A DNA stretch of 48,632 nt from Planctomycetales bacterium (GTDB taxonomy: Bacteria > Omnitrophota > Gorgyraeia > Gygaellales > Profunditerraquicolaceae). A program made the translations under genes and the position numbers. Positions 1 through 48,632 of this stretch are shown here, one piece after another. Below the pieces are notes generated by a model. It searched no databases. It worked only from the letters and a program-made list of their open reading frames with translations, and was not told the DNA's origin. How positions within the stretch are numbered: the first letter of the stretch is position 1; the number at the start of each line of letters is the position of its first letter. Where the stretch lies: contig SBBM01000033.1 of assembly GCA_005239725.1 (NCBI GenBank), positions 1 through 48,632 on the forward strand, in the 5' to 3' direction.

Positions 1-61
1 TAATTTTCTCGGACTTAATTTTTTCGCAAAGCTCTGTTTCATTGGGAAGTAGTATCGCCAT
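1..61 (-). CDS. 5'-partial coding region running off the window (MAILLPNETELCEKIKSEKI...), product unknown
   Basis: ATG at 61 on the minus strand preceded by an AGGAGGAGAGG Shine-Dalgarno sequence; open to the window edge. Confidence 0.5.
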   Translation of the reverse strand, partial: MAILLPNETELCEKIKSEKI

Positions 62-126
62 CTTGCCTCTCCTCCTGGTTAAGTATAGCACATAATATTG
101 ACCCAATCAAAGGGCTAGGGTAATTT

Positions 127-906
127 TTATATATTAGCAAGGTTTGCAAAATCCTGTAAGCTAAGTCTTTCCGGCCTGGCATTTGCATCAACTCCGTATT
201 TTTCAAAAAAGGCATCTAACTTATGCCGCGGTAAAACTCCGTTAAGGCTGTTTCGTAAGGTTTTTCTCCGTTTATTAAACGCCGAACGGATAATCCTAAA
301 AAATGCCTTTTCATCAGCCACTCTCACCGCCGGCTCCTCCCTTACCTTCAAACGTAAAAAACAAGAATCCACTTTCGGAGGAGGGACGAAACAGGTGTTC
401 TTTATAAAAAATAAACTCTCGGACAGAGTATAATACTGTATAAAACAACTGAACGAACCGTAATCTCTTGAGTCCTCTTTAGCAACTATCCTTTTGGCAA
501 ATTCCTTCTGCACGGTAAGGAATATTGTATCAATTCTTTTCCTGAATTTTATCAGATGCTCCAATATGGGGCTGGAAATATAATAAGGGATATTGCCTAT
601 CACTTTTGCTTTTGCCTCATCTAAATACTTCTCCAAATTAAATTTCAAGATATCCTGATTAATAATTTCAATATTTGTATTATCGCTAAGATTCTTTTCG
701 AGGATACCGCACAAAGAACGGTCTATCTCTAACGCGTAAACCTTTCTTACCTTTCCGGCAACCAAGCGCGTTAATTCTCCCCTGCCTGCCCCTATTTCCA
801 GCACAACGTCGGATGGCGTAAGCCCGCAGGAGGCAATTATCTTCCGCAGGATATTCTTATCAATAAGGAAATTCTGGCCTAAACTTTTCCTGGGCCTAAC
901 CGGCAT
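127..906 (-). CDS. rsmA: 16S rRNA (adenine(1518)-N(6)/adenine(1519)-N(6))-dimethyltransferase
   Basis: KSLGQNFLIDKNILRKII, VLEIGAGRGELT, NIPYYISSPIL motifs of the KsgA/RsmA family. Confidence 0.97.
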   Translation of the reverse strand: MPVRPRKSLGQNFLIDKNILRKIIASCGLTPSDVVLEIGAGRGELTRLVAGKVRKVYALEIDRSLCGILEKNLSDNTNIEIINQDILKFNLEKYLDEAKAKVIGNIPYYISSPILEHLIKFRKRIDTIFLTVQKEFAKRIVAKEDSRDYGSFSCFIQYYTLSESLFFIKNTCFVPPPKVDSCFLRLKVREEPAVRVADEKAFFRIIRSAFNKRRKTLRNSLNGVLPRHKLDAFFEKYGVDANARPERLSLQDFANLANI

Positions 907-909
907 AAT

Positions 910-1296
910 CTAAGCTAACATCCCCTTTGCCAGGTTAACCGCCGCATCAAGCTGGTCCAATTTTACCGGCTTGAGAAGGTAGGCAAAGGCATTCAGTTTG
1001 CGCGCAGCTTCCATTTTATCTTTATCGCTAAGGCGCGTAACCATTATACAAACGGCATCCTTATCTATCTCTTTTATTCTCCTTAAGGTTTCGACGCCGT
1101 CAAAGGCCGAATATGGCATATGTATATCTATGAGACAAATGTGCGGTTTCTCCTTCTGGTAAACCTCAACCGCAGATGCGCCATCAGTCACGCCAAATGC
1201 GGTAAAACCTTTTCTTGTAAAAATCTTTTTCACAAAATCCACGATACCCGGCTCATCGTCTACAACTAAAAGTTTTAATTCTGCGCTACTTGCCAT
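910..1296 (-). CDS. Stand-alone response regulator receiver protein
   Basis: VVDDEPGI, LIDIHMP phosphoacceptor region, LLKPV lysine; 128 aa with no output domain. Confidence 0.9.
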   Translation of the reverse strand: MASSAELKLLVVDDEPGIVDFVKKIFTRKGFTAFGVTDGASAVEVYQKEKPHICLIDIHMPYSAFDGVETLRRIKEIDKDAVCIMVTRLSDKDKMEAARKLNAFAYLLKPVKLDQLDAAVNLAKGMLA

Positions 1297-1307
1297 AACT
1301 TCCTCCT

Positions 1308-3437
1308 TTATTTTTTAAAAAGGTTTATTTCGTTATCTATATTATCCTGTTCTTCGGGCGTTATCTCCGTTGTCCGAGGCAGGTCAATAAAAAAGACGGC
1401 GCCCTTACCATCGCCTTCCGATTCCGCCCAAAGCATCCCCTTGTGTCTTTCAATAATTTTTTTCGCATTATATAAGCCCATTCCGGAGCCTTCGCTTGAG
1501 GCCTTGGTTGTAACGAAAGGCTGAAAGATTATCCCCAAATCTTCTTTCTTTACGCCGCAGCCTGTATCGCGGAAAGAAATCCTCGCCCATTTATGGTTAA
1601 CGGTCTCTGCCTTAAGGATAATCGTTTTTTCCTTTGACCGTTGCATGGCATGCAAAGAATTATTGGCCAGAATAACCAACACCTGCATAAGCTGTGGCTT
1701 TTCTCCGCGCACAAAACCCAGCCCTTCGGGTATTTCCTTAATAAAAGTTATGCCTGCGGATTTAAACCTGGGGAAGTAAAGCTGGTTAAAACTTTCAATG
1801 ACATCGTTTATTCTTAAAGGCTTCAATTCCCCGGTTACGGGCCGGCCGAAGTCCCTTATTGCCTCTACCATGGCAGAAACCCTCCAGGCGGAATCTAAAA
1901 TATAAGAAAGCGAACCCTTTATTTCCCTTTCTTTCTTAGGAGACAAATTCAGTTCTTTGAGCAGGGTATTCTCCAAGGTTTCCGCCTGGCCGATAATGGT
2001 ATATATGGGGTTGTCTATTTCGTGGGCAAGCGAATAGGAATAAGTATCCATCTCCTGGAGGCGGGCTACGCGCTGCCTGTCCTCTATCTCTTTCCAGAAA
2101 TTGCAATTTTCGATGGCCAATGCCGTTGAATAAGAAAGGGTTTCAAAAACAAGCATATCATCTGGCGTATACATCCGGTTTTGCGGCTTTGAGCCCAGCA
2201 TCATTATACCCAACAATTCATCTTCCACGAAACAAGGCACGATAAGACTGCAATTCGGGCCTGATTTAAGCAGGTGTTGCAGCTCTTCGCCAAGTAGCGG
2301 CCTCTTGTTGGCAGAAAGCAACTTTACGATAGGCGCATCAAAAGGTATAAATCCTGCAAGTTTACTTTCCGAATCTTCCGGATGGCGATATTTACATCCA
2401 TAGCTTTTATGTAATTCATCTTTCAAATAAAACGCAATATAGTCTACCCTCACGACATCCGCAACAGTTAATACAATAGATTTCAGGAGTTGCCCTAAAT
2501 CGCGTATCCGGGCCATTTCCCGGGAGAGTTCCCTTAATGCCCTTTGATAACGGTGCTGTTCCCTGAGCATGGCCTCTTCAGCCTTTTTTCTCAGGTATTG
2601 GTAAACAATCTGCCCTGTACCCGCCAAGAAGAACATAACCCAGGTCGCCGCCAGCCACCGCCCGTATTCATAGCCCAAGAAGAACGGGATGCCCAGGACT
2701 AAAGCGTACACAACAACAAATATCCCTGCGCGGGTAAGGGCAAGGTTGATATCCATCAGGTTGTATTTAACTATGGCGTAGGCGGTTGCCAGCGTATAAA
2801 GAGTTATGGCGTACGTTCCGTACGGCATGAGAACCGGAATTTCAATATTAAAAGTCGGAAAAAAGTTCGGTACGCCTCCGATGTACGAAAATAAAAGCGG
2901 AAAATAAAAATATTTCATCTGGTTTTTTCTGTGCCCGCTTGCCCGCAAATATTCTTTAAACAATTCAATATTGCCGTAAACCGCCCAGGCAATCCACATC
3001 CAAAAGAACGCGTAATATAACTTCCCGGGATTGATGAAATAGCGGAAAGAAAACTTGGGCACTACCTCTAAAATCAAAAGCGGCGTAGCGTCTAATATGA
3101 CAAATAAACTGCCTAGTATATAAGAAACCGGGATTAACTTTCTCTTCCAGCCTTTGATATTAATCAGGAGAAATATAAAGTGGACAAGGAATATCGGTAT
3201 AAAAACAACGCCTATATGGTTAATCCTCCATAATGCAAGAGCGAGCGATTTGTCGTATCGGGTGATTCCCAGGGCCTCAAAAATACTCCAGAGGAATAAG
3301 CTAAAGGAATAAAGGGCGAACAGTTGGTTCAGCCTTTTATTAAAGCCTTTTAAAAGGACAAATATTCCCAGGCCGCCGTTAAAAATACCGGTTGCCAATA
3401 AAGCGATAAAGTATTGTTTTAGTGTAGAATCAAGCAT
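1308..3437 (-). CDS. Sensor histidine kinase: N-terminal multi-TM (7TM-like) region, GAF-like domain, HisKA/HATPase_c
   Basis: Multiple hydrophobic helices; H-box SLAHEIDNPI; N-box NNSLHAM; G-boxes DTGCGV and GSGMGLYNAKKIIE. Confidence 0.93.
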   Translation of the reverse strand: MLDSTLKQYFIALLATGIFNGGLGIFVLLKGFNKRLNQLFALYSFSLFLWSIFEALGITRYDKSLALALWRINHIGVVFIPIFLVHFIFLLINIKGWKRKLIPVSYILGSLFVILDATPLLILEVVPKFSFRYFINPGKLYYAFFWMWIAWAVYGNIELFKEYLRASGHRKNQMKYFYFPLLFSYIGGVPNFFPTFNIEIPVLMPYGTYAITLYTLATAYAIVKYNLMDINLALTRAGIFVVVYALVLGIPFFLGYEYGRWLAATWVMFFLAGTGQIVYQYLRKKAEEAMLREQHRYQRALRELSREMARIRDLGQLLKSIVLTVADVVRVDYIAFYLKDELHKSYGCKYRHPEDSESKLAGFIPFDAPIVKLLSANKRPLLGEELQHLLKSGPNCSLIVPCFVEDELLGIMMLGSKPQNRMYTPDDMLVFETLSYSTALAIENCNFWKEIEDRQRVARLQEMDTYSYSLAHEIDNPIYTIIGQAETLENTLLKELNLSPKKEREIKGSLSYILDSAWRVSAMVEAIRDFGRPVTGELKPLRINDVIESFNQLYFPRFKSAGITFIKEIPEGLGFVRGEKPQLMQVLVILANNSLHAMQRSKEKTIILKAETVNHKWARISFRDTGCGVKKEDLGIIFQPFVTTKASSEGSGMGLYNAKKIIERHKGMLWAESEGDGKGAVFFIDLPRTTEITPEEQDNIDNEINLFKK

Positions 3438-4218
3438 CTTTCCTTGCTAAATTTGAGGCTATCAACGCCGCCCCCAACGCTCCGATAATCTGGGGGTTTT
3501 CCGGAATATTGACCTTTATATTCGGAAGTTTTGCCTTTATGGCTTCTATGATACCGATATTCTTACCGACCCCTCCTGTTAAAGTCAGGGCGCTGGCTAA
3601 TCTGACCTTATGGGCAAGGCTTAACACCCTGTCTGCCGCGGCATTATGAAGCGCGCGGGCAACATCCTGGCGTGTTTCGCCTTCTGCCAGCAAAGAAACT
3701 ACTTCCGACTCGGCAAATACGGCGCACATACTGCTGATTACTAAATTTTTTTTGGATTCAAGCGACAGCCTCCCGAAATCTTCTACGGTAGTATCCAATG
3801 CCTTTGCCATTTCTTCCAGAAACCTGCCTGTGCCGGCAGCGCACTTATCGTTCATATGGAAATCTACCGCATCCCCTGAATCGCCCAGGCGTATAGCCTT
3901 ACTGTCCTGGCCTCCTACATCAATCACCGTCCTTGTATCCGGGAAAAGAAAATGAGCACCCCTGGCGTGGCAGCTTATTTCTGATACCTCATCGGACTTA
4001 AAAGGTACAATTTTTCTTCCGTAGCCGGTGGCAATCAAATTAGTTATGTCGCCGAATGAAATTTTTGCTTTGTCCAGGACCAATTGTATACATTCCTCGG
4101 CAGCCTTTTTGCTGCTTGCGCCTGTACGCAATATTTGCGAATATAAAATTTTCTTATTTTTATCAATAATAACCGCCTTTGTCGAAACTGAACCTATGTC
4201 AAGCCCCGCAAAAATCAT
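3430..4218 (-). CDS. Acyl-CoA dehydratase activase / BadF-BadG-BcrA-BcrD-HgdC family ATPase
   Basis: GLDIGSVSTKAVIID, DVGGQDSKAI, NDKCAAGTGRFLE and SSMCAVFAESEVVSLLAEG with both [4Fe-4S] cysteines; LTGGVGKN. Confidence 0.94.
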   Translation of the reverse strand: MIFAGLDIGSVSTKAVIIDKNKKILYSQILRTGASSKKAAEECIQLVLDKAKISFGDITNLIATGYGRKIVPFKSDEVSEISCHARGAHFLFPDTRTVIDVGGQDSKAIRLGDSGDAVDFHMNDKCAAGTGRFLEEMAKALDTTVEDFGRLSLESKKNLVISSMCAVFAESEVVSLLAEGETRQDVARALHNAAADRVLSLAHKVRLASALTLTGGVGKNIGIIEAIKAKLPNIKVNIPENPQIIGALGAALIASNLARKDA

Positions 4219-5459
4219 CCCTTAAGCCTTTTCTTTCTGCCTAAAATTTCCACAAAGGCATCTATGCGCGTTTTAATCTGGCCGTCGGAATAATCCCTCC
4301 TGTCTATACAATCGCCGTCTAAAATAAGTACAGGGATGTCTTTGTCGCGGAGGGCATCTTTAAGCATCTGCGTACTTGCGCTTAAAAATCTGCAGCCCCA
4401 ATGGGCAAACTCAACAATCCCGTCTATGCTATAATCAACAACAAAACTTTTGGTAGAATCAAGCCAGCGCTGAACCTCTCCAAATCCGTAATTGCTGAGC
4501 AGCTTCCTTGCCAGGCTTCTGAACGGGTCTTCGGGATCCATCCTTTCCCAATAAACGTGGTTTGCTTCTTCAAAGACGATTGCGGCCCTGTGTTTGCGCT
4601 CTAAATACTCTAAAGGCGCAAGCGTATAATAGGGCCTTAATTGGCGCCAAAGAATCCTGTGCCTTTCTTCATCCAGAGAACCTATCCTGCTATCTACCCT
4701 GCCTTTTAACTCTCTATATAACGTTTCGCAAATCTCTACCATTTCCTTGCAGCCAAAGGTATGGGCAAGCATGATTGCGTAATCTATAGCCTCTCCGCCC
4801 AACATCGGCGTGGGTTTATTCTTTCTTAATTCATTTACTTCAACATAATAATCCCGCGCCTGGTTTGAATACTCGATAGCCGTTTTTAGTTTATTTATAT
4901 TGAATTCCCTTTTGCAATTATCAGCCATCTTCAGCATTATGTTTTCAATCTGCTTAGCCACATAGTCTATAGCGTAAGGGCGGTTGTAATCATAGGGGAC
5001 ATCTATATAATAAAACGGCCTATTATATTTCTTGCTTAAACTATAAAAAGTCTGGGCCGAACCATGGCAATAAAGCGAAGTGGCAATCAAAAAATCAGGC
5101 ATAGGCATATAATTATTTATTACCGCGCCGACTGTGCCGCGTAAAAATGAACAGGTATCCCTTGAGTGGTTATTATCCTCGGCTATTCTCAAGATGTCGT
5201 CGGTAAGATGGGAATTTGCAAACATTGAGACAATACTCTCAGGCGGGAAGGGTACGATATCAAGCGCAAATAATATTTCGCTAGGGACGAAAGAGCTCCT
5301 CCAGGCGACTACGGAATCCTCCTGGTAAGCCTTCCTGAAGAGCTTCCCTGTAAGCGCAGAGCGTAATTTTGTGGCTTGTAAATTGTGATATGGAGAAGGC
5401 TCTTTCTCGCGGCTATTCTTTAATAAGCCGCATAAATTCTTAAACTGACCCTTTCTGAT
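4215..5459 (-). CDS. 2-hydroxyacyl-CoA dehydratase subunit D-like (HgdB/BcrB/DCCP-type) protein, probable non-ATG (ATC) start; the track ORF begins at an internal ATG at 5225
   Basis: The frame stays open upstream of 5225 and encodes AWRSSFVPSEILFALDIVPFPPESIVS, the typical N-terminal family motif. GGAGG followed by a 5-nt spacer and an in-frame ATC at 5459. Cysteine motifs DTCSFLRG, SLYCHG, HWGCRF. Confidence 0.82.
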   Translation of the reverse strand: MRKGQFKNLCGLLKNSREKEPSPYHNLQATKLRSALTGKLFRKAYQEDSVVAWRSSFVPSEILFALDIVPFPPESIVSMFANSHLTDDILRIAEDNNHSRDTCSFLRGTVGAVINNYMPMPDFLIATSLYCHGSAQTFYSLSKKYNRPFYYIDVPYDYNRPYAIDYVAKQIENIMLKMADNCKREFNINKLKTAIEYSNQARDYYVEVNELRKNKPTPMLGGEAIDYAIMLAHTFGCKEMVEICETLYRELKGRVDSRIGSLDEERHRILWRQLRPYYTLAPLEYLERKHRAAIVFEEANHVYWERMDPEDPFRSLARKLLSNYGFGEVQRWLDSTKSFVVDYSIDGIVEFAHWGCRFLSASTQMLKDALRDKDIPVLILDGDCIDRRDYSDGQIKTRIDAFVEILGRKKRLKG

Positions 5460-5485
5460 GTTTCCCTCCAGGATAGACCTTTTAA

Positions 5486-7057
5486 TTATTTATTGCATCC
5501 GGCAGTCTCTCGCCTTGGGTTTCCTGATTTAAGAGTTTCCATGAATGCCTGAATCCGGGTCATAATCTGACCCACGGCAGTCGTGTTGTGCTCTGTCTCG
5601 ATACGCAGGACCGGGATGCCGCAGCCAGACAAAGTTTCTTTTATATCCGGGAATTCAAACAAATACGGGTCGTCAAATTTCAGTATGTGGTATATAACCC
5701 CGCCTATTTTAAATTCCTTTATCAGGTCCAATAAATATTCGGCCCGCTCGTCCTGGCTTACAAAGGTAGCCGACGGCGCCTTAAACTTTATATACCTTTC
5801 CGCAATTGCCGAAATTGGGTCACTGCCTTCCCGGGCTAAGCCAGAAAAATACCTGTACCTTGTGCATAAATCTTCGCAGACAACTATTCCGCCGCAAGAC
5901 TCTATGACATCAAGCAACCATGGTTGATCCTGGAAGCTGCCGGTGAGGAGTATTCTAAAACCCTCCTTTTCACCGGCTTCGGGTTTTATTTTGTCAAGCA
6001 GGTTTGCTAAGGAAATATTAAAACTGTTTTTATCGCCTGTCATCGCTAATTTACAAATCTCGAGGAACTGTTGAGGGGTAACCGGGGGGTTAGCTGTTTT
6101 TCTTAAAGCGTTTAATCCGGTTAAGAGTTTGCGGCTTTTGTTACATATTGAAACTGCTTCGGCAATATTTAGCCCGCTAATTTTAGTCTTGAAATATTTC
6201 TCAATCTCTTCGATTAAAAAGCATATACTCTCTCTGTAATGTATGATTGCGTTTTCATCAAAGCGCTTGGGGATATCAAAAAGGTGGCCGAAAGGCACAT
6301 TGGCATATCTTACCCAGGCATCATAGAGTCTTTTAGTCACATCAGTCGAGCCGCCGATAATTATACCGTCTAAAAAATTATAGTCGCCGTTTAAACCGCA
6401 CTCCAGTACACTTTGCACGTTTGAACACAGATTTCCCGAAAGGTAGGTTTTTGACAGGCTTATAGGTATAGACGCGCCCATAACCCGGTAAGGAATAAAT
6501 CCAGCTGCGATTATTATCTCTTCCGGAACATAGGTATTATTCCATCCCAGGATAGGCAAGCCTTTTTGTATAATAAGGCGTTTATTATATTCGGTTTGCT
6601 TGGCGATAAAATCGTCTATTATTTTCTTGTTGCCGAAGGTTTCCCAAAAATCGGACTTTTCACCCCTCATGCCCTCTTTTACATCAAGGCATTTTTCTAT
6701 TGCATCCAGAAATATATCTTTATCAAAAGGCTTTATCATAAAGCGGTAGATATTAAGCCGTGATACCTTATCGAATACATCGGCATCCGGATATGCGGTG
6801 ATTATCATGAATTTACTCAGGGAGGATTTTGATTCTGCCTGGATTTGCCTTATCTTTTCTATGGTCTGGATACCATCAAAATCAGGCATTCTCAGGTCGG
6901 TGATGATGAGATTAAAAGATATATTCTTTATTACCTCCAGTGCCTTTTTGCCGTCGTCAATAACGGTCAGTTCGTAGCCTTCCTTTATCAGTAATTTTTC
7001 AATGGCGCGCAGGACAATTTCATTGTCATCTATCAGGAGGACTTTGCCTTTCCCCAT
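5486..7057 (-). CDS. Response regulator receiver domain fused to a 2-hydroxyacyl-CoA dehydratase (HgdB-like) domain
   Basis: N-terminal receiver (LLIDDNEI, LIITDLRMP, MIITA, MIKPF); C-terminal GWNNTYVPEEIIIAAGFIPYRV, NLCSNVQSVLECG, VVCEDLCTRYRYF, VIYHILKFDDPYLFEFP. Confidence 0.9.
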   Translation of the reverse strand: MGKGKVLLIDDNEIVLRAIEKLLIKEGYELTVIDDGKKALEVIKNISFNLIITDLRMPDFDGIQTIEKIRQIQAESKSSLSKFMIITAYPDADVFDKVSRLNIYRFMIKPFDKDIFLDAIEKCLDVKEGMRGEKSDFWETFGNKKIIDDFIAKQTEYNKRLIIQKGLPILGWNNTYVPEEIIIAAGFIPYRVMGASIPISLSKTYLSGNLCSNVQSVLECGLNGDYNFLDGIIIGGSTDVTKRLYDAWVRYANVPFGHLFDIPKRFDENAIIHYRESICFLIEEIEKYFKTKISGLNIAEAVSICNKSRKLLTGLNALRKTANPPVTPQQFLEICKLAMTGDKNSFNISLANLLDKIKPEAGEKEGFRILLTGSFQDQPWLLDVIESCGGIVVCEDLCTRYRYFSGLAREGSDPISAIAERYIKFKAPSATFVSQDERAEYLLDLIKEFKIGGVIYHILKFDDPYLFEFPDIKETLSGCGIPVLRIETEHNTTAVGQIMTRIQAFMETLKSGNPRRETAGCNK

Positions 7058-7119
7058 CTGATTGCCTTTCTTTTATGCCTATTTTGTATCTATTTGAAAT
7101 AGCGATAGTTATAAAAAAT

Positions 7120-7148
7120 ATGGTAAGTCTTTATTTGCGCTTTGTCAA
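7120..7148 (-). promoter_or_regulatory. Candidate sigma70 promoter (TTGACA-N17-TACCAT) for the receiver-HgdB operon; -35 overlaps the pdxA stop codon
   Basis: 6/6 -35 hexamer, 17-nt spacer, 4/6 -10; about 60 nt upstream of the first ORF. Confidence 0.5.
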
Positions 7149-8152
7149 GCAAAAAGACCTGAATGTCTTACGCAAGTTACGGAAAGCTTGATGGCTTCAA
7201 TCAGAGACACTGGATTGGCTACATTTGTTGCGGCAATATCAAAGGCAGTGCCGTGCAGGGGAGAGGTCCTTATAAAGGGCAGGCCTAAAGTCATGTTAAC
7301 GCCGGTAAGTCCGCCGGATAACTTCAGGGGGATGAGCGCCTGGTCATGGTACATCGCGATTACACAATCATATTTCTTCTCTTTTGCCCTGAGTATGGCA
7401 ATATCCGAAGGCATTGGCCCGTCAATACCTCCAAGGCGCGCTTTTAGTTTTTCCAAAACCGGCTTGATAATCTTCTGCTCTTCATCTCCAATAACACCGT
7501 TATCAGAGGCATGGGGATTAAGGCCGCATACCGCTATTTTTGGCTTTCTAATTAAAAATAATTCTTTTAACGCATTATGAGTCAACAGGATAGTGTTAAA
7601 TACCTTGTCTTTAGTTATTTTTTGCGGCACATCTTTTAGCGGCACATGCGTAGTCGCCAGGCTGATTTTAAGGATGTTATTCAGGAGCATCATCACAACA
7701 TCCTTTGTATGCGTTTGTTTTGCCAGGTATTCCGTGTGCCCGGAATATTTAAAACCGGACAAAGCCGTTGCTTCCTTGGAAATAGGGCAGGTCACCAGAG
7801 AGTCGATTTCCTTATTCTTAAGTAGCTCCAGCGCTTTATCAAGGTATTGTATGGATGCCCTCCCGTATTCTGCCTTTATCCTGCCAAACCGGAAATTTTT
7901 ATGCGCCACATTATTTAAATCGACAAATTTGACACCTGTTGGCCGTTGCCCGTTATCCCTTATCCGCTTGTTCATTAGTCTATTAGCCAGTTTGAATACA
8001 AACTCGTCGCCGATAATTACAAACTCAGCGCTTCCTTTGAGTATTTTTAAGGATTTCGCGATTATCTGCGGGCCGATACCCGAAGGGTCACCCATGGTAA
8101 TGCCTATTTTAATTTTATAGGATTTTGATAAAGGCATCTTCTTTAAGTTCAT
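7145..8152 (-). CDS. pdxA: 4-hydroxythreonine-4-phosphate dehydrogenase
   Basis: IGITMGDPSGIGPQI, CPISKEA, GHTEYLA, MYHDQALIPLK, GLPFIRTSPLHGTAFDIA. Confidence 0.97.
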   Translation of the reverse strand: MNLKKMPLSKSYKIKIGITMGDPSGIGPQIIAKSLKILKGSAEFVIIGDEFVFKLANRLMNKRIRDNGQRPTGVKFVDLNNVAHKNFRFGRIKAEYGRASIQYLDKALELLKNKEIDSLVTCPISKEATALSGFKYSGHTEYLAKQTHTKDVVMMLLNNILKISLATTHVPLKDVPQKITKDKVFNTILLTHNALKELFLIRKPKIAVCGLNPHASDNGVIGDEEQKIIKPVLEKLKARLGGIDGPMPSDIAILRAKEKKYDCVIAMYHDQALIPLKLSGGLTGVNMTLGLPFIRTSPLHGTAFDIAATNVANPVSLIEAIKLSVTCVRHSGLFA

Positions 8153-9035
8153 CCAGCCACTTTGTCAATTCTTCCTGCATTTTCTTATCATAGAGGAAAC
8201 CATAGATGCCGTCCTGCACCTCTGACAAACTCTGCTGCCTGGGAGGAGTTATATTATTTACCTTGAATATATAAAAATTCTCACCGAGTTTAAGCGGCCC
8301 GGAAACCTCATCCTTATTCAGTTTAAATACGGCATCTTCAATGTCCTTGCGCAACTCTCCGCCTTTGCGCGCTGAAACTTTGTTTGCCTGTAAATTGTAT
8401 TGTTTAAGCAAATCTTCCAGCGCCTTGCCTTCTTTAAGGCCGCGGCATATGTCCAGGGCTGTATTTTCGCTATTTACAACCAGGGAATCGAACTCCCGCT
8501 CCTCCTCTGCCCGGAAGTCCTGGATATTTTTAGTATAAAAATCCGTTACTTCTGCGGGCTTTATAATAATCTTGCTCCTTATCCTGTCCTCAATAATATT
8601 GTACATAAGCAGCTGGTCCTCGATTTTAGACTCAATATCGGCTTCAACCATCCCCTGTCTCCTTAAGGATTCCTGGAATGCGGAATCTGTCCCATAGTTT
8701 TTTTTGATTTCGGATACCCTTGCCTTAATCCTGTTGCGGTCTATTTTTATACTGGCTTTCTTTGCTTCCTGCAGAATCAGGCGGTCTTCTATCAGCCTCT
8801 GCAACAGGTCCGGTTTTATGCCTTCAATCTTATCCTCCAGTGCCGCTTGAGTAAATTGCCCGGATAATTGTAGGCGGGTAAAATGGATGAAATCATCCAG
8901 GTCTTTCTGGGTAATAACATCCTTGTTGACAATGGCGATGATTTTGTCCTGGGCAAAAGATTCGTAAATAGTAACTAGTAACCCGTAACTAGTAATAAAC
9001 ATAAATAGAAAAATAACTCTTAATAACTTAACCAT
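8115..9035 (-). CDS. SurA-like periplasmic chaperone / peptidyl-prolyl isomerase family protein
   Basis: Signal peptide, then DKIIAIVNKDVITQKDLDDF and a SurA_N-like helical region with a PPIC-like C-terminus (LRKDIEDAVFKLNKDEVSGPLKLGENFYIFKV). Confidence 0.85.
   Translation of the reverse strand: MVKLLRVIFLFMFITSYGLLVTIYESFAQDKIIAIVNKDVITQKDLDDFIHFTRLQLSGQFTQAALEDKIEGIKPDLLQRLIEDRLILQEAKKASIKIDRNRIKARVSEIKKNYGTDSAFQESLRRQGMVEADIESKIEDQLLMYNIIEDRIRSKIIIKPAEVTDFYTKNIQDFRAEEEREFDSLVVNSENTALDICRGLKEGKALEDLLKQYNLQANKVSARKGGELRKDIEDAVFKLNKDEVSGPLKLGENFYIFKVNNITPPRQQSLSEVQDGIYGFLYDKKMQEELTKWLDELKEDAFIKIL
8971..8995. repeat. AACTAGTAACYCGTAACTAGTAA-type repeat, copy inside the signal-peptide coding region of the SurA-like gene
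   Basis: GTAACTAGTAACCCGTAACTAGTAA, matching 15748-15770 with one C/T change. Confidence 0.7.
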
Positions 9036-10938
9036 TTAAAACACCTGCTTTCTTAAATGTGCTGATTGCTTCCCTTAAGAGCCGGCAGTAGAGGTCAAAA
9101 CCCACCGTGGCGATAAAGCCGTGCTGCTCTATGCCTAAAAGGTTACCTGCGCCCCTGATTTCCAGATCCTCCATGGCAATCTTAAAACCCGAGCCTAATT
9201 CTGTGTGCTCCTGGAGGGCGACGAGCCTCTTCCTGGCGTCTGTGTCAAGCGCCTCATTCCCGGGAACCATAAAATAAGCGTAGGCAGCGCGGTTAAACCT
9301 CCCTACCCTGCCGCGCAGCTGATGCAGATCCGACAACCCGAACATATGGGCGTTATTAACAATAATCGTATTTACATTAGGGATATCAATGCCGGATTCA
9401 ACTATCTGCGTGCAGATCAGGACATCTATTTCTCCCCGCAGGAATCCGGACATTACCTGTTCCAGGGTTTTCGGCGGCATCTGGCCGTGAGCCGTAGCCA
9501 GCCTGACATCGGACGGAAGTATCCTTGCGACCTTCTCTTTTACCCTTTCAATATCATGGACGCGGTTGTGTATAAAATAAACCTGTCCCTTTCGCTTGAC
9601 CTCTCTTAAAATCGCCTGGCGGATGAGGTCCTGGTCATATTCTACCACAATCGTCTTTATAGGCAAACGATTTTCCGGAGGGGTATTGATTACGGATAGG
9701 TCTTTAGCCCCCATTATGCTCATATATAAAGTGCGAGGGATAGGTGTTGCGGTAAGGGTAATCACATCGGTAGATAGCCTCAGTGCCTTTAATTTCTCCT
9801 TCGCCTTTACGCCGAAGCGCTGCTCTTCATCAATAATCACGAGGCCCAAATCCCTGAATTTTATATCATCTGATAAAAGCCGGTGCGTTCCTATCACTAT
9901 ATCCACCCTGCCCCTGGCAATATTATTTATAATTTCCTTCTGTTCGCCTTCTGTTTTAAAACGGCAGAGTATCTCTACATTCAAGGGAAAATCCTTAAGC
10001 CGCAGGGAAAAATTCTGATAATGCTGCTCTGCCAAAATTGTCGTAGGTACAAGGTAAGCTACCTGTTTATTATCCATCACTGCCTTAAACGCCGCCCGCA
10101 TTGCAACTTCGGTCTTTCCGTACCCCACGTCTCCGCAGAGAAGCCTATCCATAGGCTTTTCTGATTCCATATCGGATTTTACTTCGCTAACCGCCTTGAC
10201 CTGCCCGGGGGTCTCCTGGTAAGGAAATCTCTCCTCAAACTCCTTCTGCCACTCTGTGTCCGGGGAATAAGCAAATCCCTTTACGGAAAGCCGCATTGCC
10301 TGTAACGTCAGAAGTTCCCAGGCCAATTTCTGTATGCCTTTCCTTGCCCTCTCCTTAACCCCCTGCCACTCTTTACTTCCAAGTTTATAAAGCTTAGGGC
10401 CTCGGCGGGTATGGAAGGCAATATATTTTTGCACCAGGTGCATCTGCTCAACCGGGACAAATAATTTTTCCTTGCCTGCATATTCGAGAATAAGATGGTC
10501 CTTAGCCTTATCCTTAACTTTTATTTTCTGAAATCCCAAAAACCTGCCTATGCCGTGCTGATTATGGACTACATAATCTCCGGTATTCAAATCCACAAAA
10601 TTTTCCAGAGGGAATTCTTCGGTGAAGGTTACCGCGCGGAAAGCGCGGTGTTTTCTTACCGGCAGTATAATCACCATTTTGTGTTCCCAGAGAGGCTCGC
10701 CGGTCGATACGTTAAATGCCTTGATGGAGGCTATTTTATCCATATCCAGTTCGATGCGTATGGGAAGCTCAAAGGTAAAAGGAAATATATCAATTATCCC
10801 TCCCCGTCGGGAAAAATCCCCTTCTTCGGAAACGGCATCCTGCCTCCTGTATCCGAAGGTAACCAGGTCAGCAAAAAGGCCCTCGCTATCCAGGGAGCCT
10901 TCGGTGTATAATTTTATAGACTTAAACATTGCAACCAC
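9028..10938 (-). CDS. mfd: Compact Mfd-type transcription-repair coupling factor (short N-terminus, no obvious D7)
   Basis: SRRGGIIDIFPF, GDYVVHNQHGIGRFLG (RNAP-interacting domain), LLCGDVGYGKTEVAMRAAF, DEEQRFGVKAKEK, TLTATPIPRTLYMS, RGRVGRFNRAAYAYF; 636 aa, GTG start. Confidence 0.88.
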   Translation of the reverse strand: MVAMFKSIKLYTEGSLDSEGLFADLVTFGYRRQDAVSEEGDFSRRGGIIDIFPFTFELPIRIELDMDKIASIKAFNVSTGEPLWEHKMVIILPVRKHRAFRAVTFTEEFPLENFVDLNTGDYVVHNQHGIGRFLGFQKIKVKDKAKDHLILEYAGKEKLFVPVEQMHLVQKYIAFHTRRGPKLYKLGSKEWQGVKERARKGIQKLAWELLTLQAMRLSVKGFAYSPDTEWQKEFEERFPYQETPGQVKAVSEVKSDMESEKPMDRLLCGDVGYGKTEVAMRAAFKAVMDNKQVAYLVPTTILAEQHYQNFSLRLKDFPLNVEILCRFKTEGEQKEIINNIARGRVDIVIGTHRLLSDDIKFRDLGLVIIDEEQRFGVKAKEKLKALRLSTDVITLTATPIPRTLYMSIMGAKDLSVINTPPENRLPIKTIVVEYDQDLIRQAILREVKRKGQVYFIHNRVHDIERVKEKVARILPSDVRLATAHGQMPPKTLEQVMSGFLRGEIDVLICTQIVESGIDIPNVNTIIVNNAHMFGLSDLHQLRGRVGRFNRAAYAYFMVPGNEALDTDARKRLVALQEHTELGSGFKIAMEDLEIRGAGNLLGIEQHGFIATVGFDLYCRLLREAISTFKKAGVLNG

Positions 10939-11010
10939 AGATTACGCAGATTTAATACTTCATTAAATATTTGCCGCAGGCGTCGCAGATATCATATACG
11001 CCATCTGCGA
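10935..11010. repeat. CACAGATTACGCAGA / CGCAGAT...ATCTGCG repeat cluster on the 3' side of the GxxExxY relic
   Basis: CCACAGATTACGCAGA at 10935-10950; inverted pair TCGCAGAT (10983-10990) / ATCTGCGA (11003-11010). Confidence 0.7.
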
Positions 11011-11012
11011 TT

Positions 11013-11398
11013 CTAAGAATTATTAACTACTCGTGCAATCTCTAGCCTGTTTTTAGCAAAATTTAAAATTAACCCGATATTTTTACGAGAAGTCTTAAGG
11101 TAGGAGATTATTTGGGCTTTATGTATAGGCAATACCCCTGGAACGCATTTTAGTTCTACAATAACTGAATCCTCAATCAGAAAATCAACCCTTTGGCTGC
11201 CTGATTGCGCATCTTTGTATTCTACTTTAATTGTCTTTTGCCCAACAAAAGGCATCTTTGCTTTTTCTAACTCATAATCTAAAGCCTTTTCATAAATACC
11301 TTCCGTAAATCCTGGCCCAGCTTATTATGGATTTTAAAAGAAATACCTATTATCTTTTCGGTTAATCCATTTAAAAATTCTTTGTTTATCTGCGCCAT
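11013..11398 (-). pseudogene. GxxExxY family protein, single-base frameshift
   Basis: MAQINKEFLNGLTEKIIGISFKIHNKLG in one frame, then (P)GFTEGIYEKALDYELEKAKMPFVGQKTIKVEYKD... in another; shift near 11311-11320. The track ORF 11013-11255 is only the 3' part. Confidence 0.82.
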
Positions 11399-11428
11399 CT
11401 GCGTTTACAATCTGCGCTCTCTGCGGTT
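11389..11428. repeat. TCTGCGCCATCTGCG / TCTGCGCTCTCTGCGGTT repeat, 5' side of the GxxExxY relic and overlapping the 3' end of secDF
   Basis: Tandem TCTGCG units, inverted relative to the CGCAGA units at 10935-10950. Confidence 0.7.
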
Positions 11429-13612
11429 CTGCCAGGCAAGCACGAGGGGCGAGGCAATGTATATGGTAGAATAAACACCGGAGATAAAACCGACCAGCAA
11501 GGCAAATGCGAAATTGCTTAATACCTCTCCGCCGTAAAATAAAATTGCGATAACCGTCAGCAGCGTGACGCCCGAGGTGAGTATCGTCCTGCCCAACATT
11601 TGGTTAACGCTTAAATTTATCAGCTCAAAAAGATTCATTTTGCGCATAAGCCGGCTGTTTTCCCTGACCCGGTCATAAATAACAATGGTGTCGTTTATGG
11701 AATAACCTGCGATGGTCAAGAAGGCAGTAATACTTAATAAATCAATTTGCCTGCCGGTAAGCGCTAAGAACCCCAGGGCCACGGCTACGTCATGGAATAA
11801 CGCTATAACGCCGGCAGCGGCAAAATTAAAGTGCTTGAACCTGAAGGCAACATAAATCAGGATACCGATTAAGGACCATATAAGGGCATATAGGGCTTTG
11901 GTTTTTAAGTGTTTTCCCGCTACCGGCCCTACGCGTTCTATCCTTAAGATTTGGATGTCGTCTTGCGGAAAAACCTGCCTTAACTTTTCCGTCAGGGCTT
12001 TTGTCTTATCTTGCGCGGTCCTGATAAGCACAACCTGCGGGTTATCTTTGAATTGCTGGATAGAGGCATCCTCCATATTTAATTCCTTTAATGTATCGCG
12101 CACCTTCTGGATATCCGGGGCATTCTTAAACCTGTATTCCTGTAACTGGCCTCCGGCAAAATCAATTCCGTAAGCATGTTTTCCCTTCATAAAATAAGAA
12201 GTAAAACCAACGGCTATGACAATTAATGATATAGCGTAAAAAATCTTCCTCTTTCCGATAAAGTCCAGTTTGCTTTCTTTAATCAACCTGAACATCGGCA
12301 AGGACTTTAACCAGCCTATCTTCAGGAGCACTTCAAGTATGGTGCGCGTAACCACAATCGCCGTAAACATACTTGCAATGATACCGATAGTTAATGTTAC
12401 GGCAAAGCCTCTTATGGGCCCGGTGCCGAATTGGAAAAGCAGGAAGGCGGCGATTAAGGTAGTAACATTGGAATCGAGTATGGCGCTAAATGCCTTACTG
12501 TATCCGTTTGCTATCGCGCTAGCCAGTGATTTTCCAATGGATATCTCTTCCCTGATGCGCTCATTAATAAGGACATTGGCGTCAACTGCCATACCTAAAG
12601 ACAAAACTATACCGGCAATACCGGGCAGGGTCAAAGTCGCACTTACCCCCGGGAATAAAACCGGCAGCATACCCATGCCTCCCAAAATAATAAGCAAATT
12701 TAGCAAAAGGGCAGTATCGGCAACAATGCCTGCCAAAAGATAATAAACCGCCATAAACAGAAATACGAGAGCGCTGCCGATTATACTTGCTCTTACGCCC
12801 TTATTTATGGAATCCTGGCCCAGTAAAGGCCCGATAGTCCTCTCCTCCTCTATGTGCATAGGCGCAGGCAGAGAACCGACCCTTAGAATAATGGACAGGT
12901 CCTGCGCTTCCTCAATGGCAAACCTCCCGGTTATTACTGCCTCGCCGGAAGGAATAGCCTCTCTTATACGTGGAGCAGACTGGACCTTGCCGTCTAATAA
13001 AATAGCCAACCTTCTCCCCACATTACTCGCCGTAATCTCTGCGAATTTTTTAGCACCTTCGGAATTAAATTGCAAGCCGACAATCGGCTCATTAAACTGG
13101 CTCTGGTCAAAACGCACAGAAGCATTTATAAGGGCGTCGCCCGTCAAAATAGTCTGCTTCTCAAGGAGCAACGGCTCATTATCTTCTTTGGCATATTTTA
13201 ACTCAAAACCCTCCGGGGTATTCCCGGCTATTGCCTCTTTTAGTTTTTCCGCTTCCGAAGAAACAAGCTTAAATTCAAGGAGCGCGGTCTTACCGATTAT
13301 ATCTATGGCCCTGTCCCTGTCGGTGACACCGGGAAGTTGTACAACAATTTCATCCTCCCCCTGCCTTTGTATCGAAGGCTCCCGCACGCCGAATTCATCT
13401 ATCCTGTTCCTGATTACCTCCAATGCCCGCTCAACGGCATCGGCCTTTGCCTTTTCGGGCAAATGGGCAGTATCTACTTTTAACACAAGGTGCATCCCGC
13501 CCTTTAAATCCAGGCCTAAGTTTATCTTTTTATCCAGGGGAAAAGCAAAATAGACAGATAAACCCAATACTCCCAGGATAAGTATTATTTTATAAAGCAG
13601 TTTATTCTTCAC
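11405..13612 (-). CDS. secDF: Fused SecD-SecF protein translocase subunit
   Basis: SecD part LGLDLKGGMHLVL, GMAVDANVLINERIREE; SecF part YGIDFAGGQLQEYRF, SINDTIVIYDRVREN; single ORF. Confidence 0.96.
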   Translation of the reverse strand: MKNKLLYKIILILGVLGLSVYFAFPLDKKINLGLDLKGGMHLVLKVDTAHLPEKAKADAVERALEVIRNRIDEFGVREPSIQRQGEDEIVVQLPGVTDRDRAIDIIGKTALLEFKLVSSEAEKLKEAIAGNTPEGFELKYAKEDNEPLLLEKQTILTGDALINASVRFDQSQFNEPIVGLQFNSEGAKKFAEITASNVGRRLAILLDGKVQSAPRIREAIPSGEAVITGRFAIEEAQDLSIILRVGSLPAPMHIEEERTIGPLLGQDSINKGVRASIIGSALVFLFMAVYYLLAGIVADTALLLNLLIILGGMGMLPVLFPGVSATLTLPGIAGIVLSLGMAVDANVLINERIREEISIGKSLASAIANGYSKAFSAILDSNVTTLIAAFLLFQFGTGPIRGFAVTLTIGIIASMFTAIVVTRTILEVLLKIGWLKSLPMFRLIKESKLDFIGKRKIFYAISLIVIAVGFTSYFMKGKHAYGIDFAGGQLQEYRFKNAPDIQKVRDTLKELNMEDASIQQFKDNPQVVLIRTAQDKTKALTEKLRQVFPQDDIQILRIERVGPVAGKHLKTKALYALIWSLIGILIYVAFRFKHFNFAAAGVIALFHDVAVALGFLALTGRQIDLLSITAFLTIAGYSINDTIVIYDRVRENSRLMRKMNLFELINLSVNQMLGRTILTSGVTLLTVIAILFYGGEVLSNFAFALLVGFISGVYSTIYIASPLVLAWQNRRERRL

Positions 13613-13615
13613 AGA

Positions 13616-13915
13616 TTACGCCTTTTGTCCGCTGTCGGGCTTATTCTTTAAATAAGCGATTGCGCTCTTTTCCACTTCAATCCTTGCGTTCTCATCCACC
13701 CTCAAAACAACGCTCTTCTCCTTGACATTTACTACCGTGCCGTGGATGCCACCGGAGGTAACAACCTCATCATTCTTATTGAGGCTGTTTATCATCTTCT
13801 GGCGCTCTTTTTCCTTCTTATTCTGCGGCCGGATAAGCAAAAAATAAAAAATCACAAACATCAAAATAAAAGGAAAAAGGTTTATTAACGGGTTTACTCC
13901 TTGAGCCTGCGGCAT
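13616..13915 (-). CDS. yajC: Preprotein translocase subunit YajC
   Basis: FYFLLIRPQNKKEKERQKMINSLNKNDEVVTSGGIHGTV. Confidence 0.95.
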   Translation of the reverse strand: MPQAQGVNPLINLFPFILMFVIFYFLLIRPQNKKEKERQKMINSLNKNDEVVTSGGIHGTVVNVKEKSVVLRVDENARIEVEKSAIAYLKNKPDSGQKA

Positions 13916-13945
13916 ATTCCCTCCCTGAGCAGAATAATTTTTGGC

Positions 13946-14188
13946 TTATTCTTTCTTTGCTTTCTTGGCTAAACTTTTTATGGTCTCTGAAACTTGCGCG
14001 CCTTTACTTACCCAATAATCAAGCCGCTCTTTGTCTATTTTCACTTCGCCCGAAACCGGATTATAAAACCCAAATTCTTCTATGAATTTACTATCCCTGC
14101 CCCGGCTGGACTGAAAAACCGTGATGCGGAAATGCGGCCTTTTTTTAGGGTTCTTGCCTATCCTTCGCAACCTTATCCTTACCGACAT
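13946..14188 (-). CDS. rpsP: 30S ribosomal protein S16
   Basis: MSVRIRLRRIGKNPKKRPHFRITV...GFYNPV. Confidence 0.97.
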   Translation of the reverse strand: MSVRIRLRRIGKNPKKRPHFRITVFQSSRGRDSKFIEEFGFYNPVSGEVKIDKERLDYWVSKGAQVSETIKSLAKKAKKE

Positions 14189-14225
14189 CGCTTTTTCTCC
14201 TTTCGACCGATACTTTTGTTTACTT

Positions 14226-15716
14226 TTAATTATTAATTGCTTCTATTAAAGCCCTGGCTTTATTAATTGACTCAACATATTCCTTCTCGGGAACCGAATC
14301 TAAAACAATCCCTGCCCCGGCCTGGATATAGGCATAGCCTTTATTTATGGCTATAGTCCTTATAGTTATACAGGTATCCATGTTCTGCGAGAAGCTGAAA
14401 TACCCCACGCATCCGGCGTATGTCGAGCGCCTTACGTTTTCTAATTCGTCTATGATTTCCATGGCGCGGATTTTTGGGCTTCCACTCACTGTGCCGGCGG
14501 GAAAACACGCCCGTAAGGAGTCGTAAATATCATATTTCTTATCAAGTTCGCCGCTCACATCGCTTACCAGGTGCATCACGTGCGAATACTTCTCAACAGA
14601 CATAAACTCGCCGACCTTTACCTTACCCATCCTGCAGACCCTTCCCAAATCGTTCCTGCCTAAATCCACGAGCATAAGGTGTTCTGAGCGCTCTTTCTTA
14701 TCATTCAGGAGTTCTTTCTCAAGCAGGCTGTCTTCTTCTTCGCTTGCGCCTCTCTTGCGCGTACCCGCGATAGGCCGGGTTTCCACGAGCCCGTCTTCGC
14801 AGCGCACAAGCATCTCAGGGGAAGAGCCGATAAGCGCCACTTCCTTTAAATTCAAAAAGTACATATAAGGCGAAGGATTAAGACTCCTTAAATTGCGGTA
14901 AATGTCAAAGGGCTCCCTGTCTATCTTTGCCTTAAGCCTCTGCGATAAGACCACCTGGATAATATCGCCCCTTTTTATGTATCCTTTGGCCCTATCAACT
15001 ATACTACAAAATCCGGATTTTGTAAAATTGGATGTTATTTTTATTTTCTGCCTGCCTGTTTTGATATTCTCGCTCTTCGCAATAACAGGCCTTTTGAAAT
15101 CTTCGTGCACGGATTCTATTTTCTTGAGCGCCTGCTCATAAATCTTTACCTTTTTGGCTTTAGCAAGGTTTTTTGCCTGTTTGGGCAATATAACATTATT
15201 GATAATCTTTATGGTATGGTTGATATGGTCGAAGACCAGGATATTATCCGTCATAATAAAAATGCAGTCGGGAATTTTAAGGTCATCCGGGTTTTTATCG
15301 GGCAGCTTCTCAAAAAACCTTACCATATCGTAACCCATATAACCGACAAGCCCGCCGGAAAAACGCGGCAGGCCCTTAATCTCGGCAGTTTTAAAATCCC
15401 GCATGAGCTTCTTTATTTCATCCAGAGGGTCGGTTGCGGTTATAAACCTCTGCGTATATTTTTTATCCGAATAAATTATCTGGATATTTTTTCCTTTGCT
15501 TTTAAATATAAGCGAGGGGCTGCTTCCCAGGAAAGAATAACGGGCAATCTTCTCCTGTCCCTCAACCGACTCTAGTAAAAAGGCATAATCGCCTTTTTTA
15601 ATCTTCAGAAAAGACGACACCGGAGTATCCAGATCCGCGCTGATTTCCTTATAAACCGGAATGACATTAGCCTGCTTGGATAATTTTAAGAACTCTTTTA
15701 AGGAAGGAGTATACAT
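14226..15716 (-). CDS. trpE: Anthranilate synthase component I (start revised from 15746 to the ATG giving MYTPSLKEF)
   Basis: GDIIQVVLSQRL, PSPYMYFLNL, ETRPIAGTRKRG, FPAGTVSGSPKIRAMEIIDELE, QAGAGIVLDS; the upstream extension in the track ORF is repeat-derived. Confidence 0.94.
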   Translation of the reverse strand: MYTPSLKEFLKLSKQANVIPVYKEISADLDTPVSSFLKIKKGDYAFLLESVEGQEKIARYSFLGSSPSLIFKSKGKNIQIIYSDKKYTQRFITATDPLDEIKKLMRDFKTAEIKGLPRFSGGLVGYMGYDMVRFFEKLPDKNPDDLKIPDCIFIMTDNILVFDHINHTIKIINNVILPKQAKNLAKAKKVKIYEQALKKIESVHEDFKRPVIAKSENIKTGRQKIKITSNFTKSGFCSIVDRAKGYIKRGDIIQVVLSQRLKAKIDREPFDIYRNLRSLNPSPYMYFLNLKEVALIGSSPEMLVRCEDGLVETRPIAGTRKRGASEEEDSLLEKELLNDKKERSEHLMLVDLGRNDLGRVCRMGKVKVGEFMSVEKYSHVMHLVSDVSGELDKKYDIYDSLRACFPAGTVSGSPKIRAMEIIDELENVRRSTYAGCVGYFSFSQNMDTCITIRTIAINKGYAYIQAGAGIVLDSVPEKEYVESINKARALIEAINN

Positions 15717-15747
15717 AATTTTATACATAATTTTAGTAACTAGCAAA

Positions 15748-15830
15748 CTAGTAACTCGTAACTAGTAATTTTAAAGCGCAAAACTTTGGATTTTTTGCAT
15801 TTGGTTTTATTGCCAGCCACTAGTTACGGA
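15748..15830. repeat. Second copy of the AACTAGTAACYCGTAACTAGTAA repeat with an inverted partner
   Basis: ACTAGTAACTCGTAACTAGTAATT at 15748 onward and ACTAGTTACGGAATT at 15819 onward. Confidence 0.65.
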
Positions 15831-15838
15831 ATTGCTAA

Positions 15839-16186
15839 TTACTGCTCTATCTTTCTATAAAAGCAACTCCTGTTGCCCGTATGGCAGGCAACTCCCACCT
15901 GGCGCACCTTTATAAGCAGCGCGTCCATATCGCAGTCATAACTGATTGATTTTACAAACTGGAAATGCCCGGAGGTCATACCTTTAACCCAATACTCCTG
16001 CCTTGAGCGCGACCAGAAACAAGTCTTGCCTGATTTTACGGTCCGCCTGACTGATTCGCAATTCATATAGGCAAGCATAAGCACTTCCTTTGTTTTATAA
16101 TCCTGGATTATTGCCGGGATTAAGCCGTTAGCGTCAAACTTAAGATGCTTTGGGTTAAACTTCTTTTCTTTAGTAGTAGTTTTCAC
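15839..16186 (-). CDS. hisI: Phosphoribosyl-AMP cyclohydrolase (GTG start)
   Basis: [68 protein letters not shown]. Confidence 0.96.
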
Positions 16187-16473
16187 CCCGCCCTTCCTTC
16201 CTTTATATATCCTATTCGTAATTTGAGCTTAGCCAAAGCACTTCCATATGATTTTAATTTTTCTTCTCTTTTATACGCCAAATCTTTAGAGTTGCATGCT
16301 TCATAATATAATAATTTAACCGCAAGCATTTTAGATGTTGAAAAGATTCTACCATTACTATGATCTTCAATCCTCTTTTCCAAATTATCTGTACAGCCTA
16401 TATAGAGACAATGTGCTTTTTTGCTTCCAAGGAGATAAACACAATACCATGCATCAGAAAGGGCGGGGTTCAT
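16183..16473 (-). CDS. GIY-YIG nuclease superfamily protein inserted in the his operon
   Basis: [33 protein letters not shown]...[21 protein letters not shown]. Confidence 0.9.
16185..16195. repeat. Left terminal inverted repeat ACCCCGCCCTT of the GIY-YIG cassette
   Basis: Exact reverse complement of 16459-16469. Confidence 0.75.
16459..16469. repeat. Right terminal inverted repeat AAGGGCGGGGT of the GIY-YIG cassette
   Basis: Exact reverse complement of 16185-16195. Confidence 0.75.
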
Positions 16474-17225
16474 AAGCGGACTGCTATTCCCCTTTCCCTT
16501 AAATATTCTTTCACCTCTTTTACCGAATACTCCCGGTAATGAAAAAGCGATGCCACTAAACAGGCATCCGCGCCTCCCCCTGCGATAACATCATAAAAAT
16601 GCTCCAATTTCCCGGCTCCACCCGAAGCTATAACCGGTATATGCACAGCGCCCGTTATCGTTGTGGTCAATGCCACATCATAGCCTTCTTTAGTGCCGTC
16701 GTAATCCATGCTGGTCAGGAGTATTTCTCCTGCCCCCAGACCGGCAACCTTTTTCGCCCATTCTAAGGCGTCTAAATCTGCCGGCGTCCTGCCGCCATTT
16801 ATGTAAACTTCCCAGGCCTGCCCCTTCTTCTTTGCATCAATCGCGACGACAATACACTGGCTTCCGAACTTTGCCGCGGAATCAGAAACTAAATCCGGGC
16901 ATTTTACCGCTGATGTGTTTATTGATACCTTATCCGCTCCGGCATTTAATAAATCCCTGATGTCTGCGATTCCGCTGATACCGCCACCCACGGTAAAAGG
17001 CATAAATATATTTTTTGCGATTTTCTCAACCAGTTCAATAAGCGTCTTTCTCCTTTCAAAACTGGCGGTGATATCTAAAAAAACCAACTCATCCGCGCCT
17101 TCCCGGTCATAAACTTTAGCTACCTCAACCGGGTCACCTGCATCCCTCAGGCCCAGGAACTTTATGCCTTTCACCACCCGGCTGTCTTTAATATCAAGGC
17201 AAGGAATTATTCTTTTGGTTAACAC
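16470..17225 (-). CDS. hisF: Imidazole glycerol phosphate synthase subunit HisF
   Basis: [54 protein letters not shown]. Confidence 0.97.
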
Positions 17226-17228
17226 GCC

Positions 17229-17684
17229 TTATTTTCTCTTATCGTATAAATAATCTCGCAACAATCCCCAGGTCTCTTTGCCTATTTTCCCGTCAACGCC
17301 CAGGTTATTTGCCCGCTGGAATGCCCGTATGGCATCGCGGGTTTCTTTGCCCATTTTTCCGTCAAGCGCCCCGGGATTATACCCGGCATTTTTCAATGCT
17401 ATCTGAATCTGCCTTACGTTCGGCCTGGCCTTTATTTCCCCGATAACCCTTTTCTTGACGAGCGGCTTTGCAACCGCTCTTTCTTCCGTCTCCGACTTAC
17501 TGCTTAGGGCCTCTTTTAAATTAATGATTTCCCGGTTTTTTTTCTGAAGTTGCGCCTCTAAAACTGAAATCTGGTTTTTAAGGCCCTGTATCGTAAGGTC
17601 GCTTTTTTTGCCCATTGTTGCGCATCCGGAAAACAAAAATAAAAACACACCAACTCCGAAAACATATGCTGTTTTTCTAAACAT
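17229..17684 (-). CDS. Lipoprotein with C-terminal peptidoglycan-binding domain (start revised to MFRKTAYVF)
   Basis: Lipobox FLFSGC; coiled-coil segment; PG_binding_1-like VRQIQIALKNAGYNPGALDGKMGKETRDAIRAFQRANNLGVDGKIGKETW; GGGGGAG SD before ATG 17684. Confidence 0.88.
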   Translation of the reverse strand: MFRKTAYVFGVGVFLFLFSGCATMGKKSDLTIQGLKNQISVLEAQLQKKNREIINLKEALSSKSETEERAVAKPLVKKRVIGEIKARPNVRQIQIALKNAGYNPGALDGKMGKETRDAIRAFQRANNLGVDGKIGKETWGLLRDYLYDKRK

Positions 17685-17719
17685 TTTACTCCCCCTTTTT
17701 GAGCACAATGAGTTTTTAT

Positions 17720-18499
17720 CTAGCGAAACCCCGCCGCAGGCGGGGCTGCCAGCATCAGCGCCTCTTTCAGCGTAAACCTGCCCTCATATAATGCCTTACC
17801 TACAATCACGCCCTCCAGGCCCTTGCTTTCAAACTTCTTAAGTGATTCGATATCCTTCAAAGAAGATATCCCTCCGGCGATAATTAAGGATATTTTGTAG
17901 TCAGAGAATTTATCCAGGTAACCCGATAATAAATCCACGTTTGGCCCTGAAAGTGTACCGTCCTTTGCGATATCCGTATAAATCACCTTGCTTATCCCGA
18001 TACGATACAGGTATTTGACAAAACTAAGGAGGGCATCGCCTTCGCCAGCATCTTCAAGCCATCCTTTTAAAGCAATCCTGCCCTTGGTTTTGACATCAAT
18101 ACTGACAATAATTTTATCTCCATACTTATTTACTGCTTTTTCAAGGAAATCCCTATCCTCAAAAGCGACTGTTCCCAATACAACCCGGCATGCGCCGATA
18201 TTCAAGGCCTCTTCAATATCTTCTTTTGTCCTTACTCCGCCGCCGAATTCAACCTTTGTTTTATCTATTCCCTCTTCTCTAAAAACTTCAGATATATTCT
18301 TTAGCAGCCCCAGGTTCTTAGGTGTCCCGCTAAATGCACCGTCCAAATCCACAACATGGATAAGCCCCGCGCCCTCTTTTGCCCAACGCAGCGCCATATC
18401 GGCAGGCCTTTCCGAATATACACTTTCCTGGTCGGGCTTACCCTGGTAAAGCCTGACTACGCGGCCTTCCTTTATGTCTACCGCAGGAATAACTAACAT
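17720..18499 (-). CDS. hisA: Phosphoribosylformimino-5-aminoimidazole carboxamide ribotide isomerase
   Basis: MLVIPAVDIKEGRVVRLYQG, VEFGGGVRT, IYTDIAKDGTLSGPN, IIAGGISSLKDI. Confidence 0.97.
   Translation of the reverse strand: MLVIPAVDIKEGRVVRLYQGKPDQESVYSERPADMALRWAKEGAGLIHVVDLDGAFSGTPKNLGLLKNISEVFREEGIDKTKVEFGGGVRTKEDIEEALNIGACRVVLGTVAFEDRDFLEKAVNKYGDKIIVSIDVKTKGRIALKGWLEDAGEGDALLSFVKYLYRIGISKVIYTDIAKDGTLSGPNVDLLSGYLDKFSDYKISLIIAGGISSLKDIESLKKFESKGLEGVIVGKALYEGRFTLKEALMLAAPPAAGFR
17721..17745. repeat. TAGCGAAAYCCCGC-type palindromic repeat, forming the hisA C-terminus and stop
   Basis: TAGCGAAACCCCGCCGCAGGCGGGG; related copies at 26814-26838 and 32485-32510. Confidence 0.65.
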
Positions 18500-19101
18500 A
18501 AGCTAATAAAGTTTTTCAGCATCGCTAAACCCACATCCTGGCTTTTCTCCGGGTGAAACTGCAAGCCGTATATATTGTCCTGCCAAACGATAGAAGCAAA
18601 ATCAATGCCGTAGTCCGTCGTAGCGGCAACTACAGCCTTATCCTCCGGCTTTGGATAAAACGAATGGCAGAAATAAACATAAGAATTATCCGGAACAACC
18701 TTTAACAGCGGGCATTCCCCAGATTTTTTTAAGGCATTCCATCCCATATGCGGCACCTTGATGCCATTTTTAACATCAAATTTCTTTACCTCGCCCGTAA
18801 ATATACCCAAACCCTTTGCTCCCGGTGATTCCGTGCTTTTCTCAAAAAGAATATGCATCCCCAAGCAAATCCCCAGGAACATCTTTTTGGCCCGGATGTG
18901 CTCTTTTAATTCCGGAATTAAACCCTGTTTCTCTAATTCTGCCACCGCATCGCCGAAAGCGCCTACTCCCGGCAGCACGACTTTATCGCATTTTCTAATA
19001 TCCGCCGGTTTATTGGTTACAAGCGCTTCTGCGCCCATAGATTCAATGGCCTTACGCACGCTGTGGATATTTCCCATGCCGTAATCAATAATCGCAATCA
19101 T
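18493..19101 (-). CDS. hisH: Imidazole glycerol phosphate synthase subunit HisH
   Basis: IIDYGMGNIHSVRKA, LPGVGAFGD, FLGICLGMHILFE, YGLQFHPEKS. Confidence 0.97.
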   Translation of the reverse strand: MIAIIDYGMGNIHSVRKAIESMGAEALVTNKPADIRKCDKVVLPGVGAFGDAVAELEKQGLIPELKEHIRAKKMFLGICLGMHILFEKSTESPGAKGLGIFTGEVKKFDVKNGIKVPHMGWNALKKSGECPLLKVVPDNSYVYFCHSFYPKPEDKAVVAATTDYGIDFASIVWQDNIYGLQFHPEKSQDVGLAMLKNFISLC

Positions 19102-19161
19102 TTTAATGAGCGCATAATTTACGGCAGCACGAAGTGCAACGTAAGTTACTTGCGCGAATTA

Positions 19162-19213
19162 ACCCCACACCCAGCCGACAAACTACATGGCTATGGTTTT
19201 CCGGGTGTGGGGT
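19162..19213. repeat. Intergenic palindrome ACCCCACACCC...GGGTGTGGGGT
   Basis: 11-bp perfect arms; shares ACCCCACACCCAGC with 44272-44285. Confidence 0.7.
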
Positions 19214-19281
19214 AAGTTCGGACTTATAAGTTATGTCGATTGCACTATCTCCAATATAATTCTCCATAACTTATACCCCAC

Positions 19282-19896
19282 TTAGTCTATTACGCCTTTT
19301 GTGGAAGGGACGCCTTTTCGGCGCGGGTCAATTTGGGTCGCCTGGTCTAAAGCGATGCCTAAGGCCTTAAAGATAGGCTCTAAAGTCGTATGCAAATCCC
19401 GGCTTATGGGGTCAACCTTGATATTTAAATTCATGCCCAGATGCTTGGCAAATGCCTCAAAGAAATGCTCGGTATCCTTAAACTCATAGCCATCCTCTTG
19501 CTCAGGAACAACTCTGGCTACCTTCATTGTGCCGGCTATCATCTTATAGGAACCCCTTCCGCTTATATCCACCGTTACAACCGCTACCACTTCTTCCATA
19601 GGCACGGAAAAAAAGCCGAACCTTTTAATCCCTTGTTTTTTACCCAGCGCCTTCTTAAAGGCCTCGCCCAGGACAATCCCGATATCCTCGTTTGTATGAT
19701 GAATGTCGATATTCAAATCACCCTTGGCATCAATATCCAAATCAAAGAATCCGTGAAAAGCAAATAAATCCAGCATGTGGTCCAATATGCCGATGCCGGT
19801 ATTTATTTTACTTGTGCCTTTGCCGTCAATATCCAATTTAACAGTTATGTCTGTTTCCCTGGTCTTCCTTTTTATAATTGCTTCTCTCTTTTTCAT
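19282..19896 (-). CDS. hisB: Imidazoleglycerol-phosphate dehydratase (start revised to MKKREAI)
   Basis: GIGILDHMLDLFAFHGFFDLDI, DIHHTNEDIGIVLGEA, HFFEAFAKHLGMNLNI. Confidence 0.96.
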   Translation of the reverse strand: MKKREAIIKRKTRETDITVKLDIDGKGTSKINTGIGILDHMLDLFAFHGFFDLDIDAKGDLNIDIHHTNEDIGIVLGEAFKKALGKKQGIKRFGFFSVPMEEVVAVVTVDISGRGSYKMIAGTMKVARVVPEQEDGYEFKDTEHFFEAFAKHLGMNLNIKVDPISRDLHTTLEPIFKALGIALDQATQIDPRRKGVPSTKGVID

Positions 19897-19918
19897 AATA
19901 TGCTTCTCCTGAATTTTT

Positions 19919-21145
19919 TTATTCGAACCTCGCCTTAAGCGAATCAAGATGCTGGTTTAAGCCTTCGATGCCGGCTATCTTTTCCAACGGCTCCTTGATT
20001 TTCTCAAGCGCCTTCCGGGAGTAGCCGATTATGTGGCTAGACTTGATAAAATCAAGGGCAGACAACCCGGAGAAAAACCTCGCGGTCCCGCCTGTGGGCA
20101 AGACATGGCTTGGCCCGGCAACGTAATCCCCCAGTGCCGTAGGACTGTAAGGACCTAAGAATATCGCAGCGGCATTCTTTATTTGCTTAACCAGTTTATT
20201 CGGGTTATTTACCAGGATTTCCAGGTGTTCAGGCGCGATTTTGTTGACAACCTCAACTGCCTGTTCCATATTCTTGGCCAAAATTATAAAACCGTTTATA
20301 TTATCAACTTGTGATTTTACTTCTTTAGCCAGGGCCTTGGAATTCGTAATCAATATTGCTACCCCCCCCGCATGCTCTGCCTGCGCCTTAAGGTCAGCAA
20401 TAATGAATTTCGGATTACTGTGGCGGTTGGCAAGTATAACAAGCTCTGTCGGCCCGGCAAGCATATCAATATCAACGTAACCGAAAAGCTGGCGTTTTGC
20501 CTCAGTTACGTAGATATTCCCGGGGCCGACTATCTTGTCTACGCGCGGTATGGTTTTTGTGCCATAGGCCATAGCCGCAATGCCCTGCGCCCCCCCTACC
20601 CGGTATATCTCGTCTACCTTCAATAAATTAGCGACTACCAGAATATGAGGATTAATATTCCCTTTTGCGTCCGGCGGGCTCATCAAAATTATCTTTTTTA
20701 CTCCGGCTATCTTTGCTGGGAGTGCGGTCATATAGACCGTAGAAACAAGAGGCGCTGTCCCTGCGGGAATATATATGCCTGCCTTTTCAAGCGGCTCATA
20801 ATTTTCCCCCAGGATAAAACCATCGGCATCCTTAATCCTCCAGGATTTCCTTAGCGTTCTACGGTAAAACCGGTTTATATTCTCAATTATAATTTTCAGG
20901 TTGGAAACAAAATTCTGGCTTATATTCTGGTAAGCACCGCTTATTTCTATCTCCGAAACCTTTAGCTGCCTGGGGGCTAACTTGACCTTATCGAATTTCT
21001 TGGTGTACTTTATGACCGCATCGTCCCCGAACAGGCGCACGTCTTCCAGGATTTGCTTTACCTTCTCTTCAATGCGCTTGGACCTTATGAACCTGCGGTT
21101 ATAAATCCTCTCCAGCTTCTTATTGTTAAAACGGATAATTTTCAT
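19919..21145 (-). CDS. hisD: Histidinol dehydrogenase
   Basis: AGIYIPAGTAPLVSTVYMTALPAKIAGV, VGPGNIYVTEAKRQLFG, DMLAGPTELV, QAEHAGG, GDYVAGPSHVLPTGGTARF. Confidence 0.97.
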   Translation of the reverse strand: MKIIRFNNKKLERIYNRRFIRSKRIEEKVKQILEDVRLFGDDAVIKYTKKFDKVKLAPRQLKVSEIEISGAYQNISQNFVSNLKIIIENINRFYRRTLRKSWRIKDADGFILGENYEPLEKAGIYIPAGTAPLVSTVYMTALPAKIAGVKKIILMSPPDAKGNINPHILVVANLLKVDEIYRVGGAQGIAAMAYGTKTIPRVDKIVGPGNIYVTEAKRQLFGYVDIDMLAGPTELVILANRHSNPKFIIADLKAQAEHAGGVAILITNSKALAKEVKSQVDNINGFIILAKNMEQAVEVVNKIAPEHLEILVNNPNKLVKQIKNAAAIFLGPYSPTALGDYVAGPSHVLPTGGTARFFSGLSALDFIKSSHIIGYSRKALEKIKEPLEKIAGIEGLNQHLDSLKARFE

Positions 21146-23778
21146 TTTAGGATTTCCTTTAGCCTCTCAAAAGCTGACGCGAAGTTTTCCGGCTTTCCCC
21201 CGCCTGCCTGGGCAAAATCAGGCCTGCCGCCGCCTGAACCTCCGATTGGCATGGCTATCTCTCTGATTATCTTTGATGCGTCCTTATCTTTTTGAGTTAA
21301 ATCTCCCGTTACCCCCACTACCAGCAATGCCTTGCCGTCTTTCTTTGAACCTAAGGCAATAATGGAATTTCCCGTCTTCTCTTTGATTAAATCAACCGTC
21401 CTGCGCAATAAATCCATATCCGCATCGGCAATAACATCGGTGATAACCCTGATACCGTTTATTACCTGCGCGTTGTTAAGGAAATTATCCACCGAATCTT
21501 TTATATTGCCCAGTTTCTCCGTGCTCTGTTTTTTTTCCAATTCTTTTATGCGCGACAATTTTGCCTGAATCTGTTGAGGTATCCTATCTTTTTCCACGTT
21601 TAAAATTGATTCTACCTCAGAGATAATCCTTTCATTTGCGTTAATCACTTTATATGCGAAGGCTCCTGTTGCCCCCTCTATCCTTCTTACGCCGCTGGCG
21701 ATGGAACCCTCATGGGTTATCTTAAAGATGCCGATTGAGCCGACCGCATCCAGGTGCGTTCCGCCGCATAACTCTTTGGAAACATCTCCGATCGAAATTA
21801 CGCGCACTCTTCCTTCATACTTATCCCCGAAAAATGCCAGCGCCCCCGTCTTTTTCGCCTCTGCCAATGTCTTTTGTTTAACAACAACCGGATAATTATT
21901 TATTATCCAGTTATTTACCGCCTCTTCCACTCTCTCCAATTCCTCTTTATCTATTGCCTTAAAATGCGTAAAGTCAAAACGTAATCTATCTTCGGCTACA
22001 AGCGAACCCTGTTGTTGCACGTGCTGGCCTAAAACCTTGCGCAATGCTGCTTGTAAAAGATGGGTTGCGGTATGGTTTCTGGCGATAGAAAGCCTGCGTC
22101 CGATATTTACCTTTGCCGCAACAGTATCGCCTTTTTTAAAGGTGCCCGCCTTAACCATTCCTATGTGCACCACTGCTTTCCCGGATTTTCTTGTATCCAG
22201 CACCTCAAATATATTTTTCCCTTTTACTATTTCTCCTCTATCACCGACTTGCCCCCCCGATTCAGCGTAAAACACGGTCTTATCCAGGATTATTTTTGCC
22301 TCTTCCCCGGAGGATACCTTCTTAACTGCCGAATTATCCTTTATTATCTTTAATATTTTTGCGCTGGTTTCACAATCCTCATAACCCAAAAATTTAGTCT
22401 CTTTTACATCTACATCTAAATCTTTAATATCAAAAACATCTCCCCTCATACTGCTGGTAAGTTTGGAGCGGCTCTTTTGCTTTTCTAATTCCTGGTTAAA
22501 AACCCTCTCTAAATCAACGAAGTCCGCTTGGTAAAATTTAATATTCTGTTTACTCAACCAGTCTTTTGTCAATTCCAGAGGAATTCCATGGGTATCATAG
22601 AGATTAAAAGCAATTGCCCCTGCGGATTCAGGGTCAGGATTTTTAATTAGTTGGCGGAATTTCTCTTTAAATAAAACGTCACTTGAATTCAAAACTGAAA
22701 TAAAATTTTTCTCTTCCGCCAGGATGACCTGGGAAACATTTTCCCTGCGCTTCCCTAAATCCGGATACGGTTCTTTCATAATCTCAGCTAACACCGGAAC
22801 CAGCCTATATAAAAATTCATGTTTTATGCCCAGAGATTTTAGATGTAATATGCTTTTACGGATAATCTTGCGCACCACATAACCCCGCCCCTCGTTAGAA
22901 GGCAAAATCCCGTCATAAACCGCAAAGGTTACCGCGCGGATATGGTCTGCGATCGCATAAATTAATTCATTCTTAGGGACAGCCCCCTTCGGGGACAGTC
23001 CCTCTTCAATTTCTTTTATCAGTGGCTTAAATAAATCCGTCTCAAAGTTATTCGGCGCGCCCTGCATTACCGCAGCCAACCGCTCCAAACCCATTCCGGT
23101 ATCAATGTTCTTATTCGGCAGTGGCTCAAGTACCCCTCCGTCTTTGCGGTTAAACTGGGTAAAAACCAGATTCCAGACTTCAGTAAACCTGCCGCAACTG
23201 CAGGAAGGGTTGCAGTCAGGTTTTTTGCAGCCTGTATCGTTGCCGAAATCAAAAAATATTTCCGAGCAGGGGCCGCATGGCCCGTTTGGTCCTTTTTCCT
23301 TTGCTTGAGAAGGCCAGAAATTTTCTTTGTCCCCTAATTTTACAATTTTATCTGCCGGAATTTTTATTTTGTCCTTCCAGATTTTATATGCTTCATTATC
23401 GTCTTTATATACCGAAACCCAAAGCCTGTCTGCCTTAATCTTAAGTTCTTCGGTCAGGAATTCCCATGCCCAGGCAATCGCCTCCTCTTTAAAATAATCC
23501 CCGAAAGAAAAATTCCCCAGCATTTCAAAAAATGTATGGTGGCAGCAGGTTTTGCCGACTTTTTCTAAATCGTCGGTGCGTAGGCACCTCTGGGAAGTTG
23601 CCGCGCGCTTAAAGCCAGAATCATAACCCATAAATTCTTTTTTAAACTGATTCATGCCTGCGGGAGTGAATAATATGGTAGGGTCATCCCAGGGAACAAG
23701 AGAATCGCTTTCGACTATCCGGTGTTTTTTGTCTTTAAAAAACCTCAGGAATTTTTCTCTTAAAATATCCGCTTTCAC
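21142..23778 (-). CDS. alaS: Alanyl-tRNA synthetase
   Basis: LREKFLRFFKDKKH, LVPWDDPTILFTPAGMNQFK, NHTATHLLQAALRKVLG, LCGGTHLDAVGSIG, GGGRPDFAQAGG. Confidence 0.97.
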   Translation of the reverse strand: MKADILREKFLRFFKDKKHRIVESDSLVPWDDPTILFTPAGMNQFKKEFMGYDSGFKRAATSQRCLRTDDLEKVGKTCCHHTFFEMLGNFSFGDYFKEEAIAWAWEFLTEELKIKADRLWVSVYKDDNEAYKIWKDKIKIPADKIVKLGDKENFWPSQAKEKGPNGPCGPCSEIFFDFGNDTGCKKPDCNPSCSCGRFTEVWNLVFTQFNRKDGGVLEPLPNKNIDTGMGLERLAAVMQGAPNNFETDLFKPLIKEIEEGLSPKGAVPKNELIYAIADHIRAVTFAVYDGILPSNEGRGYVVRKIIRKSILHLKSLGIKHEFLYRLVPVLAEIMKEPYPDLGKRRENVSQVILAEEKNFISVLNSSDVLFKEKFRQLIKNPDPESAGAIAFNLYDTHGIPLELTKDWLSKQNIKFYQADFVDLERVFNQELEKQKSRSKLTSSMRGDVFDIKDLDVDVKETKFLGYEDCETSAKILKIIKDNSAVKKVSSGEEAKIILDKTVFYAESGGQVGDRGEIVKGKNIFEVLDTRKSGKAVVHIGMVKAGTFKKGDTVAAKVNIGRRLSIARNHTATHLLQAALRKVLGQHVQQQGSLVAEDRLRFDFTHFKAIDKEELERVEEAVNNWIINNYPVVVKQKTLAEAKKTGALAFFGDKYEGRVRVISIGDVSKELCGGTHLDAVGSIGIFKITHEGSIASGVRRIEGATGAFAYKVINANERIISEVESILNVEKDRIPQQIQAKLSRIKELEKKQSTEKLGNIKDSVDNFLNNAQVINGIRVITDVIADADMDLLRRTVDLIKEKTGNSIIALGSKKDGKALLVVGVTGDLTQKDKDASKIIREIAMPIGGSGGGRPDFAQAGGGKPENFASAFERLKEILK
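22976..23002. repeat. GGGACAGTCCC-type palindromic repeat inside the alaS coding sequence
   Basis: GGGACAGCCCCCTTCGGGGACAGTCCC; related copies at 46306-46334 and 48361-48412. Confidence 0.75.
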
Positions 23779-23810
23779 CCCGATCTTCCTCTCTTCCCCA
23801 TACCCTTCTT

Positions 23811-23829
23811 AGAAAGGGCGGGATTCATA
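23811..23829. repeat. Solo copy of the AGAAAGGGCGGGRTTCAT repeat found at the GIY-YIG cassette edge
   Basis: Matches 16457-16474 except for one base (A/G). Confidence 0.6.
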
Positions 23830-24297
23830 CTAAATTCTTATCTTATTTATCGTATCAATAACAACATCCGGCGAGAAGCCCCGGCGCAAAAGATATGCGT
23901 AAACACGGCTCTTTGCCTTTTGCGGTTCAACACCCTTTATCCTGCTTAATTTCTCTGCGGCCGCTTCTGCGACAATATCCGCTTCCGCGTAATCCCGCCT
24001 TACTTCCCTTATGCTGCTTTCGATAATTTCCTTATCTATTCCTTTTACCCTTAACTCTTCTTTAAGCCTGCGCAAACCCAGGGGTTTTTTTATCCGGGAT
24101 TCAATCCAGGCGCGGGCAAATTCATCATCATCAATGAATTTTTTTTCTTTTAAGAATGCGACTGTTGCGTTAATTACCTGTTCGGGAAATTTTTTCTTTT
24201 TCAGGCGTTCGGAAATTTCCTTTTCGCTGCGCAACCGGAATTTAAGGAGTAAAAAAGAATACTCTTTGGCTTTCTGAAACGTCGCTGCTTCATTCAC
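23830..24297 (-). CDS. recX: RecX family regulatory protein
   Basis: LLKFRLRSEKEISERLKKKKFPEQVINATVAFLKEKKFIDDDEFARAWIESR...RRGFSPDVV. Confidence 0.9.
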   Translation of the reverse strand: MNEAATFQKAKEYSFLLLKFRLRSEKEISERLKKKKFPEQVINATVAFLKEKKFIDDDEFARAWIESRIKKPLGLRRLKEELRVKGIDKEIIESSIREVRRDYAEADIVAEAAAEKLSRIKGVEPQKAKSRVYAYLLRRGFSPDVVIDTINKIRI

Positions 24298-25738
24298 TTT
24301 CTTTTATCAGGAAATACCCGCGGCCGGTCCGCACCAACGCATCGCCATGTAATTTCTTGGTGAGTTTCTCGTAATCGGAAACACTTTTTACGGGCTGCTT
24401 GTTTATTTCCAAGATTACATCTCCGGGAATTATGCCTGCCTGGTCTGCCTGGGTTCCCGGCGCAACATCCACCACGACTACGCCGGATTCTTCCTCAATC
24501 CGGAATTTTCTTACATTCTCGGGAGTCAAAGCTTCTGCTTCTAAACCGCGCCAGACACCAGAAGAAACACCTTCGATTTTTTCTAAATCATCGGGCCTCT
24601 CTCCGATTTCGACTTCCAGCGAAAATTCTTTTTTATCACGCAGCACCGTAACTTTTATTTTCTTGCCAACTTCGGCGCTGCCCACAATACTCAATAGCTC
24701 TCTTACATTATTAATTGTTTTATTGTCAAACCCTTTGATTATATCGCTCTCTTTTATTCCTGCCTTCTCTGCCGGGCTTTTCGCCAGGACCTTTGCCACC
24801 AAAACTCCGTTTTTATCGGGCAAGCCAAAGTAAGCAGCCATATCGCTGGTCAAATCTTGTACCGTAACACCCAGCCAGCCGTAGAGGACTTTTTTGCCTT
24901 CAATCAAACGGGATATAATCCTCTTTGCGTTATTTATAGGAATAGCAAACCCTACTCCCTGATATCCCCCGCTGGTAGAGAATATCGCAACATTAATGCC
25001 GACAATTTCTCCTCTGAGGTTAACCAGGGGCCCGCCGGAATTACCCGGATTGATGGCAGCATCCGTCTGGATAAGGTCATTGTAATCCTTATCCCTTGAA
25101 AGGGCCCTGCCTAAAGAACGGTGTAAGGCGCTGATTACGCCTACGGTTACTGTGGGCTCAGGGTTTTCCATGGCAAAACCGAATGGATTACCGATAGCCA
25201 CCACCCATTGCCCTATCTTCAAATTTGAAGAATCGCCCAGCGTTACCGCGGGAAGGTTGCGGGCATTTATTTTTATTATTGCCAAATCCGAACGTTGGTC
25301 CTGTCCCTTAACTTCAGCCTTAAATTCCCTCCCATCCGGCAGAGTCACCTTGATCTTATCCCCATCCATAATAACATGCTCATTGGTTAATATGTAACCA
25401 TCCGGGTCAATTATAACCCCCGAGCCAAGCCCCATTTCTTTATACTCCCGCTCCGGCATCTCGCCCATAAAATCTTCAAAAAATTTACGGAAGGGGTCAT
25501 CTTCCCCGAACGGAGATTTACCTCCCGGATAATTGAAATAAAACCTTCTGCCGCTTCTGACCTTAGTCGTATGCTCTGAACTTATAGAGACAACAGCCTT
25601 CCCGGCAATATTAGCTACCTTGACTATCGCCTCTTCCATGTCAGCCATTTCCGAAAAAGAAAAGGCTGCGCCGGTAACAATGAATGTCATCAAAAGAGTC
25701 AAACCAGAAAATATCCCTCTTCTTTTCATTTTTGGCAC
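24290..25738 (-). CDS. DegP/HtrA (Do) family serine protease with two PDZ domains
   Basis: GSGVIIDPDGYILTNEHVI, SDLAIIKI, QTDAAINPGNSGGPLVNLRGEIVGIN; two PDZ GLGF-like regions. Confidence 0.95.
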   Translation of the reverse strand: MPKMKRRGIFSGLTLLMTFIVTGAAFSFSEMADMEEAIVKVANIAGKAVVSISSEHTTKVRSGRRFYFNYPGGKSPFGEDDPFRKFFEDFMGEMPEREYKEMGLGSGVIIDPDGYILTNEHVIMDGDKIKVTLPDGREFKAEVKGQDQRSDLAIIKINARNLPAVTLGDSSNLKIGQWVVAIGNPFGFAMENPEPTVTVGVISALHRSLGRALSRDKDYNDLIQTDAAINPGNSGGPLVNLRGEIVGINVAIFSTSGGYQGVGFAIPINNAKRIISRLIEGKKVLYGWLGVTVQDLTSDMAAYFGLPDKNGVLVAKVLAKSPAEKAGIKESDIIKGFDNKTINNVRELLSIVGSAEVGKKIKVTVLRDKKEFSLEVEIGERPDDLEKIEGVSSGVWRGLEAEALTPENVRKFRIEEESGVVVVDVAPGTQADQAGIIPGDVILEINKQPVKSVSDYEKLTKKLHGDALVRTGRGYFLIKESE

Positions 25739-25749
25739 CCCCTGCTTTC

Positions 25750-26775
25750 TTATGTGATACTGATCTTTTTCCTTACTTCCTTTTCTATATCATCCTGCAG
25801 CTTCGGCTTCTCTTTTAATAATTTTATGGCGGCATCCCTCCCCTGGCCGATTTTTTCATCCTTAAAAGAAAGCCAGGTCCCGCTCTTCTGCACCACCTCA
25901 AGATTAATGGCGGCATCTATAACGCTGCCTGGCCTATTCATCCCCTCATCGTGAAGTATTTCAAACTCTGCCTCTTTAAACGGAGGGGCGACTTTATTTT
26001 TTACCACCTTTACCCTTACCCGGTTGCCGATTACATTATCTCCTGACTTAAGGGTAGCGATCTTGCGCAGGTCCAGCCTTACCGAAGCATAAAATTTAAG
26101 CGCCCTTCCGCCGGGTGTCGTCTCCGGCGAGCCAAACATAACCCCTATTTTTTCTCTTATTTGATTAATAAAAATAACGCAGGTGTGCGATTTACTTATG
26201 GCGCCGGTTAGCTTTCGCAATGCCTGCGACATAAGCCGCGCCTGTAAGCCCATATGCGACTCGCCCATCGCACCCTCAATTTCCGCCCGGGGAGTAAGCG
26301 CGGCAACAGAATCAATAACCACCAAATCCACGGCATTTGAGCGCACCAGCGTTTCGGCAATCTCCAACGCCTGTTCCCCTGTATCAGGCTGGGAAATCAA
26401 AAGGTCATCCAGGTTAACCCCTAATTTCTTGGCATATGTAGAATCAAAGGCATGCTCTGCGTCAATAAATGCGGCTACCCCGCCTTTTTTCTGGATTTCC
26501 CTTATGGCGCATAATGTAACCGTGGTTTTACCGGAAGCCTCAGGCCCGAATATTTCGATTACCCGGCCGCGCGGCAGACCCCCTACGCCTAAAGCGCAAT
26601 CCAGGGTAAGCGCGCCTGTAGGGATCACTTCCACCTGGACTATTACCCTGCCGCCCAATTTCATAATTGAGCCTTTGCCAAACTGTTTCTCTATCTGGGA
26701 AAGCGCCAATTCCAGGGCCTTTTGGCGGTCAGAAACATCGCGCGAATCTTTCTTCTCAACCTTCTCAACAACCAT
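25750..26775 (-). CDS. recA: Recombinase A (start revised to [16 protein letters not shown])
   Basis: [113 protein letters not shown]. Confidence 0.98.
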
Positions 26776-26813
26776 GTCAAACCTCCTCGGGTAAAAATGC
26801 CGGCTGGCGTTTA

Positions 26814-26838
26814 CCCGCTTACCGCGGGATTTCGCTAA
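26814..26838. repeat. CCCGCTTACCGCGGGATTTCGCTAAA, member of the TAGCGAAAYCCCGC repeat family
   Basis: Shares GCGGGATTTCGCTA with 32485-32510. Confidence 0.6.
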
Positions 26839-26869
26839 ACAAAACCTGCTTGTGCTCAAATTTTTTCTT

Positions 26870-26895
26870 GATACCGCAAAGACTTTTGCGGTATC
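26870..26895 (-). promoter_or_regulatory. 11-bp-stem hairpin in the recA 5' leader
   Basis: GATACCGCAAA - 4 nt loop - TTTGCGGTATC. Confidence 0.55.
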
Positions 26896-26935
26896 TTACT
26901 CGCACGGCATCCCGCCAAAGGCGGAACGAAGTTTA

Positions 26936-26964
26936 ATTATAACTTAGCAACACCCCCCTGTCAA
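26936..26964 (-). promoter_or_regulatory. Perfect-consensus sigma70 promoter of recA
   Basis: TTGACA-N17-TATAAT on the minus strand, about 160 nt upstream of the recA ATG. Confidence 0.8.
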
Positions 26965-27107
26965 ACAATATCCGTAAGCAGCCACCTCCTTTCTCGAACT
27001 AACTCTTTACTAAAATAGACGAAAGAAAACCTTTTTTCTAACCTAACACAATTTTAGCTTGAATAAATTTTCGGGCGAAGCGGGACTCTTGACACCCGCC
27101 GAAAAAT

Positions 27108-28286
27108 ATGTTAGATTTAAACATTATGGAAGAACTGCACAAGCTTAAGCAGGAAGCAGAGCGCACCAGGAACGAACTGACTATCCTCTACGAAATCTCC
27201 AACGCCATGCGCACAACCTTAAAATTAGAGGAGATTTTATATATAATCCTCACCAGCGTGACTGCGCACATAGGTTTGGGTTTTAACCGGGCCATACTCT
27301 TCCTGGTGAACGAAAAAGACGGGCTTATTGAAGGGAAGATGGGCATAGGCCCTGAAACTGGCGAAGAGGCTAACCGTGTCTGGAAACAGATTGAACAGGA
27401 AAAGATGGATTTAGACGACCTTATAAATACTTACCGGGTTTCCAAACATATCCAGGAATCTGGCTTCAACCGCCAGGTGCAACAGTTAAAATACCGGCTG
27501 GATAACCCCGATGAAAAACTCCTGCTCCTGGGGGCTTTAGAGGGGATGCCCCTGCATCTGACTAAAGAAACCATACAGAATTACAGCCATGACCCGATAG
27601 TACAGTCGCTGAAAACCGAAGAGCTGGTTCTTGTCCCCTTAAAAGCCAAAGACAAGGTAAACGGCATAATCCTGGCTGATAATTTCATCACCCAAAAACC
27701 TATCACCAAAGATGACCTGCGCATGCTGATTATGCTGGCCAACCAGGCAGGGCTTGCCATAGAAAATTCCCAGCTTTTTGAAAAGACTGTTATCCGCGCC
27801 CATTCCGATTATTTGACGGAACTATGGAACCATGGGCACTTCCAGTACCTGCTTTCGACAAGCCTGGAAAAAGCAAAAGCCACATCTTCGCCTCTAAGTC
27901 TGCTTCTACTCGATATTGACAATTTTAAAATTTATAATGACACGCTGGGGCACCAGGCAGGAGACATGATATTAAAGGAGCTGGCGTTATTACTCAAGAA
28001 CCAATCGCGGAAAATGGATTATGCCTGCCGTTACGGTGGAGAGGAATTTGCTATTGTACTCCCTTTAACCGATAAGAAAGAGGCATTTTTGATTGCCGAA
28101 CGGCTAAGGGAAAATATTGCCCGGCATTCTTTCGCCCACCAGGAAATACTCCCCAATAAAAACCTCACCGTGAGCATTGGCCTTGCGTCCTTTCCGGAAA
28201 AAGGTCTATCGCCATCCGAACTAATCGCTTCTGCCGATAAAGCCCTGTACCAAGCAAAACATCAGGGGAAAAATAAAACCTGTTAA
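27108..28286 (+). CDS. GAF-GGDEF diguanylate cyclase (start may be 27126)
   Basis: GAF-like N-terminal region; DYLTELWNHGHFQYLL, DIDNFKIYNDTLGHQAGD, YACRYGGEEFAIVLP (GGEEF), VSIGLASFPEKG. Confidence 0.95.
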   Translation: MLDLNIMEELHKLKQEAERTRNELTILYEISNAMRTTLKLEEILYIILTSVTAHIGLGFNRAILFLVNEKDGLIEGKMGIGPETGEEANRVWKQIEQEKMDLDDLINTYRVSKHIQESGFNRQVQQLKYRLDNPDEKLLLLGALEGMPLHLTKETIQNYSHDPIVQSLKTEELVLVPLKAKDKVNGIILADNFITQKPITKDDLRMLIMLANQAGLAIENSQLFEKTVIRAHSDYLTELWNHGHFQYLLSTSLEKAKATSSPLSLLLLDIDNFKIYNDTLGHQAGDMILKELALLLKNQSRKMDYACRYGGEEFAIVLPLTDKKEAFLIAERLRENIARHSFAHQEILPNKNLTVSIGLASFPEKGLSPSELIASADKALYQAKHQGKNKTC

Positions 28287-28322
28287 GAAAAACGGGGTCA
28301 AAAAACGGGGTCACGGGGTCAC

Positions 28323-28377
28323 GGGGTCAGAATTATTTTTGATAAGGTAATTTTTAGCAAAAAATAATTCTGACCCC
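28323..28377. repeat. Long palindrome GGGGTCAGAATTATTTTT - 19 nt - AAAAATAATTCTGACCCC, with extra CGGGGTCA / TGACCCCTG units outside
   Basis: 18-bp perfect arms between convergent genes. Confidence 0.85.
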
Positions 28378-28408
28378 TGTTTCTTGACCCCTGTTTCTGT
28401 TTAAACTG

Positions 28409-31400
28409 CTAAACTGCAGCCAAAACCTCAGATTCTTCCTTGGCTTTGGCGGTGGCGGACACCTTATCCGACGAAAATTTAACTGATACTATCTTTGAAA
28501 CGCCGGATTCCTCCATAGTAATGCCGTACATTACGTCGGCATTGGCAATAGTCTTTTTGTTGTGGGTAATAATAATAAACTGCGATGAGCCGGCAAATTC
28601 CTGCAAAAGCCGGCCGTACCTGTCCACGTTCGCTTCATCCAGAGACGCATCTACTTCGTCAAGAACGCAGAACGGCGCAGGCTTAATCTTAAAAATGGCA
28701 AATATAAGGGCTATGGCCGACATCGTCTTTTCGCCGCCTGAAAGCAGAAGCACATTCTGCAGCTTTTTGCCCGGAGGCCTGCAGATGATTTCTATCCCGG
28801 ATTCCAGAGGGTCATGCTCATCAATCAAGAAGAGTTGGGCATCCCCTCCGTTAAACAACAACCTGAAATAATTTTTAAATTCGACCTTTATCTTTTCGAA
28901 GGTTTCGCAGAACATCTCCCTGGTGGTGCGGTTAATCTTTTGTATTGCCTCTTTAAGCGAATCCCGGGAAGTAACCAGGTCATTTTGCTGCTGGGTCAGA
29001 AAATCATAGCGTTTTTTCAATTCATCGTATTCCTCAATCGCCACAAGGTTTACCGTGCCGTAAGAATCGAGTTTTTCTTTTAGCGTCTGGATTTCCCGTG
29101 ATAGCGTATCCGGGTTAATCTCAGCAGGCGTAATCTCCTGTGCGTCTATATCTTCTTTATAGCATTGCATTATCCTGTCTTTTATGCTCATATTCTTAAA
29201 ATCCAGGTCCTTGCTTTCCATCTGCAGCGAATGCAAATTTTCTTTCAGGGCATCCATTCTCTTTTTTCCCTCTTCTATCTCTTCGGATATCCGTTCCAAA
29301 TCCGCCAGGATTCCTCCGTATTTCTCCTGTCCTGCTTTTAAACGCGCGTTTTGAGCCTCTATATCCAGCCCTGCCTGGGCAATTTTACCTTCCAGGCCTT
29401 TTATTTCCAGGGTAAGCAGTCCTTTTTTTTGGGTGGACTCTCCAATTTGCCTTTGGAGATTTAAGAGCCCTTCTTTATCCTGCTCGTAAGCGTCTTCGAG
29501 CATCTTTAAAGTAACCTCTTCGGAAGACAGGCGCTTGGCTAACGTCTCTACTTCGGTCTTTGTCCTGGCAATGATGACGAGGGTGTCTTCCTTCAGTTTA
29601 TTATTCGCAATACTCCTTTCCTGCTCATTGTGGATAAAATCCTCCTCGGCCTTCTGCCCTGCATCCAACTCAGCCAGCTGCGCGCCAAGCACAGACAATC
29701 TTTCCCCCAGGGCCGCAAGTTCATTATCAACTTCGGACAATTCCATATCGGCTATTTCTTCTTCCTCTTTAATTTTATTAAACTGCTCCAGGACAGCCTG
29801 GCGAGAGGCCTTCTTATCCGCGACAAGCACTCCCTGCTCCTGCATTTTCTGCTCAACGGCTTTCATCTCCTGATTCAAGCGCTCAATGCAGGTTTCTTTC
29901 TCGGCCTTAAGGTTCCGCAGGCTTGCAATATTCTCTTCAACCGCCTTTATTTTCGCAATAACCCTTTGCGTATCTAAATCCATGGGTTTTGCTTCGCCGG
30001 AAAACTTAAGGCTCGGTTCATCCACATGCTTTATCTTTACAACTAAACCGGTCAGTTTCTCGCCAGGGAGCTTATCCAGGTATACAACCGCATTCATAGA
30101 AGTATCTATGCCCTCATATTGCACCTTTAATTTTTCCAAGAACTCTTTCTGAGACTCAAGGGCAACTTTTTGTTTCTCCAAATCGTCTAAATCGGAATTT
30201 ATCTGGTTAAAAGACGAGGTGGCAACATTTAATTCATTCTTAAAAGCGGATATTTTAAGATTAAAGTCCTCCAAATCTGCTTCCATCCGACGCAATTCCG
30301 AAAGCAAGTTATTTAAACTATCTTCTATCTGGGCTCTCTCTTCTTTCGCTTTTAATTTCTCGATAGCAAGCCTTTTCTTACGCGCAAGGTGAATCTGCTG
30401 TCTGGAGTTTAAATCGCCAATTTCGTTTTTTACATGCGCAGATTGCGTTGCCAGCCCCATAATATTCTTCTTTGCCCGGGCTATATTCTCCAAAGATGTC
30501 TTCATCTGCGAAATAATAGATTCAAGCTGGCTCTGGTTTTCTTCAAGCAGGTATGATTTCTCCTCCATATCTTTCTTTACCGCCATATGCTCTTCTTTAA
30601 GCTTATTCAACTTGGCTTCATCCTGTTCAAGGCGGCATTCTGCCTGTTCAATCTGTTCCTGGGCATTCTTCTGGGCGCGCTCGAGTTCTTCTATTCTCTG
30701 CCGGTTTAAGCCTATATGCTGCTTGTTCCTTAAAATGAGGTTTTCGAGGTTTAATATCTGATTATTTATTTCTGCGGCTTCGTCCTCCCAAACCTCCAGT
30801 TCTTCCCTGCGCCGGACGACCCCCGATTCTTTTTCCACAATCTCTGCCTGCAATAGCCCTTCTTCATTCTTCAATACATCCAGCCGGCTGCTTATTTCCT
30901 CCTTTTGCCTGTTTAAATTGTGCCGCTCGAAAACAGCCAAATTTATTTCCTTGGTTTTTACCTCGGCAAAAACTTCCCTATACCTGCGCGCCTTATTTGC
31001 CTGGCGCTCCAGGGACCCGATTTGGCGCTTTACTTCCAGGATAATATCGTTAATCCGTAAGAGGTTTTGCTCCGTATCTTCTAATTTCCTGGCCGCCTCT
31101 CTCCTCTGGGTTTTATATCTGGTGATCCCCGAGGCTTCGTCAAAAACCAGACGCCTGTCTTCCGGCCGGGAACTCAGGATAAGGTCAATCTTGCCCTGTG
31201 CGACGAGAGAATAACTTTCAGCGCCTATGCCGGTGCCCATTAGTAAATCCAATATATCCTTAAGCCGAACCTGCGCCTTGTTAATAAAGTATTCGCTTTC
31301 CCCGGAGCGGAAAATCTTACGCGTTACAACTACCTCATTGTGGTCGAGGTTAAAAAACCTGCTGTCATTGTCGAATGTCAAACTCACCTCTGCCATCCCT

Positions 31401-31624
31401 AAGGCTTGCTTGTTATCCGTGCCGTTAAAAATCACGTCTTCCATGGCAGAGCCGCGCAAAGACTTCACCGACTGCTCCCCTAAAACCCACCGTATTGCGT
31501 CGAAGATATTTGACTTCCCGCAACCGTTTGGACCGACAATAGTCGTAACCCCCGGCTCAAAATGCAGGGTTGTCTTCTCCATGAATGATTTGAAGCCTAT
31601 TAATTCCAATTTTTTAAAATACAT
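28409..31624 (-). CDS. smc: Chromosome segregation ATPase SMC (hinge appears shortened)
   Basis: MYFKKLELIGFKSFMEKT, VGPNGCGKSNIFDAIRWVLGEQS, LLLSGGEKTMSAIALIFAIFKIKPAPFCVLDEVDASLDEANVDRY. Confidence 0.96.
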   Translation of the reverse strand: MYFKKLELIGFKSFMEKTTLHFEPGVTTIVGPNGCGKSNIFDAIRWVLGEQSVKSLRGSAMEDVIFNGTDNKQALGMAEVSLTFDNDSRFFNLDHNEVVVTRKIFRSGESEYFINKAQVRLKDILDLLMGTGIGAESYSLVAQGKIDLILSSRPEDRRLVFDEASGITRYKTQRREAARKLEDTEQNLLRINDIILEVKRQIGSLERQANKARRYREVFAEVKTKEINLAVFERHNLNRQKEEISSRLDVLKNEEGLLQAEIVEKESGVVRRREELEVWEDEAAEINNQILNLENLILRNKQHIGLNRQRIEELERAQKNAQEQIEQAECRLEQDEAKLNKLKEEHMAVKKDMEEKSYLLEENQSQLESIISQMKTSLENIARAKKNIMGLATQSAHVKNEIGDLNSRQQIHLARKKRLAIEKLKAKEERAQIEDSLNNLLSELRRMEADLEDFNLKISAFKNELNVATSSFNQINSDLDDLEKQKVALESQKEFLEKLKVQYEGIDTSMNAVVYLDKLPGEKLTGLVVKIKHVDEPSLKFSGEAKPMDLDTQRVIAKIKAVEENIASLRNLKAEKETCIERLNQEMKAVEQKMQEQGVLVADKKASRQAVLEQFNKIKEEEEIADMELSEVDNELAALGERLSVLGAQLAELDAGQKAEEDFIHNEQERSIANNKLKEDTLVIIARTKTEVETLAKRLSSEEVTLKMLEDAYEQDKEGLLNLQRQIGESTQKKGLLTLEIKGLEGKIAQAGLDIEAQNARLKAGQEKYGGILADLERISEEIEEGKKRMDALKENLHSLQMESKDLDFKNMSIKDRIMQCYKEDIDAQEITPAEINPDTLSREIQTLKEKLDSYGTVNLVAIEEYDELKKRYDFLTQQQNDLVTSRDSLKEAIQKINRTTREMFCETFEKIKVEFKNYFRLLFNGGDAQLFLIDEHDPLESGIEIICRPPGKKLQNVLLLSGGEKTMSAIALIFAIFKIKPAPFCVLDEVDASLDEANVDRYGRLLQEFAGSSQFIIITHNKKTIANADVMYGITMEESGVSKIVSVKFSSDKVSATAKAKEESEVLAAV

Positions 31625-31640
31625 GCCCTATCTCCTTTTA

Positions 31641-31817
31641 TTATTGCTGGGATTGGTGCTCCACCCAGTCATCTATTTTTTCTTTTCGAAAGCGCCACTG
31701 GCCGACAAGCTTCACCGCAGGGATTTTATTATGCCTTAACCATTCATAAATAGTCCTGCGACTCACCTTTAAATAATCCGCCAAATCTTCTATGGTCATC
31801 AGTGTGGTTAGGCCCAT
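31641..31817 (-). CDS. Small excisionase/MerR-type helix-turn-helix DNA-binding protein (58 aa), absent from the ORF track
   Basis: Manual translation MGLTTLMTIEDLADYLKVSRRTIYEWLRHNKIPAVKLVGQWRFRKEKIDDWVEHQSQQ*. Confidence 0.9.
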   Translation of the reverse strand: MGLTTLMTIEDLADYLKVSRRTIYEWLRHNKIPAVKLVGQWRFRKEKIDDWVEHQSQQ

Positions 31818-31841
31818 GCATCTCCTCTTTGACTAACTCCG

Positions 31842-31869
31842 ATTATAAATAAAACCGCTGTTTTGTCAA
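31842..31869 (-). promoter_or_regulatory. Perfect-consensus sigma70 promoter for HTH-smc
   Basis: TTGACA-N16-TATAAT on the minus strand, about 25 nt upstream of the HTH ATG. Confidence 0.75.
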
Positions 31870-32037
31870 GGAAAATATTTACATTTCTTTACATATTATT
31901 CTCTAAAATAGTTATTTATCCTATAAAAATTCATATTTAATCATATATTTCCATTATTGACTTATAACATGCAGAAGAATGCAAATGTTATTTTGGAAAA
32001 ATGAAGGATTATTTGGAACGTTTGTTCGGCAGGTTAT

Positions 32038-32385
32038 CTAATATTTTCTCTGGGCTTTGATTGTGCGTAAAACAATTGGTATGGGCTTTAACTTCGTCTC
32101 TTCTAATTTAATGCCAATTCTGTATTTGCCCGGCTCAAGCATACTTGACCAAACGCTGTGGCCCCGCACATTAATCGTCTCGCCGGTATCAACCATTTTG
32201 AGGTCTATATTTAAACGGGTCCCGGGCGGTAATCCTTTATTGGTTAATAAACACATTCCCTCAATACTTATATCATAAGTCTTGCTCGGGTTTTCTGTGT
32301 TCGGGCCGCTTTCAAGATAAGTTGTCGGTATGCCTATAGTAAATCGCGTAAATAGTCTTCTCTCTATTCCCCGGCCGTAATCCAT
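32038..32385 (-). CDS. PilZ domain protein
   Basis: ERRLFTRFTIGIPTTYLE...TYDISIEGMCLLTNKGLPPGTRLNIDLKM, RGHSVWSSMLEPGKYRIGIKLEE. Confidence 0.85.
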   Translation of the reverse strand: MDYGRGIERRLFTRFTIGIPTTYLESGPNTENPSKTYDISIEGMCLLTNKGLPPGTRLNIDLKMVDTGETINVRGHSVWSSMLEPGKYRIGIKLEETKLKPIPIVLRTIKAQRKY

Positions 32386-32484
32386 AACACCTCCAAATAA
32401 AATTTAACTTATTTTTCAGGAGATTGCAATAGAGAATGAACAGTTTAAGAAAGCGTTTTCAGCCAAGAATACTGGCTAGTTTTT

Positions 32485-32510
32485 ATCCCGCTTTGCGGGA
32501 TTTCGCTAGG
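32485..32510. repeat. TATCCCGCTTTGCGGGATTTCGCTAGG, member of the TAGCGAAAYCCCGC repeat family
   Basis: CCCGC/GCGGG stem and shared ATTTCGCTA tail. Confidence 0.6.
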
Positions 32511-32528
32511 TAATCTTTATTCAGGAGC

Positions 32529-33731
32529 TCATTTTTTGAGGGCTTCTTTAAATTTTTTAGTCAAGGCGGGGACTATCTGAAACAGGTCGCCAACGATTCC
32601 ATAAGTGGCATATTTAAAAATAGGCGCATCCGGGTCCTTGTTAATAGCAACGATGATTTTTGAGGAAGACATCCCGACAAGGTGCTGGATTTGTCCGGAA
32701 ATACCGCAGGCTATGTATATCTTCGGGGCAACTGTCCTGCCGGTCTGTCCTACCTGATGGGAATAAGGCATCCATCCGGAATCAACTGCAGCGCGTGAAG
32801 CCCCCATCGCAGCGTTCAACACATGGGCGAGTTCTTCCAGTATTTTAAAATTCTCAGGCCCGCCCATGCCGCGGCCGCCGGAAACAATTATATCCGCTTC
32901 CGCAAGGTTTACTAACGTCTCTATTTCTTCAACGATATCCAGAAGTTTTGTGCGCGAAGCATATAAAGAAGGGTCAAAATTTTCCCTGATAATCCTGCCC
33001 TTACGGTGTTTATCGGGCTCGATCGGCTGCATGACTTTATGCCTGACAGTTGCCATTTGTGGCCGGTAATTCGGTGAAATAATCGTAGCCATGATATTGC
33101 CGCCGAATGCCGGGCGGGTCTGTAACAATATCTTCCTTACCGGGTCAATATCCAATCCCGTGCAATCAGCGGTAAGCCCGGCTTTTATCCTGATTGCCAC
33201 GCGCGAAATTAAAGACCGGCCGATTGCCGTTGCCCCGCAGAGTAAAATTTCAGGCTTATGTTTCTTCACTAATTCAACCAGGATATTCGTATACGGCTCG
33301 TCCTGGAAATTCGCCAGTTCCGGCGCCTGGATTAAATAAATATTATCCGCCCCATGCCAGATTAGCTCATCCAGCTGGTCATCTAAATTATTCCCTATGA
33401 ATACGCCGCTTACCTGGCAGTTTAAACTTTTCGCTAATTCCTGGGCCTTACCTAAAAGTTCATAAGCGACAGACTGGACTTTGCCGTTCTTCTGTTCGAT
33501 AAACACCCATATCCCTTTGTAATCTTTGCTATCGGGGACTGCGCAGGTTGAAACCGGCTCTTCTTTTATTATGGCCTTAAGTTTACAGCTATGCACGCAC
33601 GCCCCGCAGATATTACACTTGGCCATGTCAATGCTTGCCTTCTTTTCCGTAATGCGTATGGCGTCAAAAGGGCAAACCTTAACACACAAAGCGCAGCCCG
33701 TGCATTTCTGAGAAATAATATGGATAGACAT
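32529..33731 (-). CDS. etfA: Electron transfer flavoprotein alpha subunit with N-terminal 2x[4Fe-4S] ferredoxin domain
   Basis: [32 protein letters not shown], then Etf[64 protein letters not shown]. Confidence 0.95.
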
Positions 33732-33733
33732 GA

Positions 33734-34516
33734 TTAATGGACCTCGTTTTTCAATAGATTTACTAATTTTTCCGCAATATCACCTGGTTCGCCAGTAAGC
33801 ATTTCCCCGCCCTTTCTCTGCGGAGGGGTAAAAATCTTGATTACCTGGGTAGGAGAGCCGTTAAGGCCTATCTGCTGCCCGTCTAAATTCAATTCCTTTT
33901 GCGTCCAGATTGTAATCTTTGCCGACTTTGCGCGCATTATCCCTTTAAGCGACGGAAGGCGCGGCTCATTTATTTCCTTTACAACCGTAAGTAATGCCGG
34001 TAGGGGCACCTCAATTACCTCAAAGCCCTCTTCCATCATTCTTTCTACGCGCATAACATTATTTTTTGCTTCCTCTATTTTCTTTACGTAAGTAACCTGA
34101 GGTATATCCAGATGCGTTGAAATCCCCGGCCCGACCTGAGCTGTATCTCCGTCGGATGCCTGTTTGCCGCAGATTATTAAGTCAAATTGCCCAATCTTCC
34201 TAATCGCTCCTGCTAAAGTATAGCTGGTTGCCCAGGTATCGCTTCCGGCAAAGGCGCGGTCACAAAGGAGTATACCCTCATCTATGCCCATTGACATTGC
34301 TTCCCTTAAACACGCCTCTGCCTGCGGAGGGCCCATAGTAATAACAGTTACCTTGCCGCCGAATTTTTCCTTAAGCCTTACGCCCTCTTCTATCGCGTAC
34401 ATATCGAAGGGATTGACGATAGATTTTACGCCTTCGCGGATAAGGGTGTTTGTTTCGGGGTTAATCCTGACATCCGTTGTCTCGGGAACTTGCTTTATGC
34501 AAACTATGATATTCAT
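33734..34516 (-). CDS. etfB: Electron transfer flavoprotein beta subunit
   Basis: MNIIVCIKQVPETTDVRINPETNTLIREGVKSIVNPFDMYAIEE, CGKQASDGDTAQVGP. Confidence 0.96.
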   Translation of the reverse strand: MNIIVCIKQVPETTDVRINPETNTLIREGVKSIVNPFDMYAIEEGVRLKEKFGGKVTVITMGPPQAEACLREAMSMGIDEGILLCDRAFAGSDTWATSYTLAGAIRKIGQFDLIICGKQASDGDTAQVGPGISTHLDIPQVTYVKKIEEAKNNVMRVERMMEEGFEVIEVPLPALLTVVKEINEPRLPSLKGIMRAKSAKITIWTQKELNLDGQQIGLNGSPTQVIKIFTPPQRKGGEMLTGEPGDIAEKLVNLLKNEVH

Positions 34517-34517
34517 C

Positions 34518-35669
34518 TTATTTTGCCATCCCCTTGATTATCTCCAGCGCTATGATATTGCGCTGTATCTGATTCGTCCCTTCGTATATCTGGGTAATTT
34601 TGGCATCGCGCACGTATTTTTCAATAGGATAATCCTTCATATATCCGTAACCGCCGAACAACTGCAGGGCGTCAACCGTAACCTTCATGGCAACATCCGA
34701 GGCAAACATCTTGGCCATTGCCGATTCCTTGCCCACATCCTTAATCCCGGCGTCAACCATTCTGGCCGTAGAATAAACCAGGCCTCTTGCCGCTTCAATT
34801 TCGGTGGCCATGTCCGCAATCATCCACTGCACGCCCTGAAAACTGGATATAGCTTTTCCAAACTGCTGCCTTTCCCTGACGTATTTGACCGCCAACTCCA
34901 GCGCACCCTGGGCAATGCCGAGCGCCTGGGCTGCCACGCCCGGACGGGACATATCAAACGTCTTCATAGTAACAATAAAACCCATGCCTTCCCTGGCAAT
35001 CAGGTTTTCTTTGGGGATTTTACAGTCGGTAAATATAAGCTCGCGGGTTGAAGAAGCGCGTATGCCGAATTTATCCTCTTTTTTGCCGAATGTAAATCCG
35101 GGCGTGCCCTTTTCCACGATAAACGCAGAAGCGCCCCTTGCGCCTTTGCTCTTGTCCGTCATGGCAATGATAACATATGTTTCGGCATCGCCGCCGTTAG
35201 TTATAAAATGCTTCAGCCCGTTTAAAACATAGTAGTTGCCTTCTTTTTTGGCAGTGGTTTTAATTGCCGAGGCATCAGAGCCTGCCTCGGGCTCGGTAAC
35301 GGCAAAAGCCGCTACTTTCTTGCCCTTTGCCAGGTCAGGAAGGTATTTCTTCTTCTGTTCATCGCTTCCGAAAAGCACTATCGGGAACGTGCCCAAAGCC
35401 GAAGCAGCATAGCAAACCGCGATACCGCCGCAGGCGCGCGCCAGTTCCTCGGTAGCAAGGCATAAATTCAATACGTTTACGCTCATCCCGCCGTATTCTT
35501 CGGGTATAAACAAACCGAACATATCCGCCCCTGCCAAGACTTTTATGATTTCCCAGGGATACTCTTCGCTGATATCATATTTTGCGGCAACCGGCCGTAT
35601 CTTTTCCTCGGCTATCTTATGCGCCAAATCTTTAATCATTTTTTGCTCTTCAGTCAACAAATAATCCAT
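34518..35669 (-). CDS. Acyl-CoA dehydrogenase
   Basis: AFAVTEPEAGSDASAIKTTA, RQQFGKAISSFQGVQWMIADMA, LQLFGGYGYMKDYPIEKYVRDAKITQIYEGTNQIQRNIIA. Confidence 0.96.
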   Translation of the reverse strand: MDYLLTEEQKMIKDLAHKIAEEKIRPVAAKYDISEEYPWEIIKVLAGADMFGLFIPEEYGGMSVNVLNLCLATEELARACGGIAVCYAASALGTFPIVLFGSDEQKKKYLPDLAKGKKVAAFAVTEPEAGSDASAIKTTAKKEGNYYVLNGLKHFITNGGDAETYVIIAMTDKSKGARGASAFIVEKGTPGFTFGKKEDKFGIRASSTRELIFTDCKIPKENLIAREGMGFIVTMKTFDMSRPGVAAQALGIAQGALELAVKYVRERQQFGKAISSFQGVQWMIADMATEIEAARGLVYSTARMVDAGIKDVGKESAMAKMFASDVAMKVTVDALQLFGGYGYMKDYPIEKYVRDAKITQIYEGTNQIQRNIIALEIIKGMAK

Positions 35670-35693
35670 CAGTCCTCCTTTTGACCTTTACCC

Positions 35694-35720
35694 TGTCTGC
35701 CACCCATCTGGCGGCAGGCA
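35694..35720. repeat. TGTCTGCCACCCATCTGGCGGCAGGCA imperfect palindrome
   Basis: CTGCCGCCA/TGGCAG arms around a short loop; intergenic. Confidence 0.5.
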
Positions 35721-35738
35721 TTTAAGAAATGGAACGGG

Positions 35739-36194
35739 TTACAACTGTTTGATTAAAGCGATTTCCTGGCAATCCGGGAATTTGGGGCAGTTTATGCATT
35801 CAGCCCATACTTTATGTGGTAATTCGGAATGTTTTACCTTTTTAAATCCGAACTTCTTAAAATATTCAGGCTTATAGGTGAGCACAAAAACCCTTTTTGC
35901 GCCCAAATGCTTTGCTTCTCTAATACAGGTCAGGGCAAGTTCCTCGCCTATTCCTTTTTTTTGCTTATTTTTTTGCACTGCCAATGAGCGTATCTCGGCA
36001 AAATCAGCCCATGAAACATGCAAGGCAGCGCAACCCACAATCCTTTTATTTTCTTCGGCTACCCAGAAATCCCTTATCCCCTCATACAATTCATTAAGAG
36101 AACGCGGGAGCATGATATCCTGTCTTGAATAAAAATTAATCAAATTCTGTATTTGTTTTATATCCGGAATCTTTGCTTTTCTTATTGTAACCAT
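35739..36194 (-). CDS. GNAT-family N-acetyltransferase, short ArgA-like
   Basis: VTIRKAKIPDIKQIQNLINFYS...FWVAEENKRIVGCAALH...EIRSLAVQKNKQKKGIGEELA...KFGFKKV. Confidence 0.88.
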   Translation of the reverse strand: MVTIRKAKIPDIKQIQNLINFYSRQDIMLPRSLNELYEGIRDFWVAEENKRIVGCAALHVSWADFAEIRSLAVQKNKQKKGIGEELALTCIREAKHLGAKRVFVLTYKPEYFKKFGFKKVKHSELPHKVWAECINCPKFPDCQEIALIKQL

Positions 36195-37417
36195 TATATA
36201 TGAGTCCCTTTTGCTACCACCACAATACCCGACTCGCTGACAAAGAACCTCTTCCTGTCCTCTTCCAGGTCATAACCGATAACCATGCCCTGGGGTATAT
36301 TTACATCCTTATCTATTATTGTCCTTTTTATCTTGGCATGCCTTCCCACATTGACACCTTCCATAAGTATGGAATCGTAAACCTGGGAATAACTATTGAT
36401 TCTCACGTTGGGAGAAAGTATCGAACGTTTTACCTGCCCGCCGCTGATAATACAACCTCCGGAGACAAGAGAATCCAAGGCCAGGCCCACCCTCCCGGTA
36501 ATCTCCTCTCCGGCGAAAACCGTTTTTGCTGGAGGGAACTGCTCCTGGTAAGTACGTATCGGCCAGTTTTTGTCATAGAGGTTAAAAATAGGGTCCACCT
36601 CAACCAGGTCCATGTTTGCCTCATAATAGGCGTCCAATGTCCCGATATCACGCCAGTATTTCGCCACATTTTTATTCTCATCGATAAAGTTATAGATTGC
36701 TATCTTTAAATTCTTCTTAAGCATCTGGGGGATTATATCCTTGCCGAAATCATGGGTAGAGTCTTTTTTTCTGGCATCTTCGGCTAATTCGTCATCCAGG
36801 ATTTTATGCTTAAATACATAAATACCCATTGAGGCGTATATTTTATCGGGGTGCCCCGGTATAGTCTTGGGGGCATGCGGTTTTTCCTGAAAATCCTGAA
36901 CCCGGCCGTGGGTGTCCACATCAAGCACGCCTAAGTGTCCGGCCTTGGACTTATCCACCTCAACAACCCCCACAGTCAAATCCGCGTCTTCTTGGCGGTG
37001 AAAATCTACTAAAGTAGAATAATCCATTTTATAAATATGGTCGCCGGCCAAAATCAACACATCCCGGGGATTATCCATTTCCAGGGTATAGAGGTTCTGA
37101 TAAATTGCATCGGCAGTGCCCAGGTACCAGGTTTCACCCAGGCGCTGCTGGGCAGGCAATAATTCAATGTATTCGCCCAATTCCGAAGACAAAATATTCC
37201 ACCCCAGGCGTATGTGACGTTGTAAAGATGCAGACTTATACTGCGTCAGGACAAAAACCTTGCGTAACCCCGAATTGACGCAGTTACTCAGGGTAAAATC
37301 AATAATCCGGTAAATCCCGCCAAAGGGGACAGCCGGTTTTGTGCGGTCTTTGGTCAAAGGCCACAGCCTCTCGCCTTTCCCCCCTGCCATAATAAAAGTT
37401 ATAACATCCCCTCTCAT
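36194..37417 (-). CDS. glgC: Glucose-1-phosphate adenylyltransferase
   Basis: FIMAGGKGERLWPLTKDRTKPAVPFGGIYRIIDFTLSNCVNSG, WYLGTADAIYQNL, AGDHIYKMDY. Confidence 0.97.
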   Translation of the reverse strand: MRGDVITFIMAGGKGERLWPLTKDRTKPAVPFGGIYRIIDFTLSNCVNSGLRKVFVLTQYKSASLQRHIRLGWNILSSELGEYIELLPAQQRLGETWYLGTADAIYQNLYTLEMDNPRDVLILAGDHIYKMDYSTLVDFHRQEDADLTVGVVEVDKSKAGHLGVLDVDTHGRVQDFQEKPHAPKTIPGHPDKIYASMGIYVFKHKILDDELAEDARKKDSTHDFGKDIIPQMLKKNLKIAIYNFIDENKNVAKYWRDIGTLDAYYEANMDLVEVDPIFNLYDKNWPIRTYQEQFPPAKTVFAGEEITGRVGLALDSLVSGGCIISGGQVKRSILSPNVRINSYSQVYDSILMEGVNVGRHAKIKRTIIDKDVNIPQGMVIGYDLEEDRKRFFVSESGIVVVAKGTHI

Positions 37418-38055
37418 TATAGCTGTACCCCCATCATCCCTCTTCTTACCATCATTACGCCTATTGCCGCAAGTAAAATATACATAATCTTAGAGAATGC
37501 CCTGGTGCCTCCGGGGCCCATTAATTTCATAAAGAAATCCGCGCGGCTTAAAGTTACCCAAACAAAAAACATATTTAAAATCAAGGAGACAAATGTCGCA
37601 AACATTCCGTAGCTATCCACCATCATGAGCGTCGTAGTCAATACCGCAGGGCCGGTAATCAAAGGCGTGCCGAGCGGAAAAACTCCGGCATCCTTATCGT
37701 GACTGTCCATAGAAAAAACCTTGCCTGCCGCCGGCATAAGCAAGCGCACGGAGATAAAAAACAGAAGCAGACCTCCGGCAATCTGAAAATCCGATATGGT
37801 AATACCGATGAACCTGATTATCCACTTGCCTATGAACATAAATAAAATAGCCACTATAGTCGCTGTGGCAGTAGAGTTTATAATAATCTTATGCCTTTGT
37901 CTCTTACTGGTGCCCTCAACAAGCGAAATAAACAAAGGTATATTGCCTATGGCATCTACCGCAACAAATATAGGTATAAACGTAAGTATATAGGGCTGAA
38001 TAGCATTTAACATGGTTTGTATATTATATATAAAATTCCTCCAAAAAACAAGCAC
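37417..38055 (-). CDS. MarC family membrane protein
   Basis: IPIFVAVDAIGNIPLFISLVEGTSKRQRHKI, FQIAGGLLLFFISVRLL, PLGTPLITGPAVLTTTLMM. Confidence 0.9.
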   Translation of the reverse strand: MLVFWRNFIYNIQTMLNAIQPYILTFIPIFVAVDAIGNIPLFISLVEGTSKRQRHKIIINSTATATIVAILFMFIGKWIIRFIGITISDFQIAGGLLLFFISVRLLMPAAGKVFSMDSHDKDAGVFPLGTPLITGPAVLTTTLMMVDSYGMFATFVSLILNMFFVWVTLSRADFFMKLMGPGGTRAFSKIMYILLAAIGVMMVRRGMMGVQL

Positions 38056-38068
38056 CTTTAAAAATATT

Positions 38069-38827
38069 TTAGTACCTGACCCTTAACAAGCAAAGCCCGC
38101 AAGCCGGCGCAGTCGGCCCGGCAAGTTTTCTGTTTTTTGAATCAAGTATGCGCTTTAGCCCGCCCGGTCGAAGATTACCTTCGCCCACCTGAATAAGGGT
38201 GCCGGTAATGTTACGTATCATATTGCGCAGGAATCCATTGGCCGTAAAATCCAGGTAAATAAAATCCCCGTTTTTTTTTATTCTTATACTCTTGATGTTA
38301 CGCACGCCGGCTTTGTCCTTATTATCTGCACCATTCTTAAACGCTGTAAAATCATGTTTGCCTATCAAATAACGGCTTGCCTGGCGCATACGTTTCAGGT
38401 TTAAGCGATGATGCGGATAAAAATAAACCCTGCCGCGCAGAAAAACCGAAGGAAACTTCCGGTTCAATATGACGTAGCGGTAAGTTTTAGACTTTGCGCC
38501 ATAACGGCTGTGAAAATCAGGCCTGACCCGGCGGAATGCGGTTATTTTAATATCTTCGGGCAGAATAGAGTTTAATGAATATTGGAGTTTGGGAAGGGGA
38601 ATTTTGCTCTTGGTGGTAAAATTCGCTATCTGTGCCTGGGCGTGCACCCCGGCGTCAGTACGGCCGGCTGCAATAACTTTAACTTTTTCGCGTAGGACCT
38701 TAAATAAGGCTGCCTCAACTATATCCTGAATCGTGCGGGGTGTATTCTTTTGATGCTGCCAGCCGCAATAATTCGTCCCCTCGTATTCAAGGGTAAGCTT
38801 TATGTTACGCATCAACTGCTTACTCAA
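38069..38827 (-). CDS. truA: tRNA pseudouridine(38-40) synthase
   Basis: LEYEGTNYCGWQHQKNTPRTIQDIVEAAL, AAGRTDAGVHAQAQIANF, SKTYRYVI, GNGFLRNMIRNITGTL-type motif. Confidence 0.97.
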   Translation of the reverse strand: MSKQLMRNIKLTLEYEGTNYCGWQHQKNTPRTIQDIVEAALFKVLREKVKVIAAGRTDAGVHAQAQIANFTTKSKIPLPKLQYSLNSILPEDIKITAFRRVRPDFHSRYGAKSKTYRYVILNRKFPSVFLRGRVYFYPHHRLNLKRMRQASRYLIGKHDFTAFKNGADNKDKAGVRNIKSIRIKKNGDFIYLDFTANGFLRNMIRNITGTLIQVGEGNLRPGGLKRILDSKNRKLAGPTAPACGLCLLRVRY

Positions 38828-39836
38828 TTAGTTTTTCGGCAATCTGGACGGCATTTAACGCAGCACCCTTAAGGAGGTTATCGGCAACCACCCACAACCA
38901 GAGCCCGTTCTTGACAAAACAGTCGCTGCGGATTCTGCCGACAAAAACCTCATCTTTACCCTCTATGTCTTTGGGCATGGGATAAAGGCCCTTCCTTGAG
39001 TCATCCATAACAATGGTGCCCGGGGATTTGGATAACAATGCCCTCACCTGCTGCACAGTAATGGCTTTAGCGGTTTCGAGGTAGATAGATTCGGAATGAC
39101 CTGTCCTTACCGGCACCCTGACGGTAGTCGCGGTAATCTTTATCTTGGCGTCGTGCATGATTTTATGCGTTTCCCTGACCAGCTTCCATTCCTCGCTCGT
39201 ATAATCGCATTCGGCAAATCCGCCGATTTGGGGAAAAACATTAAAGGCAAGCTGCTGCGGCATGGATTTCTTTTCCACTTTAGCCTCAATAGTTGTAAAA
39301 CCGGAACTTGCGATTGAAGAAATCTCTTCATTCAGCTGGTCAACCGCGCCTTTGCCGGCTCCTGAAGAGGCCTGAAGGGTTGTCAGAATAATCCTCTTTA
39401 TCCCAAATTTTTTGTAAATCGGCCATAAAACCACAACCATCTGAATAGTTGAACAGTTGGGATTGGCAATTATACCTTTATGCTTTTTAATATCCCTGGC
39501 ATTTACTTCCGGGACTACGAGGGGGACTTTCGGGTCCATGCGAAAGTCTGCCCCGTTATCAATAACTATTGCCCCTCTTTTTACCGCTTCAGCCGCGTAA
39601 GTTACGGCCGCGCCTTTTTCCCCTTCCGTGCCGGCAAACAAAGCAATGTCTATTCCGTCAAAACCTTCCGGAGAGATAAGCTTTACCGAATATTTTTCTC
39701 CGTCAACCTCGATATCCCTTGCCGAACGGGCAAAAACGCGCAATTCCCCGACGGGAAAACTACGTTTCTTTAGACAGCGCAGCATCTCTAATCCCACTGC
39801 GCCCACACCTACTACCGCAACATTATATTTTTTCAT
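38820..39836 (-). CDS. asd: Aspartate-semialdehyde dehydrogenase
   Basis: VAVVGVGAVGLEMLRCL, GAIVIDNGADFRMD, IIANPNCSTIQMVV, TTLQASSGAGKGAVDQL, RVPVRTGHSESIY. Confidence 0.95.
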   Translation of the reverse strand: MKKYNVAVVGVGAVGLEMLRCLKKRSFPVGELRVFARSARDIEVDGEKYSVKLISPEGFDGIDIALFAGTEGEKGAAVTYAAEAVKRGAIVIDNGADFRMDPKVPLVVPEVNARDIKKHKGIIANPNCSTIQMVVVLWPIYKKFGIKRIILTTLQASSGAGKGAVDQLNEEISSIASSGFTTIEAKVEKKSMPQQLAFNVFPQIGGFAECDYTSEEWKLVRETHKIMHDAKIKITATTVRVPVRTGHSESIYLETAKAITVQQVRALLSKSPGTIVMDDSRKGLYPMPKDIEGKDEVFVGRIRSDCFVKNGLWLWVVADNLLKGAALNAVQIAEKLIE

Positions 39837-40882
39837 AGATTCTCCACGACTAAATCCCCTACTTCGGTGGTCGAATACCCCATTTTGCCCGCGGCAAGGG
39901 ATTTTAATTTTGTTCTAACCAGTTTTATAACCGCATCCTCAATTGCCTTACCTGCTTTTTCTTCGCCTAAATTTTCCAGCATCATCCCGCAGGCGCAAAT
40001 CGCCGCCAAAGGGTTAATTACATTTTTGCCGGTATATTTCGGAGCGCTTCCGCCTATGGGCTCAAACATAGATACGCCCTGTGGGTTGATATTTCCGCCG
40101 GCGGCAATACCCATTCCACCCTGAATCATCGCCCCTAAATCGGTAATAATATCACCGAACATATTATCGGTAACAATCACGTCAAACCATTCGGGATTTT
40201 TAACAAACCACATCGTGGTAGCGTCAACATGGGTATAGTCTGTGGCAATATCCGGGTATTCCCTGGCCATCTCATTAAAAGTCCTTTCCCATAAATCCCA
40301 GGCGTAAGTCAACACATTGGTCTTGCCACAAAGGGTAAGCTTTTTCTTTTTGTTGCGCTTACGCGTATATTCAAAGGCATAACGGATGCAGCGCTCAACG
40401 CCTTTACGGGTATTATAAGAAATCTGTATGGCCACTTCATCCTTAGTGCCTTTATCCTTAAATTCTCCCATTCCCTTATAAAGCCCTTCCGAATTCTCGC
40501 GCACGACTACAAAATCAATGTCTTCGGGCTTCTTATCCTTTAAGGGGCAGAAATTGGAATTGTATAATTTCACCGGCCGCAAGTTTATATATTGCTCAAG
40601 GGCAAACCTTAACTTAAGCAATACCCCGGTCTCAATAATCCCCGGTTTTACATTCGGATCGCCCACAGCGCCGAGATAAATTGCATTATATTTTTTTAAT
40701 TCCTCAACATCGCTATCGCTAACGAGATTACCGGTATTTAAATACCTCTGGCCGCTAAAATCAAAAACCCTTGTTTCATATTTAAAAGCGAATTTGCGGC
40801 TTGCGGCCTGCAAAACCTTCAGGCCCTCATTAACTACCTCTGGCCCCGTACCGTCTCCGGGTATGACCGCTATTTTATGCAT
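39833..40882 (-). CDS. leuB: 3-isopropylmalate dehydrogenase-type isocitrate/isopropylmalate dehydrogenase
   Basis: [78 protein letters not shown]. Confidence 0.9.
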
Positions 40883-40905
40883 TTATCCTGTCCTCGCGTT
40901 AAAGC

Positions 40906-41127
40906 CTAAATCTCCTCAATCCACTTTATGGACGATTTGTTTAAAACAATGCTTTTCTTTTTTTCTCCTGTCACGTATTCCACTTCGGTTACCGCGATGA
41001 AACTTTCGCGCTCACGATTCATAAAATCCAGGACCCGCTCGCCCGGGTTGATATGGATAAAACCTTTAAGCTGGCACTCCCTATCACAGATGATATTGAC
41101 GTTGTGTCTTTCCTTTTCCACTTTCAT
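40906..41127 (-). CDS. Small protein of unknown function (73 aa)
   Basis: ORF with start overlapping the leuD 3' end: MKVEKERHNVNIICDRECQLKGFIHINPGERVLDFMNRERESFIAVTEVEYVTG... Confidence 0.7.
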   Translation of the reverse strand: MKVEKERHNVNIICDRECQLKGFIHINPGERVLDFMNRERESFIAVTEVEYVTGEKKKSIVLNKSSIKWIEEI

Positions 41128-41635
41128 ATTTACCTCCCTGCCTGCCGGTAGGCAGGCTTGCCTTAATCCAGTTCATAAGGCCACCCTCCCCTATAATCTC
41201 CTGCAGGAATACGGGGAAGGGCTGCGTTTTATAAGTTTTATCCTGGGTCAGATTTTTTATTACGCCTGCGGATAAATCAATTTCCAGCGAATCTCCATCA
41301 TTTATTTTATCTATGTCCTGCGACTCTAAAAACGGCAACCCTATATTTATGGCGTTCCTGAAGAAAATCGCGGCAAAACTTTTGGCAATTACCGCCGAAA
41401 CCCCGCAACCCTTGATTGCTAAAGGCGCATGCTCGCGCGATGAGCCGCAGCCGAAATTTTTGCCGGCGACAATAATGTCTCCGGGCTGAACCTTATTTGC
41501 GAAATCAGGGCTTATCGACTCCATGCAATGTTTACCCAATTCTTTTGCATCGGTAGAAACCAGGTATTTTGCCGAAATGATATCGTCGGTATTTATATCA
41601 TCTGCAAATTTGTGAACTTTACCTTTAATAATCAT
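41084..41635 (-). CDS. leuD: 3-isopropylmalate dehydratase small subunit with repeat-derived C-terminal tail
   Basis: GKVHKFADDINTDDIISAKYL, GKNFGCGSSREHAPLAIKGCGVSAVIAKSFAAIFFRNAINIGLP; tail ASLPTGRQGGKYESGKGK. Confidence 0.94.
   Translation of the reverse strand: MIIKGKVHKFADDINTDDIISAKYLVSTDAKELGKHCMESISPDFANKVQPGDIIVAGKNFGCGSSREHAPLAIKGCGVSAVIAKSFAAIFFRNAINIGLPFLESQDIDKINDGDSLEIDLSAGVIKNLTQDKTYKTQPFPVFLQEIIGEGGLMNWIKASLPTGRQGGKYESGKGKTQRQYHL
41137..41157. repeat. CCTGCCTGCCGGTAGGCAGGC palindromic repeat (encodes LPTGRQ) in the leuD 3' end
   Basis: Palindromic sequence; in-frame LPTGRQG peptide. Confidence 0.75.
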
Positions 41636-41636
41636 T

Positions 41637-41678
41637 GGCGTTTAGCGTTTAGCGTTTTCTATACGCTCTACGCTATAA
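41637..41678. repeat. GCGTTTAGCGTTTAGCG...ACGCTCTACGCTAT repeat 3' of leuC
   Basis: Second copy at 42958-43014; contains the leuC stop codon. Confidence 0.7.
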
Positions 41679-42959
41679 ATAATCCGGATGTGTAATTACG
41701 CCCGTTATTGCCGAGGCAGCGGCTACCGCAGGGCCAGATAAATAAACAAAGGATTTAGTGCTACCCATCCTGCCGATAAAATTCCTGTTGGTTGTAGCCA
41801 GGCAAATTTCACCTTCGGCTAAAATTCCCATATGACCGCCTAAACAAGGCCCGCAGGTAGGCGTGGAAAATACACCGCCTGCTTTAACAAAAATATCCAC
41901 CAATCCTTCTTTTAAACACTGCCGGTAAATATTCTGCGTTGCCGGAATTACAATAAGCTTTAGTCCGGTCTTAATCTTTTTGCCTCTTAAGATTCTGGCG
42001 GCTATCCGCAAATCAGAAATCCTGCCGTTTGTGCAGGAACCGATAACCACCTGGTCAAGCTTCACATTGCCCAATTCCGCTGCAAACTTCGTATTGCCGG
42101 GTAAGTGGGGGCAGGAAACTATGGGCTCCAAATCCGAAACATCCCACTCATAAGTCCTCTCATAAACAGCATCTTTATCTGATTTTAAATTTTTAAGTTT
42201 TGATTTGTATTTTCGATTTTTGATTTTTGATTTTGGATTTTGCTGAATATATTTCAACGTAATATCATCCGGTTCAATAATCCCTGCTCTTGCCCCGGCC
42301 TCAATCGCCATATTGCTCATGGTAAACCGGCCATCCATGCCTAAATTCCGTATTACCGGGCCGGAAAACTCCATTGATTTATAAGATGCACCGTCAACCC
42401 CGATTTTTCCAATGGTAAATAAAATGAGGTCTTTGCCGCCGACCCACTTCTTTAATTTGCCCTTATAGATAAACTTGACGGAATGCGGGACTTTAAGCCA
42501 TACTTTTCCGTCAACAAACGCCCGCGCCAAATCCGTAGAACCCACTCCGGTGGAATAACACCCTAATGCCCCGTAAGTACAAGTATGCGAATCTGCGCCG
42601 ATGATTAAATCTCCGGGCAGGACCAGGCCCAGCTCCGGCAATAGCGCGTGCTCAATGCCCATACAACCGACTTCAAAATAATTTTTTATTTTTTGTTCCC
42701 TGGCAAAATCCGCCAGAAGCTTACATTGATTTGCGCTCCGCAAATCTTTTGCCGGGGCAAAATGGTCTGGGACAAGAGCAATCTTATTCCTGTTGAATAC
42801 CCTGGCGAATCCTGCCTTTTTAAACTCTTCGATAGCCAGAGGGGCCGTAATGTCATTGCCCAGGCACAAATCCACATTAGCCTCAATAAATTCATCGGGC
42901 CTTATTTCTTCTTTATCAGCATGCGCCAGTAATATTTTTTCTGCGATTGTGTAATCCAA
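41673..42959 (-). CDS. leuC: 3-isopropylmalate dehydratase large subunit (aconitase family)
   Basis: ADSHTCTYGALGCYSTGVGSTDLA, VIGSCTNGRISDLRIAARIL, PTCGPCLGGHMGILAEGE, TTNRNFIGRMGS. Confidence 0.96.
   Translation of the reverse strand: MDYTIAEKILLAHADKEEIRPDEFIEANVDLCLGNDITAPLAIEEFKKAGFARVFNRNKIALVPDHFAPAKDLRSANQCKLLADFAREQKIKNYFEVGCMGIEHALLPELGLVLPGDLIIGADSHTCTYGALGCYSTGVGSTDLARAFVDGKVWLKVPHSVKFIYKGKLKKWVGGKDLILFTIGKIGVDGASYKSMEFSGPVIRNLGMDGRFTMSNMAIEAGARAGIIEPDDITLKYIQQNPKSKIKNRKYKSKLKNLKSDKDAVYERTYEWDVSDLEPIVSCPHLPGNTKFAAELGNVKLDQVVIGSCTNGRISDLRIAARILRGKKIKTGLKLIVIPATQNIYRQCLKEGLVDIFVKAGGVFSTPTCGPCLGGHMGILAEGEICLATTNRNFIGRMGSTKSFVYLSGPAVAAASAITGVITHPDYL
42181..42241. repeat. AT-rich quasi-tandem (AAAATCMAAAATC-type) tract inside the leuC coding sequence
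   Basis: GATTTTAAATTTTTAAGTTTTGATTTGTATTTTCGATTTTTGATTTTTGATTTTGGATTTT, encoding NPKSKIKNRKYKSKLKNLKS. Confidence 0.7.
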
Positions 42960-43014
42960 TAGCGTTTAGCGTTTAGCGGATAAGTTTACTAAAGGCTATC
43001 CGCTCTACGCTATC
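42958..43014. repeat. AGCGTTTAGCGTTTAGCGGAT...ATCCGCTCTACGCTATCC inverted repeat 5' of leuC
   Basis: Inverted arms; same family as 41637-41678. Confidence 0.7.
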
Positions 43015-43016
43015 CT

Positions 43017-44261
43017 CTATCCTGTGAATTTCTTCACTACGAGGGTAGCGTTGTGCCCGCCGAAGCCTAAAGAGTTAGAGATGCAAACGTTAACTTGTGC
43101 CTTACGCGCCGTATTCGGCACATAATCAAGGTCACATTCCGGATCAGGGTATTCGTAATTTATGGTGGGGTGGATTACATTGTCTCTTATGCTCAAAACG
43201 CAGACAATAAACTCTACGCCTCCGGCAGCGCCCAATAAATGGCCAGTCATTGATTTAGTAGAACTGACCATAACCTTTTTGGCATGGTTGCCTAAGGTCT
43301 TTTTTATTGCCAGAGTCTCAACCTTATCGTTAAGCTTTGTGGATGTGCCGTGGGCATTGATATAACTTACTTCTTCCGGATTAATCTTGGCATCCTGTAA
43401 AGCAATCTGCATTGCCCTGGCACCTCCGTCGCCGTCAGGGTCAGGGGCAGTTATATGATACGCGTCGCAGGACATGCCGAAACCAATAATCTCCGCATAT
43501 ATCCGGGCATTCCTTTTTTTGGCATGCTCCAATGACTCCAATACCACAAGGCCGCAACCCTCCGACATAACAAAACCATCGCGCTGGGCATCAAAAGGAC
43601 GAGAAGCCCTCTCTGGCTCATTATTCCGGACCGAAAGGGCTTTTAAAGCGCAAAAACCACCTATACCTAAAGACGTAATACAGGCTTCAGTTCCGCCTGT
43701 AACCATGACATCGGCATCGCCGCGCTGGATGATTCTAAAGGCGTCACCTATAGAGTGGTTCCCGGTAGCGCAGGCGGTAGTTACGCACAAATTCGGCCCT
43801 TTTAACCCGTACCTGATCGCGATATGCCCCGCAGCCTCATTTACAATCATCATCGGTATCATAAATGGAGAAACCCTTTTAGGCCCGCTCTTTATCAAAA
43901 TGCTGTATTGTTCTTCAACTATATGTAAACTTCCTATGCCTGAACCGACAACAACCCCCATGCGTTCCCGGTTTTCTTTCTCCATGTCCAGGCCCGAATC
44001 TTTTATTGCCTGTTTGGCTGCCGCGATGGCAAACTGGACAAACCTGGGGGTGCGGTTGGTGTCTTTTTTGGTAATACCGTAGAATTCGTGGCTGAAATTC
44101 CGCACTTCTCCGGCGATACGACTGTCGAATTGCGCTGCATCAAAGCAGGTAATCTTATCAATACCGGACCTGCCTTCCTTTAAAGCGCTCCAGAAAGAAG
44201 GTATATCGCTTCCTACCGGCGAAATTACTCCCAATCCTGTAACTACAACCCTGTTCTCCAT
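43017..44261 (-). CDS. fabF: 3-oxoacyl-[acyl-carrier-protein] synthase II
   Basis: RVVVTGLGVISPVGSD, VTTACATGNHSIGDAFRII, YINAHGTSTKLND, KSMTGHLLGAAGGVE. Confidence 0.97.
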   Translation of the reverse strand: MENRVVVTGLGVISPVGSDIPSFWSALKEGRSGIDKITCFDAAQFDSRIAGEVRNFSHEFYGITKKDTNRTPRFVQFAIAAAKQAIKDSGLDMEKENRERMGVVVGSGIGSLHIVEEQYSILIKSGPKRVSPFMIPMMIVNEAAGHIAIRYGLKGPNLCVTTACATGNHSIGDAFRIIQRGDADVMVTGGTEACITSLGIGGFCALKALSVRNNEPERASRPFDAQRDGFVMSEGCGLVVLESLEHAKKRNARIYAEIIGFGMSCDAYHITAPDPDGDGGARAMQIALQDAKINPEEVSYINAHGTSTKLNDKVETLAIKKTLGNHAKKVMVSSTKSMTGHLLGAAGGVEFIVCVLSIRDNVIHPTINYEYPDPECDLDYVPNTARKAQVNVCISNSLGFGGHNATLVVKKFTG

Positions 44262-44270
44262 GATATTATT

Positions 44271-44321
44271 TACCCCACACCCAGCGTTACTTCGTATTTT
44301 TAATCTGCTGGGTGTGGGGTA
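44271..44321. repeat. Palindrome TACCCCACACCCAGC - 21 nt - GCTGGGTGTGGGGTA between acpP and fabF
   Basis: 15-bp perfect inverted arms; same core as 19162-19213. Confidence 0.85.
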
Positions 44322-44348
44322 TATTTTTATTTCAATCTATAGAAACCA

Positions 44349-44588
44349 CTATTTATTGGCGGACTTTTCTTCGATATACTTAACCGCATCGCCAACGGTA
44401 GTAATCTTTTCTGCGTCTTCATCGGATATTTCGATACCAAATTCTTCTTCGAATGCCATAACAAGCTCTACGGTATCCAGAGAATCCGCACCCAGGTCGT
44501 CAATAAACGATGCCTGCGGAGTGACTTCTTCCGGTTTCACGCCTAATTGCTCTGCGATGATGGATTTTACTTTTTCTTCAACTGCCAT
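44349..44588 (-). CDS. acpP: Acyl carrier protein
   Basis: [48 protein letters not shown]. Confidence 0.98.
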
Positions 44589-44607
44589 TCTTTTCCTCCT
44601 TTTAACG

Positions 44608-45351
44608 TTACGCCATAACCATTCCGCCGTCCACTATTATAGTCTGGCCGGTTATATAATCGGCTTCACTGGAAACCAGGAATAAACAAGCGCGCGCTAC
44701 GTCATCCGGGCTCCCAAACTTATTTAAAGGAATATTGGCCAGCATCTTCTCTTTTAGTTCCGGAGGGAGCTTTGCCGTCATCTCGGTCTGAATAAAACCC
44801 GGGGCTATGGCATTGACGTTTACGTTACGCGATGCCAGCTCCTTAGCCGAAGTTTTGGTAAGGGCGATTATCCCGGCCTTGGATGCCGAATAATTCGCCT
44901 GGCCTGCGTTTCCGATTATGCCAATGATCGAGGCGATGTTTACGATTTTTCCTAACCGCTGCTTAATCATCGCCTTAGACGCGGCTTTTGTGCAGTTAAA
45001 CGTACCTTTCAGGTTTACGTTTATTACCGCATCCCAATCTGCCTCACTCATCCTTAAAAGAAGAGCGTCTTTGGTAATCCCGGCATTGTTAACTAATATA
45101 TCAACCTTTGCGAATTTGTCAAGAATTTTATTTAGAGATTCTTCCACTTCAGCATATTTTGTCACATCTACCTGGGAGGCCATGGCTTTCCTTCCTAATC
45201 CCTCGATATCCGCGCAGGTTTTTTCGGCCTCCTGCATGTTCACATCCCAGATTACTATATCCGCCCCCTCCTTTGCAAAGAGCATTGCAATAGAACGACC
45301 TATCCCCCTTGCCCCCCCGGTTACCAGAGCTACTTTGTCTTTTAACCGCAT
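44608..45351 (-). CDS. fabG: 3-oxoacyl-[acyl-carrier-protein] reductase
   Basis: [65 protein letters not shown]. Confidence 0.97.
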
Positions 45352-46278
45352 TTATCCGCCTCCTGCCAAGTCTTCCTTCTTCTCTACATTCCTTACCTGG
45401 GCATCCGCATCTATTCGCCGCATAAGGCTTTTTAATACTTTATTAGGCCCGAATTCGATGAAATTCTTCACGCCTTTAGACAAGATAAACCTCATCGAAT
45501 CTTCCCAGAGGACACTCGCTGCAACTTGCTTAACAAGGTTGGCTTTTATTTCTTCCGGCGAATCAGCCGGCTTTGCCGTAACATTGCTGATGAAATTTGT
45601 TTTAGGCTTATTAATCTTTATTTTGTCCAGCTCGCCGGCCAGTTTCAATGCCGCACCCTTCATAAATGAAGAGTGAAATGCCCCGCTTACATCTAAAACA
45701 ATAACCCTCTTAGCGCCTCTCTCCTGCGCCAGTTTTTGCGCTTCCTCGATTTCTTTAGGGCCTCCGGATATGACAATCTGGCCCGGTGAATTTATATTGG
45801 CAATTTCCGCGCCTGTATCGGCGCAAAGTTTTTTGGCTGCCGCCAGCTCAAGTCCGATTAAAGAGGCCATCTTGCCGGGTTTTTTCGCAGCCTCCTCTTC
45901 CATAAATTTACCCCGGCACCTGACCAGGCGAACCGCGTCTTCAAAACCGATAGACTCACTGGCAACCAATGCCGAATACTCTCCCAGGCTTAAACCCGCC
46001 GCATAACGGGTTAACGGGTTAACAGGCAACGGACTAACTGATTTATACGCCTCCCAGGCAGCAATACTCATAGTTAATATCGCCGGCTGGCAATTATCCG
46101 TCTGGGTCAGTCTTTCCTGCGGGCCCTCAAAACAAAGCTTACTGATTGAAAACCCTAAAGCATTATCCGCTTTATCAAAAACCGCTTTTGCCTCAGGAAA
46201 AGCCTCGTAGAGGTCTTTGCCCATACCTATATATTGGCTACCCTGGCCGGCGAAAAGATAGGCTATGTTTTCTGGCAT
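45352..46278 (-). CDS. fabD: Malonyl-CoA-acyl carrier protein transacylase (start revised to MPENIAYLF)
   Basis: IAYLFAGQGSQYIGMGKDLYE, AAGLSLGEYSALVAS, VLDVSGAFHSSFM. Confidence 0.96.
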   Translation of the reverse strand: MPENIAYLFAGQGSQYIGMGKDLYEAFPEAKAVFDKADNALGFSISKLCFEGPQERLTQTDNCQPAILTMSIAAWEAYKSVSPLPVNPLTRYAAGLSLGEYSALVASESIGFEDAVRLVRCRGKFMEEEAAKKPGKMASLIGLELAAAKKLCADTGAEIANINSPGQIVISGGPKEIEEAQKLAQERGAKRVIVLDVSGAFHSSFMKGAALKLAGELDKIKINKPKTNFISNVTAKPADSPEEIKANLVKQVAASVLWEDSMRFILSKGVKNFIEFGPNKVLKSLMRRIDADAQVRNVEKKEDLAGGG

Positions 46279-46305
46279 ATCTCCCAATCAACACTCCTCT
46301 TGTAG

Positions 46306-46334
46306 CGGGACAGTCCCCATCCGGGGACAGTCCC
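46306..46334. repeat. GGGACAGTCCCC tandem palindromic repeat between fabH and fabD
   Basis: GGGACAGTCCCCATCCGGGGACAGTCCC. Confidence 0.75.
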
Positions 46335-46351
46335 AGGCCGCAATACCATGC

Positions 46352-47329
46352 TCACCATTTTATGACCATAGCTCCCCAGACTAGGCCCGCGCCAAAAGCA
46401 TCTAAGAGAACAATGTCCCCTTTCTTTACCCTGCCTTCCCTGGCTGCTTCGCATAAAGCCGTCGCCGTAGAGGCGCTGGACATATTTCCGCATCTCTCAA
46501 TATTAAGATAAACCTTATCTTCCGGAATCCCTAATTTCTTGGCGACCGCTAAAATAATACGCGAATTTGCCTGATGCGGGATAATTAAATTCACGTTGGA
46601 AAAGGTCAAACCTGCCCGCCTCAAAGCCTCCTCGGCTGCCCTGGTCATAGTGTTAACCGCAATTTTAAAGAGTTCGTTGCCCTGCATTTTTAGATAATGC
46701 ATACGCTTATCCACAGTCTCATGGGTTGCCGGATTCCCCGACCCGCCGGCAGGTATATTTAATACGCCTGTCCTTGAGCCGTCACAGCCAAGATAAGTAG
46801 ATACAATCCCGCCGGATTTCACTTCCGATAAGACTGCTGCACCGGCGCCGTCTCCGAATAAAACGCAGGTATTCCGGTCCTGCCAGTCAGTAACAGAAGA
46901 TAAAACCTCGACTCCCACAACCAGGGCATTCTTATAACTGCCGCAGGCTATAAACTGGTGCGCCGTGGAAATGGCATAAACAAAACCTGCACAGGCAGCG
47001 GAAATATCAAAACATGCCGCATCTTTCATTCCCATCTTATCCTGCAGAATTGCGGCTACGGAGGGAGTAGGCATATCCCCGGTGATTGTGGCGACAATGA
47101 CTAAATCTATGTCCTCAGGCTTAAGCCCGGCATCTTTTAAAGCCTGCCCGCCTGCCTTAGCCGCAAGGTCCGAAGCAGCCTCGCCTCTTGCCGCCAAATG
47201 CCTTTCCTTTATCCCGGTCCGGGTAGTAATCCATTCGTCGGAGGTATCCACCATTCTTTCCAGGTCCGCATTGGTGAGGATCTTTGCAGGTAAGTACTCC
47301 CCTAATCCTATTATGCCTACCTTCTTCAT
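46352..47329 (-). CDS. fabH: 3-oxoacyl-[acyl-carrier-protein] synthase III
   Basis: GIIGLGEYLPAKILTN, DTSDEWITTRTGIKERH, DISAACAGFVYAISTA, IIPHQANSRII. Confidence 0.97.
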   Translation of the reverse strand: MKKVGIIGLGEYLPAKILTNADLERMVDTSDEWITTRTGIKERHLAARGEAASDLAAKAGGQALKDAGLKPEDIDLVIVATITGDMPTPSVAAILQDKMGMKDAACFDISAACAGFVYAISTAHQFIACGSYKNALVVGVEVLSSVTDWQDRNTCVLFGDGAGAAVLSEVKSGGIVSTYLGCDGSRTGVLNIPAGGSGNPATHETVDKRMHYLKMQGNELFKIAVNTMTRAAEEALRRAGLTFSNVNLIIPHQANSRIILAVAKKLGIPEDKVYLNIERCGNMSSASTATALCEAAREGRVKKGDIVLLDAFGAGLVWGAMVIKW

Positions 47330-47332
47330 TTT

Positions 47333-48328
47333 TTATATTGTCTTTGCTTTTATTGCTTCTAAAATCTTCTCGGTAAACTTACGCTCTACTTCCTCTTTGG
47401 CAACGCGTATGGCATTTTTTATGGCATTGGCATTGGAGCGGCCGTGCCCGATAATAACTACGCCGTCAACCCCCAACAAAGGAGCGCCTCCGTATTCGGA
47501 ATAATCTATCTCCTTCTTAAACCTTAAAAGGCTTGGCCTTAAAAAGAAAAGCCCTATCATCCCGAGCAGGCTGCCGGTTAAATGCCTTTTTAAAAATACC
47601 TGCAGGGCCTCTGCCAGGCTCTCCGAAACCTTCAACGTTACATTCCCTATAAATCCGTCGCAGACAATGATATCGCACTTTCCCGAGTAAATATCCTTGC
47701 CTTCGACATTTCCGATAAAATTAAGGTGGCTCTTCTCAAATAATTCGTATGTTTCCTTGATAAATTCCGTGCCTTTGGTTTCTTCTTCGCCGACATTTAA
47801 AAGCCCGACCTTAGGGCTTGGCTTATTCAATATGTAATTAAAGTAAACGTCTGCCATTATGCCGTATTGCAATAACTGGTTAGGGCGGGAATTTATATTT
47901 GCGCCGACATCAATAATCAAGGCTATGCCTTTTAATGTCGGAACAACTATGGCAATGCCCGGCCGCTCAATCCCCGGCAACATCCTCAAGCTCAATGTTG
48001 CCGCGCAGACAACCGCACCCGTATTGCCTGCGCTAAAAAAGGCATCCCCCTTGTTTTCTTTAATCAGGTTTAACCCCACCACAATAGAAGAATCCCTCTT
48101 TCTCCTTACGCTGATTGCGGCAGGCTCGGACATATCTATTGTTTCGCTGGCAGGTTCTATGGAGATTTTGTTGCCTTTATATTTAGCTTTAGCTAAACAG
48201 GTCTTAATCTTTGCCGTATTGCCGACAAGGACAACTTCGATATTGTATTCTTTAACTGCGGCTACCGCTCCCTTAACCACTACATCGGGGGCATAATCGC
48301 CACCCATTGCGTCTACGATTATTCTCAT
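47333..48328 (-). CDS. plsX: Phosphate acyltransferase PlsX
   Basis: MRIIVDAMGGDYAPDVVVKGAV, FFSAGNTGAVVCAATL, LIDVGANINSRPNQLLQYG, IVCDGFIGNVTLK. Confidence 0.97.
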   Translation of the reverse strand: MRIIVDAMGGDYAPDVVVKGAVAAVKEYNIEVVLVGNTAKIKTCLAKAKYKGNKISIEPASETIDMSEPAAISVRRKRDSSIVVGLNLIKENKGDAFFSAGNTGAVVCAATLSLRMLPGIERPGIAIVVPTLKGIALIIDVGANINSRPNQLLQYGIMADVYFNYILNKPSPKVGLLNVGEEETKGTEFIKETYELFEKSHLNFIGNVEGKDIYSGKCDIIVCDGFIGNVTLKVSESLAEALQVFLKRHLTGSLLGMIGLFFLRPSLLRFKKEIDYSEYGGAPLLGVDGVVIIGHGRSNANAIKNAIRVAKEEVERKFTEKILEAIKAKTI

Positions 48329-48360
48329 TATCTAATCTCCTAACCAAACCGTTTCTTGTT

Positions 48361-48412
48361 GGGGAAGAGTCCCCTTCCGTTACCTCGCCATAGGCAAGAC
48401 GGGGACAGTCCC
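48361..48412. repeat. GGGGAAGAGTCCCC...GGGGACAGTCCC repeat between rpmF and plsX
   Basis: Shares GGGGACAGTCCCwGGCyGCAATAy with the 46306 copy. Confidence 0.7.
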
Positions 48413-48423
48413 TGGCTGCAATA

Positions 48424-48627
48424 TTAGGCTTCTTTACTCCTTTTCTCTTTTACTTTTATTTCTATTGCCTGCCGTTTGTTATAATAACCGCAGATAGGGC
48501 AAACTTTATGGGACAGCTTCGGCTGCTTGCATTGCGGGCACGGCGCAAGGTTTAGGCCGCCTAATTTCCAATGGGTTCTGCGTCTTCTTCCGCGCGCTTT
48601 CGAATGTCGTTTCTTTGGTAATGGCAT
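48424..48627 (-). CDS. rpmF: 50S ribosomal protein L32
   Basis: MPLPKKRHSKARGRRRRTHWKL...CPQCKQPKLSHKVCPICGYYNKRQ. Confidence 0.97.
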   Translation of the reverse strand: MPLPKKRHSKARGRRRRTHWKLGGLNLAPCPQCKQPKLSHKVCPICGYYNKRQAIEIKVKEKRSKEA

Positions 48628-48632
48628 GATTC

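Follow-up and report, generated by a model that had tools for sequence, protein, structure and literature searches.

Gene content and organization of the locus

The window, i.e. the whole stretch of 48,632 nucleotides analysed here, carries at positions 910–7057 a block of five minus-strand genes encoding a fusion of a receiver with an HGD-D subunit (β), a second HGD-D subunit (α), an activase, a histidine kinase of the 7TM-GAF type and a lone receiver. The features of this block and of its flanks are:

127..906, minus strand: ksgA (RrnaAD), downstream flank
910..1296, minus strand: stand-alone receiver, 128 aa, canonical acceptor site
1308..3437, minus strand: 7TM-GAF-HisKA-HATPase histidine kinase, 709 aa, assigned by Pfam domains and motif boxes
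3430..4218, minus strand: HgdC/BadF-type activase (archerase), 262 aa, BcrAD_BadFG and TIGR00241
4215..5459, minus strand: HGD-D(α), BzdO/HadB-like, ~414 aa, probable ATC start at 5459
5486..7057, minus strand: receiver-HGD-D(β) fusion, 523 aa, Response_reg and HGD-D
7120..7148, minus strand: candidate sigma-70 promoter TTGACA-N17-TACCAT (weak)
7145..8152, minus strand: pdxA, upstream flank
8115–9035: surA, beyond pdxA

The α and activase genes overlap by 4 nt (ATGA, with the α stop at 4215) and the activase and kinase genes by 8 nt, the gap between the kinase and the lone receiver being 11 nt; the coordinates, strand and spacing given in the earlier note thus all hold, and the identities it had assigned to the five genes agree with Pfam and NCBIfam. 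The ATG at 5225 is not the start of α: homology, Pfam and a confident structure model all reach ~78 residues further upstream, in a frame without ATG, GTG or TTG, the best start candidate there being the ATC at 5459, located 5 nt past GGAGG.

The five genes have been cleanly inserted between pdxA and ksgA. In the relatives, pdxA is directly followed by ksgA in 26 of the 26 cases where both genes are visible, and the edges of the five-gene block coincide exactly with gene ends, its spacing being operon-like and its G+C content even throughout. Concerning the transcription context, the block is not isolated, since the distance from the last receiver to the start of ksgA downstream is 3 nt, and the end of pdxA lies 87 nt upstream of the fusion. 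The promoter proposed for the first gene is indeed present as a site (7148–7120; 10 of 12 matches, joint best of 26 against 17.7 ± 3.8 in shuffles); as evidence for a promoter of the block it is weak, however, and it shares nucleotides with the stop codon of pdxA.

No DNA-binding regulator is encoded among the five genes, and the genes adjoining the block include no substrate-pathway genes, both a CoA-transferase and a hydroxyacyl dehydrogenase being absent from them. The latter absence had been taken to argue against a fermentation operon; it is, however, not diagnostic, because the related operons examined from Clostridia and Desulfobacterota also adjoin unrelated genes. It was likewise discarded as evidence for signalling: the related trios in other phyla stand alone, and the contig does carry an operon for EtfAB and acyl-CoA dehydrogenase. 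This operon lies 25 kb off the block.

Sequence features of the encoded proteins

The fusion protein (Pfam: Response_reg 75 bits, HGD-D 273 bits) consists of a receiver (residues ~1–125), a flexible linker (~130–140) and a BzdN/HadC-like HGD-D domain (~141–511). The phospho-acceptor residues of its receiver (DD, D, T, K) are intact. The positions corresponding to cluster ligands in the fused β are occupied by N174, C211, S237, C398, P428 and D462. At the three core positions the window and its nearest relative, the locus L033, have C, S and D, whereas every other β readable at all three positions has C, C and C; the three core cysteines that define a β with its own Fe-S cluster in the HAD/BCR superfamily are therefore incomplete in the β from the window.

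The three cysteines that ligate the open-site [4Fe-4S] cluster, Cys95/128/380 in BzdO (PMC11971306), are all present in the α subunit (HGD-D 240 bits). This subunit also retains a glutamate apparently matching Glu65 of BzdO and likely to be catalytic. The activase (BcrAD_BadFG 199 bits; TIGR00241 CoA_E_activ 249.6, cut-off 125.4) has C126 and C165 in conserved motifs at the ligand positions of the inter-subunit [4Fe-4S] cluster, i.e. the two cysteines per subunit needed for a bridging cluster. The gene set of the HAD/BCR superfamily—two HGD-D (PF06050) subunits and a CoA_E_activ/BcrAD_BadFG activase—is thus present, with all cluster cysteines retained in α and the activase, unlike in the fused β and its nearest relative, where two of the three core ligands are gone. 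New here is this loss of core ligands in β beside intact cysteines in both α and the activase.

With regard to the signalling proteins, HisKA_7TM, GAF, HisKA and HATPase_c were each found over the Pfam cut-off in the kinase, its H-box reads LAHEIDNP and its N, G1 and G2 boxes are intact. The lone receiver (Response_reg 85 bits) has its DD, D, T and K residues preserved, so that the two-component motifs are complete in both the kinase and the receiver.

That the receiver-β fusion results from misassembly, or that β is a decaying pseudo-subunit, is highly improbable. The source genome is, to be sure, a metagenome-type draft (80% complete, 63 contigs), the fusion was met just once and the start codon of α is non-canonical; the fusion is, however, encoded by an unbroken frame of 523 codons covering a complete receiver and a full-length β including its N-terminal helix, and, as stated above, the borders of the block match gene ends exactly, its spacing is that of an operon and its G+C is uniform. 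Moreover, the ligand substitutions in the window and L033 are identical at 57–59% sequence identity, for which reason the altered β has been maintained as an intact reading frame over a long divergence.

Distribution and evolutionary relationships

The order β-α-activase-7TM kinase is shared by the window and the loci L033 (genome G123) and L044 (genome G288), which represent three Omnitrophota families of a single class, and in all three the kinase start overlaps the activase end (by 8, 8 and 4 nt). The earlier note had named a non-conserved gene order as grounds for rejection; with the order kept in three families, this objection fails. In the evolutionary trees, the three kinase-linked βs form one clade (97/92), as do the three kinase-linked αs with slightly lower support (94/82), while the activase tree, which does not group the three loci, is uninformative. 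The β of L033 is unfused, its start being visible. In L044, β appears to be unfused too, no receiver being seen ahead of it, and none follows the kinase; the ATPase domain of this kinase is weak and its G2 box degenerate. It should be pointed out that the L044 β retains all three core cysteines, so the cluster loss is not common to the whole kinase-linked clade.

The cassette is rare. The search for the receiver/HGD-D architecture suggested in the earlier note revealed that the kinase-linked neighbourhood recurs, but the fusion itself was found in the window only, not being seen elsewhere in 386 genomes of the phylum or among 72,556 plasmid records, none of which covered 80% of the query. No further copies were detected in the window's own family (108 genomes) or in the families f17 (19) and f9 (26). 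Outside the phylum, the A1 profile search—covering 247, 180 and 220 genomes from the phyla to which a Geobacteraceae, an Elusimicrobia and a Clostridia genome belong, respectively—yielded many β-α-activase trios, and in the 40 neighbourhoods read from them no activase-coupled kinase of the window type was present. Two hybrid kinases, one following the trio of L125 beyond a second activase-like frame and the other convergent to the trio of L137, were judged to be unrelated arrangements.

Relationship to known systems

The closest relatives of α outside Omnitrophota (L110 with 388 bits, L112 and L117; 35–39% identity in α) belong to the trios from Clostridia and Desulfobacterota, which have the identical three-gene set but neither an operon kinase nor a receiver, and keep the core cysteines of β where readable.

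Among the characterized systems, the top fold matches come from the class I benzoyl-CoA reductase BzdNOPQ, with α corresponding to BzdO (TM 0.87) and β to BzdN (TM 0.90 by target length). Only two of the six cysteine positions of the [8Fe-9S] cluster of BzdN are kept in the β from the window (the C73 and C263 equivalents), a single activase gene stands in place of P and Q, and the equivalog cut-offs for the Bzd/Bcr/Mbd enzymes (TIGR03190/03191/02260/02263) are not reached. The dehydratases HadBC with HadI and HgdAB with HgdC resemble the locus in having two homologous HGD-D subunits and a homodimer-type activase. HadB matches α, all three cluster cysteines of which are kept, with a TM of 0.85 at 21% identity, and HadC the HGD domain of β with a TM of 0.89 by target length at 26% identity. 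The window differs from both in the two missing cluster cysteines of β, the fused receiver, the kinase and receiver in the operon, and the lack of an adjoining CoA-transferase or hydroxyacyl dehydrogenase. An ordinary fermentation dehydratase was rejected at the equivalog level, the HadB and HadC NCBIfam models giving 122 bits (cut-off 750) and 166 bits (cut-off 700). The double-cubane cluster proteins (DCCP/DCCP-R, NF040772) are also HGD-D proteins supplied by an ATP-driven activase; DCCP is, however, a single HGD-D protein with a double-cubane site, whereas the window encodes two different ones with the ligand set missing from β, and it was ruled out on 193 bits against a cut-off of 350 and cysteine at two of the six double-cubane ligand positions.

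It is rather unlikely that the locus encodes an ordinary stand-alone BCR/HAD-type reductase or dehydratase, with the kinase reporting substrate or redox state to distant regulators and the receiver fusion being a minor feature of localization or stability. In its favour, β-α-activase trios lacking signalling genes occur commonly in Clostridia and Desulfobacterota, the α motif and the likely catalytic glutamate are intact, and the contig does bear the EtfAB/acyl-CoA dehydrogenase operon. Such an enzyme would hardly account for the unusual ligand loss, by which the window and L033 stand alone among the readable βs, nor for the overlapping kinase and activase genes in three loci, the receiver physically joined to the enzyme in one of them, and a block devoid of any DNA-binding regulator.

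Possible function

The electrons that HAD/BCR-type enzymes generate at the expense of ATP are among those of lowest potential in biology. The searched literature contained no post-translational switch or two-component regulation of these enzymes, and nothing relevant combining a receiver domain with a 2-hydroxyacyl-CoA dehydratase. In the characterized dehydratases, the β cluster is the first acceptor of the activase electron (PMC11574389), and 2-hydroxyglutaryl-CoA dehydratase has one cluster per subunit according to a review (PMC8473912). Since the fused β lacks two of the three core ligands, this textbook path through β cannot apply, and the idea that phosphorylation gates an ordinary ATP-driven Fe-S reductase is weakened. 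The gain of a receiver together with the loss of ligands in β suggests that phosphorylation switches the enzyme or that the enzyme has been turned into a sensor.

The reading preferred here, although only tentatively, is that a horizontally moved Omnitrophota cassette couples a BCR/HAD-type Fe-S module to two-component signalling, the putatively cluster-less, receiver-carrying β serving as a regulatory scaffold. The α and β subunits would form the usual heterodimer on which the activase docks, and the 7TM-GAF kinase would sense a signal and phosphorylate the receiver borne by β. The short flexible linker ties this receiver to the N-terminal helix of β, whose counterpart in BzdNO is part of the helix bundle that lines the CoA channel (PMC11971306); because of this connection, phosphorylation might alter activase docking or ligand access at α. 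With the relay cluster of β gone, the activase electrons may pass straight to α, or the reduction of the α cluster may be rare and switch-like instead of high-flux. The lone receiver may act as a phosphate sink or relay the signal onward. The flexible linker and the confidently predicted HGD folds, nearest to BzdN/HadC for β and to BzdO/HadB for α, are consistent with this cassette; on the other hand, the loss of the β cluster could mean a complex without any catalysis left. It may also be observed that the fusion comes from one draft genome and that the three loci are not united by the activase tree.

In the opposite direction of information flow, α, β and the activase would be the input arm, the α cluster (responding to redox, O2 or a CoA ester) and ATP hydrolysis by the activase setting the conformation of β and thereby controlling the kinase/phosphatase or how long the receiver stays phosphorylated, with the lone receiver as output. 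This would fit a β deprived of its electron-entry cluster beside intact α and activase motifs, the conservation of the kinase, not of the receiver, as partner across the three loci, the lack of adjoining substrate genes, and a genome with 25 receiver domains, many of them in short stand-alone frames, that could receive a relay; it is nevertheless quite unlikely, given that the L044 β has its three core cysteines and the kinase already contains its own 7TM and GAF input domains.

Taken more broadly, a two-component system with an archerase-driven Fe-S enzyme as its direct effector or input—a phospho-switch of low-potential electron transfer, or a redox/acyl-CoA sensor for the kinase—is a possibility worth considering, if still a doubtful one. 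The receiver sits on the normally electron-accepting subunit in a lineage that has shed the cluster ligands of this subunit, which makes the locus a natural experiment on activase electron transfer and on whether the HGD-D fold can be re-used for signalling. PleD and PorX, matched in Foldseek via the receiver, also combine a canonical receiver with an enzyme domain, whereas the output in the window is an HGD-D subunit; if the preferred reading is true, the enzyme outputs of response regulators would gain a new type, and there would be a functional lead for an uncultured lineage with many stand-alone receivers.

Gene content and insertion site

The five intact genes described in the earlier note are all present on the minus strand at 910-7057, with the domains named there:

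5486-7057, minus strand: receiver fused to a BzdN/HadC-like HGD-D protein (beta)
4215-5459, minus strand: BzdO/HadB-like HGD-D protein (alpha)
3430-4218, minus strand: HgdC/BadF-type activase
1308-3437, minus strand: 7TM-GAF histidine kinase
910-1296, minus strand: lone receiver

In the fusion, both the receiver domain (75 bits in Pfam, with the acidic pair, the acceptor motif TDLRMP, and the T and K residues) and the HGD-D domain (Pfam, 273 bits) are complete; the activase scores above the TIGR00241 cut-off and retains both motif cysteines, and the kinase contains 7TM, GAF, HisKA and HATPase_c domains with every catalytic box. The alpha gene extends beyond its first ATG (5225), the homology reaching about codon 1 at an ATC (5459) located 5 nt downstream of GGAGG, a good Shine-Dalgarno sequence; its frame upstream of 5225 is devoid of ATG, GTG and TTG, and the extended protein is modelled with confidence from around residue 30 onward. 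Judging from the sequence, alpha seems to use this non-canonical ATC, which may reflect either an unusual initiation codon or an error in the sequence.

Concerning the genomic position, ksgA comes immediately after pdxA, at a spacing of -15 to +122 nt, in all 26 related genomes (same family or order) with both genes visible, surA being usually upstream of the pair. In the window, pdxA (7145-8152) and ksgA (127-906) are separated by the 6.2-kb five-gene block, inserted on the same strand 87 nt past pdxA and 3 nt ahead of ksgA, the G+C content being uniform across it. Across the 108 family genomes searched, the alpha gene occurs nowhere else, and the two HGD-D genes of the block are the only ones in the window genome (80% complete). 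The simplest reading is a single horizontal acquisition into a housekeeping operon, the block now being probably co-transcribed with ksgA.

Elsewhere, the 1.46-Mb genome encodes 25 receiver domains, many as short stand-alone frames in clusters (contigs C8, C16, C37 and C60). The window also contains a GAF-GGDEF diguanylate cyclase (27108-28286, plus strand, amid mostly minus-strand genes), a PilZ protein (32038-32385) and a short, possibly truncated ORF (11013-11255) whose match to PDDEXK_3 is limited to the C-terminal part.

Relatives among the Omnitrophota

HGD-D proteins above the cut-off are rare in the phylum, occurring in 20 of 386 genomes from collections sampled rather than exhausted, and two of the 20 have the arrangement of the window. 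The comparison covers three loci, i.e. one window genome and two short contigs from other Omnitrophota families:

L033 (JADHWG010000069.1, Candidatus Omnitrophota; apparently identical to contig G123:C25, which matches it in length and gene sequences): beta, alpha, activase and 7TM kinase, the last incomplete at the contig edge
L044 (G288:C52): beta (with an N gap inside), alpha, activase and 7TM-GAF kinase

The start of the kinase gene overlaps the end of the activase gene by 8 nt in the window and L033 and by 4 nt in L044. Identity between the window and L033 is about 59% for beta, 71% for alpha, 68% for the activase and 51% for the N-terminal part of the kinase. In trees built with 39-40 additional proteins, almost all of them from outside the phylum, the betas of all three loci form one group (support 97/92), as do their alphas (94/82); the activase tree was unresolved. 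The receiver-beta fusion is, among the three loci, confined to the window: the L033 beta is without a fused receiver, and in L044 no receiver was seen ahead of beta or after the kinase. The homologous genes of L033 occupy a different site, behind an HTH_17 gene and, upstream of it, a second 7TM histidine kinase (1177-2865, 562 aa). In L044, the region 2793-5843 covers the beta gene broken by the N run and, upstream, an iron-dependent repressor gene with a FeoA domain (2793-3431).

Cluster ligands and possible function

By fold and sequence, both HGD-D proteins belong to the 2-hydroxyacyl-CoA dehydratase/benzoyl-CoA reductase superfamily, but the putative heterodimer would lack a defining feature, the cluster in beta. 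In the crystal structure of the class I benzoyl-CoA reductase BzdNO, the ligands are Cys95/128/380 of BzdO and Cys36/73/100/263/293/327 of BzdN (PMC11971306). All three BzdO-type cysteines are retained in the window alpha and in every other aligned alpha; at the six BzdN positions, the fused beta has N, C, S, C, P and D, as read from the alignment. At the core positions 73/100/327, the betas of the window and L033 carry C,S,D and all other readable betas, L044 included, C,C,C, three rows being incomplete at one or two of these positions. Since the electron from the activase enters characterised dehydratases at the beta cluster before passing to alpha (PMC11574389), the window/L033 branch would be without the normal entry point. 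The model of the earlier note, an ATP-driven Fe-S reductase gated via a fused receiver, has to be modified accordingly: the block would not simply be an ordinary reductase plus a receiver. An artefact or decay is very improbable; the beta gene remains an intact ORF in both loci despite the ligand loss.

Alongside the gene content, motifs, conservation, ligand loss and insertion observed here, the best, albeit tentative, reading is a complex under kinase control via the receiver on beta: alpha, beta and the activase would form the complex, the kinase would transfer phosphate to the receiver, and phosphorylation would alter docking or electron transfer. The linker of the fusion (130-140) has low confidence in the predicted structure, as expected of a flexible linker, and runs straight into the N-terminal helix of beta. 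The counterpart helix in BzdNO lies within a four-helix bundle helping to build the CoA channel (PMC11971306), so that a receiver at this position could influence how the ligand enters or how the activase docks. Rival readings are an enzyme with a local regulator, which is somewhat less likely, and a sensor module with its output into the kinase, which is unlikely.

Outside Omnitrophota, Clostridia and Desulfobacterota contain the nearest relatives, beta-alpha-activase trios that stand alone in the genome and, to our knowledge, have no assigned function. Searches of a limited literature collection found no report linking the superfamily to two-component signalling. The block may, as far as sequences indicate, work like a system of this superfamily, but should not be filed under any of its named enzymes, every equivalog cut-off tested having been missed. 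About 25 kb from the block, an operon (32529-35669) encodes an EtfA bearing a ferredoxin domain at its N terminus, together with EtfB and an acyl-CoA dehydrogenase.
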